A stretch of DNA of 61,889 bases, from positions 1 to 61,889 of the forward strand of contig JAKAKK010000085.1 of NCBI GenBank assembly GCA_021813525.1, in the 5' to 3' direction. The translations under genes and the position numbers were made by a program. Position 1 is the stretch's first letter, and the number at the start of each line of letters is the position of its first letter. Below are positions 1 through 61,889 of the stretch, one piece after another. Origin of the DNA: a bacterium. GTDB taxonomy: Bacteria > SZUA-79 > Acidulodesulfobacterales > Acidulodesulfobacteraceae. A model generated the notes under the pieces. The model was not told the DNA's origin and ran no database searches. It saw nothing but the letters and a program-made list of their open reading frames with translations.

Positions 1-192
1 ATCGACAAAGATGATATTGCTGAGATATATCATTCTTACGCGCAAGCGTGGTATATAAATAACCTTGCAATTCCGAAAGAAATTAAAAGGGAACTTGTAA
101 AAAAAGAATTTAACGACATAAAAAAAGTCTGTCAAAGCATTGTAAAGCTTGTCGATTCTACACTAAAAAGCAAGAAATTTAACGGAAAATAA
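1..192 (+). CDS. Hypothetical protein, C-terminal part
   Basis: An open frame enters from the left edge of the window and ends at TAA 190-192, giving the last 63 residues of a protein. The visible part is lysine-rich and looks helical, with no motif I recognise. It lies just upstream of small genes leading to an integrase, so it probably belongs to the same integrative element. Function unknown. Confidence 0.6.
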   Translation: MDKDDIAEIYHSYAQAWYINNLAIPKEIKRELVKKEFNDIKKVCQSIVKLVDSTLKSKKFNGK

Positions 193-198
193 CTAACC

Positions 199-219
199 GG
201 CGGGGTTTAACGCCCCGCC
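199..219. other. GC-rich hairpin between element genes
   Basis: A perfect 7-bp stem (GGCGGGG / CCCCGCC) encloses a 7-base loop. It sits between the stop at 192 and the ribosome binding site GAGGAGG at 221-227. No T-run follows, so it may be an intercistronic stabiliser or weak terminator. It stands out in otherwise AT-rich sequence. Confidence 0.5.
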
Positions 220-234
220 AGAGGAGGCTTGAAA

Positions 235-525
235 ATGAGCGAAGAAATGATTGCAGTTAACGCCGAAAGATATAAAAAAATACTAAAAAGATATGAAAAC
301 CTTTACAACCAGAACTTAAGACTTAAAAAAGAAGCGCAGAAGAGAAAAGAAGTTCCGGAAAAATTATTTGAATTGAAAGAAAAAATCAAAACGTTGGAAA
401 AAGAGCTCGACAACGTAAAAAAAGACAACGAACAATATCGTCAAATCTTTGAAAATCTTAAATCAAGCGACGACGATGTAGCATTGCCGGATTTTTCGGA
501 AATAGTAAAACGACTAAAAAAATAA
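235..525 (+). CDS. Small coiled-coil hypothetical protein
   Basis: A protein of 96 residues, almost entirely charged and helical. Heptad-like spacing of Leu/Ile across residues about 10-80 predicts a coiled coil. I chose ATG 235 because GAGGAGG at 221-227 is then 7 bases upstream; the alternative TTG at 229 would leave only one base. The family is not recognised. Its position between element genes suggests an accessory protein of the integrative element. Confidence 0.55.
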   Translation: MSEEMIAVNAERYKKILKRYENLYNQNLRLKKEAQKRKEVPEKLFELKEKIKTLEKELDNVKKDNEQYRQIFENLKSSDDDVALPDFSEIVKRLKK

Positions 526-536
526 AGAAAAAACTT

Positions 537-740
537 ATGAAAAGATTCGTTAAGATAAATGAAGAAACTTGGATTATGTTGGCTTCGATTAGCAAAGTTG
601 AAATAAGAAAAGATGAAAGCGGTTATTATGCAATATTTGTTCAGGATAAAGAAAATCCTGATAATACGATTATATCTAATTACTTTGGGTCTTGTTCCGC
701 ATGCGAACTTTGGCTTGAAACATTGTTAAACAGCGACTAA
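537..740 (+). CDS. Small hypothetical protein
   Basis: A 67-residue protein beginning MKRFVKINEETW, with alternating hydrophobic and charged residues that suggest a small beta-sheet fold and a C-terminal helix carrying two cysteines. It starts 11 bases after the coiled-coil gene and precedes the AlpA-like gene by 24 bases, consistent with one small operon. No strong ribosome binding site is visible. The family is not recognised. Confidence 0.5.
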   Translation: MKRFVKINEETWIMLASISKVEIRKDESGYYAIFVQDKENPDNTIISNYFGSCSACELWLETLLNSD

Positions 741-764
741 AAAAATAATCGGGTTGGAGAAAAA

Positions 765-977
765 ATGAAAAACTTAGTATCTATCGAAAAAATCAGCGAA
801 ATTTTAGACATCAACGTCAAGACGATTTATGACTGGACATCGACGCGGAAAATTCCGCATTATAAACTCGGTCGTCTCGTGAAGTTCGACGTGGACGAGG
901 TCATGGCTTGGCTTCAAAGTTGTGAGGTAAAAGTGTATAATAGGGGAACAGGCGGAAAGTCTCAATTTAGGAGGTGA
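765..977 (+). CDS. AlpA/excisionase-type helix-turn-helix protein
   Basis: A 70-residue DNA-binding protein with a winged-helix/MerR-like helix-turn-helix. Residues about 5-50 read as EKISEILDINVKTIYDW then RKIPHYKLGRLVKFDVDEV, the typical layout of excisionase (Xis)/AlpA-type domains. GGAGAAAA upstream provides a ribosome binding site. It lies 4 bases before the integrase start, a usual partner arrangement in which the small protein controls excision or integrase expression. The fold call is firm; the excisionase role is inferred from context. Confidence 0.75.
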   Translation: MKNLVSIEKISEILDINVKTIYDWTSTRKIPHYKLGRLVKFDVDEVMAWLQSCEVKVYNRGTGGKSQFRR

Positions 978-981
978 ATTT

Positions 982-2040
982 ATGGGACTTTTCAAAAGAA
1001 AAAACAGTCCTTATTATTTTATGAAGTTTCAGGCAAACGGCGTAAGAGTCTATGAATCGACTAAAACAAAAAATCGTAAATTTGCCGAAGAGATTTATTT
1101 AAACCGACGTGCTGAGATTATAGCCGGCATAGAACCGGTTAGAAGATTTGAAAGCGATATAACAACCTTTTTGGAGCTGGCGGATAAGTATCTTGAATGG
1201 TGCGACGGTCGGCAAAAATCTTTTAGTCGTAAAAAGGTAATCGTGAAAATTCTTAATAACTACCTTAAAAACAAACTAATTCAGGACATAAGCATTGAGG
1301 AGCTCGAAATTATACAAAGCGATTATATTAAAAGCGGCCATTCGATTAATTACGTAAATAATATAATCAAGATACTTAAGGCTATGTTTACTAAAGCTTA
1401 CGACTGGGAGCTGATAAGTGAAGACGTCCTGAAGCGGGTCCGGAAAGTGAAACAGCTAAAAGGCGAAAATAAGCGGTTGAGGTATTTATCCGAAGAAGAA
1501 GCGGAAAGGCTTATATCGGCTTGCAGTAAAGAAATAAGGCCTATTATAATAACTGCTTTAAATACCGGAATGAGAAAATCGGAGATCCTGCATTTAACCT
1601 GGGACAGGGTAGATTTAAAGAACCGGATAATCCTTTTAGATAAGACCAAAAACGGCGAGCGTAGAGAGATACCGATAAATCAAACGCTTTATGACGCTTT
1701 ATCGGGCATTACAAGGCATATTAAATGCGATTACGTATTTTACAACCCGGAAACGTTAAAACCGTTCTATGACATTAAAAAGAGCTTTGCTGGGGCTTTA
1801 AAGAAAGCGCATATTATCGACTTTCATTTTCACGACTTAAGGCATACGTTCGCAAGCAGTCTTGTTATGGCAGGCGTCGATTTAGCGACGATACAGAAGC
1901 TCTTAGGACATAAGACGATTAATATGACTTTAAGATACGCTCATTTATCGAACGTCCACTTAAAAGACGCCGTTAATATTTTAGACGAGCGTTGCAATAT
2001 CGTTGCAGTAGATAATAATGAAAAAATCGTTAAATTATAA
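982..2040 (+). CDS. Tyrosine site-specific recombinase (integrase)
   Basis: A 352-residue phage/element-type integrase. It has an N-terminal arm domain, a SAM-like core-binding domain (about 60-150) and a C-terminal catalytic domain. The full tyrosine-recombinase set is visible: R198 (in TGMRKSEIL), H284 and R287 (in HDLRHTF), H310 (in LLGHK) and nucleophile Y319. AGGAGGTG precedes ATG 982. The gene ends 15 bases from the 3' end of tRNA-Arg(TCT), the classic arrangement for an element integrated into a tRNA gene. It appears intact and presumably active. Confidence 0.93.
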   Translation: MGLFKRKNSPYYFMKFQANGVRVYESTKTKNRKFAEEIYLNRRAEIIAGIEPVRRFESDITTFLELADKYLEWCDGRQKSFSRKKVIVKILNNYLKNKLIQDISIEELEIIQSDYIKSGHSINYVNNIIKILKAMFTKAYDWELISEDVLKRVRKVKQLKGENKRLRYLSEEEAERLISACSKEIRPIIITALNTGMRKSEILHLTWDRVDLKNRIILLDKTKNGERREIPINQTLYDALSGITRHIKCDYVFYNPETLKPFYDIKKSFAGALKKAHIIDFHFHDLRHTFASSLVMAGVDLATIQKLLGHKTINMTLRYAHLSNVHLKDAVNILDERCNIVAVDNNEKIVKL

Positions 2041-2055
2041 AAAGCTTGATTTTAA

Positions 2056-2080
2056 TGGTGCGTCCAGCAGGATTCGAACC
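2056..2080. other. Probable attachment site in the tRNA-Arg 3' end
   Basis: Inferred att core. Integrases of this class commonly use the 3' end of a tRNA gene and restore it on insertion. Here the integrase ends at 2040 and the T-arm/acceptor end of tRNA-Arg lies at 2056-2080. The second copy would lie beyond the left edge, so the core length cannot be determined. Confidence 0.35.
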
Positions 2081-2132
2081 TGCGACCCACAGCTTAGAAG
2101 GCTGTTGCTCTATCCAACTGAGCTATGAACGC
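2056..2132 (-). tRNA. tRNA-Arg (anticodon TCT)
   Basis: Read on the minus strand, the sequence folds into a full cloverleaf. The acceptor GCGTTCA pairs with TGGACGC (one G-T pair), the anticodon stem is ACAGC/GCTGT with loop CTTCTAA, and the T arm is GCAGG-TTCGAAT-CCTGC. The 3' CCA is encoded (2056-2058). Anticodon TCT reads AGA, a frequent arginine codon in this AT-rich genome. Its 3' end faces the integrase gene. Confidence 0.96.
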
Positions 2133-2441
2133 ATAGAAGGAAAATATATTCATTTAAATAATATCATTTATACCAATTTCTGTCAAATCGACAGCCTTAT
2201 CGGACAGCCTATTTAGCCGTCGCCGTTTTTTTGCGTCGCCGTTTTCTTAGCCGTCTTCCGCCGATTATTTAATTCTTTAAAAATCCGCAAATCCTCAAAA
2301 TATAAACCGTTAAATATATTTTGTAACATTAATTTAACAAAAATTTAATATAAACGAAACAAAAGCTTCATAATATTTACACATTAAAAAAATATAATTG
2401 AATTATATTAAAAATTAATTTGATTATAAAAACAAAAAATT
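2133..2441. other. Intergenic region with short imperfect repeats
   Basis: About 310 bases without a gene. At 2215-2263 there are imperfect tandem units built on GTCGCCGTTTT. The rest is very AT-rich and probably carries the promoter for the downstream pilus operon, but no convincing -35/-10 pair could be singled out. Confidence 0.4.
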
Positions 2442-4112
2442 ATGAAAAATAAATATTTATTAGTATTGTTTTTTATTGCCGTGCGCCTGTTTTTAAATGC
2501 GGATGCGGTTTTCGGCAATTCGATATATAAAGCTGAAAACAAGAATTTAGATATTTTGCTTAAAAAATACGATATAACTCTTGCAAAGCCGGAAATTATA
2601 CCTGCGAATATTAATAAAAAGAGGGTTAAAAATGGAAGCGGCATCCATAATCGTATATTTAACTATAGACACGGTTATAAAATAGTAAAAAAGCAAACTA
2701 TCCCCGGTTTTCTCAGGCAAAAAGTTTCACTTGCCGGCAGTGGAAGCGTTAAATCCGCGTTAATGCTCCTGTCGCGCGAAACAGGCGTTCCCGTTATTTT
2801 TTACGGAGGTTTTCCTGCTAAATTAAAAAACGAGGCATATTATAAAGACGTTCCTTTATACAAGGTATTAAAAGGGCTGGTAATTTCCAACGGCTTTAAA
2901 TACGCCTATAAAAACGGAATGTTATATATACGTGCGACGGAAGAAAAAACGTTTCATATCCCGGTTTCCGACTTGCTTTCGTCTTTTTCGTCCACGGTCG
3001 GAATAAGCGGTATAAACGGGCAGAACGGCAATAATAATATAAGCAATTCTAATTCCGGCGGAATGCAGGGCGGCCAGAATATCGGGAGCGTCCAGCCAGT
3101 TGCGGCAGGTACGGCAAATTCCTTAAATCCTTCAGGCAATACTAACGGAAGCAGCGCGCTGTCTTCCAGCCCGTCCGGCTCTATTTCCTTGACGCTTTCG
3201 GAATCGGACAGCCTCTACGGAATTATTTCAAAAAATATTAAAGAAATGCTCACGAAAAAAGGAAAATATTTCATTAACCCCAAAGACGGATTAATATGGG
3301 TTAAAGACAGGGTTTCCAACGTAAGCGAAATTTCCGCCTATATAAAAAGAATCGATAAATTTCTTTCAAAACAGGTTTTTTTAAAAGTAGAGGTAATAGA
3401 CGTAAGTTTAAATAAAGGATTTCAAACCGGCATAAACTGGAATCTGCTATTTAACCAGGCTTTTAAATCGAATGCTTTCGGTGCGGATTCGATATCGGTT
3501 GCGGCTCAGCTTGCCTCCGGCAATAATATATCCAATGCGCCGTATATAGGTTTTACCGGTTCGGGAAACAGCAGCGCTATTTTAAATGCGCTTAAAACGC
3601 AGGGGACGGTTAACGTAATATCCCAGCCGAGGCTTGTTTTAATGGACGGACAGACGAGGCTGATTTCATCGGGAACGATAACTCCGTATATTTCTAGCAT
3701 ACAGACTATGGCTTTAAGTTTGTCCCAAACGGAAACTTATCCGGTTATATCGCAGGTTCAGACCGGACTTTCCATATCCTTTACTCCGCATATAAATTTT
3801 AAAAACAATTCGGTATCCGTTACTTTAAGCCTAATCGACAATTCGATAACCGGTTACCAGTCTTTTTCCGTCAGCGGCGACAGTTTCAGCAACCCTGTAA
3901 TAGAGTCGAAAAGTTTTTCCGATACCGTTAACGTAAAATCAGGCTCTACGATACTTGTAGGCGGTATATTGACTACGGATAAAACAAAAAATGCCTATGG
4001 AATTCCTATATTGTCGAAAATTCCGTTGTTAGGGTATTTATTTAACTCTATAAACGATTCGAGCCAGAAGGAAGACCTACTTATTATGCTAACACCTAAA
4101 ATAACTTTGTGA
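2442..4112 (+). CDS. Secretin of a type IV pilus / MSHA-like system
   Basis: Outer-membrane secretin of 556 residues that should form the ring through which the pilus or pseudopilus passes. It has an N-terminal signal peptide (about 1-25) and a small N domain (about 95-165) of secretin/STN type. A low-complexity Ser/Asn/Gly linker (about 188-250) and another N domain (about 250-315) follow. The C-terminal secretin barrel includes the conserved VNVKSGSTILVGGIL and IPLLGYLF segments near the end. The length and layout resemble MshL/PilN-type secretins rather than long PilQ. It is the first gene of a nine-gene operon; no clear ribosome binding site is visible. Confidence 0.9.
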   Translation: MKNKYLLVLFFIAVRLFLNADAVFGNSIYKAENKNLDILLKKYDITLAKPEIIPANINKKRVKNGSGIHNRIFNYRHGYKIVKKQTIPGFLRQKVSLAGSGSVKSALMLLSRETGVPVIFYGGFPAKLKNEAYYKDVPLYKVLKGLVISNGFKYAYKNGMLYIRATEEKTFHIPVSDLLSSFSSTVGISGINGQNGNNNISNSNSGGMQGGQNIGSVQPVAAGTANSLNPSGNTNGSSALSSSPSGSISLTLSESDSLYGIISKNIKEMLTKKGKYFINPKDGLIWVKDRVSNVSEISAYIKRIDKFLSKQVFLKVEVIDVSLNKGFQTGINWNLLFNQAFKSNAFGADSISVAAQLASGNNISNAPYIGFTGSGNSSAILNALKTQGTVNVISQPRLVLMDGQTRLISSGTITPYISSIQTMALSLSQTETYPVISQVQTGLSISFTPHINFKNNSVSVTLSLIDNSITGYQSFSVSGDSFSNPVIESKSFSDTVNVKSGSTILVGGILTTDKTKNAYGIPILSKIPLLGYLFNSINDSSQKEDLLIMLTPKITL

Positions 4113-4132
4113 ACTTTTACGGCGGTTTTTTT

Positions 4133-5812
4133 ATGAAGATAGGCGAATATTTAATATCGAAAGGAAAATTGACGGAAACCCAGCTAAGAGACGCTCTTTT
4201 CGTGCAGTCCATCAGCGAAAAAAGATTAGGCGAAATTTTGATAGAAAGCGGTTATATTGCGGATTCCGATGTAGCCGCTTATCTCGCTTACGATTCAGGC
4301 AGAGAATATTTTAGCGAATTAAACAGTCTTTCTTTGTATATAGATAAGCAGGAAAACGAAGAGCTCGGTTTCGCCTTCCTTTACGATATTCCGGCGGTAG
4401 CTATAAGAAAAGGGAACATTCCTTATATAATTTGCAGTGAAATTACCGCAAATTTTTCCGAAAAAATGGCATTCGACGAAAATTTAAAAAAATTCCAGAT
4501 AGGATTTTCGACAAAAAGAAAAATTTATGAAGCCCTTAACCAAATATTTATAAGCAAAACCGTATTTTCCGAAAAAGAAATTTTAGAAGAAGCGATAGAG
4601 ATCGCTTTATTGAAAGGCTCTCCTAATATAAGAATTAAACGGTCCGAAAATTTTTATATGGTCATAATGGATACGGAAATAAGACAGGAAAACATCAGGA
4701 TCTTAAGTTTAGAGTCCGGCCGGAAAATAATAAATATAATAGCCGGGAATTGCCAGATAACATTGAAAAAAGGTCAAGGGTTGGACGCAAAATTCGTATT
4801 CGTTTCTAATTTTTATAAAGGCGTGCGCGTTAATATAAGAGTCGCATTTTTGCCTATTTCTTCAAAATTAGATAAAGAATCGTCTCTTTTCGAAGCGGTT
4901 TTAAGAATTCACGGGCTTAATAAGGTTTTTGATTTTAAATATATCGGATTTGCGGACGATAAAGTTGAATTATTAAAAAAATCCTATATCCATCCGCACG
5001 GGCTGATTATTTCGACGGGACCTACCGGTTCAGGCAAAACTACGACTTTTTACGCAATGTTAAAACTTTTGTCGCAGAAGAAAAGTTCTGTCATAACTAT
5101 AGAAGACCCCGTAGAAATAGAACTCAGAGAATCCAATATTACCCAGATGAATATATCGGAAGATTTCGGCTATTCCGAAGCCGTCCGCATTATGCTTAGG
5201 AGCGAGCCGGATATTATGATGATAGGCGAAATAAGGGACGAGATAACGGCAAAACATGCATTAATCGCCGCGGAAACAGGGCATCTCGTTCTTACGACGC
5301 TACATACAAATTCTTCGCTCTCGATATTCGGCAGGTTTAAATCTCTTAACGTAGATTTGGTACAGTTGTTTTCCGTTTTAAGGTTCGTAACCGCGCAAAG
5401 GCTTTATAATCCGCTTTGTCCGGATTGCAAAAGAAAAGTTATGCCGGATAAGTTGCCGGCTATGTACAGATATGCTTTAGAGGAAAATTTTAAGTTTACC
5501 GCGTCGATGCCCTCAAAGACTAACTTGCGAGAAGTTTCCGGTTTCGATTCGGTATATATAAGAGGCGAAAAAAATTGCAATAACTGCGGAGGCACGGGAT
5601 ATGCCAAAAGAAAACCGTTAATCGAAATTGCGGAATTCAATGATGCCGTGAAAGAAGAAATATACAGAGATTTGACGGTTCTTTCCAGTCCTCCGTCGTT
5701 AGAAGAAATTTTAACGGGTTTATCTAATTTTGAATCCCTAAAAATTCAATCGTTTAATAAATTGGCTAACGGAGAAATAGACCCGCCGACATATTTTAAT
5801 CTGTCGAAGTAA
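4133..5812 (+). CDS. Pilus assembly / type II secretion ATPase (GspE/PilB/MshE family)
   Basis: Cytoplasmic hexameric ATPase driving pilin polymerisation. The N-terminal MshEN-type domain begins right at MKIGEYLISKGKL. The catalytic domain contains Walker A GPTGSGKTTT (about residue 297), the Asp box TIEDPVE, Walker B MIGEIRDE and the His box TGHLVLTTLHT. Near the C terminus are the zinc-binding pairs CPDC and CNNC. I prefer ATG 4133, where the family homology starts. A GTG at 4109 overlapping the secretin stop is an alternative that would give 567 residues. Translational coupling to the secretin gene is likely. Confidence 0.93.
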   Translation: MKIGEYLISKGKLTETQLRDALFVQSISEKRLGEILIESGYIADSDVAAYLAYDSGREYFSELNSLSLYIDKQENEELGFAFLYDIPAVAIRKGNIPYIICSEITANFSEKMAFDENLKKFQIGFSTKRKIYEALNQIFISKTVFSEKEILEEAIEIALLKGSPNIRIKRSENFYMVIMDTEIRQENIRILSLESGRKIINIIAGNCQITLKKGQGLDAKFVFVSNFYKGVRVNIRVAFLPISSKLDKESSLFEAVLRIHGLNKVFDFKYIGFADDKVELLKKSYIHPHGLIISTGPTGSGKTTTFYAMLKLLSQKKSSVITIEDPVEIELRESNITQMNISEDFGYSEAVRIMLRSEPDIMMIGEIRDEITAKHALIAAETGHLVLTTLHTNSSLSIFGRFKSLNVDLVQLFSVLRFVTAQRLYNPLCPDCKRKVMPDKLPAMYRYALEENFKFTASMPSKTNLREVSGFDSVYIRGEKNCNNCGGTGYAKRKPLIEIAEFNDAVKEEIYRDLTVLSSPPSLEEILTGLSNFESLKIQSFNKLANGEIDPPTYFNLSK

Positions 5813-5825
5813 CGCCATAACTAAA

Positions 5826-7106
5826 ATGGTTAAAAATTATTTAATAAAATTTTATACCCCGGAAGGCGCAGGCCTTATAAAAAATGTTAAGGCGGAGAGC
5901 CTGTCCGAGGCAAAATCGATAATAATGCAGGAAGGCTATATGCCCGCCGTTGCTGTTCCGAACATATTTTTAGATATATTGCGTCCTGTTCGCAACGCAG
6001 GTATGAAAGATAATGAACTTTCCGTTTTTTTTACTGAGTTTTACCAGCTATCTAAATCTACGGGTTCTGTGGTAAAAGCGTTAAGCTATATGAATAAAGA
6101 AAGTAAAAAGCCTTCAGCAGACGGAAAGGGCAAATTATTTTATCCGGTAAAATGGCTTTATTATAATCATAAACGGTCAAAATCAAAAAACCGTCTTAAA
6201 CTTATTAACGACTGCGTTTCCCTGTTGGATAAAGGCGAATCGCTTAAAGAAATTTTTATTTTAAATAATTTTGAAGAAATTGTCATTTCGCTGTTAGATT
6301 TAGCCGATTCAACCGGCGATTATCCGCAGACTTTTTTAAAAATTTCAGAATATTTCGGCACGAAAAATATTTATAGAAAGAGCATAGCGGGAGCGTTAGC
6401 ATATCCGGCTTTTCTGTTTTTTTTGCTCTTTATCGCATTTTCGGTTTTTTTATATTATATAATTCCGACTTTTGCTTCTTTTTTCAGCCAGTTTCCCCAT
6501 ATACCGAAGTCCACGAAAAATATTTTAGGTTTCTTTAGTTATTTAAAAAATATTTTTATATATTGCATAATTTTAGCGGCGGTTATTGCCGCCGCGTTCG
6601 GTTTCGACTTGTTCCGCATTAAAACTAAAGCGTCATCTTTTATGTTAGATATTCCTCAAATCAGAAACATTGTTAATTACGCGTATCTTAACTGGATTTT
6701 TTACCAATTTTCTTTAATGATTTCATCCGGCGTTACGGTCAACGCCGTATTTAATTATTTCAGAAAAAATGCCTCCAAGCCCTATTTTAAAAATAAATTT
6801 GAATTAATTTATTCGGATTTAATGAAGGGAATTACTTTGCATGATTCAATGGCAAACGCAGATTTTTTATCCGAAGATGCCGTCGAATCTATCGGATATG
6901 CGGAAATAGGAGGGTTTTTATCGGAAACGGTCTTAATGCTGTCGCAGGAATTTAAGGAAAAATCAAGCCGGTATATGGATTTGTTTACAAAAGGATTATT
7001 TTTTTTAGCCGTAGCTTCGGTAGTATTTTTTTTGCTTTTAATGTTTTTTTCGTTATTTTTGCCTCTTATTCAGGGAATGGTCGGGTTGCCGGCAAACTAT
7101 CAATAA
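5826..7106 (+). CDS. Inner-membrane platform protein (GspF/PilC/MshG family)
   Basis: A 426-residue polytopic membrane protein that works with the ATPase to extract and assemble pilins. It carries the two repeated T2SF cytoplasmic helical domains (about 60-190 and 265-390). Each is followed by strong hydrophobic segments, near 192-215, 235-260 and 395-420. The C-terminal segment has the Phe/Leu-rich pattern usual for PilC. It starts 13 bases after the ATPase gene, in the order secretin-ATPase-platform protein typical of MSHA and type IVb loci. Confidence 0.9.
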   Translation: MVKNYLIKFYTPEGAGLIKNVKAESLSEAKSIIMQEGYMPAVAVPNIFLDILRPVRNAGMKDNELSVFFTEFYQLSKSTGSVVKALSYMNKESKKPSADGKGKLFYPVKWLYYNHKRSKSKNRLKLINDCVSLLDKGESLKEIFILNNFEEIVISLLDLADSTGDYPQTFLKISEYFGTKNIYRKSIAGALAYPAFLFFLLFIAFSVFLYYIIPTFASFFSQFPHIPKSTKNILGFFSYLKNIFIYCIILAAVIAAAFGFDLFRIKTKASSFMLDIPQIRNIVNYAYLNWIFYQFSLMISSGVTVNAVFNYFRKNASKPYFKNKFELIYSDLMKGITLHDSMANADFLSEDAVESIGYAEIGGFLSETVLMLSQEFKEKSSRYMDLFTKGLFFLAVASVVFFLLLMFFSLFLPLIQGMVGLPANYQ

Positions 7107-7164
7107 ATTAATTAGAATTAAAATAATCAATCAATAACGGATAAAAATTAAGGAGGATTAAGAT

Positions 7165-7743
7165 ATGTTCAGGAAATTAAAAAAGAGCAGCGGGGGTTTT
7201 ACTTTAATGGAAATTATAGTCGCAATGATAGTGGTCGGAATACTGTCCGCCGGAGGGCTGATGGTTTATAACGGGCTGATAGGTTCGTCAAACGTTACCG
7301 CGGCGGTTCAGTCCATTACCAAAATCGAGTCTGCCGTAAATTCTTATATGCAGGTAAACGGCGGAAGCGTTATGCCGCCCCCGGGCGTGTCTCTTCCCTA
7401 TGCTATGCAGGAAGATAACCTTCTTCCCGCTTCGTGGACCGTCAGCGGAAATAACGTAACTCCGCCAAACCCCGGTTTTATAGAGGGTTATTTTATCTCT
7501 ACAAATTCAAATCCCGGACAATACAGGTATATAATAGGGATAAATGCTCCGCAGATGACCAATGCGCAGGCTTTGAATATATGCAATTCGTTAGAAAATT
7601 CTATATCGGGGGTGAGCGCAAGCGGAAATGCGGTTTTTAATATAGGCGGCGGACAGACCTGCTTAAGCGATTTATTTAACGGCAATGCCGCAGGCGCCGA
7701 TAATTCCGCTTTTCAGGGAAATCTAACTTTTACGTTCAATTAA
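7165..7743 (+). CDS. Type IV pilin-like protein (major pilin/pseudopilin candidate)
   Basis: A 192-residue prepilin with a short basic leader and the prepilin-peptidase motif GGFTLMEIIVAM near residues 10-21. Cleavage is expected before the Phe, and Glu is at +5, followed by the hydrophobic N-terminal helix. The globular part has two cysteines (NICNSL, QTCLSD) that could form the C-terminal disulfide loop of type IV pilins. AGGAGG precedes the ATG. It is the best candidate for the main filament subunit. No prepilin peptidase gene is in the window. Confidence 0.88.
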   Translation: MFRKLKKSSGGFTLMEIIVAMIVVGILSAGGLMVYNGLIGSSNVTAAVQSITKIESAVNSYMQVNGGSVMPPPGVSLPYAMQEDNLLPASWTVSGNNVTPPNPGFIEGYFISTNSNPGQYRYIIGINAPQMTNAQALNICNSLENSISGVSASGNAVFNIGGGQTCLSDLFNGNAAGADNSAFQGNLTFTFN

Positions 7744-7776
7744 AAAGTAAAAAATTAAAAGTCGAGCGGAGCTGTT

Positions 7777-8409
7777 ATGAAATATTGCGTCGTTTTAATT
7801 GCAATAATCCTTATTTATGCGTCTATATTATTTCAAAAATTATGCTTTGGTATGAGCGAAGGGCAGATTTGCAATATAGAGGCGCAGAATATAGTAAATA
7901 CGTCAGACCTGGTAATAAAAGCGGAGCATGCATATTTTCGAAATTACGGAACGTTTGCCGGGTTAACGTCCCTTGAGCGGAGCAATCCGGCGTATTTAAG
8001 CCCTATCCCGGTTTACGGTTTTAATAATGAAGGGTGCATAGAGAAAATGTTATTCAAAACGAATGTTAATATATGCGTGAACCTACAGGGCGGCATCCTG
8101 GAAGTTTTTATTCCGGACGATTTTGCTTATTCGGATTTAGCGGTACGGGAGATAAGCAAAGGTATTACCGGGAAAACGGGGCAGATTTCCTATGAAGGCG
8201 GTTTAGCCGATATTTCTTTCAGCCTAAAACGTAATCCGCCTTCTTTCGCATCTAATATGAACGGCTCTTCCCCGGCAGGTTCGACGCTTACAAGTCCGGA
8301 CGCTAACGGCGGAACCGATTATGCGAATACCGAAAATCAAGGCGGTCCCATAAATAGGGCGATAGAGGCGGTTGCCGGTTTTTTTGCGGCCGTACTGAGC
8401 CTTTTTTAA
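7777..8409 (+). CDS. Pilin-like exported protein lacking a prepilin cleavage motif
   Basis: A 210-residue protein with an N-terminal hydrophobic segment (about 3-22) but no GFTLxE motif. Its middle (AEHAYFRNYGTFAGLTSL, then a two-Cys region near residues 88-105) parallels the neighbouring 327-residue pilin, which has AESTYVNNNNNFAAIGSL. It therefore looks like a minor pilin-type globular domain carried on an ordinary signal peptide or membrane anchor. The C terminus again looks hydrophobic. It sits between two prepilin genes in the same operon. The assignment is structural inference; no family is recognised. Confidence 0.6.
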   Translation: MKYCVVLIAIILIYASILFQKLCFGMSEGQICNIEAQNIVNTSDLVIKAEHAYFRNYGTFAGLTSLERSNPAYLSPIPVYGFNNEGCIEKMLFKTNVNICVNLQGGILEVFIPDDFAYSDLAVREISKGITGKTGQISYEGGLADISFSLKRNPPSFASNMNGSSPAGSTLTSPDANGGTDYANTENQGGPINRAIEAVAGFFAAVLSLF

Positions 8410-8436
8410 CTGTATTAAGAAAATTAAGGAGAATTT

Positions 8437-9420
8437 ATGCAAATCCCGGAAAATAGCATCGCGTGGAATAATAAAGGATTCTCGCTTATAGGCGTTATCA
8501 TATCCATGGTAGTCGTTTCTATTATGGCGGCTTTGTCTTTGCCTGCCCTCAGAGGCATGGTATTTCAAAGCAGGGCGAATAACGTATCTTTGCTTGCCAA
8601 CGCTCTTATAAATGCGGAGAGTACATATGTTAACAATAATAATAATTTCGCCGCCATAGGTTCTCTCCAGTCCGCCGGATATATTGCCGACGGTTTAGGA
8701 ATTAACTTTGTCGGCGGCAGTCCTTCTTCAGACTGTATATATGGAACCATAACCGCAAAGAACGATACGAAAATATGTTTAAGCGTAAATAATTCCGTCG
8801 AAAACGGTACGCCGCGGGAAATAAGCTACTCGCTCGCGGTAACGGCCGCACAAAGCGCGGAATCGGGTAATTATTACGATTTTTATAACGAGATAAGGCA
8901 TAATATACCCGGAAGCGCCATGGTTAACGGAAATGAAATAATTTATATAGACCCGATAGCCGTAGATAATAATCAGGCGGATGCTTACAGCCAATATGTA
9001 GGTATGAGTTTTTATATAACCGGAGCTATCTGTTATATTACCGAGACCGCATATATTAATTCCGGCAGGGGGCATACATATACGAGAATATGGAATGGCG
9101 GAATGCTGTCGATGTATTTTATAGTAGAGGCCGTAAACGGAAACACGGCGGTATTAAGTTATGCCAATAACCCTAATTCCGAATGCGATTACAATTCGTC
9201 GGAAAACAATAATGCCGGAGATTCTTATTCTTACAGTTCGTGGGTAGGAGGCGCGTTCCAAAATCCGTATCTTCCGCAGGTTTGGGGAACGGTGCGATAT
9301 TCCTACTGGGAGGGAGGAATGAGTTACGTTCCGGTAGAATCCCCAGGGTATGAAATAGAAATATCGGCAAGTTATCTTCCCGATTTAATAAATTTAAACC
9401 AGCCGAATACTTTAAATTAA
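8437..9420 (+). CDS. Large minor pilin-like protein, Tyr-rich
   Basis: A 327-residue prepilin-like protein. A 13-residue leader ends in KGFSLIGVIISM, a class III signal in which position +5 is Gly instead of the usual Glu. The hydrophobic helix follows. The C-terminal half (about 160-315) is unusually rich in Tyr and Trp and contains several cysteines. Loss of Glu5 is known for tip-located minor pilins such as GspK, so this may be the tip or adhesive subunit. AAGGAGAA precedes ATG 8437. The aromatic-rich domain is not recognised. Confidence 0.75.
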   Translation: MQIPENSIAWNNKGFSLIGVIISMVVVSIMAALSLPALRGMVFQSRANNVSLLANALINAESTYVNNNNNFAAIGSLQSAGYIADGLGINFVGGSPSSDCIYGTITAKNDTKICLSVNNSVENGTPREISYSLAVTAAQSAESGNYYDFYNEIRHNIPGSAMVNGNEIIYIDPIAVDNNQADAYSQYVGMSFYITGAICYITETAYINSGRGHTYTRIWNGGMLSMYFIVEAVNGNTAVLSYANNPNSECDYNSSENNNAGDSYSYSSWVGGAFQNPYLPQVWGTVRYSYWEGGMSYVPVESPGYEIEISASYLPDLINLNQPNTLN

Positions 9421-9425
9421 AAACC

Positions 9426-10607
9426 ATGCATAAAAATTTAATTTATATAGAAGAATACGATATTTACCAGTATTTTGACGGAGAAAAATCGTTTTTCTCG
9501 CGTGAATACCCCGGAAATACCCCGGAATCCGAAAATCGGGCGGCGGTTGCGGTAATATCTAAAAATATCGATTTTTCGGTTATTCCGAAAAACGGCGTTA
9601 AATCCTTTAAAAAAACGGCGTTAAATAAATATCTCTCGAAATATTACAGGAACGAGTCTTATTTTTATATCCGCAATGCCGGCAATGAATACGGAGTCTA
9701 TCATACCCTGCCTTTAAATATAAAAAAATATTATTCCCTGTCGTACGGAATAGATTTTATTATTCCGTACGATTATTTGGTCATATTATTTTTGAATGAA
9801 AAATCGATAATTTACGGACGGGACGAATCCGTTATATTTATAGAAAAGACTGAAGACATCTATAAAATAACGGTCATATCGAACGGCTTTAATCTTTTTC
9901 CGGTGGCAAGTTTCAAGGAGGACACGTTAAACGACAATTTAAATATTTTAAAAACAAAATTAAATTCAAGAAATATCGTAATAAATAAAATCGTTGCCAA
10001 CTGCGTAGGGATAGATTTTAATATTTTCTTTACGGACGCCGGCATCGTTAATTTTACCGCAAAAGATTTCGCCGTATTTTTCGACGGCATAAAAAATCCC
10101 ATTCCTTATTTTGAAAACTTGGAGATAAAATTCAAAAAAATAGAGTTAAGGAAAAATAGGTTAATCAATATATATATTGCCGTTTTAGTTATAGCCGTCC
10201 TGTTTATGCAGTCAACGGTATTATTTTTTAACGGTAAATCGTCCGTAGAAAATAAAAAAATAAAATTATTAAATGAAAATATCGCCGTTTTGTCCGAACA
10301 AAATCTAAAAAAGGAAAATATTATTTTATTTAACGAATATTTTACGCCTGTTAATTTAGCAGGCTACCTCGAAAAATTTATAACGGTTTTTCCTAAAAAA
10401 GTAAAAATTGAAAATCTCGATGTCAAGAGATTAAAAAATACTTATATTATCGACGGAACCGCTTACGTAAAGGGCGGATATAGAAAATTTGCGAAAAATT
10501 ATAATTTAATTTTAAAAAAATTCCGGATATCGGGACGGATTAGAATTTCTTATAACTTAGATAATTTCGGAAAACCCTATATTAAATTTTACGGAAGATT
10601 AAAATGA
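9426..10607 (+). CDS. GspL-like (PilM-PilN fused) assembly platform protein
   Basis: A 393-residue protein with a cytoplasmic region (1-240), a single membrane segment (about 245-267) and a periplasmic domain of about 120 residues with a coiled-coil start. This is the topology of GspL, or of PilM joined to PilN. GspL binds the assembly ATPase on the cytoplasmic side and GspM on the periplasmic side. Position after the pilins and before a GspM-like gene supports this. Sequence similarity is weak by eye, so the call rests on topology and synteny. Its stop overlaps the next start by 4 bases. Confidence 0.65.
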   Translation: MHKNLIYIEEYDIYQYFDGEKSFFSREYPGNTPESENRAAVAVISKNIDFSVIPKNGVKSFKKTALNKYLSKYYRNESYFYIRNAGNEYGVYHTLPLNIKKYYSLSYGIDFIIPYDYLVILFLNEKSIIYGRDESVIFIEKTEDIYKITVISNGFNLFPVASFKEDTLNDNLNILKTKLNSRNIVINKIVANCVGIDFNIFFTDAGIVNFTAKDFAVFFDGIKNPIPYFENLEIKFKKIELRKNRLINIYIAVLVIAVLFMQSTVLFFNGKSSVENKKIKLLNENIAVLSEQNLKKENIILFNEYFTPVNLAGYLEKFITVFPKKVKIENLDVKRLKNTYIIDGTAYVKGGYRKFAKNYNLILKKFRISGRIRISYNLDNFGKPYIKFYGRLK

Positions 10608-11092
10608 AAAAATTTAAAAATAAAAAATTATTAATATTTTTTTTGCTGTTTTTAATATGCGCTTATATTTTTTGCTTTGAATTATTTCCTTCGTTTAATC
10701 AATATTATAAACTGAAAAGGATTTACGTTAAAAAGCATAATACGGAAAAACTGCTAAAAATCAAACTGTTAAGCGAAGCAGGAATAAAACCCGTAAATTT
10801 TAAAGCCGGAAACCATAGATTTTCGACCGATATTCTTACGGCGCTATCTTATATAAATTATTTGCGAAAAAAAGGTTACGGCGTTAAAGTAAAAGTCCTA
10901 AATAAAAAATCCTTGTTAGAATCTAAAGATATAATAATTTCCTTTAACAAAATTTCAAATATAGGCGTCGTTTTCGCATTATTAAGAACATTCGGCGCTT
11001 TTCCGTCGGAACTTAGGCGTATATCCATAAAATCCGGGAACGGTACAGGCGTGCGCATCGTGATTGACGAAAGGTTAATAAGTTTAACTTAA
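10604..11092 (+). CDS. GspM/PilO-like inner-membrane protein
   Basis: A 162-residue bitopic protein with a basic N-terminal tail, one membrane helix (about 8-28) and a periplasmic region. The latter has a predicted coiled coil followed by a small alpha/beta domain, as in GspM and PilO. It overlaps the GspL-like gene by 4 bases, a coupling also common for gspL-gspM and pilN-pilO. The assignment rests on size, topology and gene order rather than a clear motif. Confidence 0.6.
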   Translation: MKKFKNKKLLIFFLLFLICAYIFCFELFPSFNQYYKLKRIYVKKHNTEKLLKIKLLSEAGIKPVNFKAGNHRFSTDILTALSYINYLRKKGYGVKVKVLNKKSLLESKDIIISFNKISNIGVVFALLRTFGAFPSELRRISIKSGNGTGVRIVIDERLISLT

Positions 11093-11108
11093 AGAAGGCG
11101 GAATAAAT

Positions 11109-11687
11109 ATGAGCTTCAAAAATTTTATAAATATTTTTAAAAAATCGGCAAAATGGTTCGCACTGTTTCTTTTCGGTATTTTTTTATTTATTTTTGTATT
11201 AAATAGGCTGGAAAGGAAATTCGGACATAAAAAGGTTTCGGGTAGCGAAATAAAAAATAAAAAAACTTTCGGTTTCGTTATAAAACCAAAAAAGATATTT
11301 TCTAATTCAAATGCCGGCAATTCAAAAAACAGCCTAAAAGATATTTTTAATATTCCGGATAAAAAATATAAAAAATTTAACCGGCTCTTTATTTCTCCGG
11401 CAAAAATAAATAATAACGGAATGAAAGTATTTGCTAACGCCGGTCGTCCAAGCGGCGGGAATTTGCCTAATTTTATTAAAAAGTTAAAGTTTAAAGGATT
11501 TTCGAAAAAGGAATCTCCCTCTCCGTCGTTAATATTTATAAGCGGTAAAACCGCTCTTTTGAGTATGGGCGGAAAAAGTTATTACGTCCGCGCCGGAGAA
11601 AGCATTAAAGGGATGTTTATATTAAAAGTAGGTTTAAAGGGGGTCGGCTATTCCGATAAGGGCAAAATAAAATATTTAAATTTTTAA
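11109..11687 (+). CDS. GspC/PilP-like inner-membrane protein
   Basis: A 192-residue protein with an N-terminal membrane helix (about 15-35), a basic low-complexity linker, and a C-terminal domain from about 135. That domain reads as short beta strands, including KTALLSMGGKSYYVRAGE and a final KIKYLNF. This resembles the homology region of GspC and the PilP domain, which link the inner-membrane platform to the secretin. It is the last gene of the pilus operon and ends 3 bases before a convergent transporter gene. No terminator is visible in the gap. Confidence 0.6.
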   Translation: MSFKNFINIFKKSAKWFALFLFGIFLFIFVLNRLERKFGHKKVSGSEIKNKKTFGFVIKPKKIFSNSNAGNSKNSLKDIFNIPDKKYKKFNRLFISPAKINNNGMKVFANAGRPSGGNLPNFIKKLKFKGFSKKESPSPSLIFISGKTALLSMGGKSYYVRAGESIKGMFILKVGLKGVGYSDKGKIKYLNF

Positions 11688-11690
11688 AAG

Positions 11691-13223
11691 TCAGCGGTGT
11701 ATCTTATTTTTTAGCATGAAAGCGGGAATTATGCCTATAAGGCATATTACGCCGGCGACTATAAATACGTCGTCGTAAGATTGAACCGTTGCAAACATCT
11801 TAACTATGCTGTCTATGATTCCGAGACCCGGGTCGATTCTTGCCGAGCCGGCTATAACCCCCGTATTTGCTTTGAACCGGCCGCCGTTATTAAAAAAAGA
11901 CTTTATCTTAAGGAAAGCGAAATTTTTATCGTTAATTTTATCGCCGTACCTTGTAAGATAGTAAACTTTCTTTGTTGCAAGATAATTTGCAAAGTATGCG
12001 ATTCCGAAACCGGAAGCAATTCTCATAGTTACCGGCAGTAAACCCGATGCTTCGGGGATTTGTTCACTCTTGACCGAATTAAGTCCCGTGCTCATAATAG
12101 GCGAATATAGCATTCCAAGCCCTATTCCCCTGATAATCGAAGGATATATTATGTCGTACAGGCTCGACTGCACGGATAAATTCCAATATAAAAACAGGGA
12201 TACGGCGGTTAAAGCCATGCCGAAAACTATAAAATATTTTCCGCCCCACCTGTCCGCTCCCCTGCCGAAAACAGGTGCCGATAATGCGACGGCTATTGCC
12301 GAAGGCATCATTATAAGGCCGGTTGTATATGGCGTATAATTCATAATATTTTCTAGATAAACAGGCATTATAAATAAAGAGCCGAAAAGCGCTATGGCCC
12401 TTACGGCATTAATCGAGGTGATGAGGGTAAAATTATAATTTTCAAAGATTTTAAAGTCTATCAGGGGATGGGAAACGAAAGGTTCGAATAAAAAAAACAT
12501 AACGAAACCTGCGGCGCTCAAAAGTTCGCAAATATGAATATAGCTTGAATCCCAGCCTTTATTCTGGCCTTCGTTGAATGCTATGAGCATAAAAGAAATA
12601 GCGGTTGCGAAAAAAATAAACCCCAAAAAGTCGAAATTTGCCTTAAAATATTGCGATTTGCGGTCATCTTCCATAATTATCATTATTCCTATAAGCGTTA
12701 TAACGGCTATCGGCGCGTTTACGAAAAAAACCCATCTCCATGTTAAATGGTCGGTAATCCATCCGCCGAGCGTGGGGCCTATCGCCGGCGCCGCCATAGC
12801 GCCTATCCCCCAGATTCCCATAGCCCTACCTCTTTCGCCCGGTTCAAAGACCTTGCCGAGGAGGGCAAGACCCAACGGCGCTATGCCTCCGCCTGACAGT
12901 CCCTGAATTATCCGAAAAAATATAAGCATATTTATAGAAGTGGCAAAACCGCAGGCTATAGACGATACCGTGAAAAATATAATGCTTAGTATTATAGGGA
13001 TTTTAAGCCCTATCTTTTTAATGATAAACGTAATCGGCATTATTATTATCGCGGTTGCAACGCTGTAAGCAATCATAATCCAGTCAACCTCTTCAAGGTC
13101 AACTCCGAGGCTGGACATAATTTTAGGAATGGCTATGGTTACGATGCTCATATCGAGCATTACCATAAAAAAGAAAGCTACAAGCAGGATTAATATAAGG
13201 TTTTTGTATTCTTTAGAGTACAT
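11691..13223 (-). CDS. MFS drug exporter, DHA2 (EmrB/QacA) family
   Basis: A 510-residue inner-membrane transporter with about 14 hydrophobic segments. It has the DHA2 signatures MLDMSIVTIAIPKI in the first helix, the motif-A variant around helices 2-3, and the motif-C region GIGAMAAPAIGPTLGGW in helix 5. These proteins expel lipophilic compounds using the proton gradient. No EmrA-type fusion protein is adjacent, so the partner is unknown. A second DHA2 transporter lies at 29945-31444. Substrate unknown. Confidence 0.88.
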   Translation of the reverse strand: MYSKEYKNLILILLVAFFFMVMLDMSIVTIAIPKIMSSLGVDLEEVDWIMIAYSVATAIIIMPITFIIKKIGLKIPIILSIIFFTVSSIACGFATSINMLIFFRIIQGLSGGGIAPLGLALLGKVFEPGERGRAMGIWGIGAMAAPAIGPTLGGWITDHLTWRWVFFVNAPIAVITLIGIMIIMEDDRKSQYFKANFDFLGFIFFATAISFMLIAFNEGQNKGWDSSYIHICELLSAAGFVMFFLFEPFVSHPLIDFKIFENYNFTLITSINAVRAIALFGSLFIMPVYLENIMNYTPYTTGLIMMPSAIAVALSAPVFGRGADRWGGKYFIVFGMALTAVSLFLYWNLSVQSSLYDIIYPSIIRGIGLGMLYSPIMSTGLNSVKSEQIPEASGLLPVTMRIASGFGIAYFANYLATKKVYYLTRYGDKINDKNFAFLKIKSFFNNGGRFKANTGVIAGSARIDPGLGIIDSIVKMFATVQSYDDVFIVAGVICLIGIIPAFMLKNKIHR

Positions 13224-13286
13224 TATGAATAAATTTTACCATTAAATGACCTAAAAGTCATTTAATAATTTTTTAGCAGGCCGATA

Positions 13287-13985
13287 TTAAATAAACGTAA
13301 ATTCGACGCTGTTTATGGAAATTAATTCTAAAATCGATATTATATTTGAATAATAAATAACCTGATTTCCGGAATCTTTTATGCCGCCTTTGTTTTCGCT
13401 TATTACGTTAAGAAAAAATTCATTCATTATTTTATTCCCCAAAAATATAATTTTGGATAATTCCGCCGCCGTTTTGTTTTTTATCTTTTCATCTTTGCCC
13501 GATTGCATAAAAAATATATCGATATTTTCCTTAAAAAAAGAGCTTAAGGCAAGACAGAATTCCGGAATATACGCCTGTTTTTTAAAAGCGGGATATTTAT
13601 AAAGTTCATTAATATTGTTTTTTATTAGTTCGATGCCGCTGTAGATACCCTGTAAATGGCCGGCAAATTTCATTATGCGCGTGATTATGCCGGCAAAATT
13701 TTTGTAATCGGAGTCCCCTCTTTTGCATAATAGTTTTAATGACGATAAATTCACGCCTCTTGAGGATAATATTTGCAGGACGAGTTCGTTAATCTCTGCA
13801 TATAATATGTTGCCGCGGGTTTTATTTTCTATTATATTGCCGGGGAAGTTATTATGCCGCTTATAATTATTGGTTATAAGTTCGTTAAGAATCTCTTCGA
13901 GATTCTGCTCGACGATATTTGAAAATTCTATCGCCTTAGAATTTAGTAAACTCAGTTCTTTATTTTTTCTATATTTTTTTTCCAT
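13287..13985 (-). CDS. Helical protein, possibly PhoU-like
   Basis: A 232-residue, mainly helical protein. The segment NFAGIITRIMKFAGHLQGI (about 95-113) followed by spaced charged helices recalls the repeated three-helix bundle of PhoU. The signature acidic metal-binding motifs are not clear, and no phosphate transport genes are nearby. It is transcribed away from tRNA-Arg(CCG), and the 70 bases between them are almost pure A/T. Treat it as hypothetical with a tentative PhoU-like fold. Confidence 0.4.
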   Translation of the reverse strand: MEKKYRKNKELSLLNSKAIEFSNIVEQNLEEILNELITNNYKRHNNFPGNIIENKTRGNILYAEINELVLQILSSRGVNLSSLKLLCKRGDSDYKNFAGIITRIMKFAGHLQGIYSGIELIKNNINELYKYPAFKKQAYIPEFCLALSSFFKENIDIFFMQSGKDEKIKNKTAAELSKIIFLGNKIMNEFFLNVISENKGGIKDSGNQVIYYSNIISILELISINSVEFTFI

Positions 13986-14054
13986 GTATATATTATATAA
14001 TATATGTCATATAATATATATTTGCGAACTAACTCTTACCGTTTTATTATTTAC

Positions 14055-14131
14055 GTGTCCGTAGCTCATCCGGATAGAGCGCAGGACTCCGACTCCTGAG
14101 GCGGCGGGTTCGAATCCCGCCGGACACACCA
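14055..14131 (+). tRNA. tRNA-Arg (anticodon CCG)
   Basis: A full cloverleaf. The acceptor GTGTCCG pairs perfectly with CGGACAC, the anticodon stem is CAGGA/TCCTG with loop CTCCGAC, and the T arm is GCGGG-TTCGAAT-CCCGC. CCA is encoded at 14129-14131. Anticodon CCG reads the arginine codon CGG. Confidence 0.96.
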
Positions 14132-14233
14132 TCCGAAATATTAGTTGAAATATTTCTTGCTTTTAAGTCCGATATTATTTAAAATTTTTATAGCAATATT
14201 TTAATTTTATCGGATATTTTTATATAAAAATAA

Positions 14234-15724
14234 ATGATTTCGGCACTACAGCCTATATCGATTAACTTCGGCACCGACGGATTCAGAGGCATCATCGGGG
14301 ATAATTTTACGTTCGACGCCGTCAGCCGCATCAGTTCTTCATTGGCGGAATATTTAAAAGATAGTCCTTCAAAAACCGTTGCCGTCGGTTATGATACAAG
14401 GTTCTTATCCAAAGAATTTGCCGCCGCCGCCGCCGAGGCCCTTGTTTCTTCGGGAATAAAAGTCGTATTGAGCGATAATTTCTGCCCGTCCCCCGTTTTA
14501 TCCTACTTCGTTAAAGACAAAAAATGCGCCGCCGGCGTGATGATAACCGCGAGCCACAATCCTTATATGTTCAACGGATTAAAATTCAAAAGCCCGTTCG
14601 GCTCTTCTATGCTCGAATCCGAAGTGAAAAAAATAGAAAAAATCGTAAACGCTTCCGATTTTAGTAAAAAAAACAAAGGAAAAAGCCGTTATATAGGCCG
14701 TACCGGATTAGATTATTCGGACAATAATAATTTCCGGTATGCCGATTTTAAAAAAGATTATATACGCCGCATAATAGATTTGACTGAATTAGATAAAGCC
14801 GTCAGCGGAGCGGATAAAGATTTATTAAAATCGTTAGAAGTTGTTATAGACCCTATGTTCGGTGCCGGCATAGGATATCTGTCTTCCGTATTAAAAAGAT
14901 TTTCTATTAAATATAGCTCTATAAACAATGTCGTTAATCCTGCCTTTCCGGGATTGAATCCCGAACCGATAGACAGCAATCTGCATAAATTGAAATCGTC
15001 TTTGAAAAAAAAAGGTATTAAAAATAAGTTTGCGGTCGGTTTTGCTACCGACGGGGATGCCGATAGGATAGGTGCGGTAGATTGCGAAGGCAATTTCATC
15101 GATTCCCATAAAATTTTTTCGATAATTTTAGATTATCTAATAAAGGAAGGCCGTTCAGGCAGCGTAGTTAAAACCGTTTCCGTATCCAAATCTATAGACG
15201 ACATCTGCAAAAAGCATAATATAGGGCTGTATGAAGTCCCGATAGGGTTTAAAAATATTGCCGCTCTTATGACGAAAGACGGAAACGACGTATTTATGGG
15301 CGGAGAAGAATCAGGCGGAATAGGCATAGCTTCTCATTTGCCGGAAAGGGACGGTATTTTTAACGCCCTTCTGCTCCTTAAAATTATTATTAAAAGCGGG
15401 AAAAACTTAAATGAGCTTTTAAACGGCATATTTAAAGAACCTTATCCTTATTCATACGCAAGGGAAGATTTGCATTTGGATGAAGGCAGGAAACTGCGGC
15501 TGATAGAAAAACTGAAAAGCGGCAGTTTCGATATACCGTTTAAAAATAATTTAGCCTATTCCAACTTTATAGACGGTTTTAAGTTCGGATACAAAGACGG
15601 TTCATGGCTTTTAATACGCCCTTCCGGGACGGAGCCGTTATTAAGGATTTATGCGGAAAGCAAGGCTAAGAATAAAACGGACGGGCTTATAAATAAAGTA
15701 AAAACGGAAATAGACGCTTTATAA
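14234..15724 (+). CDS. Alpha-D-phosphohexomutase (phosphoglucomutase/phosphomannomutase/GlmM type)
   Basis: A 496-residue cytoplasmic enzyme that moves phosphate between C1 and C6 (or C1 and C4) of hexose phosphates. All four signature regions are present: the phosphoserine loop TASHNP with S107, the magnesium loop DGDADR at 273-278, the sugar-specificity loop GGEESGG, and the phosphate-binding loop RPSGTEP. At 496 residues it is longer than typical GlmM (about 445), so whether it acts on glucosamine, glucose or mannose phosphates cannot be told. No clear ribosome binding site precedes the ATG. Confidence 0.9.
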   Translation: MISALQPISINFGTDGFRGIIGDNFTFDAVSRISSSLAEYLKDSPSKTVAVGYDTRFLSKEFAAAAAEALVSSGIKVVLSDNFCPSPVLSYFVKDKKCAAGVMITASHNPYMFNGLKFKSPFGSSMLESEVKKIEKIVNASDFSKKNKGKSRYIGRTGLDYSDNNNFRYADFKKDYIRRIIDLTELDKAVSGADKDLLKSLEVVIDPMFGAGIGYLSSVLKRFSIKYSSINNVVNPAFPGLNPEPIDSNLHKLKSSLKKKGIKNKFAVGFATDGDADRIGAVDCEGNFIDSHKIFSIILDYLIKEGRSGSVVKTVSVSKSIDDICKKHNIGLYEVPIGFKNIAALMTKDGNDVFMGGEESGGIGIASHLPERDGIFNALLLLKIIIKSGKNLNELLNGIFKEPYPYSYAREDLHLDEGRKLRLIEKLKSGSFDIPFKNNLAYSNFIDGFKFGYKDGSWLLIRPSGTEPLLRIYAESKAKNKTDGLINKVKTEIDAL

Positions 15725-15821
15725 AAAATTTATTTTTAGAAAAAGAAAAAAATGTTATAATGCTTAAATTATTTCTTAAAATTTAAATCTAATATTTTTA
15801 TTTTTCAGGGGAAAATCTAAA

Positions 15822-17123
15822 ATGAGCGAAATTGTCGATGTAAAAGGGAGGCAGATTTTAGACTCGAGAGGAAATCCTACGATTAGCGTTAAGGTTTCTT
15901 TAGAGAGCGGTATGAGCGGTTCTGCCTGCGTTCCTTCCGGGGCATCTACCGGAGAATATGAAGCCTATGAAAAAAGAGATAACGACAGTTCGGTTTACGG
16001 CGGGAAATCGGTTCATTCGGCGATAGAAGGAATTAACGATATTATAGCAAAATCTTTAAACGGCATAGACAGTTATTCTCAAAGGCTGATAGACGACATA
16101 ATGATGAATCTCGACGGTACGCAGAATAAGTCCAATTTGGGCGCGAATGCAATTTTAGCCGTTTCGCTGGCGGCTGCGGTTGCTTCGGCAAATGAATTGG
16201 AAATACCTCTTTATCGTTATTTAGGCGGCATAAATACCCATGTTATGCCTGTTCCTATGATGAATATTCTAAACGGCGGAAAACATGCAAACAATATGCT
16301 TGATTTTCAAGAATTTATGATAGTTCCCGCCGGAGCTAAATCCTTCGAGGAAGCCCTTAGAATGGGAGCGGAAGTTTATCAAAAACTTAAAAAAGTTTTG
16401 GACGAAAAAAATATGCCCACGGCGGTCGGCGACGAAGGAGGATTTGCGCCTCAGCTCCAGAACAATATGGAAGCGATAATATTGATTATGGAAGCCATAG
16501 AGAAAGCAAGATACCAGCCCGGAAAAGATATTTTTATCGCTTTAGACCCTGCGGCAAGCGAGTTTTATGCCAACGGCAAATATACGCTTAAAGAAGCAGG
16601 CAAAAAAACCGTGCTTGAAGCAGACGAGATGGTCGCAATGTATGCAGGCTACGTCGAAAAGTTTCCTATAATATCTATAGAAGACGGTATGGCGCAGGAC
16701 GATTTCAACGGATTTTCTCTTTTGCTTAAAGAACTCGGGGACAAAGTTCAAATAGTAGGAGACGACCTGACCGTAACAAATCCTAATCGCATAACAAGGG
16801 CGGTCGATTCCCATTCGATAAACTCTGTTTTAATAAAATTAAACCAGATAGGCTCTTTGTCTCAAACATTAGATGCCATAGAATTGACTCAAAAAAATAA
16901 TATGAGCGCCGTTATTTCACACAGGTCCGGAGAAACGGAGGATACTTTTATTTCCGATTTATCGGTTGCCGTAAATTCGGGGTTGATTAAAACCGGCGCG
17001 CCCGCCCGTTCCGAAAGGGTAGCGAAATATAACAGGCTGTTGCAGATAGAAGAAGAATTAGGTTCTAATTCTTTATATAATGGGCTTAAAGCCTTTAAGG
17101 GCGCTGGAAGCCGTTTAAGTTAA
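15822..17123 (+). CDS. eno: Enolase
   Basis: Enolase, 433 residues and full length, converts 2-phosphoglycerate to phosphoenolpyruvate in glycolysis or gluconeogenesis. Conserved features include the N-terminal DSRGNPT, the catalytic loop [15 protein letters not shown] and the signature SHRSGETED with the active-site lysine region IKLNQIG. GGGGAAA lies 9 bases before the ATG. A TATAAT hexamer at 15756-15761 may be its -10 element. Downstream pyruvate phosphate dikinase (61818) acts on the same intermediate. Confidence 0.98.
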
Positions 17124-17146
17124 AACAAAAATAACAATAAAATTAA

Positions 17147-17425
<279 letters not shown>

Positions 17426-17450
17426 TAATTTTTACGTTTTATTAAATCGC

Positions 17451-17494
17451 CGGCAGAAGCAGAGCGGCGTTTTCCGGCGTTCCTGCTTCTGCCG
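17451..17494. terminator. Inverted repeat after the ferredoxin gene
   Basis: A perfect 12-bp stem (CGGCAGAAGCAG / CTGCTTCTGCCG) with a 20-base loop lies 25 bases after the ferredoxin stop. No T-run directly follows the stem; TTAAAAATTTTT begins about 10 bases on. It is most likely a transcription terminator or an RNA-stabilising hairpin. Confidence 0.55.
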
Positions 17495-17524
17495 ATATGC
17501 CGTTAAAAATTTTTAGAATAAAAT

Positions 17525-18208
17525 ATGTCCATTAAGAGAGAAAATATAAAAGGATACGAACTAAACTCTTTTGATAAATCCGAGCCTTGGCGGCTTTTCA
17601 AGATTATCGGAGAATTCGTGGACGGATTCGATATTCTGCCGTCGATATGCCCTGCCGTAACTATATACGGAAGCGCAAGAGTTAAAGAAGACGGCGTCGT
17701 ATATCAAAAAACTAAAGATATCGCTTATAAACTCGCGCTAAAAGGATTTTCTATAATTTCGGGAGGCGGTCCCGGCGTTATGGAGGCCGCAAACAGGGGT
17801 TGCAGGGAAGCTAAGGAACAGCACGGTTTAAACGTGAGTTCGGTAGGATTAAATATTAAACTCCCGCATGAGCAGACCCTGAACAGGTTTGCCGACGTTA
17901 CGCTCGAGTTCAGATATTTTTTCGTCCGAAAAGTCATGCTGGTAAGATATGCTTCCGCATATATAATGATGCCCGGAGGCTTTGGAACTTTAGACGAACT
18001 TTTTGAGACCGTAGAACTGATACAAACCAATAAAACAAAGCCGTTCCCCGTGATATTATACGGTTCGAGCTACTGGAACGGTTTAATAGACTGGATTAAA
18101 AGCAATACTTTGCACAATTCCTACATTTCGGAAAAAGATTTCAACATAATTAAGATAATGGACGACCCCGACGAAATAATTAATTATATATTAAATTTCA
18201 ATTTATAA
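17525..18208 (+). CDS. LOG family protein (TIGR00730-type nucleotide phosphoribohydrolase)
   Basis: A 227-residue Rossmann-fold protein of the family once called lysine decarboxylase-like. The signature segments are SGGGPGVMEAANRG (about 80-93) and MPGGFGTLDELFE (about 147-159). Family members cleave ribose-5-phosphate from nucleotides, releasing cytokinin-type bases or AMP-derived adenine. This is the larger bacterial type with an extra N-terminal stretch. It lies 32 bases upstream of dcd, another nucleotide enzyme, suggesting co-transcription. Confidence 0.88.
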   Translation: MSIKRENIKGYELNSFDKSEPWRLFKIIGEFVDGFDILPSICPAVTIYGSARVKEDGVVYQKTKDIAYKLALKGFSIISGGGPGVMEAANRGCREAKEQHGLNVSSVGLNIKLPHEQTLNRFADVTLEFRYFFVRKVMLVRYASAYIMMPGGFGTLDELFETVELIQTNKTKPFPVILYGSSYWNGLIDWIKSNTLHNSYISEKDFNIIKIMDDPDEIINYILNFNL

Positions 18209-18240
18209 CAGAGGCAATTAAGCAAGGGTTGCAATAAAAT

Positions 18241-18786
18241 ATGATTAAAAACGATAAGTGGATAGAAAAAATGGCAGAAGGCGGCATGATAAGCCCTTTT
18301 GAAAATTCTCAAGTCAGGGACGGAGTTATATCTTACGGAGTATCTTCCTTCGGGTACGATTTAAGAATATCGAACGAGTTTAAAATATTTACCAATATAA
18401 ACAACACCGTCGTGGACCCTAAAAATTTCGACCCGAAATCTTTTGTAGATTTAGTATCCGATGTCTGCATCGTTCCTCCAAATTCTTTTGCTCTCGGCAG
18501 GTCGGTAGAATATTTTAAAATCCCGAGAAACGTCGTAACTATCTGTCTTGGAAAATCTACTTACGCAAGATGCGGAATAGTAGTTAACGTTACCCCGTTC
18601 GAGCCTGAATGGGAAGGATACGTAACGCTGGAAATTTCAAATACTACGCCCCTTCCGGCTAAAATTTACGCCAACGAAGGTATCGCCCAGGTTCTTTTTT
18701 TTGAAGGAGAAGAGCCGAGGACGTCATATAAAGACAAAAAGGGCAAATACCAGTCCCAGGTCGGCATAACCCTCCCGCGCCTTTAA
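18241..18786 (+). CDS. dcd: dCTP deaminase
   Basis: Dcd, 181 residues, deaminates dCTP to dUTP for thymidylate synthesis. Conserved active-site segments are visible: [10 protein letters not shown] (about 111-120), [18 protein letters not shown] including the catalytic Glu, and EGIAQVLFF. The C-terminal [13 protein letters not shown] is the nucleotide-closing tail. Its length fits the homotrimeric family. It converges with the ABC transporter genes. Confidence 0.95.
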
Positions 18787-18793
18787 GAATAAA

Positions 18794-19591
18794 TTATTTT
18801 ATTACCCTTTTTCTTATAAAGAAAACGGAAGCGTAAAAAAATATAAGGGCGAATAATATTATAGCCGATAAATAGGCCGATAACGTCAAAGGATTTATTC
18901 TGCCTTCGTCCAGCATTCTCATAATGCTTACCGTATAGTATAAAGGCATAATATAAACGAAATATTTTACTAAATATGGAAGGGATGAAACCGGATAAAA
19001 TACTCCCGAAAAAAGAAACATCGTAGATATCGCAATAGTAAAATAATAGGAAAAAAAATCGTAAGACGGCGAAAACGACGTTATCAGCAGGGACAGAGAA
19101 GAGAAAAGAATTCCGTTTAGGATTATAACGACCGGAATAAAAAAAACGAAAGGGGATATAATCCATCCGAAAGCGGCGCCTATTATCAAAACAGCCGCTC
19201 CGCTCATAAACGCCTTTGCCGTTCCCCAGAGGATTTCTCCGGCGACTATGTCTTCTATTCCAACCGGCGTAAGAAGAATAGCTTCGTATATGCCGTTTGT
19301 AACCATTCTCGTATATGCGCCGAACGTAGATTCGAATGCCGCGGCATACATCGACGACGACGCTATTATCCCCGGAACGATATATTTAACGTAAGATATT
19401 CCGTTTATGCCGTGTATAAACTTGCCTACGCCGAAACCGAGTGCGGCAAGATATAAAAGGGGTTCAAGGATGTCTCCTATTACGCCCGGCTTGTAATATT
19501 TAAGCCAGACCATATAGTTTCTATAAAAAACCGTAAAAGACCTTGAGCTTAAATTGGAATTTATACCGGTTATTTTTTTTATTATTTTCAC
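18794..19591 (-). CDS. ABC-2 type exporter permease
   Basis: A 265-residue inner-membrane protein with six predicted membrane segments and the ABC-2 layout, similar to NodJ/DrrB-type permeases. Conserved features include the MVTNGIYEAILLTP region and the FLFSGVFYPVSSLP segment near the end. The start is a GTG directly after the TAA of the upstream ATPase gene, so translation is almost certainly coupled. The exported substrate is unknown. Confidence 0.9.
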   Translation of the reverse strand: MKIIKKITGINSNLSSRSFTVFYRNYMVWLKYYKPGVIGDILEPLLYLAALGFGVGKFIHGINGISYVKYIVPGIIASSSMYAAAFESTFGAYTRMVTNGIYEAILLTPVGIEDIVAGEILWGTAKAFMSGAAVLIIGAAFGWIISPFVFFIPVVIILNGILFSSLSLLITSFSPSYDFFSYYFTIAISTMFLFSGVFYPVSSLPYLVKYFVYIMPLYYTVSIMRMLDEGRINPLTLSAYLSAIILFALIFFYASVFFIRKRVIK

Positions 19592-20314
19592 TTAATTTTT
19601 AGCGATATCGAGAAAGATTTCTTCTAAAGATTTTTTATTTAGGGTAATATCGTTAACCGCTCCGCTCATTACGATATTTCCGTGATTTAATATTATCATA
19701 TTTTTAAAAAGCCTTTCGGCTTCTTCCATATAATGGGTGGACATAAGAATAGTAACGCCTTTTTCGTTCAAAGTTTTTAATCTGCCCCAGATATTCTGCC
19801 TGTATTCAGGATCTAATCCGCTCGTAGGCTCGTCCAGTATGATTAATGACGGATTATTTATTAACGCCCTTGCAATCATGAGCCTCCTTCTTAACCCGCC
19901 GGATAAATCGGCAACTTTAGAATATTTTTTATCTTCTAAATCGAAAAAAAATAAGAGTTCGGCCGATTTTTTCATAGATTCTTTTCTGGGCATTCCGAAG
20001 TACATAGAATATATTAAAAGGTTCTCATAAACGCTCAAGTCTTCGTCTAAATTATCGTCCTGAGGAACAATGCCGAGGTTATATTTAATCTTTTTATAAT
20101 CGTATTTAAGATTAAGGCCTTCTATGCCGACAAAGCCCGAATCGGGGATTACTATGCCGTATAGTATTTTTAAAAGGGTGGATTTTCCGGCCCCGTTAGG
20201 CCCTATGAGTCCGAAAAAATCTCCGTATTTTATACTAAAGGTGAGATTGTTTAAGGCTTTAAGCCGGCCGAAATTTTTCGTTAAATCTTTTACGTTCAGA
20301 ATATAATTTTTCAT
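19592..20314 (-). CDS. ABC exporter ATP-binding protein
   Basis: A 240-residue ATPase with Walker A GPNGAGKST, a Q-loop near VPQDDNLDED, signature LSGGLRRRL, Walker B LIILDEPTSG and the H-loop STHYMEEAE. The VPQDDNLDEDLSVYENL stretch matches NodI/DrrA-type exporters rather than importers. With the coupled permease it forms a minimal two-gene exporter for lipids, polysaccharide or drugs. It is transcribed away from groES. Confidence 0.93.
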   Translation of the reverse strand: MKNYILNVKDLTKNFGRLKALNNLTFSIKYGDFFGLIGPNGAGKSTLLKILYGIVIPDSGFVGIEGLNLKYDYKKIKYNLGIVPQDDNLDEDLSVYENLLIYSMYFGMPRKESMKKSAELLFFFDLEDKKYSKVADLSGGLRRRLMIARALINNPSLIILDEPTSGLDPEYRQNIWGRLKTLNEKGVTILMSTHYMEEAERLFKNMIILNHGNIVMSGAVNDITLNKKSLEEIFLDIAKN

Positions 20315-20426
20315 CTTACGAATTAATTATATCATGTTTGATATTAATAATAAAAAAAATATAAAATGGAGAAAAATAGATTAAATAGATAATAAATTTT
20401 AAAAAATAAAGAAAATCTAATTTAAA

Positions 20427-20455
20427 TTGACTTATTTTAAAAAATGCTATATAAT
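20427..20455 (+). promoter_or_regulatory. Sigma-70-type promoter of groES-groEL
   Basis: TTGACT at 20427-20432 and TATAAT at 20450-20455 are separated by 17 bases, a near-consensus housekeeping promoter. Transcription would start near 20462, placing the CIRCE operator at 20520 in the leader. Confidence 0.7.
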
Positions 20456-20519
20456 TCCAATAATCGTTAAAAGATTTATAGTATTGTTTTTTTAAAAACA
20501 TAAGTGTATATTAAAAGAG

Positions 20520-20546
20520 TTAGCACTCAAACAATATTAGTGCTAA
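20520..20546. promoter_or_regulatory. CIRCE operator (HrcA binding site)
   Basis: TTAGCACTC, 9 bases, then TAGTGCTAA: the CIRCE inverted repeat with a single change (consensus second arm GAGTGCTAA). It lies 67 bases before groES. HrcA is known to repress chaperonin operons at this element, so the operon is expected to be heat- and stress-induced. No hrcA gene is in the window. Confidence 0.92.
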
Positions 20547-20613
20547 TTATTCGGCGTAAGGCTTTTACAGGAAATTAAAAATAAATTAATAATTTAATAA
20601 GGAGAAGAAGTTT

Positions 20614-20904
20614 ATGAAAGTTAAACCTTTACATGACAGAATCTTAGTAGAAAGGCTTCAGGAAGAAGAAAAAACGAAAGGAGGATTATTTATTCCCGAC
20701 TCTGCTAAAGAAAAGCCTATGCAGGGTAAAATCGTAGCCTCGGGAAACGGCAGGATTACTGAAGACGGAAAAAAAATCCCCATGGACGTTAAGGTGGGCG
20801 ACATTGTTTTATTTGCGAAATATTCCGGCAACGACGTTAAAATCGACGACAAAGAATACCTCATCATGAAAGAAGACGACATTTTGGCTATAGTCGAAAA
20901 ATAA
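20614..20904 (+). CDS. groES: Co-chaperonin GroES
   Basis: GroES, 96 residues, forms the heptameric lid of the chaperonin. Typical segments are [13 protein letters not shown], the mobile loop [17 protein letters not shown], and [34 protein letters not shown] precedes the ATG. First gene of the CIRCE-controlled groES-groEL operon, 49 bases before groEL. Confidence 0.98.
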
Positions 20905-20932
20905 GAATTTTATACAAATTTAAATAATTTAA

Positions 20933-22594
<1,662 letters not shown>

Positions 22595-22642
22595 TAAATT
22601 AACCGCGACAGCATAACAGCTAAATAAAATAACTTATTAACG

Positions 22643-22687
22643 ATGCCGAAAATGTTGGGATTTCCAGCATTTTCGGCATTTTGTTTT
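22643..22687 (+). terminator. Rho-independent terminator of groES-groEL
   Basis: A perfect 12-bp stem (ATGCCGAAAATG / CATTTTCGGCAT) with a 13-base loop is followed by TTTGTTTT. It lies 49 bases after the groEL stop. The remaining bases up to 22831 contain no recognised feature. Confidence 0.85.
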
Positions 22688-22831
22688 AAATTGACGTATT
22701 GGCCTGATAATGGAATTTTTTAAATAATTTCTGAATGGGCATTAACGTAAAGAGCATACATAATATTGACCGCTTCAACCGATAGCCGGAACGTTGACTT
22801 TTTTGTCGCAATAGTTTAAAATTCAATTATA

Positions 22832-23365
22832 ATGGGGCATTTAGAGCACAAAAAAGATATAAAAGCCGGCAAGCTTTTAGCCGTTTATGTCATAACGTTA
22901 AGCGATACGAGAAAAGAAAGCGAAGATGAAAGCGGAAGCTATATAAAAGAAAGGCTTTTATCGGCTTCCCATAAAGTGTCGGGTTACAGTATTATAAAAG
23001 ACGATGGAGAACTGCTCGAAAATCTTATCGTAAAAATTTGTTCTCCGGATTCTAAACTGAAAACCGACGCTTTGATTGTAAACGGCGGGACAGGAATTTC
23101 ATTTAAAGATATAACTTACGAAACGTTAAAAGATTTATACGATAAAGAGATATACGGTTTCGGAGAGCTGTTCAGAAGTTTAAGCTATAATGAAATAGGA
23201 CCCTCTGCGATTATGTCGCGTGCTTCCGCAGGAATATATAACGGGAAGATAATTTTTTCCGTCCCCGGTTCCCTGAATGCCGTAAAATTAGCTATGGATA
23301 AGATAATTTTTGATGAAATTGGCCATATTTATTATGAGATATCAAAACATCTCCCTATAATATGA
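22832..23365 (+). CDS. moaB: Molybdenum cofactor biosynthesis protein, MoaB/MogA family
   Basis: A 177-residue protein of the molybdopterin-binding (MoCF) fold, which adenylylates molybdopterin before metal insertion. Visible motifs are ITLSDTRKESEDESG at the N terminus, NGGTGISFKDITYE with the GGTG substrate loop, and SRASAGIYNGKIIFSVPGS. The start has no obvious ribosome binding site. It overlaps the next gene, a MoaD-MoaE fusion, by 4 bases. The pair would supply cofactor to the molybdoenzyme at 46535. Confidence 0.9.
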   Translation: MGHLEHKKDIKAGKLLAVYVITLSDTRKESEDESGSYIKERLLSASHKVSGYSIIKDDGELLENLIVKICSPDSKLKTDALIVNGGTGISFKDITYETLKDLYDKEIYGFGELFRSLSYNEIGPSAIMSRASAGIYNGKIIFSVPGSLNAVKLAMDKIIFDEIGHIYYEISKHLPII

Positions 23366-24039
23366 TAAATATAAAAGTCCGGCTTTTTGCCGCCTTAAAA
23401 GAAATAATCGGAAAAAATCGGTTAGATTTGCAAATTCCCGAAGGTTCATCCGTGGGATACGCTATTGCGTCCGTAGAAGGAGCTTACCCGGCGGTGAAAA
23501 AAATTATTAAAATTTCTAAGTTTGCCGTTAATATGGAATATGCGGATGCCGAAAAGAAATTGGCCGAAGGGGACGAAATAACTATTATTATGCCTGTAAG
23601 CGGCGGCCTTTATTCCGGGGCGGAAAAGAATATGCATATAGAAATAACCGACGACGCAATAGATGCCGCTAAAGTTCTCGATTTCGTTTCAGATGCTTCG
23701 GCAGGGTCTGTTCTTTTGTTTAACGGAACGGTTAGGGATAACGACGACGGCAAACCGGTAGAGTATTTATATTACGAAGCGTACGAAGAAATGGCGGTTA
23801 AAGAAATTAAGAAATTAATTGAAGCCGCATTCGATAAGTATGATATTCTGAAAGTCTGCGTAATACACAGAACCGGAAAGATGGATGCGGGTGAAATTTC
23901 TATTTCCATAGGGGTTTCAAGTCCCCACAGGGAAGATTCCTATCTGGCGTCGAAATTTTTAATAGACAATATAAAGGAAACGGTGCCGGTTTGGAAAAAG
24001 GAAATGTTCGAAGAAGGCGGCAGATGGAAAAGATTATAA
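23362..24039 (+). CDS. Fused molybdopterin synthase, MoaD-MoaE
   Basis: A 225-residue fusion. Residues 1-82 are a MoaD ubiquitin-like sulfur carrier ending in the PVSGG motif (G81-G82); residues about 90-225 are MoaE, including the catalytic region VPVWKKE and the final GGRWKRL. Molybdopterin synthase adds the two dithiolene sulfurs to cyclic pyranopterin. MoaD needs a free C-terminal Gly-Gly for thiocarboxylation, so the chain presumably must be cut after G82, as reported for mycobacterial MoaX. It overlaps moaB by 4 bases. Confidence 0.93.
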   Translation: MINIKVRLFAALKEIIGKNRLDLQIPEGSSVGYAIASVEGAYPAVKKIIKISKFAVNMEYADAEKKLAEGDEITIIMPVSGGLYSGAEKNMHIEITDDAIDAAKVLDFVSDASAGSVLLFNGTVRDNDDGKPVEYLYYEAYEEMAVKEIKKLIEAAFDKYDILKVCVIHRTGKMDAGEISISIGVSSPHREDSYLASKFLIDNIKETVPVWKKEMFEEGGRWKRL

Positions 24040-24081
24040 AAAGAATAAATAATATTATGAAGTTTACGAGGTTTGTGCGCG

Positions 24082-27063
24082 ATGAAAGGATACAATAAAG
24101 AACTCTATTTAGGCATAGATATAGGTTCAACGACCGTTAAATTTGCAATTTTAGACAAAAGCCTGAAAGTTCTAAGAAAAGATTATATAAGGTCAAACGG
24201 CGAATCTATTAAAACGGCTTATAATGTTTTAAAAAATATTTTTGACGAATTTCCGGAAAATTCTTTTGCCGGAATAGGAGCTACAGGTTCGGGTTCGCGG
24301 ACGGTAGGGGAGGTTTTAGGCATTCCCAATATAAACGAACTTGTCGCGCAGACGGAAGCCGTAAAATATTTTTATCCGGATGTCAGAACGGTCATAGAAA
24401 TGGGCGGGCAGGATTCGAAATTTCTTATGCTTAAGAAAAATAAAGAAACCGGGCAGATTTTCTTAGAGGACTTCGGATTAAACGACTTATGCGCCGCCGG
24501 GACGGGTTCTTTTCTAGACCAGCAGGCGGAAAGACTTAATATAAATATAGAAAATGAATTCGGAAGATTAGCCTTAGAATCGAAAAATCCGGCAAAAATA
24601 GCAGGAAGATGCACCGTATTTGCCAAGTCGGATATGATTCATCTTCAGCAGGTTTCGACGCCTATACCCGATATCGTTGCGGGTTTGTGCTATGCCGTCG
24701 CAAGAACGTTCATAGGAACGATTGCGAAGGGCAAAAAATTTGAAAAGCCTGTTATTTTTCAAGGCGGGGTGGCATTTAATCAGGGCATGGCCAGGGCATT
24801 CAAGGATATTCTGAATCTTAAAGACGGCGAACTTATTATACCCGAACATCATACGGTTATGTCTGCGATAGGAATCGCCATAATCTCGCAGAATGAAAAA
24901 AATTTTAAATTTAAAGGGCTGGAACGCCTTAAAGAATTTATCGAGAAAAATAAATTAACCGGCAGATACAGAGACAAGCTTAAGCATTATTATCCGGAAG
25001 ATAAAAAAGAGAACTATGCGGATTTAGATAATTTAAGCGCCCTTAAATGCCGTTCCGGCTTAACTGTTCCCGTTTATATAGGAGTAGATACGGGTTCCGT
25101 TTCCACAAACGTAGTTTTATTAGACGAAAATAAACAGCTTCTGGTAAAAAAATATAAGAAGACTAACGGCAAACCTATAGAGGTCGTCAGGGATACTCTT
25201 TACGAAATATATTTGGAATTAAAAAATTTTAACGTGGATGTTTCCGTTAGAGGAGTCTGTACTACCGGTTCCGGAAGGTATTTGATTGCAGACTATATCG
25301 GGGCAGATGTAGTTAAAAACGAAATAACGGCTCAGGCGGCGGCGTCTATCTTTATCGATAAAGACGTGGACACCGTTTTCGAAATCGGCGGACAGGATTC
25401 AAAATATATAAGAATTAAGAACGGCGTTGTAATAGATTTTGAAATGAATAAAGCCTGTGCCGCGGGTACGGGTTCGTTTCTGGAAGAACAAGCGCAGAAA
25501 CTTAACATAGATATTATTAAAGAGTTTGCCGATAAAGCCTTTAACGCTTCAAGTTCGTGCAACCTTGGCGACAGATGCACGGTATTTATGGAATCCGACC
25601 TCGTATCTCATCAGCAGAAAGGCGCCGATAAAGACCAGCTTATCGCAGGACTCGCATATTCTATAGTAGAGAATTATTTGAATAAAGTAGTTTTAGGAAA
25701 ACCGGTGGGCGACCGCATACTTTTTCAGGGTGGCGTTGCATTAAATAAAGCGGTAGTAAGCGCTTTCGAAACTCTCCTCGATAAGAAAATAGTTATTCCG
25801 GAACACAATGAGGTAACCGGGGCTATAGGAAGCGCCCTTATTGCTTTTCAGAGTAAAGGTCCATCGAAATTTGCCGGTTTCGACCTCAGGAACAGAAAGT
25901 ACTTCCGGGAATCTTTCGAATGCCGGAAATGCTCTAATTTATGCGATGTTAATAAAGTTACCGTAGAGCAGGAATCTCCCCATTATTACGGAGCAAGATG
26001 CGATATATTCGAAATAGATAAAACTAAAATAAAAAAAGGGGAAAACTTTTTAAAATTCAGAAAAGAACTTTTATTAGCCGGGTATTTCGCGGAAAACGAA
26101 TCCGATTATTCTAAACTCCGCGTAGGAATTCCTTTGTGCTTAGAAACATACGACCTTTTTCCTTTTTATAATGAATTTTTTACGAAACTCGGATTTAACG
26201 TTATTTTATCCGACGAAACTAACAGGCAGATTATAAATGAGTCCAATATGCTTTCCGTAACCGATACCTGTTTTCCGGTAAAAGTAGTAGCCGGACATGT
26301 AAAAAATCTAATAGATAAGAAGGTTGACGCAATTTTTCTGCCGGCGCTCGTAAATAGAGAAAAAAATCACGAATTTCAGGAAAATACATATCAGTGTCCT
26401 TATATACAGGGCGTTCCAAGCATAGTAAAATCGCTTTTAGAATTTAATAAAATAAAGGTTATTGCCCCTGAAATCAGAATGTTTGAAGACGGTTCCGATT
26501 ATAACCAGACGATAAACAATATAGCCGGAAATTTAAAAGGTTTAGGCATATCGAAAAAGAAAATTGTGAACGCTTTCCGCTGTGCCGTTCAAAAACAAAA
26601 ATATTTTTTTGAAACGTTAAAAATAAAAGGAAAAGAGGTTATAGAAAAATACGGCGATATTACGGTATTAATCGGCAGGCCTTATAACACCCAAGACGAC
26701 GGGATCAACTTAGCTATTTCCAATAAAATATCTTCTTTGGGCGTAACCGTTATTCCTATGGATTTTCTCGATATAGGCGAAGTTTCTATTTACGGGGAGC
26801 ACGATAATATGTTCTGGCATTCCGGACACAAAATTTTATCCGCGGCAAAGATAATAATGGATAATCCTAAACTTAACGCCGTTTATGTTACTAATTATGC
26901 CTGCGGCCCCGATTCGTTCATTAAGACTTTTTTTGCAGACTATATGAAATATAAGCCATACCTTGAAATAGAAATAGACGAACATAATGCCGATGCCGGC
27001 TACGTAACGAGGCTTGAGGCTTTCTTCGACAGCATAAAAGATTTCAAGCCCGAAAATATTTGA
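24082..27063 (+). CDS. Fused CoA-dehydratase-type activase with DUF2229/HgdB-like region
   Basis: A protein of about 993 residues with two tandem ASKHA ATPase domains of the HgdC/BcrA-BadF family. Each has a phosphate loop (GIDIGSTTVKFA, then GVDTGSVSTNVV) and the two cluster cysteines (CAAGTGSF and RCTVF). A C-terminal region follows with CRKCSNLC, DTCFPVK and NYACGPDSF, related to the dehydratase partner. Family members use ATP to push a low-potential electron into an iron-sulfur partner; the substrate here is unknown. I chose ATG 24082 because GAGG lies 10 bases upstream; TTG at 24073 is too close to it. Confidence 0.85.
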   Translation: MKGYNKELYLGIDIGSTTVKFAILDKSLKVLRKDYIRSNGESIKTAYNVLKNIFDEFPENSFAGIGATGSGSRTVGEVLGIPNINELVAQTEAVKYFYPDVRTVIEMGGQDSKFLMLKKNKETGQIFLEDFGLNDLCAAGTGSFLDQQAERLNINIENEFGRLALESKNPAKIAGRCTVFAKSDMIHLQQVSTPIPDIVAGLCYAVARTFIGTIAKGKKFEKPVIFQGGVAFNQGMARAFKDILNLKDGELIIPEHHTVMSAIGIAIISQNEKNFKFKGLERLKEFIEKNKLTGRYRDKLKHYYPEDKKENYADLDNLSALKCRSGLTVPVYIGVDTGSVSTNVVLLDENKQLLVKKYKKTNGKPIEVVRDTLYEIYLELKNFNVDVSVRGVCTTGSGRYLIADYIGADVVKNEITAQAAASIFIDKDVDTVFEIGGQDSKYIRIKNGVVIDFEMNKACAAGTGSFLEEQAQKLNIDIIKEFADKAFNASSSCNLGDRCTVFMESDLVSHQQKGADKDQLIAGLAYSIVENYLNKVVLGKPVGDRILFQGGVALNKAVVSAFETLLDKKIVIPEHNEVTGAIGSALIAFQSKGPSKFAGFDLRNRKYFRESFECRKCSNLCDVNKVTVEQESPHYYGARCDIFEIDKTKIKKGENFLKFRKELLLAGYFAENESDYSKLRVGIPLCLETYDLFPFYNEFFTKLGFNVILSDETNRQIINESNMLSVTDTCFPVKVVAGHVKNLIDKKVDAIFLPALVNREKNHEFQENTYQCPYIQGVPSIVKSLLEFNKIKVIAPEIRMFEDGSDYNQTINNIAGNLKGLGISKKKIVNAFRCAVQKQKYFFETLKIKGKEVIEKYGDITVLIGRPYNTQDDGINLAISNKISSLGVTVIPMDFLDIGEVSIYGEHDNMFWHSGHKILSAAKIIMDNPKLNAVYVTNYACGPDSFIKTFFADYMKYKPYLEIEIDEHNADAGYVTRLEAFFDSIKDFKPENI

Positions 27064-27070
27064 CATTTTA

Positions 27071-27090
27071 TTATTATTATATAATAATAA
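27071..27090. promoter_or_regulatory. Possible Fur/PerR operator
   Basis: A perfect 20-bp palindrome, TTATTATTAT followed by ATAATAATAA, 32 bases before the PerR-like gene. AT-rich palindromes of this kind resemble Fur/PerR boxes and suggest autoregulation. In such AT-rich sequence chance occurrence is possible. Confidence 0.45.
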
Positions 27091-27121
27091 ATATTATATA
27101 AAAGGAGAGTTAATTATTTTT

Positions 27122-27568
27122 ATGAATTCGAATCCTAGATTAAATGCAATATTGTTAAAAATAAAAAAAATGGGCTACAGCCTTACTCCGCAAAGGCTTG
27201 AGATTATTAAGATTATATCCGAATCGAAAAGCCATCCGTCAGCAACGGACGTATATAATAAAGTTAAGGAATTATATCCGATGGTTTCTTTGAATACCGT
27301 TTATAAAAATCTTTCTATGCTTGCGTCTCTGCATGAAGTTAAAGAAATTAAAACTATGCAGGATTCGGTCCATTACGACGGGGATATTTCTTTGCATGGG
27401 CACGCTATATGCGAAAAATGCGGAAAAATAATCGACGTCGAAATAGACGAGTTTGATTTTAAAAGATTTTTTGAAACTAAAATAAAGAACAAGCTGAACG
27501 AGAATTATCGCATAAGAAATTACGGGGTTGAATTTTACGGTTTATGCGGCGGCTGCGATAAAGACTAG
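27122..27568 (+). CDS. PerR-like peroxide sensor of the Fur family
   Basis: A 148-residue regulator with an N-terminal winged helix (about 15-80) and a metal-binding dimerisation domain. All five residues matching the PerR Fe/Mn site are present at the expected spacing: H38, D86, H92, H94 and D105. The structural zinc site is CEKC and CGGC. In PerR, iron-catalysed oxidation of the site histidines releases DNA. A palindrome lies upstream. AAGGAGAG gives a ribosome binding site. The stop shares a CTAG with the convergent IorB-like gene. Confidence 0.85.
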   Translation: MNSNPRLNAILLKIKKMGYSLTPQRLEIIKIISESKSHPSATDVYNKVKELYPMVSLNTVYKNLSMLASLHEVKEIKTMQDSVHYDGDISLHGHAICEKCGKIIDVEIDEFDFKRFFETKIKNKLNENYRIRNYGVEFYGLCGGCDKD

Positions 27569-28161
27569 TTCCCTTCCAATACGTAGTCGTATCCTTTTAA
27601 AATAGCCTGAATGGTATTTTTCTTTTCCGCATCATTTTTAGAAAACAAAGCCGTCTGCCTGAATACGGAATCGAGGTCCAGCAGATTGCTTTTTGCGATA
27701 AAAGCCCCTATAAGCGAATTATATGCGCTTACCTTATTTTTTCCCATAGCATCCATGTCTATTATATTCTTAACGGGTATTTTATATATATTTCCCGTCT
27801 TTTCGTTTAGCTTGTTAGAAACTGCATCGTTGTCCGTTAGCCAGTAATCGCAAACGTTAAATGCGGAATAATCGGATAAAATCAGAGTATTATCGTTTAT
27901 GAAAGGAAGGTAGTTCAACGTCGATTGGTAATCTAAACTGATGACCGCATCTATGCTTTGAAGACAGCTTATAGACTCAAACCTTCCCACTTTTATAACC
28001 GCGTATGTGAGAGCGTAATTCGATATATTGGATGCCGGTTTAATTAAAAGCGAAACATTAAAATTTTCGCTTTTTAAAGAAAAGTAGATAAATTTGCTTA
28101 AGTATTTAATCTCTTTAAAATCGGCGCCGTTTAATATAAGATTGTAATTTATATTTTCCAT
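27565..28161 (-). CDS. 2-oxoacid:ferredoxin oxidoreductase gamma/IorB-like subunit
   Basis: A 198-residue protein resembling the gamma domain of 2-oxoacid ferredoxin oxidoreductases, as in IorB, the beta subunit of indolepyruvate oxidoreductase. The pattern SNYALTYAVIKVGRFES then DAVISLDYQSTLNYLPFI matches the region where IorB contacts the catalytic subunit. It lacks the usual N-terminal GxGGQG motif, having NLILNGADFKEIKYLS instead. It starts 6 bases after the IorA-like gene, so the two are co-transcribed. The family call is moderate because of the divergence. Confidence 0.6.
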   Translation of the reverse strand: MENINYNLILNGADFKEIKYLSKFIYFSLKSENFNVSLLIKPASNISNYALTYAVIKVGRFESISCLQSIDAVISLDYQSTLNYLPFINDNTLILSDYSAFNVCDYWLTDNDAVSNKLNEKTGNIYKIPVKNIIDMDAMGKNKVSAYNSLIGAFIAKSNLLDLDSVFRQTALFSKNDAEKKNTIQAILKGYDYVLEGN

Positions 28162-28167
28162 GTTATT

Positions 28168-29928
28168 TTAAAGATTAATTTTACTTTCCAAAGATTTTTT
28201 TAATTTAATTTTTTTTCTTTTTTTTGATTTTATTGCGCCATGAGGGCATATGTCTATGCATAGTTTGCAAAAATTGCATACTTCCGCATCTATAAATATA
28301 TCTTTATTTCCTGCGATTTTAATTGCCGGACATCTTGTCTTTTGATAGCATAACCTGCACTCGAATTTATCGCAGACAGAATTATTAATGTATAAAAATG
28401 AGGAGTAATTTAAATTTCGTCCTGATTTGGCAAAATTATCGCAGTCGTTGTCGATAAATATTAAAGGCAAGTCTTGTATTACGCTTAAATCTTTCAAGCG
28501 GGTCCTTTTCTTTACCGCTATTTTTTTTAAAGATTTTAATAGCGGATGCGAAATTAAGTTTTCTATATTATAATCGGAATCGAAAATCGATTTATAAACG
28601 ACGAACGTAATTTTGCCTTTAAAATTGAATCCGCCGTTTATTTTAACAAATTTATCTATCTGTTCGGAAAATTTGAGGGCTGAAATAAAAATATAAAAAG
28701 TTTTGTTCAGGTCTTTAGAGCATAGATTGAACGATAAAAAAAGAGGATTTTCCGTAATAATTATATTTTGAAACGAAAATTTTAACGGGCTTGAGTTTAA
28801 AAGGGAGAAGCAGCCTTCTTCGCCAATTAATACATAATCCTCGGAAACCCCGATTTTTTTTTCGAGGGCTTGTAAAAATGTAAATAAAGTACAGCCGGGG
28901 CAAAAAGATTTTGGAGATTTTATTTCCGTTATTTTAAAATCATCCGTACAAAATCCTAATTCTATACCGCCATTATTGCCGGATCCAATAATTTTTAAAT
29001 TTTCGAAGTTTAATGACGGCTTATTGTTTTCTAATACGTCGGCGAGCTGTTGCCGCAGTAAAGTTTTATCGTCGAATATGTATATATTTTTGTAATAACT
29101 GCCGCAATTGGACTTAATTAATTCAAGGAACTCGGATGAATCTACCGGGTTAAGAAGGTTAAATAAGACAATGTCCGAATTTTCCGAAAAATTTTTATTT
29201 TCTATAATTCTGTGAAAGTATGCGGCATCGGTCAAAACAAGATTATCTCCTGTTTTTCCTTTGAATAGTTTAATATGCCCGCCAGTATTCTTGAAAAATT
29301 GAATATTTTTTTTCAGGTCGTAAGTAGTCGTTTGTCCGCCGTCGCCTTCAAAAGACAAAGACAAATGGGGTTTTGCCGCAGTTCGTTCGGTGTATTCTTT
29401 TTTTTCGTCGATGCCGTATTCGTTCATAACCGAGTCGTTAAGATAAATAAGAACCGGCAATTTTAATTTCTCGGAAAGTTCGAAGTAATAAGGCAGATAA
29501 TCTACAAATTCCGATATCTTGTAATAATTATAGACGGGAAAAATACTCTCGAAAGAAAAGGAAAACTTTTTGATGCCTTGTTTCTTAAAAAGAAATAAGA
29601 CAACGCCTCCGTTTAAGTTTTTATTGCCGATAAAATATTTTTCTAAATTTAAGAAATTCAAAAAAGACTGGTCGAAAGCGAATGCCATAGCCCTTCTGTT
29701 AGTTATGGCAAGAGAATAAATTTCCGTCCATAAAAAATCAGTATCCGGCTGAATTCTGAAAGAAGACGTTATGTCGATTTCGGGGAGATTCTCCGTTAAT
29801 TTACCGTCGATAAATATATTATTAATCCCGTTATTTAACGCTCTTTTTAAAATAAATTCGATGCCTGGGGTAATTTTGTAGCCGTTGCCTTCAGTTAAAA
29901 TATTTCTGTTTCTCTTAAAAATTCCCAT
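28168..29928 (-). CDS. Divergent IorA-like 2-oxoacid:ferredoxin oxidoreductase subunit
   Basis: A 586-residue protein with the overall layout of IorA: an N-terminal pyrimidine-like domain, a middle region, a CPGC-containing thiamine-diphosphate domain (about 335-480) and a C-terminal ferredoxin domain. The latter's cluster cysteines appear as CEC-type DKFECRLCYQKTRCPAI and CNFCKLCIDICPHGAI. Key catalytic parts look eroded. The N-terminal GNEAI segment is not recognisable, and the TPP-binding GD-G is replaced by GEEGCFSL. It may be a specialised or non-catalytic paralogue. It pairs with the IorB-like gene downstream. Confidence 0.65.
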   Translation of the reverse strand: MGIFKRNRNILTEGNGYKITPGIEFILKRALNNGINNIFIDGKLTENLPEIDITSSFRIQPDTDFLWTEIYSLAITNRRAMAFAFDQSFLNFLNLEKYFIGNKNLNGGVVLFLFKKQGIKKFSFSFESIFPVYNYYKISEFVDYLPYYFELSEKLKLPVLIYLNDSVMNEYGIDEKKEYTERTAAKPHLSLSFEGDGGQTTTYDLKKNIQFFKNTGGHIKLFKGKTGDNLVLTDAAYFHRIIENKNFSENSDIVLFNLLNPVDSSEFLELIKSNCGSYYKNIYIFDDKTLLRQQLADVLENNKPSLNFENLKIIGSGNNGGIELGFCTDDFKITEIKSPKSFCPGCTLFTFLQALEKKIGVSEDYVLIGEEGCFSLLNSSPLKFSFQNIIITENPLFLSFNLCSKDLNKTFYIFISALKFSEQIDKFVKINGGFNFKGKITFVVYKSIFDSDYNIENLISHPLLKSLKKIAVKKRTRLKDLSVIQDLPLIFIDNDCDNFAKSGRNLNYSSFLYINNSVCDKFECRLCYQKTRCPAIKIAGNKDIFIDAEVCNFCKLCIDICPHGAIKSKKRKKIKLKKSLESKINL

Positions 29929-29944
29929 AATTTTTCTGAATTAA

Positions 29945-31444
29945 TTACATTAAATCGATAGGTTCCGCGCCTTCTATTTTTTTAAGTTTTACATCCTTTT
30001 TAGCGACGGAAATAATAGTTGCGAAAATATTTATAGCTACAAGAGAAATCATAACTACCGCAAATCCGTGCATAAATGCGGAAACGTAAACCGATTCGGG
30101 CATGCGGGAATGCACCGTGGTACCGGTATGCGACAGCTCGTATCCGTGTTTGAGATACGTAAAGATGAGTCCGGATATTGCAACGCCGAAAATAAGGCCG
30201 AGCGCCCTCATCATATTTAGTATTCCGCCCGCAACGCCAAGCCTTTCAGGAGGCGCCGAAAGCATTATCGCACTGTTGTTCGGGGGCGTAAAAATGCCCA
30301 TTCCGACCCCGAGTATAATGAATTCGAAAATTAAAAGATACAGGTTTACGGATGAAGTTAAAAACGTTAAAAGCAGTGTCGAAATCGCACAAATAAACAT
30401 TCCTACGGTGGTCATAATACGGGAGCCAAATTTGTCGGAGATTGCTCCCGCAAAAGGGGCGATTATGGCCATAGAAAGCGGTATGGGGGTTAAAATAGAA
30501 CCCGTTACCGCCGCATTATAATGCAGTACTTCTTCTAAGTAAAAAGGCATAAGAAATAAAACGGCAAACAGAACGTAATAAGATAAAAGACCGGTAGTGT
30601 TGCCTGCGGAAAACCCCCATTTCTTAAACATTTTAAGGTCTATCATAGGATGTTTAACTTTAAGCTCGGTATATACGAAAAGCGGAAGCAACACTGCGGC
30701 AATAAGGAAATAAATAAGTATTACGGGGGAATTCCACCCAAGTTTTTCGCCCTGATTAACGGCTAAGACTAAAGAAGCCAGTCCGGCGGCAAAAAAAGAT
30801 ATGCCCAAATAATCTATTTTTTCCTTTTCTTTGCCGAATTTGGCTTTGCTCGACGGAAGTATAAACAGCGCCATAAATGTGCCTATAATGCCTATGGGAA
30901 CATTGACGTAAAATATTAAACGCCAGTTTACGGCGGCGATAAGGACGCCTCCTACGAACGGACCTACGGACATTGCTATGGCCTGTATCGAACCCTGAAG
31001 CCCTATAGCTTTTCCTAATTCGTTCGAAGGAAAAGCCTGCGTGATTATGGCAACTGAATTTGCCTGAAGCAAGCCTGCGCCGACTGCTTGAAGCACGCGG
31101 GAAAATATCAGGAAATCCGCGTTAGGAGCTAATCCGCACAAAGCGGAACCGACGGTAAACACGACAAAGCCGATATTATACATCTTTGTCCTTCCGAACA
31201 TATCGGCAAGCCTGCCGAAAAGAGGCAGAAAAACAGTTAGAGTCAACATATAGGCCATTGCAACCCATTCTATGGTGGACATCGGAACGGCAAAGCCATG
31301 CTGCATCGTCGGCATTGCGACGTTAACTATGCTGACGTCCAAAGCGGACATAGTCGCGCCGACAAGAACCGTCGTGAGTATGAACCACTTCCAGTTGGGA
31401 TGAGATTCGAAGTATGGATGAGGAAATCCAGATTTTTTTTCCAA
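29945..31444 (-). CDS. MFS drug exporter, DHA2 (EmrB/QacA) family
   Basis: A 499-residue transporter with about 14 membrane segments and the DHA2 first-helix motif SALDVSIVNVAMP. Motif A is in LFGRLADMFGRTKMY, and motif C in AIAMSVGPFVGGVLI. It probably acts as a proton-driven exporter. It is a paralogue of the transporter at 11691-13223 but clearly diverged. It lies 16 bases downstream of aspS on the same strand, so it may share the transcript. Substrate unknown. Confidence 0.88.
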   Translation of the reverse strand: MEKKSGFPHPYFESHPNWKWFILTTVLVGATMSALDVSIVNVAMPTMQHGFAVPMSTIEWVAMAYMLTLTVFLPLFGRLADMFGRTKMYNIGFVVFTVGSALCGLAPNADFLIFSRVLQAVGAGLLQANSVAIITQAFPSNELGKAIGLQGSIQAIAMSVGPFVGGVLIAAVNWRLIFYVNVPIGIIGTFMALFILPSSKAKFGKEKEKIDYLGISFFAAGLASLVLAVNQGEKLGWNSPVILIYFLIAAVLLPLFVYTELKVKHPMIDLKMFKKWGFSAGNTTGLLSYYVLFAVLFLMPFYLEEVLHYNAAVTGSILTPIPLSMAIIAPFAGAISDKFGSRIMTTVGMFICAISTLLLTFLTSSVNLYLLIFEFIILGVGMGIFTPPNNSAIMLSAPPERLGVAGGILNMMRALGLIFGVAISGLIFTYLKHGYELSHTGTTVHSRMPESVYVSAFMHGFAVVMISLVAINIFATIISVAKKDVKLKKIEGAEPIDLM

Positions 31445-31460
31445 TTTAATACCCCCCGTT

Positions 31461-33263
31461 TTATTCGGATTTAATATTTTTACCGGGCGTTTCCCGCAAC
31501 TTTATTCCAAGTTCTTTAAGCTGAACGTCTTTTATGGAAGAAGGGGCATCCGTTAGCGGACAGTATGCTTTTTGAGTTTTAGGAAAAGCTATTACGTCCC
31601 TGATAGAGTTTTCATTTCTTAACAGCATTAATATTCTATCAACGCCGAAGGCTATGCCGCCGTGCGGAGGCGCTCCGAAACTCAGGGCATCCAAAAGAAA
31701 TCCGAATTTAAGTTTTGCGTCTTCCGGCGATATAGAAAGAATTTCAAAAATTTTACCCTGCAGTTTAGAGTCGTGTATTCTGATACTGCCGCCGCCTATT
31801 TCTTCTCCGTTAAGCACGAGGTCGTAGCTGTCGGATTTAACGGAAAGGGGGTCCTTTTCGAGCCTGTCCAAATCTTTTTTGGCTGGAGAAGTAAACGGGT
31901 GATGAACGGCAACGATTTTTTTTTCTTCTTCGGAGTATTCAAATAAAGGAAAATTAACGACCCATAAAATATCGAATCTGCCTTCCGGTATAAGATTATA
32001 TTTTTTAGCGAGGTGAAGCCTCAATCTTCCGAGAACGTTTTCCGCGATTTTTTTTGAGTCGGACTGGTAAAAAATGATATCGCCGTTTTTAGCCGCAAGC
32101 CTTGAAACAGTTTTATTTCTTTCGTCGTCGGATATAAATTTTGAAATTCCTCCTTCAAGGATGCCGCTCTCTCCTACTTTAGTCCATGCAAGGCCTTTTG
32201 CTCCGAAATCTTTCACCGTATTTAAAAGTTCGTCGATATCTTTTCTGGAAAGGAGATTAGAACCGTCGGGCAGACAGACGGCTTTAACTGCGCCGCCTTT
32301 TTGTATATTGTCTTTAAATACGTTTAACTGTGAGCCCGCAAAAATATCGGTTAAATTATTAATAACCAGTCCGAATCTAGTATCGGGTTTATCGCTGCCA
32401 TATTTATCCATTGCTTCGTCGTAGTCCAATACCTTAAAAGGTCTTTCTAATTCTATGCCTAAGAGTTTATTAAATAAAGAAGCAAACAATTCTTCCGTAA
32501 CCGAAATAACGTCTTCGGTTTCTACAAAAGACATTTCCATATCGAGCTGGGTAAATTCGGGCTGCCTGTCCGCCCTTAAATCTTCATCCCTGAAACATCT
32601 CACTATCTGATAGTATCTTTCAAATCCGCTGACCATAAGAATTTGTTTGAATAGTTGTGGAGATTGCGGAAGAGCAAAGAAATGTCCGTGGTTTAATCTG
32701 GAAGGAACCAAAAAGTCCCTAGAGCCTTCGGGCGTGCTTTTTGTTAAAAAAGGAGTTTCTATATCGAAAAAACCTTTAGCGTTTAAAAATTCCCTAATAA
32801 GATGGGTAAATTTAGACCTGAATATAAGATTATCCTTTAATCTTTTGCTTCTTAAATCTAAATACCTGTATTTCAGCCTGGTAAACTCGTTAACCTCGCT
32901 TTCTTCGTCAATCTGGAACGGCAGGGTTTCGCAGGCGTTAAGAATCTGTAAGGACTTTGCAAGAAGTTCTATGCCGCCGGTTTTTAAAGCAGGGTTTGCC
33001 GTTCCTTCCGGTCTTTTTCTTACGGTACCCGTAACGGAAACTACATATTCGTTTTTTAATTTTTTAGCGACTATGAAAGATTCTTTATCGATGTTTTCGT
33101 CGAAAACTATCTGGAGTATTCCCGAATAATCCCTTAAATCGATGAATATCAATCCTCCGTGGTCGCGGTAGTGCATTACCCAGCCTTTGAACGTAAACTC
33201 TTTACCGGTATCGGATTCGCCGACCTCTTCGCATAATGTTCGCATTTTTATAATGTTTCCCAA
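31461..33263 (-). CDS. aspS: Aspartyl-tRNA synthetase
   Basis: AspRS, 600 residues, the bacterial long form. It has an N-terminal OB-fold anticodon-binding domain (about 1-110), a class II catalytic core and the inserted GAD domain (about 290-420). Motif 2 is visible as RCFRDEDLRADRQPEFTQLD, and motif 3 as GIAFGVDRILMLL. The flipping-loop sequence TPEGSRDFLVPS is intact. It charges tRNA-Asp (possibly also tRNA-Asn if the organism uses the transamidation route, which the window does not show). Confidence 0.97.
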   Translation of the reverse strand: MGNIIKMRTLCEEVGESDTGKEFTFKGWVMHYRDHGGLIFIDLRDYSGILQIVFDENIDKESFIVAKKLKNEYVVSVTGTVRKRPEGTANPALKTGGIELLAKSLQILNACETLPFQIDEESEVNEFTRLKYRYLDLRSKRLKDNLIFRSKFTHLIREFLNAKGFFDIETPFLTKSTPEGSRDFLVPSRLNHGHFFALPQSPQLFKQILMVSGFERYYQIVRCFRDEDLRADRQPEFTQLDMEMSFVETEDVISVTEELFASLFNKLLGIELERPFKVLDYDEAMDKYGSDKPDTRFGLVINNLTDIFAGSQLNVFKDNIQKGGAVKAVCLPDGSNLLSRKDIDELLNTVKDFGAKGLAWTKVGESGILEGGISKFISDDERNKTVSRLAAKNGDIIFYQSDSKKIAENVLGRLRLHLAKKYNLIPEGRFDILWVVNFPLFEYSEEEKKIVAVHHPFTSPAKKDLDRLEKDPLSVKSDSYDLVLNGEEIGGGSIRIHDSKLQGKIFEILSISPEDAKLKFGFLLDALSFGAPPHGGIAFGVDRILMLLRNENSIRDVIAFPKTQKAYCPLTDAPSSIKDVQLKELGIKLRETPGKNIKSE

Positions 33264-33322
33264 AATTTTTAAAATGGTTGGATTTTTTAGTTCAATTTTA
33301 AAGTTTATAATTTTAGCATTGC

Positions 33323-34159
33323 TTATGTCAATAAAAATTTATCTATCTCTTTCTCCATGGGATAATTTTCGTATAAAAAATCGATATGATTCCGGGCGGG
33401 AATATCGCTGATAACGGAGCCGGTTAATATTTTATGCAATTCTATAACGCATTTATCTTTTATAATTAAATCTTTTTTAGAGTATATAAGATTGAAAGTA
33501 ATTTTTCCGCGGTTAATAATATTTAAATCGTCTTCGCAATGCCCGCTGTAGTATTTAGAATACTTAAAATCGTTTATTACGGCCTGCCGGCAGGTTCTTT
33601 TTATATCCGTTAAAGCGCCGTTTAAAATATTTTTTTCTTTTGACGCAAGCGCGTCTCTTAAAAAAAGCATAATCGTTCCGTCAAAAGACTTTTCCAGACT
33701 TTTTATAAAACTATCGCTTATGCCCGTATTATGGCATCCTGCGATAAGCATGGCCTTTTCGACATTATAAACAAATAGGGACGCATATTTAATGCAGACC
33801 TGCGCCCCCATAGAATGTCCTATTAAAATATAATTTTTGCCTTCTCCGAAAAGTTTAGACGAAAGAGCTTTGATAGTTTCAGCGTAATAAGTTATGCCGT
33901 CCGCATCTTTCACGGAGAAACCGTAATCTAATATGCTTTCTCCGGCGGATGCGGCAGACCTGTAATGAAAAGGGAGATCGAAAACCAGTATGTTGAAAAT
34001 TCCGCCGTATTTTTTCTTTATATAATTAAAAATCCAAAGCATCGAAAGATGGTTTCCTCCTGCGCCGTGAATCAGGATAACCGTTTCGGCTTTATCGGGC
34101 AACGAAGACCTGTGGAGTATATAAAAGATTTCGATGTCGTTTAGTTGAATATAAGGCAT
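33323..34159 (-). CDS. Alpha/beta-hydrolase
   Basis: A 278-residue alpha/beta-hydrolase fold protein. The oxyanion region VILIHGAGGNHLSM (about 27-40), the nucleophile elbow GHSMGAQ with Ser (about 116), and a C-terminal RNHIDF supplying the catalytic His are visible. No signal peptide is seen, so it is cytoplasmic. Its substrate cannot be deduced; esterase or thioesterase activity is likely. It stands between aspS and the divergent uppS. Confidence 0.82.
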   Translation of the reverse strand: MPYIQLNDIEIFYILHRSSLPDKAETVILIHGAGGNHLSMLWIFNYIKKKYGGIFNILVFDLPFHYRSAASAGESILDYGFSVKDADGITYYAETIKALSSKLFGEGKNYILIGHSMGAQVCIKYASLFVYNVEKAMLIAGCHNTGISDSFIKSLEKSFDGTIMLFLRDALASKEKNILNGALTDIKRTCRQAVINDFKYSKYYSGHCEDDLNIINRGKITFNLIYSKKDLIIKDKCVIELHKILTGSVISDIPARNHIDFLYENYPMEKEIDKFLLT

Positions 34160-34291
34160 AGATAATTATTTAGTTTTCAACGGCGCAGATTCAAAAAATT
34201 GGCGAAATATGATATATTAAAAAATAAAAAAATCTTTAAATTTAAAATAACACTAAAAATTATTATAAGTTTGATTATAACACAGTAAATA

Positions 34292-35140
34292 ATGACATTC
34301 TTAAAAAAAGCAATATATTATTATTACAGGAACAGGCTTAAAAAGGAAGTATTAAGAAATAAAATTCCCGGCCATATAGGCATAATACTCGACGGAAACA
34401 GAAGATACGCAAAGAAATGCGGGTTTGAAGATACATTTAAGGGGCACAAAAAAGGAGCGGATAAGTTATATAAAGTTTTATCCTGGTGCATAGAATTGAA
34501 CGTCAGGGTAGTTACGGTCTGGGCATTCTCCACCGACAATTTTAAAAGAAACAAGTCGGAAGTAGAAGGTTTATTTGAAATTATAAAATCTCAGCTTGAA
34601 TTTTATATAAATTCGAAATTTATTAATGAAAACAAAATAAGGGTTTCCGTTATAGGCAAAAGAGAACTTCTGCCCGAAAGTTTATTAAACGTTATAGACA
34701 GGCTTGAAGATAAAACGAAAGATTATTCTAATTTAAGGCTTTATATCGCTTTAGGATACGGCGGCAGACAGGAAATATGCGATGCAATAATAAATTTTAT
34801 TTCCGATAATATTTACATAAAAAGCAAATTAAATCCTGCCTATGAAAACGGCGGGGATAATCAGCCTCAGTGTCCTTCAGGCTTTACGGACGGTTACGAT
34901 TATCTGTCTAATATTATTACCGTAGAAAACATATCCAAATATCTTTACGCGAAAAGCTCTCCGGATCCGGACCTGATTATCAGGACGAGCGGCGAAATAA
35001 GGCTGTCAGGATTTCTTTTGTGGCAGAGCGCTTACTCCGAGTTTTATTTTTGCGATGCATACTGGCCGGAGTTCAGGGAAATAGATTTTTTGAGAGCCAT
35101 AAGAAGCTATCAGTCGCGTCAAATCAGGTCGGGGAAATAA
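34292..35140 (+). CDS. uppS: Undecaprenyl diphosphate synthase
   Basis: UppS, 282 residues, condenses isopentenyl diphosphate with farnesyl diphosphate to make the C55 carrier lipid for peptidoglycan. Signature segments are GIILDGNRRYAKK with the catalytic Asp, TVWAFSTDNFKR, and SPDPDLIIRTSGEIRLSGFLLWQSAYSEF near the end. An unusual stretch of about 30 residues (near 185-215, Asn/Gly/Pro-rich) interrupts the usual spacing between the YGGR-containing segment and the last motif, making the protein longer than the common 240-255. Confidence 0.93.
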   Translation: MTFLKKAIYYYYRNRLKKEVLRNKIPGHIGIILDGNRRYAKKCGFEDTFKGHKKGADKLYKVLSWCIELNVRVVTVWAFSTDNFKRNKSEVEGLFEIIKSQLEFYINSKFINENKIRVSVIGKRELLPESLLNVIDRLEDKTKDYSNLRLYIALGYGGRQEICDAIINFISDNIYIKSKLNPAYENGGDNQPQCPSGFTDGYDYLSNIITVENISKYLYAKSSPDPDLIIRTSGEIRLSGFLLWQSAYSEFYFCDAYWPEFREIDFLRAIRSYQSRQIRSGK

Positions 35141-35179
35141 TAATAATTTCGTAATTTTTTGGATTAGGGAGGCTATGTT

Positions 35180-36337
35180 TTGGCTTTTAACAAAAAGCAG
35201 AAAAAGACTATTGCGGCGATGAGTTCCGTAGTGGGACTAAGGATGCTTGCCGTGTTTCTTGTTCTGCCAGTTTTTGTCCTTTTTGCCGAAAAGTTTTCGT
35301 CGAATTTTATTTTAATCGGAATTGCATTCGGCATTTACGGGCTGTCGAGAGCGGTTTTTCAGATTCCTTTCGGCTATCTTTCCGATAAAATAGGGAGAAA
35401 AAACGTTCTGTTTTTCGGCATGCTGTTATTCGGGACGTTAACTTTTATAATAGGTTTTTCTTCCAATATTTACGAACTTATTTCTTTAAGGTTTCTTCAG
35501 GGGGTCGCCGCCGAAAGCTCCGTGGCGTTCGCATTGGTTTCCGATACCGTTTCGGAGAGCGACAGGACAAAAGCTATGGCATTTCTCGGTATTCCTATAG
35601 GACTAAGTTTCGTTGTCGGTATCGTTGCCGGACCTTTTCTGTCTTATTATTTCGGCTACCCGTTTTTATTTTACGTTTCGGGCATTCTCGGGATAATTTC
35701 GGCCGTCTTAATCCTTGTCTGGGTGGAAGAGCCTAAGAGCAAAGAAATGCTGAAAGAAATAGAAGTTTCCTTTAAAGACGCCGTTGCGGTTCTAAAAAAT
35801 AAAACTCTGGCAAATCTTTCCATTCAGGGTTTCCTGCTGTCTTTTTTTATGACGGTTTTCTTTTTCGGCATGCCGCTGATAGTTAAAAGCGAACTGGGAA
35901 CCGGATACTATTACAAGGTTTTAATACCTATGGTGGTTTTTTCGCTTTTTGCTATGATGAAGGCTTCAAAAAAAGCCGATATGGGGTATGAAGCGCATCT
36001 TTTAAAACTGAGTTTTGTATTAATGGGTATTTCAAGCATCTTTATGTTTTCCCATGCAGGAGATTATGCCCTGCCCGTTATAGTTTTAGGAGGAATACTT
36101 TTTTTTACCGGTTTTTCTATTACGGAGCCTATAATGCCTTCTTTAGTAGCTTCCTCGTCGGATAAATCTTTAGTAGGAACTTCAATGGGCGTTTATAATA
36201 CCCTTCAATTTTCGGGAAGTTTTTTCGGAGGAAGCATAGCCGGTTTGCTGTATCATAGCTATTACGGTTTTATACCGTTAATTCTAATTGCATCTTCTTT
36301 AATTTGCTATATATTAATAATAAGGATTAAGAAATGA
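35180..36337 (+). CDS. MFS transporter, 12-helix type
   Basis: A 385-residue major facilitator with about 12 membrane segments, related to the YajR/AraJ-like exporters without the C-terminal YAM domain. Motif A reads GYLSDKIGRKNVLF after helix 2. The start is TTG 35180, with GGGAGG at 35167-35172; the nearby ATG at 35175 is in another frame. It lies 40 bases after uppS. Substrate unknown. It is followed by the sensor kinase gene, with only 31 bases between. Confidence 0.85.
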   Translation: MAFNKKQKKTIAAMSSVVGLRMLAVFLVLPVFVLFAEKFSSNFILIGIAFGIYGLSRAVFQIPFGYLSDKIGRKNVLFFGMLLFGTLTFIIGFSSNIYELISLRFLQGVAAESSVAFALVSDTVSESDRTKAMAFLGIPIGLSFVVGIVAGPFLSYYFGYPFLFYVSGILGIISAVLILVWVEEPKSKEMLKEIEVSFKDAVAVLKNKTLANLSIQGFLLSFFMTVFFFGMPLIVKSELGTGYYYKVLIPMVVFSLFAMMKASKKADMGYEAHLLKLSFVLMGISSIFMFSHAGDYALPVIVLGGILFFTGFSITEPIMPSLVASSSDKSLVGTSMGVYNTLQFSGSFFGGSIAGLLYHSYYGFIPLILIASSLICYILIIRIKK

Positions 36338-36368
36338 ATTAAATATTTAAGGTACTTATTAAAATATT

Positions 36369-37838
36369 ATGGTACAGGAATTGAATAAGATAAAAATTTT
36401 TGCTTTAAATATTTGGAAGCAATTTATTGATGTTTCCATAAGAATTAAATTAATCGGGCTTACTATGCTTACAAGTCTTTTTTTAGGAATTATAATTTCA
36501 TATTTTATGTTATCTTTTTATAACGGGGAAATTTCCCATGATGCGCAGTATATGAGCATGGTTATAGGAAGACATATTTCTGAAGCTTCTGTAAATTTTA
36601 TTACCGGCGGTAATTATAATAAACTTAATATATTACTAAAGAATGAAGTTAAAAACAATAAAAATATTCTTTATATATTTTACTTAAATAGTAGAGGAGC
36701 CGTCACTGCCCATGCTTTTCATAAAGGCTTTTACCTTAATATCGTGGGTAATATTCTGAAAAAGAATAACAGCCAAAATAAATTATATATCGTTAAATAT
36801 AATAATGAAATATACGGGAAAATTTTAGATACGTCGTTTCCGGTATCTAAAGGCCGGTTGGGAACAGTAAGAGTCGGGATATCCATAGACCGTATGAAAG
36901 ACTCTTTCTTCTCGCAGGAATCCCCGCTTTTTTTTAAAAATATTGTTTTGATTTTAATATCCAGTTTCATTTTTATTTACTTAATATTTAAGATTATAGC
37001 GTGGTGGTTTTTAACTCCGGTAGTCAAGCTTTATGAAGCCACCGAAAAAATAAAAGCAGGGGATTACAATGTTCATACGGCCGCTAAAGGATATGACGAA
37101 ATAGGAAAACTTTCGAATTCTTTTAACGAAATGGCTTTAATATTAAAAGAAGCCGAGCAGGAGAGGGCTAAAAATGAAGATTTGAGAAAAGATTTTATAA
37201 AAAAAATTATTAATGCTCAGGAAGAAGAAAGAAGGAAATTGTCCAGAAGTTTACACGACAGATTTGGACAGTTTTTATCCTCTTTAAAAATAAAGCTCAG
37301 AATGCTTGACGATTATAAAGATGTAGTTGAAGTAAAAAACAAAATTCAACAAATAAGGGATAATCTGACTGAAGGTTTCAATCTCGTTCACGCCATGGCT
37401 AAAAACCTAAGACCAAGCATGCTTGACGAGGTCGGGTTGATTAATGCCGTAAAGCAATATGTCTCAGACGTCGTTAAAAATAATCCTGCCATAAAAATAG
37501 ATTTTTATCACATTAATTTTTTAGAAGACTACGGGTTAGATAAGAATATAGAGGTCAATATATACAGAATAATTCAGGAATCGGTATTGAATGTTATCAG
37601 CCATGCCTGTGCTGATTCCGTTACGATAATTTTAGAAAGATACGAAGGTAAAATTAGGGGCATTATAGAAGATAATGGAAAGGGTTTCGGATGCTGCGGA
37701 GAGGATGATTACGAGCATCTCGGAATAGACGGCATGAAAGAGAGGGCTAAATTGTTCGGTGGAGAGCTGACCGTCGAATCCGAAAAAAATTTAGGGACGG
37801 TAGTAAAATTTTATATTCCGGATATTAATAATGAATAA
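36369..37838 (+). CDS. Membrane sensor histidine kinase, NarX/DegS-like (HisKA_3)
   Basis: A 489-residue kinase with membrane helices at about 25-50 and 190-215. Between them is a periplasmic sensor of about 140 residues without cysteine clusters or a recognised domain. A HAMP domain (about 213-265) follows, then a HisKA_3 dimerisation domain with phospho-acceptor H296 in SRSLHDRFGQ, and a HATPase domain with IIEDNGKGFG. It is 16 bases upstream of a NarL-type regulator and next to cytochrome genes, so it probably senses a redox or electron-acceptor signal controlling them. The ligand is unknown. Confidence 0.9.
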   Translation: MVQELNKIKIFALNIWKQFIDVSIRIKLIGLTMLTSLFLGIIISYFMLSFYNGEISHDAQYMSMVIGRHISEASVNFITGGNYNKLNILLKNEVKNNKNILYIFYLNSRGAVTAHAFHKGFYLNIVGNILKKNNSQNKLYIVKYNNEIYGKILDTSFPVSKGRLGTVRVGISIDRMKDSFFSQESPLFFKNIVLILISSFIFIYLIFKIIAWWFLTPVVKLYEATEKIKAGDYNVHTAAKGYDEIGKLSNSFNEMALILKEAEQERAKNEDLRKDFIKKIINAQEEERRKLSRSLHDRFGQFLSSLKIKLRMLDDYKDVVEVKNKIQQIRDNLTEGFNLVHAMAKNLRPSMLDEVGLINAVKQYVSDVVKNNPAIKIDFYHINFLEDYGLDKNIEVNIYRIIQESVLNVISHACADSVTIILERYEGKIRGIIEDNGKGFGCCGEDDYEHLGIDGMKERAKLFGGELTVESEKNLGTVVKFYIPDINNE

Positions 37839-37854
37839 AGAAGAGGCATAGAAA

Positions 37855-38511
37855 ATGATAACGGTTGTATTAGTCGATGACCATTCTATACTGCTTGCGA
37901 CTTTAAAGATATTTTTGGATACTCAGGAAGACATCAACGTTGCAGGAACGTCGAATGACGCCCTGCGCGCCGTCGAACTTATAAAAACGAAAACTCCCGA
38001 TGTCGTTTTGCTTGACATATCTATGCCGAAAATAAACGGAATTGATTTAATACCGAAAATAAAAAAAGTTTCGCCAAACACAAAAATACTAATGCTGACT
38101 ATGTTCGAAGACAAGCAGTATATGCAAAAAGTTCTTGAAGCAGGAGCATCAGGCTTTTTAGTAAAAAAAGCCATGGATTACGATTTAGTCTATGCGATAA
38201 AAACCGTTGCGAGGGGAGAAACATATATCCATCCGTCGATGCTCGAAGATTTTATGGCAAGTAAAAATAACGGCTCGGCCGACATTCTCAGCAGGGAAGA
38301 AACATTATGGGAAGCTTTAAGCAAACGCGAAAAAGAGGTTATGGTCGGGGTTGCGCAGGGTTTTACAAATAAAGAAATTGCCGAGAAGCACTTTTTGAGC
38401 GAGAAAACTGTTGCTACGTACCGCTCGAGAGGAATGGAAAAGCTTGGTTTTTCAAGCAAATCTCAACTTATCGATTTGGTTTATTTCAAACTTAAAATTT
38501 TAAAAAAATAA
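37855..38511 (+). CDS. NarL/FixJ-family response regulator (cognate of the upstream kinase)
   Basis: A 218-residue regulator with an N-terminal receiver domain: acidic pocket D8-D9, phospho-acceptor D54 in LLDISMP, and conserved Lys in GFLVKKA. A LuxR-type helix-turn-helix (about 150-215, SKREKEVMVGVAQGFTNKEIA) follows. It is partner to the HisKA_3 kinase 16 bases upstream. A closely related orphan regulator lies at 49758-50420. Candidate binding sites are the three conserved upstream motifs at 38538, 39947 and 50437, the first beginning 27 bases after this gene. Confidence 0.93.
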   Translation: MITVVLVDDHSILLATLKIFLDTQEDINVAGTSNDALRAVELIKTKTPDVVLLDISMPKINGIDLIPKIKKVSPNTKILMLTMFEDKQYMQKVLEAGASGFLVKKAMDYDLVYAIKTVARGETYIHPSMLEDFMASKNNGSADILSREETLWEALSKREKEVMVGVAQGFTNKEIAEKHFLSEKTVATYRSRGMEKLGFSSKSQLIDLVYFKLKILKK

Positions 38512-38537
38512 TATATTCCGCCTTCGTAAGTTTCTTT

Positions 38538-38585
38538 CCTACGATAAATTTCTACATTTATACTACAAAAATCAGCATTTATCCT
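38538..38585 (+). promoter_or_regulatory. Conserved regulatory motif, copy A
   Basis: A 48-bp block. CCTAC, a 20-base T/A-rich spacer, then CTACAAAAATCAG and TTTATCCT. It is nearly the same as copies B and C (39947, 50437). It lies 85 bases before the first cytochrome gene, with a possible -10 (TATATT) just downstream. Probably an activator site; identity of the protein is inferred, not shown. Confidence 0.65.
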
Positions 38586-38669
38586 ATTTTAAAACTTCTC
38601 ATTATATATTAGATTTAAGCTATGGAAATAATTTATTTTTATAACTTAAAATTAAAGGAGGAATTTAAA

Positions 38670-39008
38670 ATGAAAAGATATAAAATAACGGCTTTAATTT
38701 TTTCGATTTTTTTGTTCGTTTTTTTTATTTACGGCAATGCGCCGGCGCTGGCGCAAACGTCAAATTCTGCTAAAGCAATTAAAATTATTAAAGCGAAAGG
38801 GTGTCTGAGCTGTCACGCGTTAAACGGCTCGGGAGGTTCGGTCGGCCCTAATCTTTCTAACGAAGGTTCGAAAGGACACTCGATTCACTGGTTAAAAGTA
38901 CAGATTACAAATCCCGGCAAACATTTTCAGGGGAGCATAATGCCTCAATTTCAATTAAATTCCGCTCAGCTTGAAGAAGTCGCCCTATACCTAGAGTCGC
39001 TAAAATAA
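38670..39008 (+). CDS. Small monoheme cytochrome c (copy 1)
   Basis: A 112-residue periplasmic c-type cytochrome with a signal peptide (about 1-28, ending ALAQ). The single heme motif is CLSCH near residue 45-49, and a candidate axial Met is in IMPQF. The body follows the pattern GG-VGPNLS, WLK-QI-NP-HF, MP, LEEVA-YLESLK that recurs in the other small cytochromes here. ATG 38670 is chosen because AAGGAGG lies at the right distance and the signal peptide then begins correctly. First of three tandem cytochromes after regulatory motif A. Confidence 0.9.
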   Translation: MKRYKITALIFSIFLFVFFIYGNAPALAQTSNSAKAIKIIKAKGCLSCHALNGSGGSVGPNLSNEGSKGHSIHWLKVQITNPGKHFQGSIMPQFQLNSAQLEEVALYLESLK

Positions 39009-39050
39009 AACGAGAAAATTGTATTATTGTTAATAAAGAGGAGAAAAATT

Positions 39051-39401
39051 ATGAAAAGGTTATTTTTGATAATAATTTTTATAATTGCGGCAATAACGGT
39101 AAATCCGTTAGACAGTCATGCGTTTGCAGGCAGACAATTATTCAAAAAAGAGCAGTGCATTTTATGCCATGCCATTAACAAAAAAGGGGGAACGATGGGC
39201 CCTAATCTTTCGTCTATCGGCAAAATCAGGACATATTCATGGATTAAAAGACAGATAAGAAATCCTAAGTTAAATTTTTTTACCCCTAATTCTTTTGTTA
39301 TTTTTAATGGAAGAGTATATGAATCTATCATGCCCGCAAATAAAAAAATAAGCGCAAATAATCTTAACAAACTTGCGCAATATTTAAAATCTCTAAAATA
39401 A
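39051..39401 (+). CDS. Small monoheme cytochrome c (copy 2)
   Basis: A 116-residue exported cytochrome. Signal peptide about 1-25, one heme site CILCH, and the shared core GGTMGPNLSSIG, then WIKRQIRNP and IMPAN with a candidate Met ligand, ending in YLKSLK. AGAGGAG precedes ATG 39051, which I prefer to the upstream ATG at 39027 because it gives a clean signal peptide. It begins 42 bases after copy 1, consistent with one transcript. It probably shuttles electrons in the periplasm. Confidence 0.9.
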   Translation: MKRLFLIIIFIIAAITVNPLDSHAFAGRQLFKKEQCILCHAINKKGGTMGPNLSSIGKIRTYSWIKRQIRNPKLNFFTPNSFVIFNGRVYESIMPANKKISANNLNKLAQYLKSLK

Positions 39402-39462
39402 TCTAGAAGCAAGCGGTTTTAAAAATGTTTAATTTAAATTTAGTTTAAGGAGGCAGATGGAA

Positions 39463-39825
39463 ATGAAGAGGGGCAAAATTATCTTAACGGTAACGTTTTT
39501 ATTTGTTTTTTTCTTTATTTTATGTAAAGGCAATACAGTTTTTGCCATATCTGGGAAGTCGGTTTTTAAATCCAAAGGCTGTATAAACTGCCACGCTATA
39601 AACGGCGTCGGTGGCAAAGCCGGTCCTGACCTAAGCAATATAGGGGCAAGAAAAAGCATTGAATGGTTAAAAGATTTTATTAAAAATCCGGATAGCTACT
39701 TTAATCCGGGAAGCAGTGCTCTTATAAACGGGAAGGAATATATAGTTATGATGCCTTCATTTAAGAATATGATGTCCGAAGGCAAGCTTAATGCGGTAGC
39801 CGGCTACTTAGGGTCGTTGAAGTAA
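39463..39825 (+). CDS. Small monoheme cytochrome c (copy 3)
   Basis: A 120-residue exported cytochrome. Signal peptide about 1-27 (ending TVFA), heme motif CINCH, core GGKAGPDLSNIG, WLKDFIKNP, a GKEYIVMMPSF segment with the Met ligand, and the terminal YLGSLK. I chose ATG 39463, 9 bases after AAGGAGG; ATG 39457 is only 3 bases away from it but cannot be excluded. Last gene of the three-cytochrome unit, followed by a strong terminator. Confidence 0.9.
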   Translation: MKRGKIILTVTFLFVFFFILCKGNTVFAISGKSVFKSKGCINCHAINGVGGKAGPDLSNIGARKSIEWLKDFIKNPDSYFNPGSSALINGKEYIVMMPSFKNMMSEGKLNAVAGYLGSLK

Positions 39826-39842
39826 TAAAAATGCATTTAATC

Positions 39843-39892
39843 AAAAGAGCGGGATAATGCGGTTAAATAATTCGATATCCCGCTCTTTTTTT
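39843..39892 (+). terminator. Rho-independent terminator after the cytochrome cluster
   Basis: A perfect 14-bp stem (AAAAGAGCGGGATA / TATCCCGCTCTTTT) with the T-run extending to 39892, 18 bases after the third cytochrome gene. It separates this unit from the d1/molybdoenzyme operon. The rest of the 307-base gap holds regulatory motif B and a GC hairpin. Confidence 0.9.
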
Positions 39893-39946
39893 ATCTAACA
39901 AATCAAAATTAAATTATCAAATAGAAAATATAATATAGGTTTTTCC

Positions 39947-39994
39947 CCTACATTTTATTTCTAATTTTCCCCTACAAAAATCAGTTTTTATCCT
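39947..39994 (+). promoter_or_regulatory. Conserved regulatory motif, copy B
   Basis: The second copy: CCTAC, a 20-base spacer, CTACAAAAATCAG and TTTATCCT. Identity with copy A includes the following ATTT-AAAAC. It lies about 140 bases before the cytochrome cd1-like gene that opens the six-gene operon, with TATTAC as a possible -10 further on. Confidence 0.65.
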
Positions 39995-40050
39995 ATTTAA
40001 AACATATGGATTGCGTATTACACTAAAAACATATAAATTTTTTACCTCCT

Positions 40051-40072
40051 TTGCCCCGTTTAGGCGGGGCAA
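40051..40072. other. GC-rich hairpin in the leader of the cd1/molybdoenzyme operon
   Basis: An 8-bp perfect stem (TTGCCCCG / CGGGGCAA) with a 6-base loop TTTAGG, 60 bases before the first gene. It contrasts with the AT-rich surroundings. There is no T-run after it, so it is more likely a leader RNA structure than a terminator. Confidence 0.5.
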
Positions 40073-40132
40073 TTATTGAAATATTTGGATAAAGGGCATT
40101 AGCTTAATTACAAAATATAAAAAATATCAATT

Positions 40133-41893
40133 ATGATAATCCCTAAAATTATAACCAGATTATCGATAGCTGCGTTATCGTTTATTATTTGCTTAGTATC
40201 TTGTCCGGCTTTTTCAATTTATGCCAAAAATACGGATACCGCAAAAAATGAACCCGAACCGGTGAATATAAGTAAAGCAGGCAGGAAAGTTTACATCGGT
40301 AACGGCTGTTTCGTCTGCCACGGAGTCCAAAGGCTCGGCAAGTCCGCCCCTCCGCTTATCCCCCAGTTTATCGGAAGACTTCCTTACGATAAACTTGAGA
40401 CTATTATAACAAAAGGTTTGTTTCCCGTGCCTATGCCCGCTTTTAAGAAATTAACGGACAAAGAGTTATCGGAGCTTATAAGCTATCTTAAATCGCCTTC
40501 GCAAAAAGTTCTCTGGAACAAGAACGATATTAAAACCAGTCTCATAAAATACGAAAATACGAAGAAACCGAATATTAAACTCGCAAACGTAAAAAATCTT
40601 ATGGCGGTCGTCGAAGGCGGAACGGGGAAGGTCTGGATAATGACAGGGACGAAAATATTAAATAAATTTGATTTTGGTGATATTCACGGCGGATTAAAAT
40701 ATTCTCCATCGGGAAGGTATTTATATCTTCCATCAAATACAGGTTTCGTAGGCAAGTATGATTTTTATACTAAAGAATTGGCTTATAAAGTTAGAGCCTG
40801 CCGTTATCTAAGGAATATTTCACTCTCGGAAGGCGGAAAATATGTACTTGCTGCCTGCTGGCTTCCAGAGTCTATAGCCGTATTAAATGCAAAAAATCTT
40901 AAACCGGTGAAGGTAATACCTTTAAAGCATAGGATAAGTGTAATTTACGGATTATTTAGAAATAACAAAGCTGCATTTTCTTTTATGCATAAGTCAGTTA
41001 TAGGTATATTGAACACGGATGCCCTAAGCGTAAATTATTACACAATCCCCGTTCCTTTTCAGGATTTTTTCGTAGATCCTTTAGATGAATATGCGGTAGG
41101 AGGTTCTTTTAAAGGAGGAAGACTTTATGTATTCAGTCTTAAGAAAAAAAGAATCGTTTATTCTCATTATTCATACGGGATACCGCATCCGGCGGGTGCA
41201 GCTTTCTGGTTCGATAACGGAAAATTCTATTTTGCCCTTACAAATCTTATAAAACCTTATGTGTCCGTATGGCGTATGTATAACTGGAAATTTATAAAAA
41301 ATATATATACCGGAGGCCCCGGCTTTTTCGTTAAAACTAATCCTTATACTAAATATCTCTGGGTAGATAACAGCTCAGACAATTTAGTTCTTATAAATAA
41401 GTATAATTTTAAAATTAAAAAGCTCGCCGTAAAAAAAGGCGGATTAATTATTCATACCCAGTTTTCCGGAAACGAAAGGCTTGCCTATATTAGCGATTAC
41501 GGAAAAAATGGCGAAATTGCGGTTATAAATACTAATTCATTAAAAATAATTAAGAAAATACCTGCTAACGACGTCATAGGTAAATACAACTATGTAAATT
41601 ATCAAAGAATGAACGATGCCGCTCTTCTGGGAGAAGAGGTTTATTTTGCATATTGCTGGGGATGCCATAATCCTACGCTGGAATCGATAGGCCCTTCGTT
41701 TTCCTATATCGCAACACATTTGAACTCTGCAGGAATCAGGGCTCAATTATCGAAACCGGCGGAATTTTCAAAAAACCTTGGATATAAATATAACGCTATG
41801 CCTAAATTCGACTTAACTAAACATGAAATTAAATCTCTGATAGCTTTTATAAAAGATTCTAGGAATAAAAATTTTTGGAGGTATGGGAACTGA
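40133..41893 (+). CDS. Cytochrome c / d1-type propeller / cytochrome c protein (NirS/NirN-like)
   Basis: A 586-residue exported protein. Signal peptide about 1-31; cytochrome c domain with CFVCH at 59-63 and candidate ligand M101; an eight-bladed propeller (about 150-495) matching heme d1 domains; a second cytochrome c with CWGCH at 508-512 and M556. The d1-axial His appears conserved as H185 in DIHGGLKYSPSGRYLYL. One distal catalytic His is kept (H352 in PHPAGAAF), while the other seems replaced (PFQDFF for PFLHDGG). It therefore probably binds heme d1 but may not be a standard nitrite reductase. First gene of the operon. Confidence 0.82.
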   Translation: MIIPKIITRLSIAALSFIICLVSCPAFSIYAKNTDTAKNEPEPVNISKAGRKVYIGNGCFVCHGVQRLGKSAPPLIPQFIGRLPYDKLETIITKGLFPVPMPAFKKLTDKELSELISYLKSPSQKVLWNKNDIKTSLIKYENTKKPNIKLANVKNLMAVVEGGTGKVWIMTGTKILNKFDFGDIHGGLKYSPSGRYLYLPSNTGFVGKYDFYTKELAYKVRACRYLRNISLSEGGKYVLAACWLPESIAVLNAKNLKPVKVIPLKHRISVIYGLFRNNKAAFSFMHKSVIGILNTDALSVNYYTIPVPFQDFFVDPLDEYAVGGSFKGGRLYVFSLKKKRIVYSHYSYGIPHPAGAAFWFDNGKFYFALTNLIKPYVSVWRMYNWKFIKNIYTGGPGFFVKTNPYTKYLWVDNSSDNLVLINKYNFKIKKLAVKKGGLIIHTQFSGNERLAYISDYGKNGEIAVINTNSLKIIKKIPANDVIGKYNYVNYQRMNDAALLGEEVYFAYCWGCHNPTLESIGPSFSYIATHLNSAGIRAQLSKPAEFSKNLGYKYNAMPKFDLTKHEIKSLIAFIKDSRNKNFWRYGN

Positions 41894-42990
41894 TGCTTAG
41901 GATGACTGATTATATAAGAAAATCACTGGAGTCAAATTCACGTGATGATAAGCATCTTCCGGGAAGAATGGTAATATGGAACATTACCAACGACTGCAAT
42001 CTTTCTTGCGAACATTGTTATTCTTCTTCGGGAAAAAAGGAAAAAGCGTCGGCAATAAAGCCGGAGTATGTGTTATCCGCAGTAAAATCTTTAAAGGCGG
42101 CAAATGTTAAAGCCGTTATACTTTCGGGTGGCGAGCCCCTTATGTCGCCTTATCTTTTCGATATAGCAAAAATTTTTAAAGATGAAGGCTTTGCGGTTAG
42201 TCTTTCTTCAAACGGTACGATGATAAATGAAGAGAATGTCGGCTCTATAAAATCATTGTTTAATTATGTCGGAATAAGTATAGACGGAAGCGAAAAAACC
42301 CATGACGGATTCAGAAAAAAAGAAGGAGCGTATAAAGCTTCCATTAAGTCCTTAAGATTGCTTAAGGACAACGGAATAAACGCCGGTTTAAGAACGTCTC
42401 TTACATCGTATAATTATAGGGATTTAGGATTTATATTTAAGTTAGCCGAAAAAGAAGGGGTAAAAAAAATATATATATCGCATCTTGTTTATTCCGGAAG
42501 AGGCAACAATATATCCGAAATAAATAAATCTATCCATAAAAGAATATCTCTATATATCTCGGGAATGGCATTCAATTATGTCAGAAATGGCATACCTATA
42601 AGCATAGTTACAGGTAACAACGAGCCTGACGCAATTCTTCTTCTCGCAATGTTTAAACGGTTTTATCCAGAATTTTATAAAAATATGCATGACAAAATAT
42701 TAAACTGGGGCGGAAATCAATCCGGCAATAGAATAATAAACATAGATTATTCGGGATTTGTCAAACCGGATCCATTTTTCAAATATAGCGGAGGAAATAT
42801 TAAAGAAAGGGATTTTTTTGAAATAATAAATAACGATAAATTATTTTTGGAATTAAGACAAACTCCTAGAAAACTAAAAGGGAGATGTGAAAAATGCAAT
42901 TATTTAAGAATCTGCAACGGCGGCTCCAGAGCGCGGGCATATGCCGTTTATGGGGATTACTTTCAGGAAGACCCGGCGTGTTTTATGTAG
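41893..42990 (+). CDS. nirJ: NirJ-like radical SAM enzyme (heme d1 biosynthesis type)
   Basis: A 365-residue radical SAM protein with the cluster motif C35-x3-C39-x2-C42 in NDCNLSCEHCYSS and a SAM-binding SGGEPLM segment. A C-terminal cysteine region follows (CEKCNYLRICNGGSRARAYAVYGD then EDPACF), typical of NirJ and the related heme enzymes AhbC/AhbD. NirJ installs the keto groups of heme d1. Position between a d1-type propeller protein and NirF supports NirJ. The ATG overlaps the previous stop as TGATG, so translation is coupled; an in-frame TTG at 41875 is rejected. Confidence 0.82.
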   Translation: MLRMTDYIRKSLESNSRDDKHLPGRMVIWNITNDCNLSCEHCYSSSGKKEKASAIKPEYVLSAVKSLKAANVKAVILSGGEPLMSPYLFDIAKIFKDEGFAVSLSSNGTMINEENVGSIKSLFNYVGISIDGSEKTHDGFRKKEGAYKASIKSLRLLKDNGINAGLRTSLTSYNYRDLGFIFKLAEKEGVKKIYISHLVYSGRGNNISEINKSIHKRISLYISGMAFNYVRNGIPISIVTGNNEPDAILLLAMFKRFYPEFYKNMHDKILNWGGNQSGNRIINIDYSGFVKPDPFFKYSGGNIKERDFFEIINNDKLFLELRQTPRKLKGRCEKCNYLRICNGGSRARAYAVYGDYFQEDPACFM

Positions 42991-44060
42991 TTTTTATTGC
43001 CTTTGCAGCAGTTTTTATTTCCTCCAAAAACGTTTTTGCCGCTAAGTATTACGTAGTGGAAAGGGCGGGCGGCTCTCTCGGCATTATATCGCATAACGGA
43101 TTGGCGGGCAGGGTAAACCCTATAGGAAACGGAACGCACGTCATAGTATATTTCGGAAATCGTTACGGTTACGCCTTGGGCAGGAACGGATATTTATCCA
43201 AAATAGACCCTGAAGCCGATAAAATCATACTGCAAAAAAAGGTATCCGGCGATACGGTCGATTTCTGCCTTTCGAAAAACTTTATAGCCGTTGCAGGTTA
43301 TAAGCCTCAAGACGTAGTAATATTAAATAAAAACTTTAAAGTACTCCATACGATAAAGACGGGTTCGAGAAATATCGGCGCAGAGTTTTATAAAAACTAC
43401 CTAATATTCGAGCTTATGGATAAAGACCGGATATGGATAGTTAATACGAATAATTTTAAAGTCGTAAAAAAAATAAAGCGTATAGGGCATTTTCCCATAG
43501 ACGCATTAGTTTCCGGCAACGATTATATCGCCGCTTTTCTCATAGGCCAAAAGTTCGGGGTATTAAACCTGAAAACCTTTAAATACCATATCGTAAACTA
43601 TGGCAAAAAAGAAAGTTTTCCTCATCAGATACCCCATTACGGCATTTATTCCGTATATGACGGAACGGCTTATATTCCAGCTGCCGGAGAAAAGAAGATA
43701 GTCGAAGTGAATTTAAAGACAGAAAAAGAAACAGGTTCGGTTAGTCTTATCGGATATCCTATTTTTATAATATTTTCTCCGAACCGCAAAACCTTAGCCG
43801 TTAATTACAGCGGTAAAGCGCATGATTATTTAACGCTTATAGATGTAAAAAATATGAAGGTTATAAAAAACATAAAAGCTGGAAGAAGAATTATGTTTAT
43901 GGCTTATTCGGGAAACGGAAAGTTGATTTACGCATCGGATTATTTCGGCAATTCCGTAAACGTCTTTAATGTCCTTACAGGAAAAGAGGTTGCCGCAATT
44001 CCGGTTCCGAGCCCTTCGGGGATATTCAGGGTGCCTTATAAATTATATAAACAGCAATAA
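42978..44060 (+). CDS. nirF: NirF-like heme d1 biosynthesis protein
   Basis: A 360-residue propeller protein resembling NirF along its length. Recognisable parts: VERAGGSLG near the start, H54 in NGTHVIVYFG at the place of the essential NirF His, IGHFPIDAL, IPHYGIYS, AYIPAAG, PIFIIFSPNRKTLAVNY and a final PSPSGIF. NirF is thought to act late in heme d1 formation, in the periplasm. I chose GTG 42978, which has AGGAAG 7 bases upstream and gives a proper signal peptide (about 1-21). It overlaps the NirJ-like gene by 13 bases. Confidence 0.85.
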   Translation: MFYVVFIAFAAVFISSKNVFAAKYYVVERAGGSLGIISHNGLAGRVNPIGNGTHVIVYFGNRYGYALGRNGYLSKIDPEADKIILQKKVSGDTVDFCLSKNFIAVAGYKPQDVVILNKNFKVLHTIKTGSRNIGAEFYKNYLIFELMDKDRIWIVNTNNFKVVKKIKRIGHFPIDALVSGNDYIAAFLIGQKFGVLNLKTFKYHIVNYGKKESFPHQIPHYGIYSVYDGTAYIPAAGEKKIVEVNLKTEKETGSVSLIGYPIFIIFSPNRKTLAVNYSGKAHDYLTLIDVKNMKVIKNIKAGRRIMFMAYSGNGKLIYASDYFGNSVNVFNVLTGKEVAAIPVPSPSGIFRVPYKLYKQQ

Positions 44061-44081
44061 AATTTAAATAGGGGGAATTAA

Positions 44082-45281
44082 ATGAAGAAGAAAGAAGAAA
44101 AGGCAGACGAAGAAGCAATGAAAAATGAAAGAAAAATCGAAAAGACCGGGGCCAGGGATGGAACCGGTAACGTCGTGAAAGATGACGAAATTTCCGGCAG
44201 GAGAAAATTTCTTAAAATGCTCGGACTAGGAGGATTGGCGGCAGGGGCTCTAGGAATACTCGGTTTATCTAATGCAAAAGAAGTTTTAGCCGCTCCGGTA
44301 AAAAAGATTAAAAAAGTAAACGGTGGCGGCGATTTAGATGCGCCCGAAAAAAATACAGGCGTTCCTACCGGACCTTTAAAAAACCACAGGTGGATGAACT
44401 GGATGAATCCGTCCCAGTATATAAAAGACGGATGGGACCGCTGGCAGGATACGATACAGAATCCTCTCCATGCACGGATTTTTCATGATAAGTTTTACAG
44501 GATAAAAAAAATAAGACCTAAAATACATCATTTCGTTTTCGTAATAGATATTAACAAATGCGTAGGATGTCAGGCTTGCGTAGTAAGCTGTAAAAACGAA
44601 AACACCGTTCCGCTTGGGGTTTTCAGAAGGGTCGTAGACGTTATGGAAGTAGGAGAGATGGTTCCCGATGAAAAGGGTTTAGTCGTGACGGACGAAGGGA
44701 ATTTTACTCCCAATGTGAAGAGAGTTTTTCTTCCCAGAACCTGTAATCACTGCGACAATCCGCCGTGCGTCGAGGTCTGTCCGGTGAAAGCGACTTATAA
44801 ATTAGAAACCGGTCAGGTTGAAATAGATTACGACCTGTGCATAGGGTGCCTTACCTGTGTTCAGGCTTGTCCTTACGATATGAGATTTGCAAACCCGATT
44901 CAGCATACTGCTGATAAATGTAATATGTGTGCGGGAAGGGCGTCGGTTTCGCATGAAAAGTCATATGTTCCCCTTTTACCGGTATGCGTTACTTCGTGCG
45001 TCGGAAGGGCGATGAAGTTCGGAGATACGAACGACCCGGAAAGTGAGGTTTCTAAATTAATCGCTACAAACAAGGTTTCAAGATTAAATGTTGGATTCGG
45101 TACTGACCCTCAGGTTTATTATATAGGCTTAGACGGCGACCTTGCGAATTACACTAATCCCGATAAAGTTAAGATGGTTTACACCTACACTATGGGTCTT
45201 ACTACTACTGCTTACGAAAAACTCGGTAAAAAACCGGTTCTTCCCTATTTAGAAGAAAAAGAACGCCCTTATGCAGGTTAA
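44082..45281 (+). CDS. Tat-exported four-cluster ferredoxin subunit (TtrB/PsrB/NrfC-type)
   Basis: A 399-residue electron-transfer subunit. An unusually long charged N-terminal extension precedes the twin-arginine signal GRRKFLKML (R40-R41) and a hydrophobic stretch. Four [4Fe-4S] motifs follow: CVGCQACVVSC, CNHCDNPPCVEVC, CIGCLTCVQAC, and CNMC with VCVTSC. This arrangement marks the iron-sulfur subunit of membrane-bound molybdoenzymes, passing electrons between the NrfD-type anchor and the catalytic subunit. GGGGG precedes the ATG, 21 bases after the NirF-like gene. Confidence 0.93.
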   Translation: MKKKEEKADEEAMKNERKIEKTGARDGTGNVVKDDEISGRRKFLKMLGLGGLAAGALGILGLSNAKEVLAAPVKKIKKVNGGGDLDAPEKNTGVPTGPLKNHRWMNWMNPSQYIKDGWDRWQDTIQNPLHARIFHDKFYRIKKIRPKIHHFVFVIDINKCVGCQACVVSCKNENTVPLGVFRRVVDVMEVGEMVPDEKGLVVTDEGNFTPNVKRVFLPRTCNHCDNPPCVEVCPVKATYKLETGQVEIDYDLCIGCLTCVQACPYDMRFANPIQHTADKCNMCAGRASVSHEKSYVPLLPVCVTSCVGRAMKFGDTNDPESEVSKLIATNKVSRLNVGFGTDPQVYYIGLDGDLANYTNPDKVKMVYTYTMGLTTTAYEKLGKKPVLPYLEEKERPYAG

Positions 45282-45314
45282 TTTAATTATTTTTAAAATA
45301 AAGGAGTTTATATT

Positions 45315-46535
45315 ATGTTTCAGTATATGAATCCTCTTGCGATTAACGGCTCTTACGGAACGCTGGAAAATGTTTACTGGGGGCTTCCGATAGTGATTTA
45401 TCCGTTTCTTTCCGGTTTAATGGCCGGCGCCTTTGTAGTCGGCGCGCTTTATCATCTTTTTCACATGGAAAAACTTAAACCGATATCTAAGCTGGCGCTT
45501 ATTGCAAGTTTTGCAATGCTTCTGCTTGCGGCAATGGCGCCTTTGGCGGATGCCCTGCAGCCGCAAAGAGCTATGTGGGAATTGTATTTCAGGGACCATT
45601 TTCCATACTCGCCTTTAGCAATGTTTATTATTATATGGACGGCTTTTGTTATCGTAAATATATTCGAAATGTATTTTTTATTCAGAGAAGATAATGTTAA
45701 AAAGGCTAAAGCCGATAGCGGGATAAGAGGAAAAGTGGCAAGGCTCATATCTTTTGGCAGTTCCGATTTGTCGGAGAAAACTAAAAAAAGAGACCATAAA
45801 GCCTTATGGGTAATATCAATTATAGGAATTGTTTTATCCCTTCTCTTTCACGGTTATGTCGGCTTTTTATTTGGCGCCATAAAAGCCAGAGCGCTCTGGT
45901 CGGACCCCGATATTCCGCCGATGTTTATTACGTCCGCCGTTGTTTCAGGCATAGCTTTCGTAGGCCTATTATATACAATCGGTTTTACCTTTTTTTCGGA
46001 TAAAAATAAGGTTGAATCCGATACGCTGGAAGTTCTTAATAAAGCGTTAGTATTTGCAATTTTTGCCGACCTGTTTTTCGACCTCATTGAATGGCTTTAT
46101 TCGGTAAGGGGTTATAATTCGAAAGGAGTTTACGACGGATGGCATGCGGTTTACTCTTATGCCGCAAAAGGTCCTCTCTGGTTTAATTACCATGTAACGC
46201 AGATAGGACTTGGGCTTATTATACCAGCTTTTTTATTTCTGGTATTCAGAAAGATAAGGAGGTCTTTAATCTGGACGGCGATATTAGATTTTATAGTTAC
46301 CGTCGGCGTCTGGGAGATGAGGTACGATACCGTTATAGGCGGTCAGCTTCCGGTTAAAATAGGACAGGGGCTTGCCGTTCTGCATATTCCGTTTTGGGGT
46401 TTTGACGGATATATATCGGGCATAGGAATGTTCGCAATGGGGATTGTAATATTGTTTGTTTTCGGATATTTTTTGGGCTGGGAAGAAAAACCGGAAGAAA
46501 TAACCCCGGATAAAATAAATAAGGAGGCTTTATAA
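45315..46535 (+). CDS. NrfD/PsrC/TtrC-type quinol-interacting membrane subunit
   Basis: A 406-residue polytopic membrane protein of the NrfD/PsrC family with about nine hydrophobic segments. The first has the typical YPFLSGLMAGAFVVGALYH pattern, and LFHGYVGFLFG appears midway. It anchors the complex and exchanges electrons with the quinone pool. AAAGGAG precedes the ATG. Its stop overlaps the catalytic subunit start by one base. The order B-C-A matches that of ttrBCA. Confidence 0.9.
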   Translation: MFQYMNPLAINGSYGTLENVYWGLPIVIYPFLSGLMAGAFVVGALYHLFHMEKLKPISKLALIASFAMLLLAAMAPLADALQPQRAMWELYFRDHFPYSPLAMFIIIWTAFVIVNIFEMYFLFREDNVKKAKADSGIRGKVARLISFGSSDLSEKTKKRDHKALWVISIIGIVLSLLFHGYVGFLFGAIKARALWSDPDIPPMFITSAVVSGIAFVGLLYTIGFTFFSDKNKVESDTLEVLNKALVFAIFADLFFDLIEWLYSVRGYNSKGVYDGWHAVYSYAAKGPLWFNYHVTQIGLGLIIPAFLFLVFRKIRRSLIWTAILDFIVTVGVWEMRYDTVIGGQLPVKIGQGLAVLHIPFWGFDGYISGIGMFAMGIVILFVFGYFLGWEEKPEEITPDKINKEAL

Positions 46536-49500
46536 TGGCAAAGAATAAAATGAATAGAAGGGACTTTTTAAAATATACGACGTTTGGGGTAACAGCTGTT
46601 GCGACGGGAGCGGGATTGACGCAGTGGGCTGGAGGGGTGTTCGGCTATCAGGGCAAATATACTTTTCCGCGCAGGCCCGAAACATGGCCTGGCGAGCTTG
46701 TGCAGTATTCTACCTGCAAGCAGTGCCACAGCGATTGTGGAATAATGGCGAGGACTTTTAACGGAACCCTCCTGAATATTTTCGGCAATCCTTACGATAT
46801 ACAGACTACGGAACCTAATATAAAATATTCCACTCCTGTGAAAGATTCAATAATATATACCGGAACGTATTATTCGCCGGACAAGCCGTTTGTTGACGGG
46901 GCGCATTCCGTATGTCCAAGAGGCGCGGCAGGAACTCAGACGGTTTACGACCCTTACAGGGTATATATGCCGTTAAAGAGAGTTGGAGAGAGAGGTTCCG
47001 GAAAATTTAAAGCGATATCATACAAACAGTTGATAGATGAAACGGTAAACGGAGGATATTTATTTAAAGACATGCCCGGCGAAGAAAAAAGATTCGTAGA
47101 AGGTTTTAAGCATTTATGGAACGACGGGAAAAACCGTTTTATTCCGGCAAACCCAAAATATCCTGATTTCGGACCTAAGACTAACCAGTATGTTTCTTAT
47201 TGGGGCAGGGGGGAAGGAGGCATAGCAAATTTTATGACGCGGTTTGCAAACGCTCTGGGTTCCGTAAATGCATTGCCCCATGTTTCAATTTGCGATTTAT
47301 CTCATCACGTTTCTACATTCAGGACTTTTCCCGGAACTAACATGTTAAAGCCCGACCTTCCCAACTGCGAACACCTGCTGATTTTCGGAGCAAATTATCT
47401 TGAAGCAAATTTTCCTATGCAGACTTTAGCCAGAAGAACGGTATCCGCTACATCGTCCGGTAAGTTAAAAGTAACGGTAATAGACGTAAGGGCGGGTAAC
47501 ATGGTTGCCCATGCCGATAAATACATTCCAATTAAACCCGGAGGCGATGGGGCTTTAGCTATGGGCATGCTGAGGTGGATAATAGAAAACAAAAGGTATG
47601 ACGAAAATTTCCTGGCTAATTTAAGCCTTGGCTCGGCAAACGCAAACGGCGAACCTAATTTTTCAAACGCTTCATATCTTGTAGTTGCCGATAAAAGCAA
47701 TGCGGATTTTGCCAAATTCTTAAAGAGCGGAGAATCGTTTTACGCGATAGACAAGGTAACAGGAAAACCTGTTTTAACGTCTGACGCCGCAAAAGGCGAT
47801 TTATGGCCTACCGGATTTTTATCTTTAACCCCTATTAACGTGAACGGCATCGACTGTATGACGAGTATGCAGATGCTCTGGAGCGAGCTTAAAAAACATA
47901 CTATAGAAGAATATGCAAAGGAAGCCGGTCTTGCCCATATGGTAATACCGGAACTTGCAAAAGATTTTACTTCGCACGGCAAAAAAGCCGTTGCAGATTA
48001 CTATAGGGGTCCCGTAAAACATACTAACGGATTTTATAACGGCAGGGCAATACAATTTTTAAACGTTATGATAGGCAATATAAACTGGCAGGGGGGGTAT
48101 ATCAACGGGGGAGGCAGTACCGACGTTATGGGAGGCGACGGTTATCCTTATGATTTAGGTAAATGGCCAGGTTTTGTTCCGGCAAAAGGGGTAAAGATTT
48201 CAAGAGAAGGCTCATATTATGAAGATACGTTAGAATATAAGGAAAAGGTTGCAAGGGGCGAGTCGCCTTTTCCAGCGCAAAGACCTTGGTTCCCTTTCGG
48301 TTTCGGCATCTGGCAGGAGATATGGGGAGGAACGTATTTCCAGTACCCTTATCCTGTAAAGATAATGCTTCAACAGGAGGCGAATCCCGCATGGTCTATG
48401 CCTGCTATGGGCGGCGTGAACGATGAATCCAAGCCGTGGATGAGGATGGTAAAAGATACAAGCAAAGTTCCGTTATTCATAGCATCGGATTGTTATATTT
48501 CGGAAAGTTCGGCATACGCCGATTATATCGTCCCCGATACGACATACTTAGAGGGCTGGGGATTTTTGGGAAACCTTCCGACCTATCCCACGGCAAGAAC
48601 ATCGATAAGACAGCCGATAGTAGAGCCCATGACCGAAAAAACTCAGGACGGAAGACCTATCTGTATTGAAAATTTCCTGATAGATGTTGCAAAGTCTCTT
48701 AAGCTTCCCGGATTCGGTGAGAATGCATTTCTCGAAGGCGGCAATTTAAACGAAAGGGAAGATTACTATCTTAAAATGGCGGCAAATATTGCTTACGATT
48801 CAAAAACTTATTTAAAAAAGAAGGGAAGCGGATTTATCCATTTAGGACCGGTTCCTGACGCAAACAAGGACGAGATGCAGTATGTAAAAAATTATATAAG
48901 AAAACACGGCAAGGCTCTTAAACCTGCGGAATGGAAAAAGACCGCATACGTGATAGCTAGAGGCGGACGTTTCGAAGACTATGACGTCGGTTATCTTCCA
49001 TGGGGAAAACCGAAGTGGGTAACGCATCTCTGGTCGCCGGATACCCCGGTTCATTTATATAACGAACAGGTAGCTACGACGCATAACGCGATATCGGGCG
49101 AAAGGTTCTGCGGAACGACGATATTGCTGCCCCATAGAAATATGAAAGGCGAGATTTTAGATAAGATATATTCAAGAAAGGAATACCCCTTAATGGTTTC
49201 AACCCACAGACAGCCTATCCATTCTAAGTCCAGGACAATGGCCGACCCGTGGCTGCAGGAACTTCTTCCGGACGCTTTCTGGGAGATAGGTGCAATAGAC
49301 GCGAAAAAGCTGAATTTGGCCGACGGGGATACGATAAAAGTAATATCGCCTACTTATCCGAAGGGTATCACTCATAAGGTAAGGATAATGCCTTCAGTGA
49401 GGCCCGGCGTAATTACCGCGGCAACCGCGTTCGGCAGATGGCTTTACGGTTCGGGCGAATGGTACATAGACGGAAAGAAATATACGGGCGACCCCGCAAG

Positions 49501-49642
49501 AAACGTTGGAGTGCATCCTAACGCCCTGTTCCTGCTGGATGATTCGATAGCGGCTAAAGACGGCTGGACGACAAACTTAACCGACCCCGTAGGAGGCTCT
49601 ATGGTTTATTACTATGCGCCTGTTAAGATAGAAAAGGTGTGA
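46535..49642 (+). CDS. Molybdopterin oxidoreductase catalytic subunit (Ttr/Arr/Psr-like)
   Basis: A 1035-residue Tat-exported (NRRDFLK) DMSO-reductase-family enzyme. The proximal [4Fe-4S] site is C61-x2-C64-x3-C68 and C127 in SVCPRGAAG, followed by VYDPYRVYMPLKRVGERGSGKF. The Mo ligand is probably C253 in HVSICDLSHH. Large size, the RVGERGSGKF segment and the B-C-A gene order point to the tetrathionate, arsenate, selenate or polysulfide reductase group. The exact substrate cannot be read from sequence. It ends the operon that begins with the cd1-like gene. Confidence 0.88.
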   Translation: MAKNKMNRRDFLKYTTFGVTAVATGAGLTQWAGGVFGYQGKYTFPRRPETWPGELVQYSTCKQCHSDCGIMARTFNGTLLNIFGNPYDIQTTEPNIKYSTPVKDSIIYTGTYYSPDKPFVDGAHSVCPRGAAGTQTVYDPYRVYMPLKRVGERGSGKFKAISYKQLIDETVNGGYLFKDMPGEEKRFVEGFKHLWNDGKNRFIPANPKYPDFGPKTNQYVSYWGRGEGGIANFMTRFANALGSVNALPHVSICDLSHHVSTFRTFPGTNMLKPDLPNCEHLLIFGANYLEANFPMQTLARRTVSATSSGKLKVTVIDVRAGNMVAHADKYIPIKPGGDGALAMGMLRWIIENKRYDENFLANLSLGSANANGEPNFSNASYLVVADKSNADFAKFLKSGESFYAIDKVTGKPVLTSDAAKGDLWPTGFLSLTPINVNGIDCMTSMQMLWSELKKHTIEEYAKEAGLAHMVIPELAKDFTSHGKKAVADYYRGPVKHTNGFYNGRAIQFLNVMIGNINWQGGYINGGGSTDVMGGDGYPYDLGKWPGFVPAKGVKISREGSYYEDTLEYKEKVARGESPFPAQRPWFPFGFGIWQEIWGGTYFQYPYPVKIMLQQEANPAWSMPAMGGVNDESKPWMRMVKDTSKVPLFIASDCYISESSAYADYIVPDTTYLEGWGFLGNLPTYPTARTSIRQPIVEPMTEKTQDGRPICIENFLIDVAKSLKLPGFGENAFLEGGNLNEREDYYLKMAANIAYDSKTYLKKKGSGFIHLGPVPDANKDEMQYVKNYIRKHGKALKPAEWKKTAYVIARGGRFEDYDVGYLPWGKPKWVTHLWSPDTPVHLYNEQVATTHNAISGERFCGTTILLPHRNMKGEILDKIYSRKEYPLMVSTHRQPIHSKSRTMADPWLQELLPDAFWEIGAIDAKKLNLADGDTIKVISPTYPKGITHKVRIMPSVRPGVITAATAFGRWLYGSGEWYIDGKKYTGDPARNVGVHPNALFLLDDSIAAKDGWTTNLTDPVGGSMVYYYAPVKIEKV

Positions 49643-49657
49643 GTTTATAAATTGTTT

Positions 49658-49708
49658 AACTTATTGCATTTCCTCTTGCAGATTAAAGAAGGAGGAATGC
49701 AATAAGTT
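49658..49708. terminator. Imperfect hairpin after the molybdoenzyme gene
   Basis: AACTTATTGCATTTCCTC pairs with GAGGAATGCAATAAGTT except for one bulged base, with a 16-base loop. It lies 15 bases after the catalytic subunit stop. No T-run follows, so termination is likely but not certain; it could also act as a boundary before the regulator gene. Confidence 0.55.
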
Positions 49709-49757
49709 TACGGATATGGAATATTGCGATTGATATAATTATAAAAGGCGGTTCAAT

Positions 49758-50420
49758 ATGATAACCGTAGCCATAGTCGATGAACATTTTATTTTACTTT
49801 CTGCGTTAAATGTTTTGCTTAACAGCCAGGATGATATAAAAGTAATAGGAACAGCGGGCGATTCGGGATCAGCCGTTGAACTTATAAAGTTAGAAACTCC
49901 GGATGTTATCCTTCTCGATATATCTATGTTAGAAATGAACGGATTTGCCTTAATCCCAAGGTTTAAAAAAATATCTCCTGAATCAAAAATATTAATTATG
50001 ACGATAAACGGGGACGGCAGATGCCTTCAAAAGGGTTTCGAACTGGGCGTTTCCGGTTTCTTAGTAAAAAAAGCGATGGATTATGATTTGATATATGCAA
50101 TCAGAACAGTTGCAAGAGGAGAAAAATATATATATCCCTCAATGGTCGAAGGTTATATGATGAGCAATAATCAGTCCGAAATCCGGGACGGTAAATTAAG
50201 CAAAGAAGAATTTTTATGGAACAGATTAAGCAATAGGGAACAGGAGGTAATAATAGATATTGCGCACGGGTTTAAAAATAAAGAAATTGCCAAAAAGCGT
50301 TTTTTGAGCGAGAAAACGGTTGAAACATATCGTTTAAGAGGAATGGGAAAATTAGGCCTTAAAAAAAAATCGGACCTTGTAAACTTTGTTATATTAAAAC
50401 TTAAAATTTTAAAGCAATAA
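49758..50420 (+). CDS. Orphan NarL/FixJ-family response regulator
   Basis: A 220-residue regulator closely related to the one at 37855-38511 over both domains (shared KKAMDYDL, TVARGE, NKEIA, FLSEKTVETY and LKLKILK segments). Phospho-acceptor D54 is present, but the acidic pocket reads D8-E9 rather than D8-D9, and the segment after the conserved Thr differs. No kinase gene is adjacent. AAGGCGG precedes the ATG. Regulatory motif C starts 16 bases after its stop, mirroring the arrangement at the first regulator. It may share or modulate the same targets. Confidence 0.9.
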   Translation: MITVAIVDEHFILLSALNVLLNSQDDIKVIGTAGDSGSAVELIKLETPDVILLDISMLEMNGFALIPRFKKISPESKILIMTINGDGRCLQKGFELGVSGFLVKKAMDYDLIYAIRTVARGEKYIYPSMVEGYMMSNNQSEIRDGKLSKEEFLWNRLSNREQEVIIDIAHGFKNKEIAKKRFLSEKTVETYRLRGMGKLGLKKKSDLVNFVILKLKILKQ

Positions 50421-50436
50421 TTTTATAGGTTTTTTT

Positions 50437-50483
50437 CCTACATGATTTTATAAATTTTCCTTACAAAAATCAGTATTTATCCT
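50437..50483 (+). promoter_or_regulatory. Conserved regulatory motif, copy C
   Basis: The third copy: CCTAC, a 19-base spacer, TTACAAAAATCAG and TTTATCCT, preceded by AGGTTTTT as in copy B. It lies about 185 bases before the diheme cytochrome gene, with TATAAT near 50509 as a possible -10. Confidence 0.65.
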
Positions 50484-50552
50484 GCATAAATTGAAGATAA
50501 TAGGCAATATAATTTTAATAAAGAATTAAGTTATACATCTTGGCGGTACATT

Positions 50553-50605
50553 AAATTATCTCTCCCTTTCTTGAGGAACCCCCCTTTAGCGGGGAGAGAT
50601 AATTT
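50553..50605. other. Long hairpin in the leader of the diheme cytochrome gene
   Basis: A 14-bp perfect outer stem (AAATTATCTCTCCC / GGGAGAGATAATTT) encloses a C-rich then G-rich inner region (CCCC-TTTAGC-GGGG) that could extend the structure. It ends about 60 bases before ATG 50667, as does the GC hairpin at 40051 before its gene. Role unknown. Confidence 0.55.
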
Positions 50606-50666
50606 TAAATGCAAACGGTGTAAATTAAATAATTATTGTGTTAGTAAAAATTAAGGAGGAACAAAA

Positions 50667-51326
50667 ATGAAAAAGTATATTTTTATTGCAGCTTTTTGTT
50701 TTGCGGTTGTTTTTTTCATTTCATCTAATTTTGCTTTTGCAGCGGCATCCGGCCCAAAACTTTTTAAAAAATATTACTGTATCGATTGCCATACTATAGG
50801 GCATGAAGGCGGGACGGTCGGACCAGACCTTTCAAACATTGGGAGGACTAAAAGCCTGCCATGGATTAAGGCGCAAATATTCCATCCCGGAAGTCATTTT
50901 ATAAGGGGAACTAAAGCAAAAATAAACGGGAAAGTTTATCTTGTTAGAATGCCAGGTTTCAAGACTATTCCTAATTCGGCCGCAAATAAACTGGCTGAAT
51001 ATATTAAGACGTTTCCGTCCGTAAGGTCAAATTTAAGCTATAAAAGACCGCCTGAGGGAATGAGGCTTTTTGAAAAAGATAACTGTATCGCCTGTCATCG
51101 CATAGACGGGATAGGCGCAAAAGTCGGTCCAAACCTTTCTCGTATCGGAAAGACTAAAAGTCTGACATGGATCGAATCCCAGATAGTTGACCCTAAGGTT
51201 CATTTTACATACGGCGTTCCTGCGACCATCAACGGGCGCACTTATCTTGTGATAATGCCGGAATTTAAGCATATTCACGCATCTCAGCTTAATACGATAG
51301 CAAGATATCTCAAGTCGCTGAAATAA
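50667..51326 (+). CDS. Diheme cytochrome c (tandem duplicate of the small cytochrome)
   Basis: A 219-residue exported protein with a signal peptide (about 1-26) and two similar domains, each about 90 residues. Domain 1 has CIDCH and domain 2 CIACH. Both carry GxxVGPdLS/NLS-xIG, SLxWI-xQI, a GxxYLVxMP segment with the Met ligand, and an Ala/Asn-rich C-terminal helix. The domains match the three monoheme cytochromes at 38670-39825, so this is an internal duplication. AAGGAGG precedes the ATG. Likely a periplasmic electron carrier of the same respiratory module. Confidence 0.92.
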   Translation: MKKYIFIAAFCFAVVFFISSNFAFAAASGPKLFKKYYCIDCHTIGHEGGTVGPDLSNIGRTKSLPWIKAQIFHPGSHFIRGTKAKINGKVYLVRMPGFKTIPNSAANKLAEYIKTFPSVRSNLSYKRPPEGMRLFEKDNCIACHRIDGIGAKVGPNLSRIGKTKSLTWIESQIVDPKVHFTYGVPATINGRTYLVIMPEFKHIHASQLNTIARYLKSLK

Positions 51327-51340
51327 AAAAATATAAACTT

Positions 51341-51404
51341 GAAATTAAAAATAGCCTCTTGTCATTCCGGTTTTTTAATATGACAAGAGGCTATTTTTAA
51401 TTTC
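51341..51404. terminator. Perfect 25-bp inverted repeat, probable bidirectional terminator
   Basis: Arms 51341-51365 and 51380-51404 are exact complements, beginning GAAATTAAAAATAGCC. The loop is 14 bases, and the A- and T-rich outer parts give a U-run in either direction. It lies 15 bases after the diheme cytochrome stop. Confidence 0.85.
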
Positions 51405-51431
51405 CGGAGAATTTCCTTTAAAATCTGATAT

Positions 51432-51440
51432 GGGGGGGGG
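51432..51440. repeat. Run of nine G
   Basis: A homopolymer of nine G directly followed by ATATAAT, about 90 bases ahead of the CDGSH protein gene. Such tracts are prone to slippage and, near a -10 element, could vary promoter spacing. It could also be a sequencing inaccuracy. Confidence 0.6.
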
Positions 51441-51530
51441 ATATAATTTTCATATTTTCTTTTTTTATCAAGATTGCTATACTGAATAATTAAAATGTAA
51501 TATGTAATCTTTTGGAGTTAGTATTAAAAA

Positions 51531-51725
51531 ATGAAAAATATGAATAAAGTAGATTTAACCAAACTGAAATCCAAAGTTAAAGGCAGGCCGTTATATTTCT
51601 GCAAGTGCGGTTTATCTAAAAGACTGCCTTACTGCGACGGCAGGCACGGCTGCGATGAGCCGGCAAATGAAAACAAAAACGGCGGAGGGGAAAGCGGCAC
51701 TGCCGCTCAATCCGGCGGCGAGTAA
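51531..51725 (+). CDS. Small CDGSH-type iron-sulfur protein
   Basis: A 64-residue protein with one CDGSH-type [2Fe-2S] site: C24-x-C26, S29, P33, C35 and H39 in CKCGLSKRLPYCDGRH. The usual Ser/Ala after CDG is Arg here. The N-terminal 20 residues are basic, and the C-terminal 20 are Gly/Ser/Glu-rich and probably disordered. Such proteins carry electrons or transfer clusters. TGGAG upstream is a weak ribosome binding site. It stands alone between two terminator-like or convergent boundaries. Confidence 0.82.
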   Translation: MKNMNKVDLTKLKSKVKGRPLYFCKCGLSKRLPYCDGRHGCDEPANENKNGGGESGTAAQSGGE

Positions 51726-51737
51726 TTGCAATATAAT

Positions 51738-53309
51738 TTATATCTCAAACTCTTCGCCGATGAATTCCTCTTCTATTATCATTTTCATTTCTTCTTTTTT
51801 TATCGAGGTGTTGATTGCGACGAAATAAAATAAAACTGCGGCTAAAATCACGGCAATCAAGTCGTAAGGCGATTTGAGCAGATTATTTCCGCCGAAACTT
51901 TTGCTTCCGAAAAAGGATAGCGTTAAAACGGCAATTATGTAAAACAAAAACCAGAGACCAGGTACAACCGTTTCCTTTAAACCTTTTTTAATATTATTAA
52001 AATTCGTAAAAATAAACAGTATTACTCCCGCAGATATTCCTATGCCGAGTTTCCATAAAACATCGAAACCGGACCAATAAATTATCAGCGTTCCGACTAT
52101 AAATGCCATCAGAGAAATTATATTTGCGAACGGAAGATGAAAAGGCCTTTTTTTACGGGGGTCTAATTTGCGGAAAACCATCAATCCTACGGGACCCAGA
52201 ATATATGTAAATACCATTCCCGACGTAATTATTCCGACTAAAGACTGCCAGCTCGGAAACGGAAGGAGGTATAATGCCGACAGAAAGAATGTGAAAATCA
52301 ACGAAATATAGGCTGTTCCGTACCTGTTAAAATTTAAATGAAAACTTTTCGGCAAAAATTTCATTTTCGACATAGCAAACGTAATTCGCGAAGTAGTTCC
52401 CATATATACCAGTCCGGTTGCAAAAGGGGATATAACCGCCCCAATTATTACCATTAAAGCAAATGCGGGAAGTCCGTACATATTAAGCAGATTTACGAAA
52501 GGCGAGGATAAATTTAGCGTATTCCATAGATTATTTTTTACCTGCGGGACGGATATTATAAAACTGAAAGCAAGGAGGGTGTAAACCGTTATGCCTATAA
52601 CGACCGACAATATAGTCGCAATCGGAACGTCTCTTCCCGGATTTTTTGCTTCGCCGGATAAATCTATAGCCTGCCTGAAACCGAGATACGAAAATATAAC
52701 GCCGCCCAGAGATATGCTTTTCATAATTCCGCCGTATCCGTAAGGCATTAAATTATATCCCGCAAGGTTTTTAATATTTCCGTTTTTGACGGAAACATAA
52801 ATAAGAACGCCCGCCGCCGCCGCGACTATTAAAATTTTAAAATAAGTTAGAAAAGTATTGGTTTTGGCAAATATCTTAGCTCCGAACAGATTAAGCAGAA
52901 AAAAAACGACAAGTATAAAAAAAGCAGAAATGATTCCTTCAGGAGTAAGCGATTTATTTATAAAAAGCCCGCCGACGTAAAAATTAAGATATTGAACGGT
53001 GGCCTCCGTTTCGATAGTGCTGACGGCGGCACCGGCTATAATAAGTATCCAGCTCGTGATAAATCCTAAAAAAGCGCCGTGAGTATATTTAGGATATCTT
53101 GCAAGTCCTCCCGCCGCCGGAAGCATAGCGCCTAACTCGCTGTAAACAAGGGCTATAAGCATAACGGCAAATCCGCTGATAAACCATGAAAATATAGATG
53201 CCGGCCCGGCGTCTTTTGCGCTGACGTATATGCCCAAAAGCCATCCCGAACCGATAATGGCGCTTGTCGAAGCAAAGGTTAACTGTATAAGATTTAAAGA
53301 TTTCTTCAT
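51738..53309 (-). CDS. Amino-acid permease, APC superfamily
   Basis: A 523-residue inner-membrane transporter with about 12 membrane segments. The first helix shows the APC signature SAIIGSGWLLGIYVSAKDAGP (unwound substrate-binding region), and GGVIFSYLGFRQAIDLSGEAKNPGRD marks helix 6. It is probably a proton-coupled amino acid or polyamine importer. It is transcribed divergently from trxB, with 129 AT-rich bases between. Substrate unknown. Confidence 0.88.
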   Translation of the reverse strand: MKKSLNLIQLTFASTSAIIGSGWLLGIYVSAKDAGPASIFSWFISGFAVMLIALVYSELGAMLPAAGGLARYPKYTHGAFLGFITSWILIIAGAAVSTIETEATVQYLNFYVGGLFINKSLTPEGIISAFFILVVFFLLNLFGAKIFAKTNTFLTYFKILIVAAAAGVLIYVSVKNGNIKNLAGYNLMPYGYGGIMKSISLGGVIFSYLGFRQAIDLSGEAKNPGRDVPIATILSVVIGITVYTLLAFSFIISVPQVKNNLWNTLNLSSPFVNLLNMYGLPAFALMVIIGAVISPFATGLVYMGTTSRITFAMSKMKFLPKSFHLNFNRYGTAYISLIFTFFLSALYLLPFPSWQSLVGIITSGMVFTYILGPVGLMVFRKLDPRKKRPFHLPFANIISLMAFIVGTLIIYWSGFDVLWKLGIGISAGVILFIFTNFNNIKKGLKETVVPGLWFLFYIIAVLTLSFFGSKSFGGNNLLKSPYDLIAVILAAVLFYFVAINTSIKKEEMKMIIEEEFIGEEFEI

Positions 53310-53438
53310 TATTTAACCAAATATGCGGATTTGAATTATTTGATTTAAAATACCTTATATGATTTAATGTATTATATTAATCATTTTTACATAAAACAAC
53401 CATAAAATCATAAGATAATTTTTAAGGAGGCAAATCGT

Positions 53439-54353
53439 ATGGTTTACGATTTAATCATAATCGGCGGCGGGCCCGCCGGACTTTCCGCAGCGATATACGC
53501 GCTTAGAGCCCGCCTGAATATAGTTTTAATAGAAAAAATAGCGGTAGGCGGACAGATCGCCCTTACCGATAATATAGAAAATTACCCCGGATTTCCTTCT
53601 CTTTCAGGCATAGAATTAATGCAAAAATTTGAAGAACACGCTAAAGGCCTCGGATTGAATATTATATACGACGAAATAAAAGATATAACAGATAACGGAC
53701 AATATAAAACTCTCAGGGGCGTTAACGAAAGTTATCAGGCGAAGACGGTTATAATTACGGTAGGAGCTTCGCCTAAAAGACTTAACATTCCGGGCGAAAG
53801 AGAATTTACGGGAAGAGGGGTATCGTATTGCGCGACTTGCGACGGTCCTTTTTTTAGAAACGAAGATATAGCCGTAATCGGCGGAGGAGACTCTGCATTA
53901 AAAGAAGCCAATTATCTCACGAAAATCGTTAAATCCTTAGTTTTGATTCATAGAAGGAAAGAATTCAGGGCCGAAAAAATAATACAGGAAAAACTGCATA
54001 ACGCCAAAAATATTACGATGGAATTGGAACATTCCCCAATTTCGATAAACGGCGGTAAATCAGTAGAATCTATAACGATAGAAAACGTTAAAACCAAAGA
54101 AAGAAAAACCGTTCCGGTTAAGGGCGTTTTTATTTTTATAGGAATAAATCCCCAGACGTCTTTTCTTAAAAATATCGAGAAAGACGAAGACGGTTTTATA
54201 AAAACCGACCATTATACTTTAATGACGTCTATGCCCGGCGTGTTCTGCGCAGGCGACGCCCATTCCAAGAAATTGCTTCAGGTGGCTACGGCGGTAGGCG
54301 AAGGCGCTTTGGCGGCTACATCCGCCGAAGAGTTCGTCTGCGATATCTGTTGA
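53439..54353 (+). CDS. trxB: Thioredoxin reductase
   Basis: TrxB, 304 residues, a flavoprotein that reduces thioredoxin (or a related dithiol protein). It has the FAD-binding IIGGGPAGLSAA at the N terminus, the redox pair CATC (about 132-135), a second nucleotide motif GGGDSALKEA, and the C-terminal FAD segment GVFCAGDAH. AAGGAGG precedes the ATG. No thioredoxin gene is adjacent, and whether it uses NADPH, NADH or ferredoxin cannot be judged. Confidence 0.94.
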   Translation: MVYDLIIIGGGPAGLSAAIYALRARLNIVLIEKIAVGGQIALTDNIENYPGFPSLSGIELMQKFEEHAKGLGLNIIYDEIKDITDNGQYKTLRGVNESYQAKTVIITVGASPKRLNIPGEREFTGRGVSYCATCDGPFFRNEDIAVIGGGDSALKEANYLTKIVKSLVLIHRRKEFRAEKIIQEKLHNAKNITMELEHSPISINGGKSVESITIENVKTKERKTVPVKGVFIFIGINPQTSFLKNIEKDEDGFIKTDHYTLMTSMPGVFCAGDAHSKKLLQVATAVGEGALAATSAEEFVCDIC

Positions 54354-54443
54354 TTTTTGTGACAAAAGTCATTTATTAATTCTTTAAAATCCTATAAGAT
54401 AATTTATAAGCAATTTAATAGGGAAAGTCGGGGTGCGTTTAAA

Positions 54444-55358
54444 TTGGAAAAAGACGGCAACGAAAATAAGAATTATGAGCCTGCGCAGGATATGGTATTA
54501 ACGAGGCACGGATTCGTTAAAGGAAAAGAACAGTCCTTTCTTAAAAACCCTAAAGACAAGCCTTTTATAGGAATCATTGGCATTCCCCCAAGAGAAGTTA
54601 TGGAGGAGTTAATAAAAAAAAGCGCCGTTATCCTGTCGCTAGATATGTATAAAGTGGATAGGCTTATAACCGAGCCGACCGACAATATACTTCCTAAAGC
54701 TTATTGCGCCCAGATTAAAAGAATTATCGCCAACATTTTATCGGTAACGGATTACTGGAACGAAGACGTTATGGATTCCGTTTTGGTGGGAAGAAATCCC
54801 ATTTCCGAGATAATAATAGAAGATTCGGAGATTTGCAGGTGCAACGAAATGGGTTTCGTTGCAGATTTTATAGAAAACGAGCTTAAAATTAAGTTAAGGC
54901 GCGTTAAAAATAAAGATTTGGAAAAGAAAGGCGATTTTATTTGCAAAAGCGGTATTCCGTTAGAAGAAAAATTCGGCAAAATAGCAGGTTATTTTTACCG
55001 CGATATGGAAAAGAAAAAGCCGTTTAAACCGGAATACGTTAAACCAAAATGCGCTTTTTGGGGAACGCCTCCATGGGGAGATTTTTCTATCGCAAATTAT
55101 TTTCCGGACGAAACCCATGTTTACGGATGGACGAGGTGCGTCGAAAATCTCACTCCCGGAGACCTTAAATTAGAATTAGAGTTCAACCCGGACGTTCCTA
55201 CGGTATTCTTTTCGCAAAGTTTCTGTCCGAAAGCGGGTCTCGCTTCTTACCTCGCAAGCAAGCATCCGAGGGGAATGTTCATAGATATGGATATAGGGCT
55301 TACGAGAAGCACTGTTGCAAAACTAACGGCATTTTTGCAATTAAATAAAGTTATTTAA
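54444..55358 (+). CDS. HgdB-like protein paired with a small activase
   Basis: A 304-residue protein. The segment IGIPPREVMEELIKKSAVIL followed by ILPKAYCAQIKRI resembles the opening of 2-hydroxyacyl-CoA dehydratase subunits (HgdB/FldC family). Further cysteines occur in EICRCNE, KCAFWG and SFCPKAG and could hold a cluster. It is shorter and more divergent than true dehydratases. The start is TTG 54444; the first in-frame ATG comes 16 codons later. The next gene encodes an HgdC-type ATPase domain, supporting a component-D/activator pair of unknown substrate. Confidence 0.6.
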   Translation: MEKDGNENKNYEPAQDMVLTRHGFVKGKEQSFLKNPKDKPFIGIIGIPPREVMEELIKKSAVILSLDMYKVDRLITEPTDNILPKAYCAQIKRIIANILSVTDYWNEDVMDSVLVGRNPISEIIIEDSEICRCNEMGFVADFIENELKIKLRRVKNKDLEKKGDFICKSGIPLEEKFGKIAGYFYRDMEKKKPFKPEYVKPKCAFWGTPPWGDFSIANYFPDETHVYGWTRCVENLTPGDLKLELEFNPDVPTVFFSQSFCPKAGLASYLASKHPRGMFIDMDIGLTRSTVAKLTAFLQLNKVI

Positions 55359-55379
55359 AATTTAAAATAGAGAAAAGCA

Positions 55380-56033
55380 ATGATACTGCTTGATGCGGGA
55401 ACGACTTACGCAAAAATATTAAATACCGAAACGGGCGAAAGGACGGTTAAAAGAGTGTCCGACCTTGAAAAAACGTTCAGGGCAGATGTAGGAACGGGAC
55501 ATAATATCAACAGATTTGCAAACCGTTCCGTCAACGAAATTATCGCCCTTGCTAATGCGGGCAAAAGCCTTATAAAAGATAACTCTTTCACTCTTCTCGA
55601 CGTCGGTTCGAGAGATGCAAAATACGTAGCGTTTGAAAACGGCAGTTTTATACATTCGGACTGGAATACCGAGTGCGGGGCTTTTACCGGCCAGGCGATA
55701 GAAATCCTAGGACATTATTTAAACGTCGATTATTCCAATATCGAACCGCAAAAGGAATTTATAACGGCAACATGCGGACTCTTAGGAATGGGCCATGTTT
55801 TCGACCTCGTAGCCGCGGGAGAGGAATCCGAAACAGCCGCCGCAAGATTAATTAAGGGCGTATGTATATCTATGCATAGGTTTGCGAGGAAACCAAAAAA
55901 GATATACCTTACGGGCGGACTTGTCCAAAACAGGCTTTTTGTCGAATCTATGCCCTGCGAAACGGTTGTATTAGACAGGTTTACTCTTTTGGAAGGGGTT
56001 AAGGAATACGTGCTCAGTATGAATAATGCCTGA
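55380..56033 (+). CDS. Small ASKHA activase, BcrA/BadF/HgdC-like
   Basis: A 217-residue protein, shorter than typical HgdC (about 260). The phosphate-1 loop is LLDAGTTYAKI, phosphate-2 is LLDVGSRDAKY, and the adenosine region is IYLTGGLVQN. Two cysteines, in NTECGAFTG and TATCGLLGMG, sit where HgdC has the cysteines that bridge a [4Fe-4S] cluster across the dimer, so ATP-driven electron activation is plausible. It starts 21 bases after the HgdB-like gene. The substrate of the pair is unknown. Confidence 0.75.
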   Translation: MILLDAGTTYAKILNTETGERTVKRVSDLEKTFRADVGTGHNINRFANRSVNEIIALANAGKSLIKDNSFTLLDVGSRDAKYVAFENGSFIHSDWNTECGAFTGQAIEILGHYLNVDYSNIEPQKEFITATCGLLGMGHVFDLVAAGEESETAAARLIKGVCISMHRFARKPKKIYLTGGLVQNRLFVESMPCETVVLDRFTLLEGVKEYVLSMNNA

Positions 56034-56068
56034 ACGAATATGGAAAAAAAGGTGTCAGAATTGAGAAA

Positions 56069-56107
56069 GGAAAAAGGGGTCAGAATTTAATTCTGACCCC
56101 TTTTTCC
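56069..56107. repeat. REP-like palindrome
   Basis: A 19-bp perfect inverted repeat with one central base (arms GGAAAAAGGGGTCAGAATT / AATTCTGACCCCTTTTTCC). An imperfect direct copy, GGTGTCAGAATTGAG, lies just before it at 56051-56065. This matches the look of REP-type elements scattered by RAYT transposases. It may also terminate transcription in both directions between two convergent genes. Confidence 0.65.
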
Positions 56108-56130
56108 TGCTTTTTTCTGTATATCTGCTT

Positions 56131-56508
56131 TTAATACGACAGCGTTTTAACGTTATCGTCCATTACCATTTCGACGACATAGGCGCCTCCTACGACGCCG
56201 CTGCATTCTTCAATCAGGTCTTCTTTGTTAAAATTATTTAGCTCCAAAGCGGGAGTGCATACTTTAAAAACGACGCCGGCTTCGTAAGCGTCCTTAATAA
56301 AATCATAAACCGATTTAGGACTGCCTTCTTTAACCCTGAGATTTTCGGCGACGCCTTTCTTCATTAGAAGACCGGCATCCGCAGTGAGTACTACTTCTAC
56401 CTCATAATCCATAGTCGCGGCCGCCGCCGCCTGAAAAAACGGCGCTCCGAGCGTGTGGGGATTAGAAGGGGTAGTATTTTGAAGCATAATGAAAAGTTTG
56501 TTTGCCAT
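56131..56508 (-). CDS. DsrE-family protein
   Basis: A 125-residue small alpha/beta protein of the DsrE/DsrF-like group. Pattern: NKLFIMLQNTTPSNPHTLGAPF, EVEVVLTADAGLLMKKG, and a single conserved-type Cys in VFKVCTPALE, with further Cys in EECSGVVGGA. Family members carry sulfane sulfur or act in thiol chemistry, which would fit a sulfur-metabolising cell. I chose the ATG at 56508, with GGAGG 11 bases upstream; an in-frame ATG at 56526 is the alternative. It faces the REP-like palindrome. Confidence 0.7.
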   Translation of the reverse strand: MANKLFIMLQNTTPSNPHTLGAPFFQAAAAATMDYEVEVVLTADAGLLMKKGVAENLRVKEGSPKSVYDFIKDAYEAGVVFKVCTPALELNNFNKEDLIEECSGVVGGAYVVEMVMDDNVKTLSY

Positions 56509-56614
56509 TTGTAATGATTCCTCCATTAATTTTTTTTTGTGAACTTTTGCAGAATAAGCGGTAATTTATATTTTTATAATAACATCAAAACCGGTTTATT
56601 TGCAATAAGTAAAA

Positions 56615-57658
56615 TCATATAGGCGGATACAATATTTTCATTGATTCCTTAACTTCTTTAATGGTTTCGGAAGCGGTTATTTCCGCTTTTTTAGTTCCGG
56701 CAAACAGGATATCCCATATCTCGTCTTTATTTTTTAAGTAATATGCCCTTCGTTCGTTCATCGGTTCAAGAAGCGCTTTAATAACCTCGAACAGGTTCTC
56801 CTTGCACTTAACGCAGCCTATTTTTCCGTTTTTACAGTCGTATTCCGTTTCCTTTATCAGGGTATCATTCGAAAAAGCCTTATGATAAGAGTAGATAGTG
56901 CATATTTCCGGGTTCCCTTTGTCTGTCGGATGTATCCTGTTCTTGTCCGTCAAGGCGGATTTTATTTTAGTTTTTATAAGGCCGAAATCGTCGGAAAGAT
57001 TAATCGCGTTTCCGTAGGACTTGCTCATCTTAAGATTTCCGTCGAGTCCGACGAGTTTTGGAAATTTGTCTATCAGGGCATAAGGCTCGATTAATTTACC
57101 GCAGTATAATTCATTGAATTTTCTGATTATTTTTCTGGCAAGTTCAATGTGCGGAAGCTGGTCTATACCAACCGGAACCAGGTCCGCTTTAAAAATGGCG
57201 ATATCGGCGGTCTGGCTTACGGGGTAACCCAGGAAACCGTATGTCAATTCCTTATAGCCTCTTTCCTTAGCCTCTGTTTTAATCGTAGGATTATGTCTTA
57301 AGGGATTTACCGAAATAAGCATAGAAAAAAAAGTCGTCAGTTCGGAAATTTCGGGTATCATAGACTGTATTGCTATAGTGGATATTTTCGGGTCTATTCC
57401 CGCGGATAGATAGTCCAAGGCGACAAGAAAAATATTTTCCCTGAGTTTTTCGGGATGTTCGAAATTAGTCGTAAGCGCTTGAATATCGGCTATCAGGATG
57501 AAAGTTTCGTATTGAGCCTGAAGCCTAACCCTGTTTCTTAACGAACCGGCATAATGTCCCAGATGAAGAGGTCCGGTCGGCCTATCGCCGGTTAAGATTC
57601 TTTTGTATTTATATTTGGATTCGTCGGCTACAGCCGCGTTTTCAGTTTTGAAATCCAT
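56615..57658 (-). CDS. trpS: Tryptophanyl-tRNA synthetase
   Basis: TrpRS, 347 residues, a class I synthetase. The HIGH-type motif is PLHLGHYAG after GDRPTG, and the KMSKS loop is present as KMSKSYGNAI. A short N-terminal extension of about 20 residues precedes the core. Four cysteines in the C-terminal part (CKNGKIGCVKCKEN) look like a metal or cluster site, as found in some bacterial TrpRS. It is transcribed divergently from nadA across 106 AT-rich bases. Confidence 0.95.
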   Translation of the reverse strand: MDFKTENAAVADESKYKYKRILTGDRPTGPLHLGHYAGSLRNRVRLQAQYETFILIADIQALTTNFEHPEKLRENIFLVALDYLSAGIDPKISTIAIQSMIPEISELTTFFSMLISVNPLRHNPTIKTEAKERGYKELTYGFLGYPVSQTADIAIFKADLVPVGIDQLPHIELARKIIRKFNELYCGKLIEPYALIDKFPKLVGLDGNLKMSKSYGNAINLSDDFGLIKTKIKSALTDKNRIHPTDKGNPEICTIYSYHKAFSNDTLIKETEYDCKNGKIGCVKCKENLFEVIKALLEPMNERRAYYLKNKDEIWDILFAGTKKAEITASETIKEVKESMKILYPPI

Positions 57659-57764
57659 CGCTTTGATATGGTTTTATGTGTTTTTTGGTTTAGTTTTAAA
57701 TTATAATATGTTATAATGTTATAAACAAGTTAAAAAATTATCCAAGAACGGTGCAAGGTTAAAT

Positions 57765-58697
57765 ATGGATAACCGCAATAATAATAATTTTGAAAATATA
57801 AAAGCAAAGCAGAAGGCGATTAAGACTCTTTTAAAAAAAAAGAACGCGGTATTGCTGGCGCATAACTATCAAAGAGACGAGATTCAGGAAATTGCCGATT
57901 TTCAAGGGGATTCCCTGGAACTTTCCGTTAAAGCCAATAAAACCGATGCCGATATTATAGTATTTTGCGGCGTTAGATTTATGGCCGAAAGCGCCGCTAT
58001 AATGAATCCCGACAAAACGGTAATCCTTCCTAACGAAAATGCCGGTTGTCCCATGGTAGATATGATAACCGCAAAAGACATCGTTAATTTAAAAGCGGAT
58101 TATCCCGATGCTCCGGTAGTAGCCTACGTCAATACGTCCGCAGAATGCAAAGCCGTTTCCGATATATGCTGTACTTCCGCAAATGCGGTCAAAGTCGTGA
58201 ACTCGCTGTCCGCCCGAAGAGTCATAATGGTTCCCGATAAAAACCTCGGAAGCTATGTCCAAAGATTTACCGATAAAAAAATAATAAACTGGCCGGGTTT
58301 TTGCCCCCCGCATCAAAGAACGGTACCCGAAGATATTAAAGCCCTGAAAGAAAAATATCCGGGAGCGGTATTCGTCGCCCATCCCGAGTCAACCCCCGAA
58401 ACTATAGACGCCGCAGACCATGTTTCATCAACGTCCGGCATGTATAAGTTCGTGAGGGAATCGGCCGCTAAGTATTTTATCATAGGAACCGAAAGGGGAA
58501 TAATGTATAAAATGAAGAAGGAGAACCCGGATAAAATTTTTATCTCTTCCAACCCGGGACTAGTTTGTCCGAATATGAAAAAAACCCATCTCGACGACAT
58601 TATAAATTCCCTGGAGAATATGGAGAATATTATAAAAATTCCCGAAAACGTTAGAATTCCGGCAAGAAAATCTATTGAAAATATGCTCGCCCTTTAG
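57765..58697 (+). CDS. nadA: Quinolinate synthase
   Basis: NadA, 310 residues, condenses iminoaspartate with dihydroxyacetone phosphate to quinolinate in NAD synthesis. The three cysteines expected for the [4Fe-4S] cluster are visible in FCGVRFMAES, CCTSAN and GLVCPNM. LLAHNYQRDEIQE near the N terminus and MVPDKNLGSYV are further signatures. TATAAT at 57712-57717 may be a -10 element. nadB and nadC are not in the window. glyQ follows after 29 bases. Confidence 0.95.
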   Translation: MDNRNNNNFENIKAKQKAIKTLLKKKNAVLLAHNYQRDEIQEIADFQGDSLELSVKANKTDADIIVFCGVRFMAESAAIMNPDKTVILPNENAGCPMVDMITAKDIVNLKADYPDAPVVAYVNTSAECKAVSDICCTSANAVKVVNSLSARRVIMVPDKNLGSYVQRFTDKKIINWPGFCPPHQRTVPEDIKALKEKYPGAVFVAHPESTPETIDAADHVSSTSGMYKFVRESAAKYFIIGTERGIMYKMKKENPDKIFISSNPGLVCPNMKKTHLDDIINSLENMENIIKIPENVRIPARKSIENMLAL

Positions 58698-58726
58698 TAT
58701 AATAAATTTTCTAAAAAAGAGGAAAA

Positions 58727-59596
58727 ATTATCAAAACTCCCGATTTTCAACAATTAACTTTTAAACTCCAAAATTTCTGGTCCGATTTTGGATGCGTAAT
58801 TTTAGAACCTTACGATATAGAGGTCGGAGCCGCTACATTTGCGCCTTACACGTTTCTTAAATGCCTCGACTGCGAAGAATGGAGAGCCGCCTATGTTCAG
58901 CCCTCCAGAAGGCCTACGGACGGAAGATACGGTCAAAATCCAAACCGGCTGGGCCGCTACTATCAGTTTCAGGTCGTTATACAACCGTATATAAGTAGAA
59001 TTCAAGAGATTTATTTGGACAGTCTTAAGAGCATCAGCATAAATCCGAACGAGCATGATATAAGGTTTGTTGAAGACGATTGGGAGTCTCCCACGCTTGG
59101 GGCATGGGGTCTGGGCTGGGAAGTATGGCTCGACGGCATGGAAGTAACGCAATTTACCTATTTTCAGCAGATAGGCGGCGTAGAGCTTTCTAAACCGGCT
59201 ATAGAGATTACTTACGGATTAGAAAGAATCGCTATGTTTCTTCAGAATAAAGACAGCGTTTTCGACCTTCAATGGAACGATTCCTTTAAATACGGGGATA
59301 TCCATAAAGACGACGAGTTGCAATTTTCTAAATACAGCTTTGAATATGCCGACGGAGAAATTCTGCATAAATTATTCAATTTATATGAAGCGGAATCGAA
59401 AAAACTGCTTTCGTTTAAAATGAAAGAGCTCGTGAAGCCTGCATACGAATACTGTCTTAAATGCTCCCACGCATTTAACATGCTGGATGCAAGAGGGCTT
59501 ATAAGCGTATCGGAGAGAATGAATTTTATATTAAAGGTAAGGGCGCTTGCCGAAGGATGCGCCAGACTTTATACCGGTTACGCCGATAAAGGCTAA
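58727..59596 (+). CDS. glyQ: Glycyl-tRNA synthetase alpha subunit, non-canonical start
   Basis: GlyQ, about 289 residues. Homology starts at once with [15 protein letters not shown] and [14 protein letters not shown], and continues through [16 protein letters not shown] and [23 protein letters not shown]. In this frame the last stop is TAA 58712, and no ATG, GTG or TTG occurs until TTG 59015, which would delete a third of the enzyme. The only plausible starts are ATT 58727 and ATC 58730, just after GAGG 58719-58722. This implies a rare start codon like that of infC, or a base error. glyS follows. Confidence 0.9.
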
Positions 59597-59639
59597 ATCG
59601 ACTAAATAAAAAATAAGAAAATAAAACCAGACAATTACC

Positions 59640-61751
59640 GTGAGCGAATATTTATTGGAAATAGGTTCGGGAGAACTTCCGTACGACGAGGTAAGAAAAA
59701 TACCCGCGGCATTAAAAAACATTCTGCAAAATTTCTTTGAAAACGAGATAATGCTTAATGAAAAGCCGGATATAGAGGCATTTTCTACTCCGAGGCGCAC
59801 GGTTGTTTTAATTAAAGGGCTGCCCTTAAAATCCCCCGACAGGGAGGTAGAAATCGTAGGCCCGCCGGTCGGAATATCTTATCACGGAGGCGCTCCAGCC
59901 GCTCCGCTTTTGCAGTTCATGAAGAAGAACGAAATTTCCGACTACAAAAAAATTTATCCGTTAAACCAGAAAAAAGGCGTTTATACGGCTTATAAAAAAC
60001 GCATAAAAGGCTTGCCGGTTAGGGATTTATTGACGGCAAATATTCCGGCGTTTATTAAAAAAATTCCTTTCAGAAAAACGATGTTTTGGCTCGACAAAGA
60101 AATACGGTATCCAAGGCCGGTTCTTTGGATATTGTCTATATTCGACGGAAAAAATGCGCCGTTTAATTTTGGAGATATTAAATCGTCAAACCGTACGTAT
60201 ATTGCGGAACCGCTTTCTTATAAAATGAAATCCGTTAAAATTTCGGGTTCCGAAGACTATTTTGACGCCGTGTCTTCAACCGGCATAATTTTAAAAAACG
60301 GCGACAGAAAAAAATATATAGAAGCCGGGATTAAATCATTGTCGAAGAAAGTAAATGCGGATATGCCGGAATACGACGACGATTTCATAGACGAAATAAC
60401 CGGCTTAACCGAAACCCCTTATCCCATAATATGCGGATTCGACGAAAAATTTCTGTCGGTTCCGGGAGAATTGCTGTCGGTTGTCATGCGCAAACACCAG
60501 AGATTTTTTCCGTTAAGCAAAAACGGCTCCCTGCTGCCTTATTTTGCCGCCGTTGCCGATGCGAATCCCGCGCCCTCCGTTAAAAAATCTCTAGAAAACA
60601 ATATTAAATCCGGATATTCCAAGGTTCTAACCGCAAGGCTGGCCGATGCCGAATTTTTCTTTAAAGAAGACAGCAAAAAAAAACCGTCCCATTTTGTTGA
60701 AGAAACAAAAAATATTTTATTTTATCAAGGCTTAGGCTCGTATTTCGATAAAACTAAGAGAATCGGGGAACTGGGAATTTTTATAGCCGGAAAGCTGAAT
60801 TTTCCTTCCGGCATGCTGTCGGATTTCAAGACCGCGTCGGGCTTATTGAAATTCGACCTTGCGACGCACGTCGTATATGAATTTCCGGAGATGCAGGGCA
60901 TAATGGGCAGGATATACGCGAAAGCGTCGAAAGAAAGCACGGAAGTATCCCTGGCTGTCGAAGAACATTATTATCCTGTTTCAAAGGCTAAAAAAAAGCT
61001 CCTGCCGTCGAACGACTTATCGGCACTGTGTTCTTTGTCTGATAAATTAGACACCGTTCTTTCGTTTGTAATGTTAAAAAAACTCCCTACCGGAGAATCC
61101 GACCCTTTTTATCTGCGCAGGGCTATGATAGGCGTAATAGAAATTATTTTAGATAAAAAATATAAAATTAACTTAAGCGACGTATGCAATTTTTATTTTA
61201 ACGAATTTTTTAAAGACCGCAGATTAAATGCCGACGAATTAAAAACCTCTTTTATGAATTTTGCGTATGTCAGGTTTAAAAACCATATGCTTTCCGGCGG
61301 CTATAAATCCGATGAAATAACTGCAGTTTTAACTGCCGAAATAACCGGCGATTTTTACGCTTCCTTTCTCAAAATAGATTTTCTTTCAAAATTTAAGAAA
61401 CACGAAGAAGTTTTTGAGTTATCGCAGGCATATAAAAGGATTAACAACATTACATATAAATTTTCCGAAATCGCCGGTTTTAATGAAAGCAAATTAATTA
61501 TGCCGGAGGAAGTCCGGCTTATTTCCGTATTTAAATCGGTTCAAAAAAATGTCGTTCCTTTATTGAAAGCGGGCGATTACGCCGCAGCGGTAAACGAAAT
61601 GTATAAATTAGCGCGTCCGGTTAACGATTTTTTCGACGGCGTTATGGTTTTAACCGAAGAAGAAGAAGTTAAAAATTCCAGGCTCGGATTATTAAATAAC
61701 GTGCTTAATTTTCTTAAAAATTTTTGCGATTTTTCAAGTTTAGATTTATAA
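59640..61751 (+). CDS. glyS: Glycyl-tRNA synthetase beta subunit
   Basis: GlyS, 703 residues, the tRNA-binding partner of GlyQ in the alpha2-beta2 bacterial GlyRS. Typical segments: LLEIGSGELPYDEV near the N terminus, FSTPRRTVVLIKGL, GPPVGISYHG, MRKHQRFFPL, LTARLADAEFFFKED, FDLATHVVYEFPEMQGIMGRIYA and the C-terminal anticodon-binding-like domain with DPFYLRRAM. The start is GTG 59640 without a clear ribosome binding site, 43 bases after glyQ. Both subunits are complete, so the tetrameric enzyme is expected. Confidence 0.96.
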   Translation: MSEYLLEIGSGELPYDEVRKIPAALKNILQNFFENEIMLNEKPDIEAFSTPRRTVVLIKGLPLKSPDREVEIVGPPVGISYHGGAPAAPLLQFMKKNEISDYKKIYPLNQKKGVYTAYKKRIKGLPVRDLLTANIPAFIKKIPFRKTMFWLDKEIRYPRPVLWILSIFDGKNAPFNFGDIKSSNRTYIAEPLSYKMKSVKISGSEDYFDAVSSTGIILKNGDRKKYIEAGIKSLSKKVNADMPEYDDDFIDEITGLTETPYPIICGFDEKFLSVPGELLSVVMRKHQRFFPLSKNGSLLPYFAAVADANPAPSVKKSLENNIKSGYSKVLTARLADAEFFFKEDSKKKPSHFVEETKNILFYQGLGSYFDKTKRIGELGIFIAGKLNFPSGMLSDFKTASGLLKFDLATHVVYEFPEMQGIMGRIYAKASKESTEVSLAVEEHYYPVSKAKKKLLPSNDLSALCSLSDKLDTVLSFVMLKKLPTGESDPFYLRRAMIGVIEIILDKKYKINLSDVCNFYFNEFFKDRRLNADELKTSFMNFAYVRFKNHMLSGGYKSDEITAVLTAEITGDFYASFLKIDFLSKFKKHEEVFELSQAYKRINNITYKFSEIAGFNESKLIMPEEVRLISVFKSVQKNVVPLLKAGDYAAAVNEMYKLARPVNDFFDGVMVLTEEEEVKNSRLGLLNNVLNFLKNFCDFSSLDL

Positions 61752-61817
61752 TAATCGCTTTCGTTTTTTAAATATCATATATCATTTATTTATTTTATTT
61801 ACTTGGAGGATGGCGTT

Positions 61818-61889
61818 ATGGGCAAGTATGTTTATTTTTTCGGCAACAAGCATGCGGACGGAGACGGTTCTATGAAAAATCTGTTGGGA
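61818..61889 (+). CDS. ppdK: Pyruvate phosphate dikinase, N-terminal fragment
   Basis: Twenty-four codons to the window edge, reading MGKYVYFFGNKHADGDG and then MKNLLG. This matches the start of PpdK, whose N terminus is KYVYFFG followed by a conserved MKNLLGGKGANLAEM. TGGAGG at 61804-61809 is a good ribosome binding site. The enzyme interconverts pyruvate and phosphoenolpyruvate with ATP and phosphate. The remainder lies outside the window. Confidence 0.88.
   Translation, partial: MGKYVYFFGNKHADGDGSMKNLLG

Follow-up and report, generated by a model that had tools for sequence, protein, structure and literature searches.

Heme d1 may serve an enzyme other than NirS in an uncultured bacterial lineage

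The window, which is the whole stretch of 61,889 nucleotides analysed here, contains six packed genes (40133-49642) that encode NirN-like, NirJ, NirF, TtrB-like, NrfD and TtrA-like proteins according to an open reading frame check and to Pfam, NCBIfam and solved-structure searches. Judged from its sequence, this locus encodes late heme d1 synthesis although NirS, to our knowledge the only protein with heme d1 as cofactor, is absent, and heme d1 may serve another enzyme in this lineage. Our preferred reading, with a probability of about 0.4, is a d1 cassette without NirS in which the c/d1/c protein itself works with d1 and its likeliest reaction is nitrite to NO. In line with the initial annotation, no described system combining d1 genes with TtrBCA-like genes was found in open-access full text, and the paper describing the order Acidulodesulfobacterales, to which this lineage, perhaps one of acid mine drainage, may belong, does not mention these genes.

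All six open reading frames proposed by the initial annotation were found at their positions, on the + strand. They encode a NirN-type c/d1 protein of 586 amino acids with a fused C-terminal cytochrome c (40133..41893), a NirJ radical SAM enzyme starting at ATG 41893 (41893..42990), a NirF-like d1 propeller with a signal peptide and an uncertain start (42894..44060), a TtrB-like Tat ferredoxin with four [4Fe-4S] sites (44082..45281), a TtrC-like membrane anchor of the NrfD type (45315..46535) and a TtrA-like Tat molybdoenzyme with FeS cysteines 61, 64, 68 and 127 and Mo-Cys 253 (46535..49642). Upstream, on the same strand, are a conserved sensor histidine kinase with HAMP and HisKA_3 domains (36369..37838), the NarL-type response regulator RR1 (37855..38511) and three small monoheme cytochromes c, cytA (38622..39008), cytB (39027..39401) and cytC (39457..39825). 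A second NarL-type response regulator, RR2 (49758..50420), and a diheme cytochrome c, cyt2 (50667..51326), follow downstream, also on the + strand. At the start of the window, a phage-type integrase gene (982-2132) adjoins a tRNA-Arg gene.

The same six-gene order was found in 11 of the 30 genomes of the phylum, which form a single family: the window genome and 10 relatives, with protein identities of 67-100%. Genome G003 was counted although its contig stops inside ttrA. Order and spacing are kept across the 11 genomes, which come from three genera, and the flanking regulators and cytochromes usually accompany the six genes in the ten relatives inspected. A NirN-type gene was present in 11 of 30 genomes and absent in the rest, including the 100% complete G014. 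The search for this order in other genomes, suggested with the first description of the locus, thus shows that it is not unique to one assembly, and recurrence in 10 further genomes indicates that the locus is neither chance nor an assembly accident.

At seven of nine loci the nirN stop overlaps the nirJ start, as TGATG or TAATG; in the window ATG 41893, which lies in a TGATG overlap, is a more likely nirJ start than TTG 41875. The gap between nirF and ttrB stays within -4 to +37 at each of the nine loci measured. Gaps of at most about 34 bases had been claimed for the window, which agrees with measured values of 21, 33 and -1; the listed nirF start at 42894, however, gives a 97-base overlap with nirJ and is uncertain. 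The 307-base gap before nirN shows a terminator hairpin, two or three TTTTYCCCTACA repeats about 21-24 bases apart and a second hairpin, in this order. The first hairpin (39843..39889, +) is an intrinsic terminator with perfect arms of 14 nt and a T run that ends the cytochrome unit; its fold has -21.6 kcal/mol with a z of -4.8, and it is found with changed arms in most relatives. The direct repeats TTTTCCCCTACA start at 39941 and 39965, 24 apart (39941..39976, +), with a weaker third near 39988, and the conserved GC-rich hairpin (40051..40072, +) lies in what is presumably the 5' leader of nirN. Before cyt2, this repeat returns as tandem copies with 1 and 2 mismatches, 23 apart (50431..50465, +). 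If up to two mismatches are allowed, seven of nine loci have the repeats before nirN and six of eight have them before cyt2; G013 and G009 show single weaker sites before ttrB in their unlinked loci. The only exact matches in the window are the two before nirN; at two mismatches, the window as a whole shows no enrichment of the repeat, and the weight lies on the exact tandem copies and their conservation. Counts of promoter and terminator consensus sequences did not exceed chance, the terminator being called from conservation and folding, and a scan for FNR-type boxes gave fewer matches than shuffled sequence. The conserved terminator, the shared repeats and the stop-start overlaps argue that nirNJF-ttrBCA is one unit, which the short gaps and the order in 11 genomes also support, as originally proposed; the cytochromes before nirN are a separate unit.

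The protein encoded at 40133 shows a cytochrome c domain, a Cytochrom_D1 domain (4e-41) and a second cytochrome c domain, with CxxCH motifs at residues 59 and 508. Its closest solved structure is NirN 6rtd (1.4e-55, residues 51-489), while NirS matches only at about 1e-14. A tree of 32 proteins separates NirS (support 100/100), NirF and NirN (100/99) with full or near-full support and places the window protein within NirN. The pocket residues H185, H352, H441 and Y485 are invariant in the nine sequences compared, and their counterparts are presumably His147, His323, His417 and Tyr461 of Pseudomonas aeruginosa NirN, a numbering supported by an offset to the 6rtd chain that is 34 at each of the four. 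All NirS compared have Phe or Trp at the position of Tyr485. The distal histidines of NirS are His327 and His369; the position of His369 is kept (H352), but that of His327 is Gln. By its sequence, the c/d1/c protein is therefore assigned to NirN, the dihydro-heme d1 dehydrogenase family, with a second cytochrome c fused to it, and not to NirS. The earlier description as a protein of NirS/NirN type thus stands for NirN, according to the tree and the residues, and fails for a NirS-like terminal cytochrome. This C-terminal cytochrome is also found on five other NirN proteins, all outside the phylum and each beside NirS (L126-L129 and L131), and G346 encodes a standalone homologue of this domain beside nirJ, so that the protein looks like a NirN fused to a small cytochrome that belongs with the d1 genes. 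In the same G346 locus (L134, 1-9837), NapA-G-H-B-like genes adjoin a NirG-NirL fusion, NirE, NirJ and this small cytochrome. The NirS of L126 (5190-6740) and L127 has 789 residues and three CxxCH motifs. AlphaFold on two sequences gave a pLDDT of 38, to which no weight was given, and the scan of genome contigs with a single protein as query found two loci only.

The best family match of the 41875 frame is rSAM_NirJ (5e-107). The signature of NirJ consists of CX3CX2C and CX2CX5CX20-21C, and both motifs are kept, as CNLSCEHC and CX2CX5CX21C. The score is below the NCBIfam TIGR04051 cut-off (358 vs 515 bits), yet this is still the best family, and the NirJ of L126, from a nir operon with NirS, scores only 370 bits. 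Tree placement groups the protein with nir-operon NirJ, apart from AhbC and AhbD, and the NirJ-like radical SAM enzyme proposed earlier is thereby borne out. The 42894 frame matches Cytochrom_D1 (1e-20) and the solved NirF 6tv2 (4e-30), falls in the NirF group of the tree and encodes a standalone d1 propeller whose pocket residues H82, R97, K103 and H248 are invariant and aligned with 6tv2; the proposed NirF-like assignment is correct, and both propeller proteins of the locus lie within the NirS/NirN/NirF families. AhbAB was found in 9 of 10 genomes tested, together with AhbC over its cut-off and AhbD, so 12,18-didecarboxysiroheme (DDSH) should be available and nirDLGH would not be needed. AhbA and AhbB form one open frame (G000:C5:5529-6299), likewise in eight relatives. 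The keto groups are made by NirF with NirC, and NirN acts last (PMC13168839). A search with the d1 model found no NirS in the 30 genomes, six d1-carrying genomes among them being at least 90% complete, and in none of the 30 was a further d1-type propeller recognised. Another PF02239 match of the window genome was considered as a second d1 protein and rejected as a YVTN-type propeller without a heme site. Without NirS, the cassette probably still yields heme d1 or a closely related compound.

The remaining three genes follow the B-C-A order of tetrathionate reductase, as had been noticed: the 44082 protein is a four-cluster Tat ferredoxin nearest TtrB, the 45315 protein belongs to the NrfD family and the 46535 protein matches TtrA best along its full length (3.5e-168), with 31% identity to enteric TtrA over 95%. 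Its 561 bits do not reach the NCBIfam cut-off of TtrA (1750 bits), yet this is its best family by far. G000 has a second molybdoenzyme copy, 81% identical, and paralogues occur in other genomes; these copies are without d1 genes and often accompanied by a PF12974 binding protein, a kinase, a regulator and TorD. G016 and G042 show small cytochromes directly before ttrB and neither d1 nor NO reductase genes, so the nirNJF cassette looks inserted between the cytochromes and ttrB. A division of TtrA into nir-linked and unlinked clades was rejected because the copies intermingle in the tree. TauE adjoins copy 2 in G022 and G019, and a plasmid relative (36.5%) sits in an ars island; a Citrobacter arsenatis plasmid carries an uncharacterised TtrA-like molybdoenzyme operon in an arsenic island (L092, 10031-14835). 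In the TtrA-like enzyme of G018 (L042, 9328-12438), Ser replaces the Mo-ligand Cys of all relatives (VSISEPS vs VSICELS), and this genome is also without NO reductase. The other molybdoenzymes that were classified included no recognisable nitrate reductase of a known type.

In G007, molybdoenzyme copy 2 comes after genes for a NorC-like cytochrome and for a quinol NO reductase related to 3ayf (1e-177); the row (L240, 6813-15330) reads NorC-like cytochrome, quinol NO reductase, PF12974 protein, kinase, regulator, TtrB and NrfD, and it adjoins Rrf2, ScdA-type repair and DUF2249 genes. The same order begins on a contig of G009 (L236), and G003 and G010 have scraps of the copy-2 module at the NO reductase site. 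In G022, 45 residues from the 3' end of nirN remain as a scrap just before the NorC-like cytochrome and NO reductase (L239, 11089-11226). Of the 11 d1-carrying genomes 7 have NO reductase, compared with 3 of the 19 others (p 0.015); among genomes at least 90% complete, the counts are 5 of 6 against 1 of 14 (p 0.002). These p values are indicative only, because the genomes are related to one another. Exceptions are G018 (99% complete), which has the operon without NO reductase, and G019, G007 and G015, which have the reductase without detected d1 genes.

From the computed gene content and order, residues, NirS absence, co-occurrence and repeats, we infer the identity of the cofactor, its retention, the substrate and the direction of the reaction as follows. 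AhbA-AhbB would make DDSH for the normal AhbC/AhbD heme route, and part of it would be diverted by NirJ. The keto groups would be added in the periplasm by NirF and a cytochrome c, and the last double bond by the NirN-type protein. With no NirS acceptor, heme d1 would remain on this c/d1/c protein, which may be a periplasmic d1 enzyme supplied by the small cytochromes c; by elimination, we give even odds that it keeps heme d1 and is a working enzyme. Its likeliest reaction would be nitrite to NO, a tentative assignment that draws on the NO reductase links, and NO would be handed to the quinol NO reductase carried by many of these genomes. The co-transcribed TtrBCA-like complex would be a quinone-linked oxyanion reductase of the same respiratory programme. 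Its substrate may be nitrate, which is a guess from two gene-neighbour links, and we know of no nitrate reduction by TtrA-like enzymes.

Several observations stand against this account. In denitrifiers NirN acts in biosynthesis, and the protein here is without the His327 of NirS; it may therefore reduce nitrite weakly or not at all, and the union of a d1 cytochrome with the molybdoenzyme, as initially annotated, is still something that we infer. G018, G019, G007 and G015 break the pairing of d1 genes and NO reductase, no known-type nitrate reductase was recognised, and G016 and G042 carry the molybdoenzyme without d1 or NO reductase genes. The NirN-type protein could instead be purely biosynthetic, passing heme d1 to an operon cytochrome or another protein missed by the Pfam d1 model. 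All NirN catalytic residues are kept, NirJ, NirF and the fused cytochrome complete the late pathway and, outside the phylum, the same fusion adjoins NirS in five of five cases; however, no other d1-type propeller was recognised in the 30 genomes, and the only candidate acceptors conserved with the operon are the small cytochromes, which are also present without d1 genes, and we consider this rather unlikely.

The initial annotation had tied the d1-type cytochrome to a TtrBCA-like enzyme that reduces or oxidises an oxyanion of sulfur or arsenic. The nearness of the molybdoenzyme to TtrA, the PF12974 protein of the copy-2 module (a domain that we take to occur in the TtrS and ArxX sensors), TauE beside copy 2 and the plasmid relative in the ars island fit such a role. 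Copy 2 behind the NO reductase of G007 and the commoner occurrence of this reductase with d1 genes do not favour it over a nitrogen oxyanion, the same molybdoenzyme is found without d1 genes and we know of no chemistry that ties heme d1 to sulfur or arsenic oxyanions, which makes this substrate improbable. It is just as doubtful that the locus belongs to an alternative denitrification chain with NirS-independent use of heme d1, the TtrA-clade complex acting on nitrate, the NirN-cytochrome fusion on nitrite and the quinol NO reductase on NO. Finally, the d1 cassette could be a passenger between the ttr promoter region and ttrB with no functional tie to the molybdoenzyme, given that the cytochromes of G016 and G042 directly precede ttrB without a cassette and that TtrA of linked and unlinked loci intermingle. 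Against such a passenger, 11 genomes of three genera share order and spacing, the catalytic residues do not vary, and the repeats upstream of nirN recur before cyt2 and, as weaker single sites, before ttrB in unlinked loci; we hold it to be very improbable.

With intact NirJ, NirF and NirN and no NirS, the lineage allows a test of heme d1 in another enzyme, and of NirN as that enzyme. If the nitrogen-oxide reading is true, surveys keyed to nirS/nirK miss this nitrite-to-NO step, and the TtrA-like enzyme may carry the wrong name.

Among known systems, the alternative heme pathway AhbABCD occurs in these genomes, and its AhbAB makes the NirJ substrate DDSH, whereas NirJ itself is distinct from AhbC and AhbD. 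Tetrathionate reductase TtrBCA is alike in B-C-A order, Tat signals and the FeS and Mo-Cys residues, but here small cytochromes and d1 genes are attached and the score is far below the family cut-off. NirN 6rtd has the four pocket residues and both domains in common with the c/d1/c protein, which differs in its extra C-terminal cytochrome c and in being without a NirS partner. The nir operon of denitrifiers, for example that of a Pseudomonas mandelii plasmid (L095), has homologous NirN, NirJ and NirF; L126-L129 and L131 share the nirN-nirJ-nirF order and the C-terminal cytochrome fusion, while the operon described here is without nirS, nirE and nirDLGH and continues with the TtrBCA-like genes.

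Follow-up and report, generated by a model that had tools for sequence, protein, structure and literature searches.

Gene organization of the locus

The stretch of DNA analysed here (the window) comprises 61,889 nucleotides, and the features of the operon and its upstream genes given coordinates below lie on its forward (+) strand. The central gene, cd1c (40133..41893), has an ATG start and encodes a protein of 586 amino acids in which a d1-type propeller is flanked by two cytochrome c domains; the open reading frame, the Pfam domains and the match to NirN (6rtd) together define it as a NirN-type protein. Upstream, open reading frames for a histidine kinase and a response regulator (36369..38511), which are kept in most related loci, are followed by three small mono-heme cytochromes c (38622..39825; open reading frames and Pfam matches), whose number varies between genomes. 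Downstream lie a gene for a NirJ-like radical SAM protein (41875..42990), the start of which is perhaps located slightly further downstream, and a gene for a NirF-like propeller (42894..44060; match to NirF 6tv2, 4.1e-30), which overlaps the NirJ-like gene and whose start is uncertain. The operon then continues with an Fe-S subunit of the TtrB/NrfC/DsrO type (44082..45281; profile match), an NrfD-like membrane subunit (45315..46535; PF03916, 122.7 bits) and a TtrA-like molybdopterin subunit of 1035 amino acids (46535..49642; profile match to the TtrA model), which we named MoA.

All eleven loci compared, from ten further genomes, have their genes arranged as cd1c-NirJ-NirF-FeS-NrfD-MoA (L007 and L048 lie on the same contig, and the contig of L041 ends inside MoA). 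The order nirN-nirJ-nirF is shared with the Kuenenia nir cluster, nirS-nirC-nirN-nirJ-nirF (PMC6423088). However, the Kuenenia cluster also has nirS and nirC, which are absent here, whereas the cd1c operon continues into the FeS-NrfD-MoA genes. In most of the d1-linked loci the molybdopterin complex is followed by genes for a response regulator of the LuxR type and a conserved protein of 219 amino acids (49758-51326 in the window).

Domain architecture of cd1c and its relationship to NirN

The N-terminal cytochrome c domain of cd1c (40274..40495) contains C59, C62, H63 and M101, and the C-terminal one (41615..41890) contains C508, C511, H512 and M556; both stretches match PF13442/PF00034. The propeller between them (40574..41599) scores 141 bits against the Pfam Cytochrom_D1 model, for which the cut-off is 25.5. 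These assignments were compared across ten distinct homologous sequences, including that of the window, which are 66-77% identical to the window protein. Both CxxCH sites are invariant in this set, as is one methionine in each c domain (M101 and M556), and these methionines can be considered candidate sixth ligands of the c hemes. Because the c-d1-c layout and the key residues are invariant in all ten sequences, they are not due to chance. The initial annotation, which had assigned the two heme c sites together with H185 and H352 of the propeller, was thus correct, and each of these residues is found in 10/10 homologues. A structure prediction with AlphaFold, made from a two-sequence alignment, reached a pLDDT of 37.8 and was left unused.

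The same annotation had proposed that the second c domain distinguishes the protein from NirS and NirN, and this was borne out, since no NirS or NirN among the references has the C-terminal domain. The nearest relatives of the N-terminal c domain are the N-terminal domains of NirN. The C-terminal domain was also considered as a fused NirC, for which its sequence, not being NirC-like, gave no support. Two c domains in one d1 protein are also found in the Chloroflexi C1-C2-NirS protein (PMC8756737); there, however, both c domains come before the propeller in the sequence, and the d1 portion belongs to NirS. The C-terminal cytochrome c fused to a NirN-type protein is a new architecture.

NirN is a periplasmic dehydrogenase that converts dihydro-heme d1 to heme d1, a green cofactor of which NirS is the sole known user. 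Search, profile and identity comparisons place cd1c nearest to NirN. A phmmer search with cd1c matched Pseudomonas aeruginosa NirN (6rtd) with E=1.4e-55 and NirS with about 1e-14; the cd1c family profile gave 7.3e-58 for NirN and 2.5e-19 for NirS, and profile-profile comparison with hhalign gave 2.8e-53 against six NirN and 8.7e-20 against six NirS sequences. The mean identity of the propeller is 28.5% to NirN, 21.2% to NirS and 19.2% to NirF. In the 40 alignment columns that are fixed differently in NirS and NirN, cd1c agrees with NirN in 16 and with NirS in 4, agrees with neither in 8 and is variable in 12. In the phylogenetic tree, cd1c, NirN and NirS form separate, well-supported clades with no settled branching order among them, and the branches of cd1c and NirS are equally long. 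With a cytochrome c domain at its N terminus, a d1 propeller after it and NirN as the nearest sequence, cd1c is classified from these comparisons as a NirN-type protein that has long diverged.

Residues of the heme pocket

Alignment with the references allowed the pocket of cd1c to be compared position by position. For NirN we assumed that the chain position in 6rtd minus 34 gives the published numbering, and we took H147 to be the proximal ligand, H323 the distal one, and H417 and Y461 to be located next to the reaction site, the three histidines (147, 323 and 417) being those that NirN needs. H185 of cd1c (40685..40687) occupies the proximal position (NirN H147, NirS H182), which is invariant in all the NirS, NirN, NirF, cd1c and NirF-like sequences aligned. 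H352 (41186..41188) occupies the distal position (NirN H323, NirS H369), H441 (41453..41455) that of NirN H417, which is Q in 5/6 NirS, and Y485 (41585..41587) that of NirN Y461, which is F in NirS and NirF; the last three are conserved in 10/10 cd1c sequences. All the residues reported to be essential in NirN (H185, H352 and H441, together with Y485) are therefore kept in every cd1c.

The initial annotation had also pointed to the motif PFQDFF in place of the NirS motif PFLHDGG. The alignment confirmed this position: Q310 (41060..41062) corresponds to NirS His327, and the residue is Q in nine and K in one of the ten cd1c sequences, whereas NirS has H here and NirN has D. The proposed novelty of this loss did not stand, since NirN also lacks the NirS His327 and a non-histidine residue here is the normal NirN state. 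For the same reason, and because NirN is its nearest relative, the interpretation of cd1c as a NirS that has lost a histidine was discarded. Nor did the alignment recover the full set of NirS catalytic residues: NirS has both distal histidines, His327 and His369, whereas the first of them and Arg372 are replaced in 10/10 cd1c. In comparison with NirS, cd1c thus shares the cytochrome c and d1 propeller, the proximal histidine and one distal histidine, at 21% identity, but has neither the second distal histidine nor Arg372. It shares with NirN of P. aeruginosa (PDB 6RTD/6RTE), at about 28% identity, the N-terminal c domain and propeller, the proximal and distal histidines, the third histidine, the tyrosine and the absence of His327; it differs in the extra C-terminal c domain, a lost Arg-Asp pair, a genome that has no detectable NirS and the link to a molybdopterin complex.

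These comparisons bear on the possibility that cd1c stands in for NirS as a nitrite reductase whose distal side is arranged differently. The fold, the presence of heme d1 branch genes and the common distal histidine (H352, NirS His369) would agree with such a function. Nevertheless, the replacement of His327 and Arg372 in every homologue, the much closer similarity to NirN and an operon that leads into a TtrA-like complex, not into nor or nos genes, make it very improbable, and we do not regard cd1c as a NirS-type nitrite reductase.

The one marked departure from NirN within the pocket is N202-T203 (40736..40741). In all 17 NirS, NirN and NirF references this position is an invariant Arg-Asp pair, whereas it is N/T-T in 10/10 cd1c. 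According to its alignment position, the lost arginine appears to correspond to NirS Arg198, one of the arginines contacting the d1 side chains (PMC7278500). The ligand of cd1c, or the hold on its carboxylates, may differ from those of the references. The missing pair, together with the two c domains and the adjoining molybdopterin complex, could also mean that the propeller holds no catalytic d1 heme, and that cd1c is a c-type electron carrier or scaffold of that complex or binds another tetrapyrrole. We consider this improbable, because the proximal and distal histidines as well as H441 and Y485 are invariant in 10/10 sequences, and because NirJ and NirF, for which a heme-free propeller would have no need, are kept alongside cd1c in every case.

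The NirJ-like and NirF-like proteins

The NirJ-like protein scores 358 bits against TIGR04051, which is below the cut-off of 515 bits and yet makes this the best-scoring family (AhbC, 230 bits), and it is 37-38% identical to the NirJ references. The assignment of this gene as AhbC was rejected, since nearly all these genomes also have distinct AhbC/AhbD-like genes.

The NirF-like protein groups with NirF in the tree with 100/100 support and keeps the proximal histidine, so that both its grouping and this residue assign it to NirF. The residues essential in NirF are two histidines, one arginine and one lysine. The histidine of the LHMEF motif is F in 10/10 of the NirF-like sequences; the lysine preceding MPH is also changed, to Q, in 10/10. 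Considering the loss of this histidine and lysine, the chemistry of the NirF-like protein may differ from that of NirF. By sequence comparison, no clear NirC was found among the small c proteins or in the C-terminal domain of cd1c, and it is possible that the small upstream cytochromes c are the partners that act in the NirC role. Taken from the sequence assignments, the operon is predicted to hold the heme d1-specific branch of the pathway (NirJ-like, NirF-like and NirN-type proteins).

Distribution of cd1c and apparent absence of NirS

The survey covered 30 genomes of the phylum, all belonging to one family. cd1c is present in 11/30, and a high-identity NirJ copy occurs in exactly these 11 genomes. 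In the Cytochrom_D1 search of all 30 genomes, cd1c and the NirF-like protein were the only d1-type proteins, and no NirS was found in the 11 cd1c-bearing genomes, whereas positive-control records gave about 490-515 bits for NirS. The other matches were partial, to repeats; one of them, in G000 (contig C56, 484 aa), was read as a candidate hidden NirS and proved to be a repeat protein of the YVTN type that has no heme c site. Six of the cd1c-bearing genomes have completeness estimates of 91-100% (100, 99, 99, 96, 92 and 91%), which makes a gap an improbable reason for the missing NirS. No cd1c homologue was found in 213 genomes of three other phyla, which may have no d1 proteins at all.

AhbAB was matched in 26/30 genomes, including 10/11 of those bearing cd1c, where it lies outside the operon; no match was found in the cd1c-bearing G008, which is 96% complete. 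At one such locus (L073; G000 contig C5, 5529-6299) AhbA and AhbB are apparently fused, with two PF17805 domains in one 334-aa frame, and a frame of the same kind is observed in the other genomes with an AhbAB match.

Alternatively, cd1c could be a pure biosynthesis enzyme, namely a NirN dihydro-heme d1 dehydrogenase with a fused cytochrome as electron exit. The recipient of its heme d1, or of a variant, would then be a protein that has escaped recognition; it might belong to the molybdopterin complex or be a propeller that has diverged beyond the reach of Cytochrom_D1. The retention of all the NirN-essential residues, the biosynthesis genes next to cd1c and the suitability of a cytochrome acceptor for a dehydrogenase are consistent with this role. 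We nevertheless regard it as unlikely, although a serious candidate, because no acceptor protein appeared in the Cytochrom_D1 search and because the divergence of cd1c along its branch equals that of NirS, beyond what would be expected of a plain orthologue.

The adjoining molybdopterin complex

The complex encoded next to the d1 genes has molybdopterin, Fe-S and NrfD-like subunits in common with the tetrathionate reductase TtrABC, but its scores fall well short of the curated cut-offs for TtrA and TtrB; MoA reaches 561 bits against the TtrA model, for which the curated cut-off is 1750, and is assigned by this match to the same broad family as TtrA. FeS-NrfD-MoA genes without d1 genes are found in the cd1c-negative genomes G007 (where the contig ends inside FeS), G013, G016 and G027, and a further d1-free operon, cut by a contig end, is present in G019. 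G000 (contig C90, L066) and G022 (contig C20, L067) have a d1-free second copy and thus hold both forms; the d1-free loci are L066, L067 and L068-L072. Both forms are mixed in the tree of 15 MoA sequences, on which the d1-linked label has to change at least three times; it thus appears that the d1 cassette was acquired or lost repeatedly next to one type of complex. Related complexes that occur without d1 genes do not need the d1 protein as a subunit, which suggests that the cassette is an add-on altering the use of the complex.

Proposed pathway and role of cd1c

In denitrifiers, the pathway proceeds from siroheme through NirDLGH, NirJ, NirF/NirC and NirN to heme d1, which is then delivered to NirS (PMC13168839). 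In the cd1c-bearing genomes AhbAB would take the place of NirDLGH and convert siroheme to didecarboxysiroheme, the NirJ substrate, from which the NirJ-like protein would remove two propionates. The NirF-like protein and a small cytochrome c, which may stand in for NirC, would introduce the keto groups, and cd1c, if it has kept the dehydrogenase activity of NirN, would form the acrylate to yield heme d1 or a close variant. Because no NirS was seen to receive heme d1, we infer that cd1c may retain the cofactor and itself serve a periplasmic electron chain as the d1-dependent oxidoreductase, with the extra C-terminal cytochrome connecting the d1 site and the Fe-S/NrfD/molybdopterin complex that the operon also encodes.

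This reading, in which cd1c shares a root with NirN, the operon and AhbAB make a d1-type heme, and cd1c keeps and uses it in connection with the molybdopterin complex, is the one that we tentatively favour, with a slightly less than even chance of being right. It is consistent with NirN being by far the closest solved relative and the closest profile, with the retention of all the residues reported as essential in NirN (according to the roles assumed above), with the adjoining NirJ-like and NirF-like genes and the restriction of the NirJ copy to the 11 cd1c genomes, with the constant gene order and the AhbAB matches in ten of these genomes, and with a NirS search that was negative while its controls scored highly. 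The lost Arg-Asp pair, the missing LHMEF histidine of the NirF-like protein, the lack of a clear NirC, the genome without an AhbAB match (G008) and the related complexes without d1 genes argue against it.

The initial annotation had suggested a new electron-transfer or catalytic role other than nitrite reduction. Its view that the protein is not of the NirS kind holds, whereas the lost histidine, being the NirN state, provides no basis for a new role. Such a role is plausible on other grounds: the operon with NirJ and NirF, the lack of a detected NirS, the fixed link to the molybdopterin complex and the lost Arg-Asp pair. Heme d1 has been described as confined to cytochrome cd1 (PMC6054029). 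A conserved d1 assembly cassette in bacteria where no NirS could be detected speaks for a second use of the cofactor, and there is a reasonable case for a heme d1-type cofactor outside nitrite reduction. Its more specific form, a c-d1-c protein in a dsrA-bearing phylum that would serve as a terminal or electron-linking enzyme for a TtrA-like respiratory complex and might carry a cofactor differing in a side chain, we hold to be possible, at somewhat below even chances. No report of such a system was found in the literature searched, which was limited in coverage. AhbAB, NirJ, NirF and the NirN-type protein also form a naturally small set with which to test which steps suffice for heme d1.

With regard to dsrA, it was matched in 12/13 genomes tested, in 11 of them above the curated cut-off. 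The dsr genes, the MAG records and a phylum made up of one family would be compatible with Ca. Acidulodesulfobacteriota (compare PMC6776010). The match in G000 (contig C23, 22832-23992) crosses one in-frame TAG, and one of the two full-length dsrA copies of G008 also crosses an in-frame TAG.
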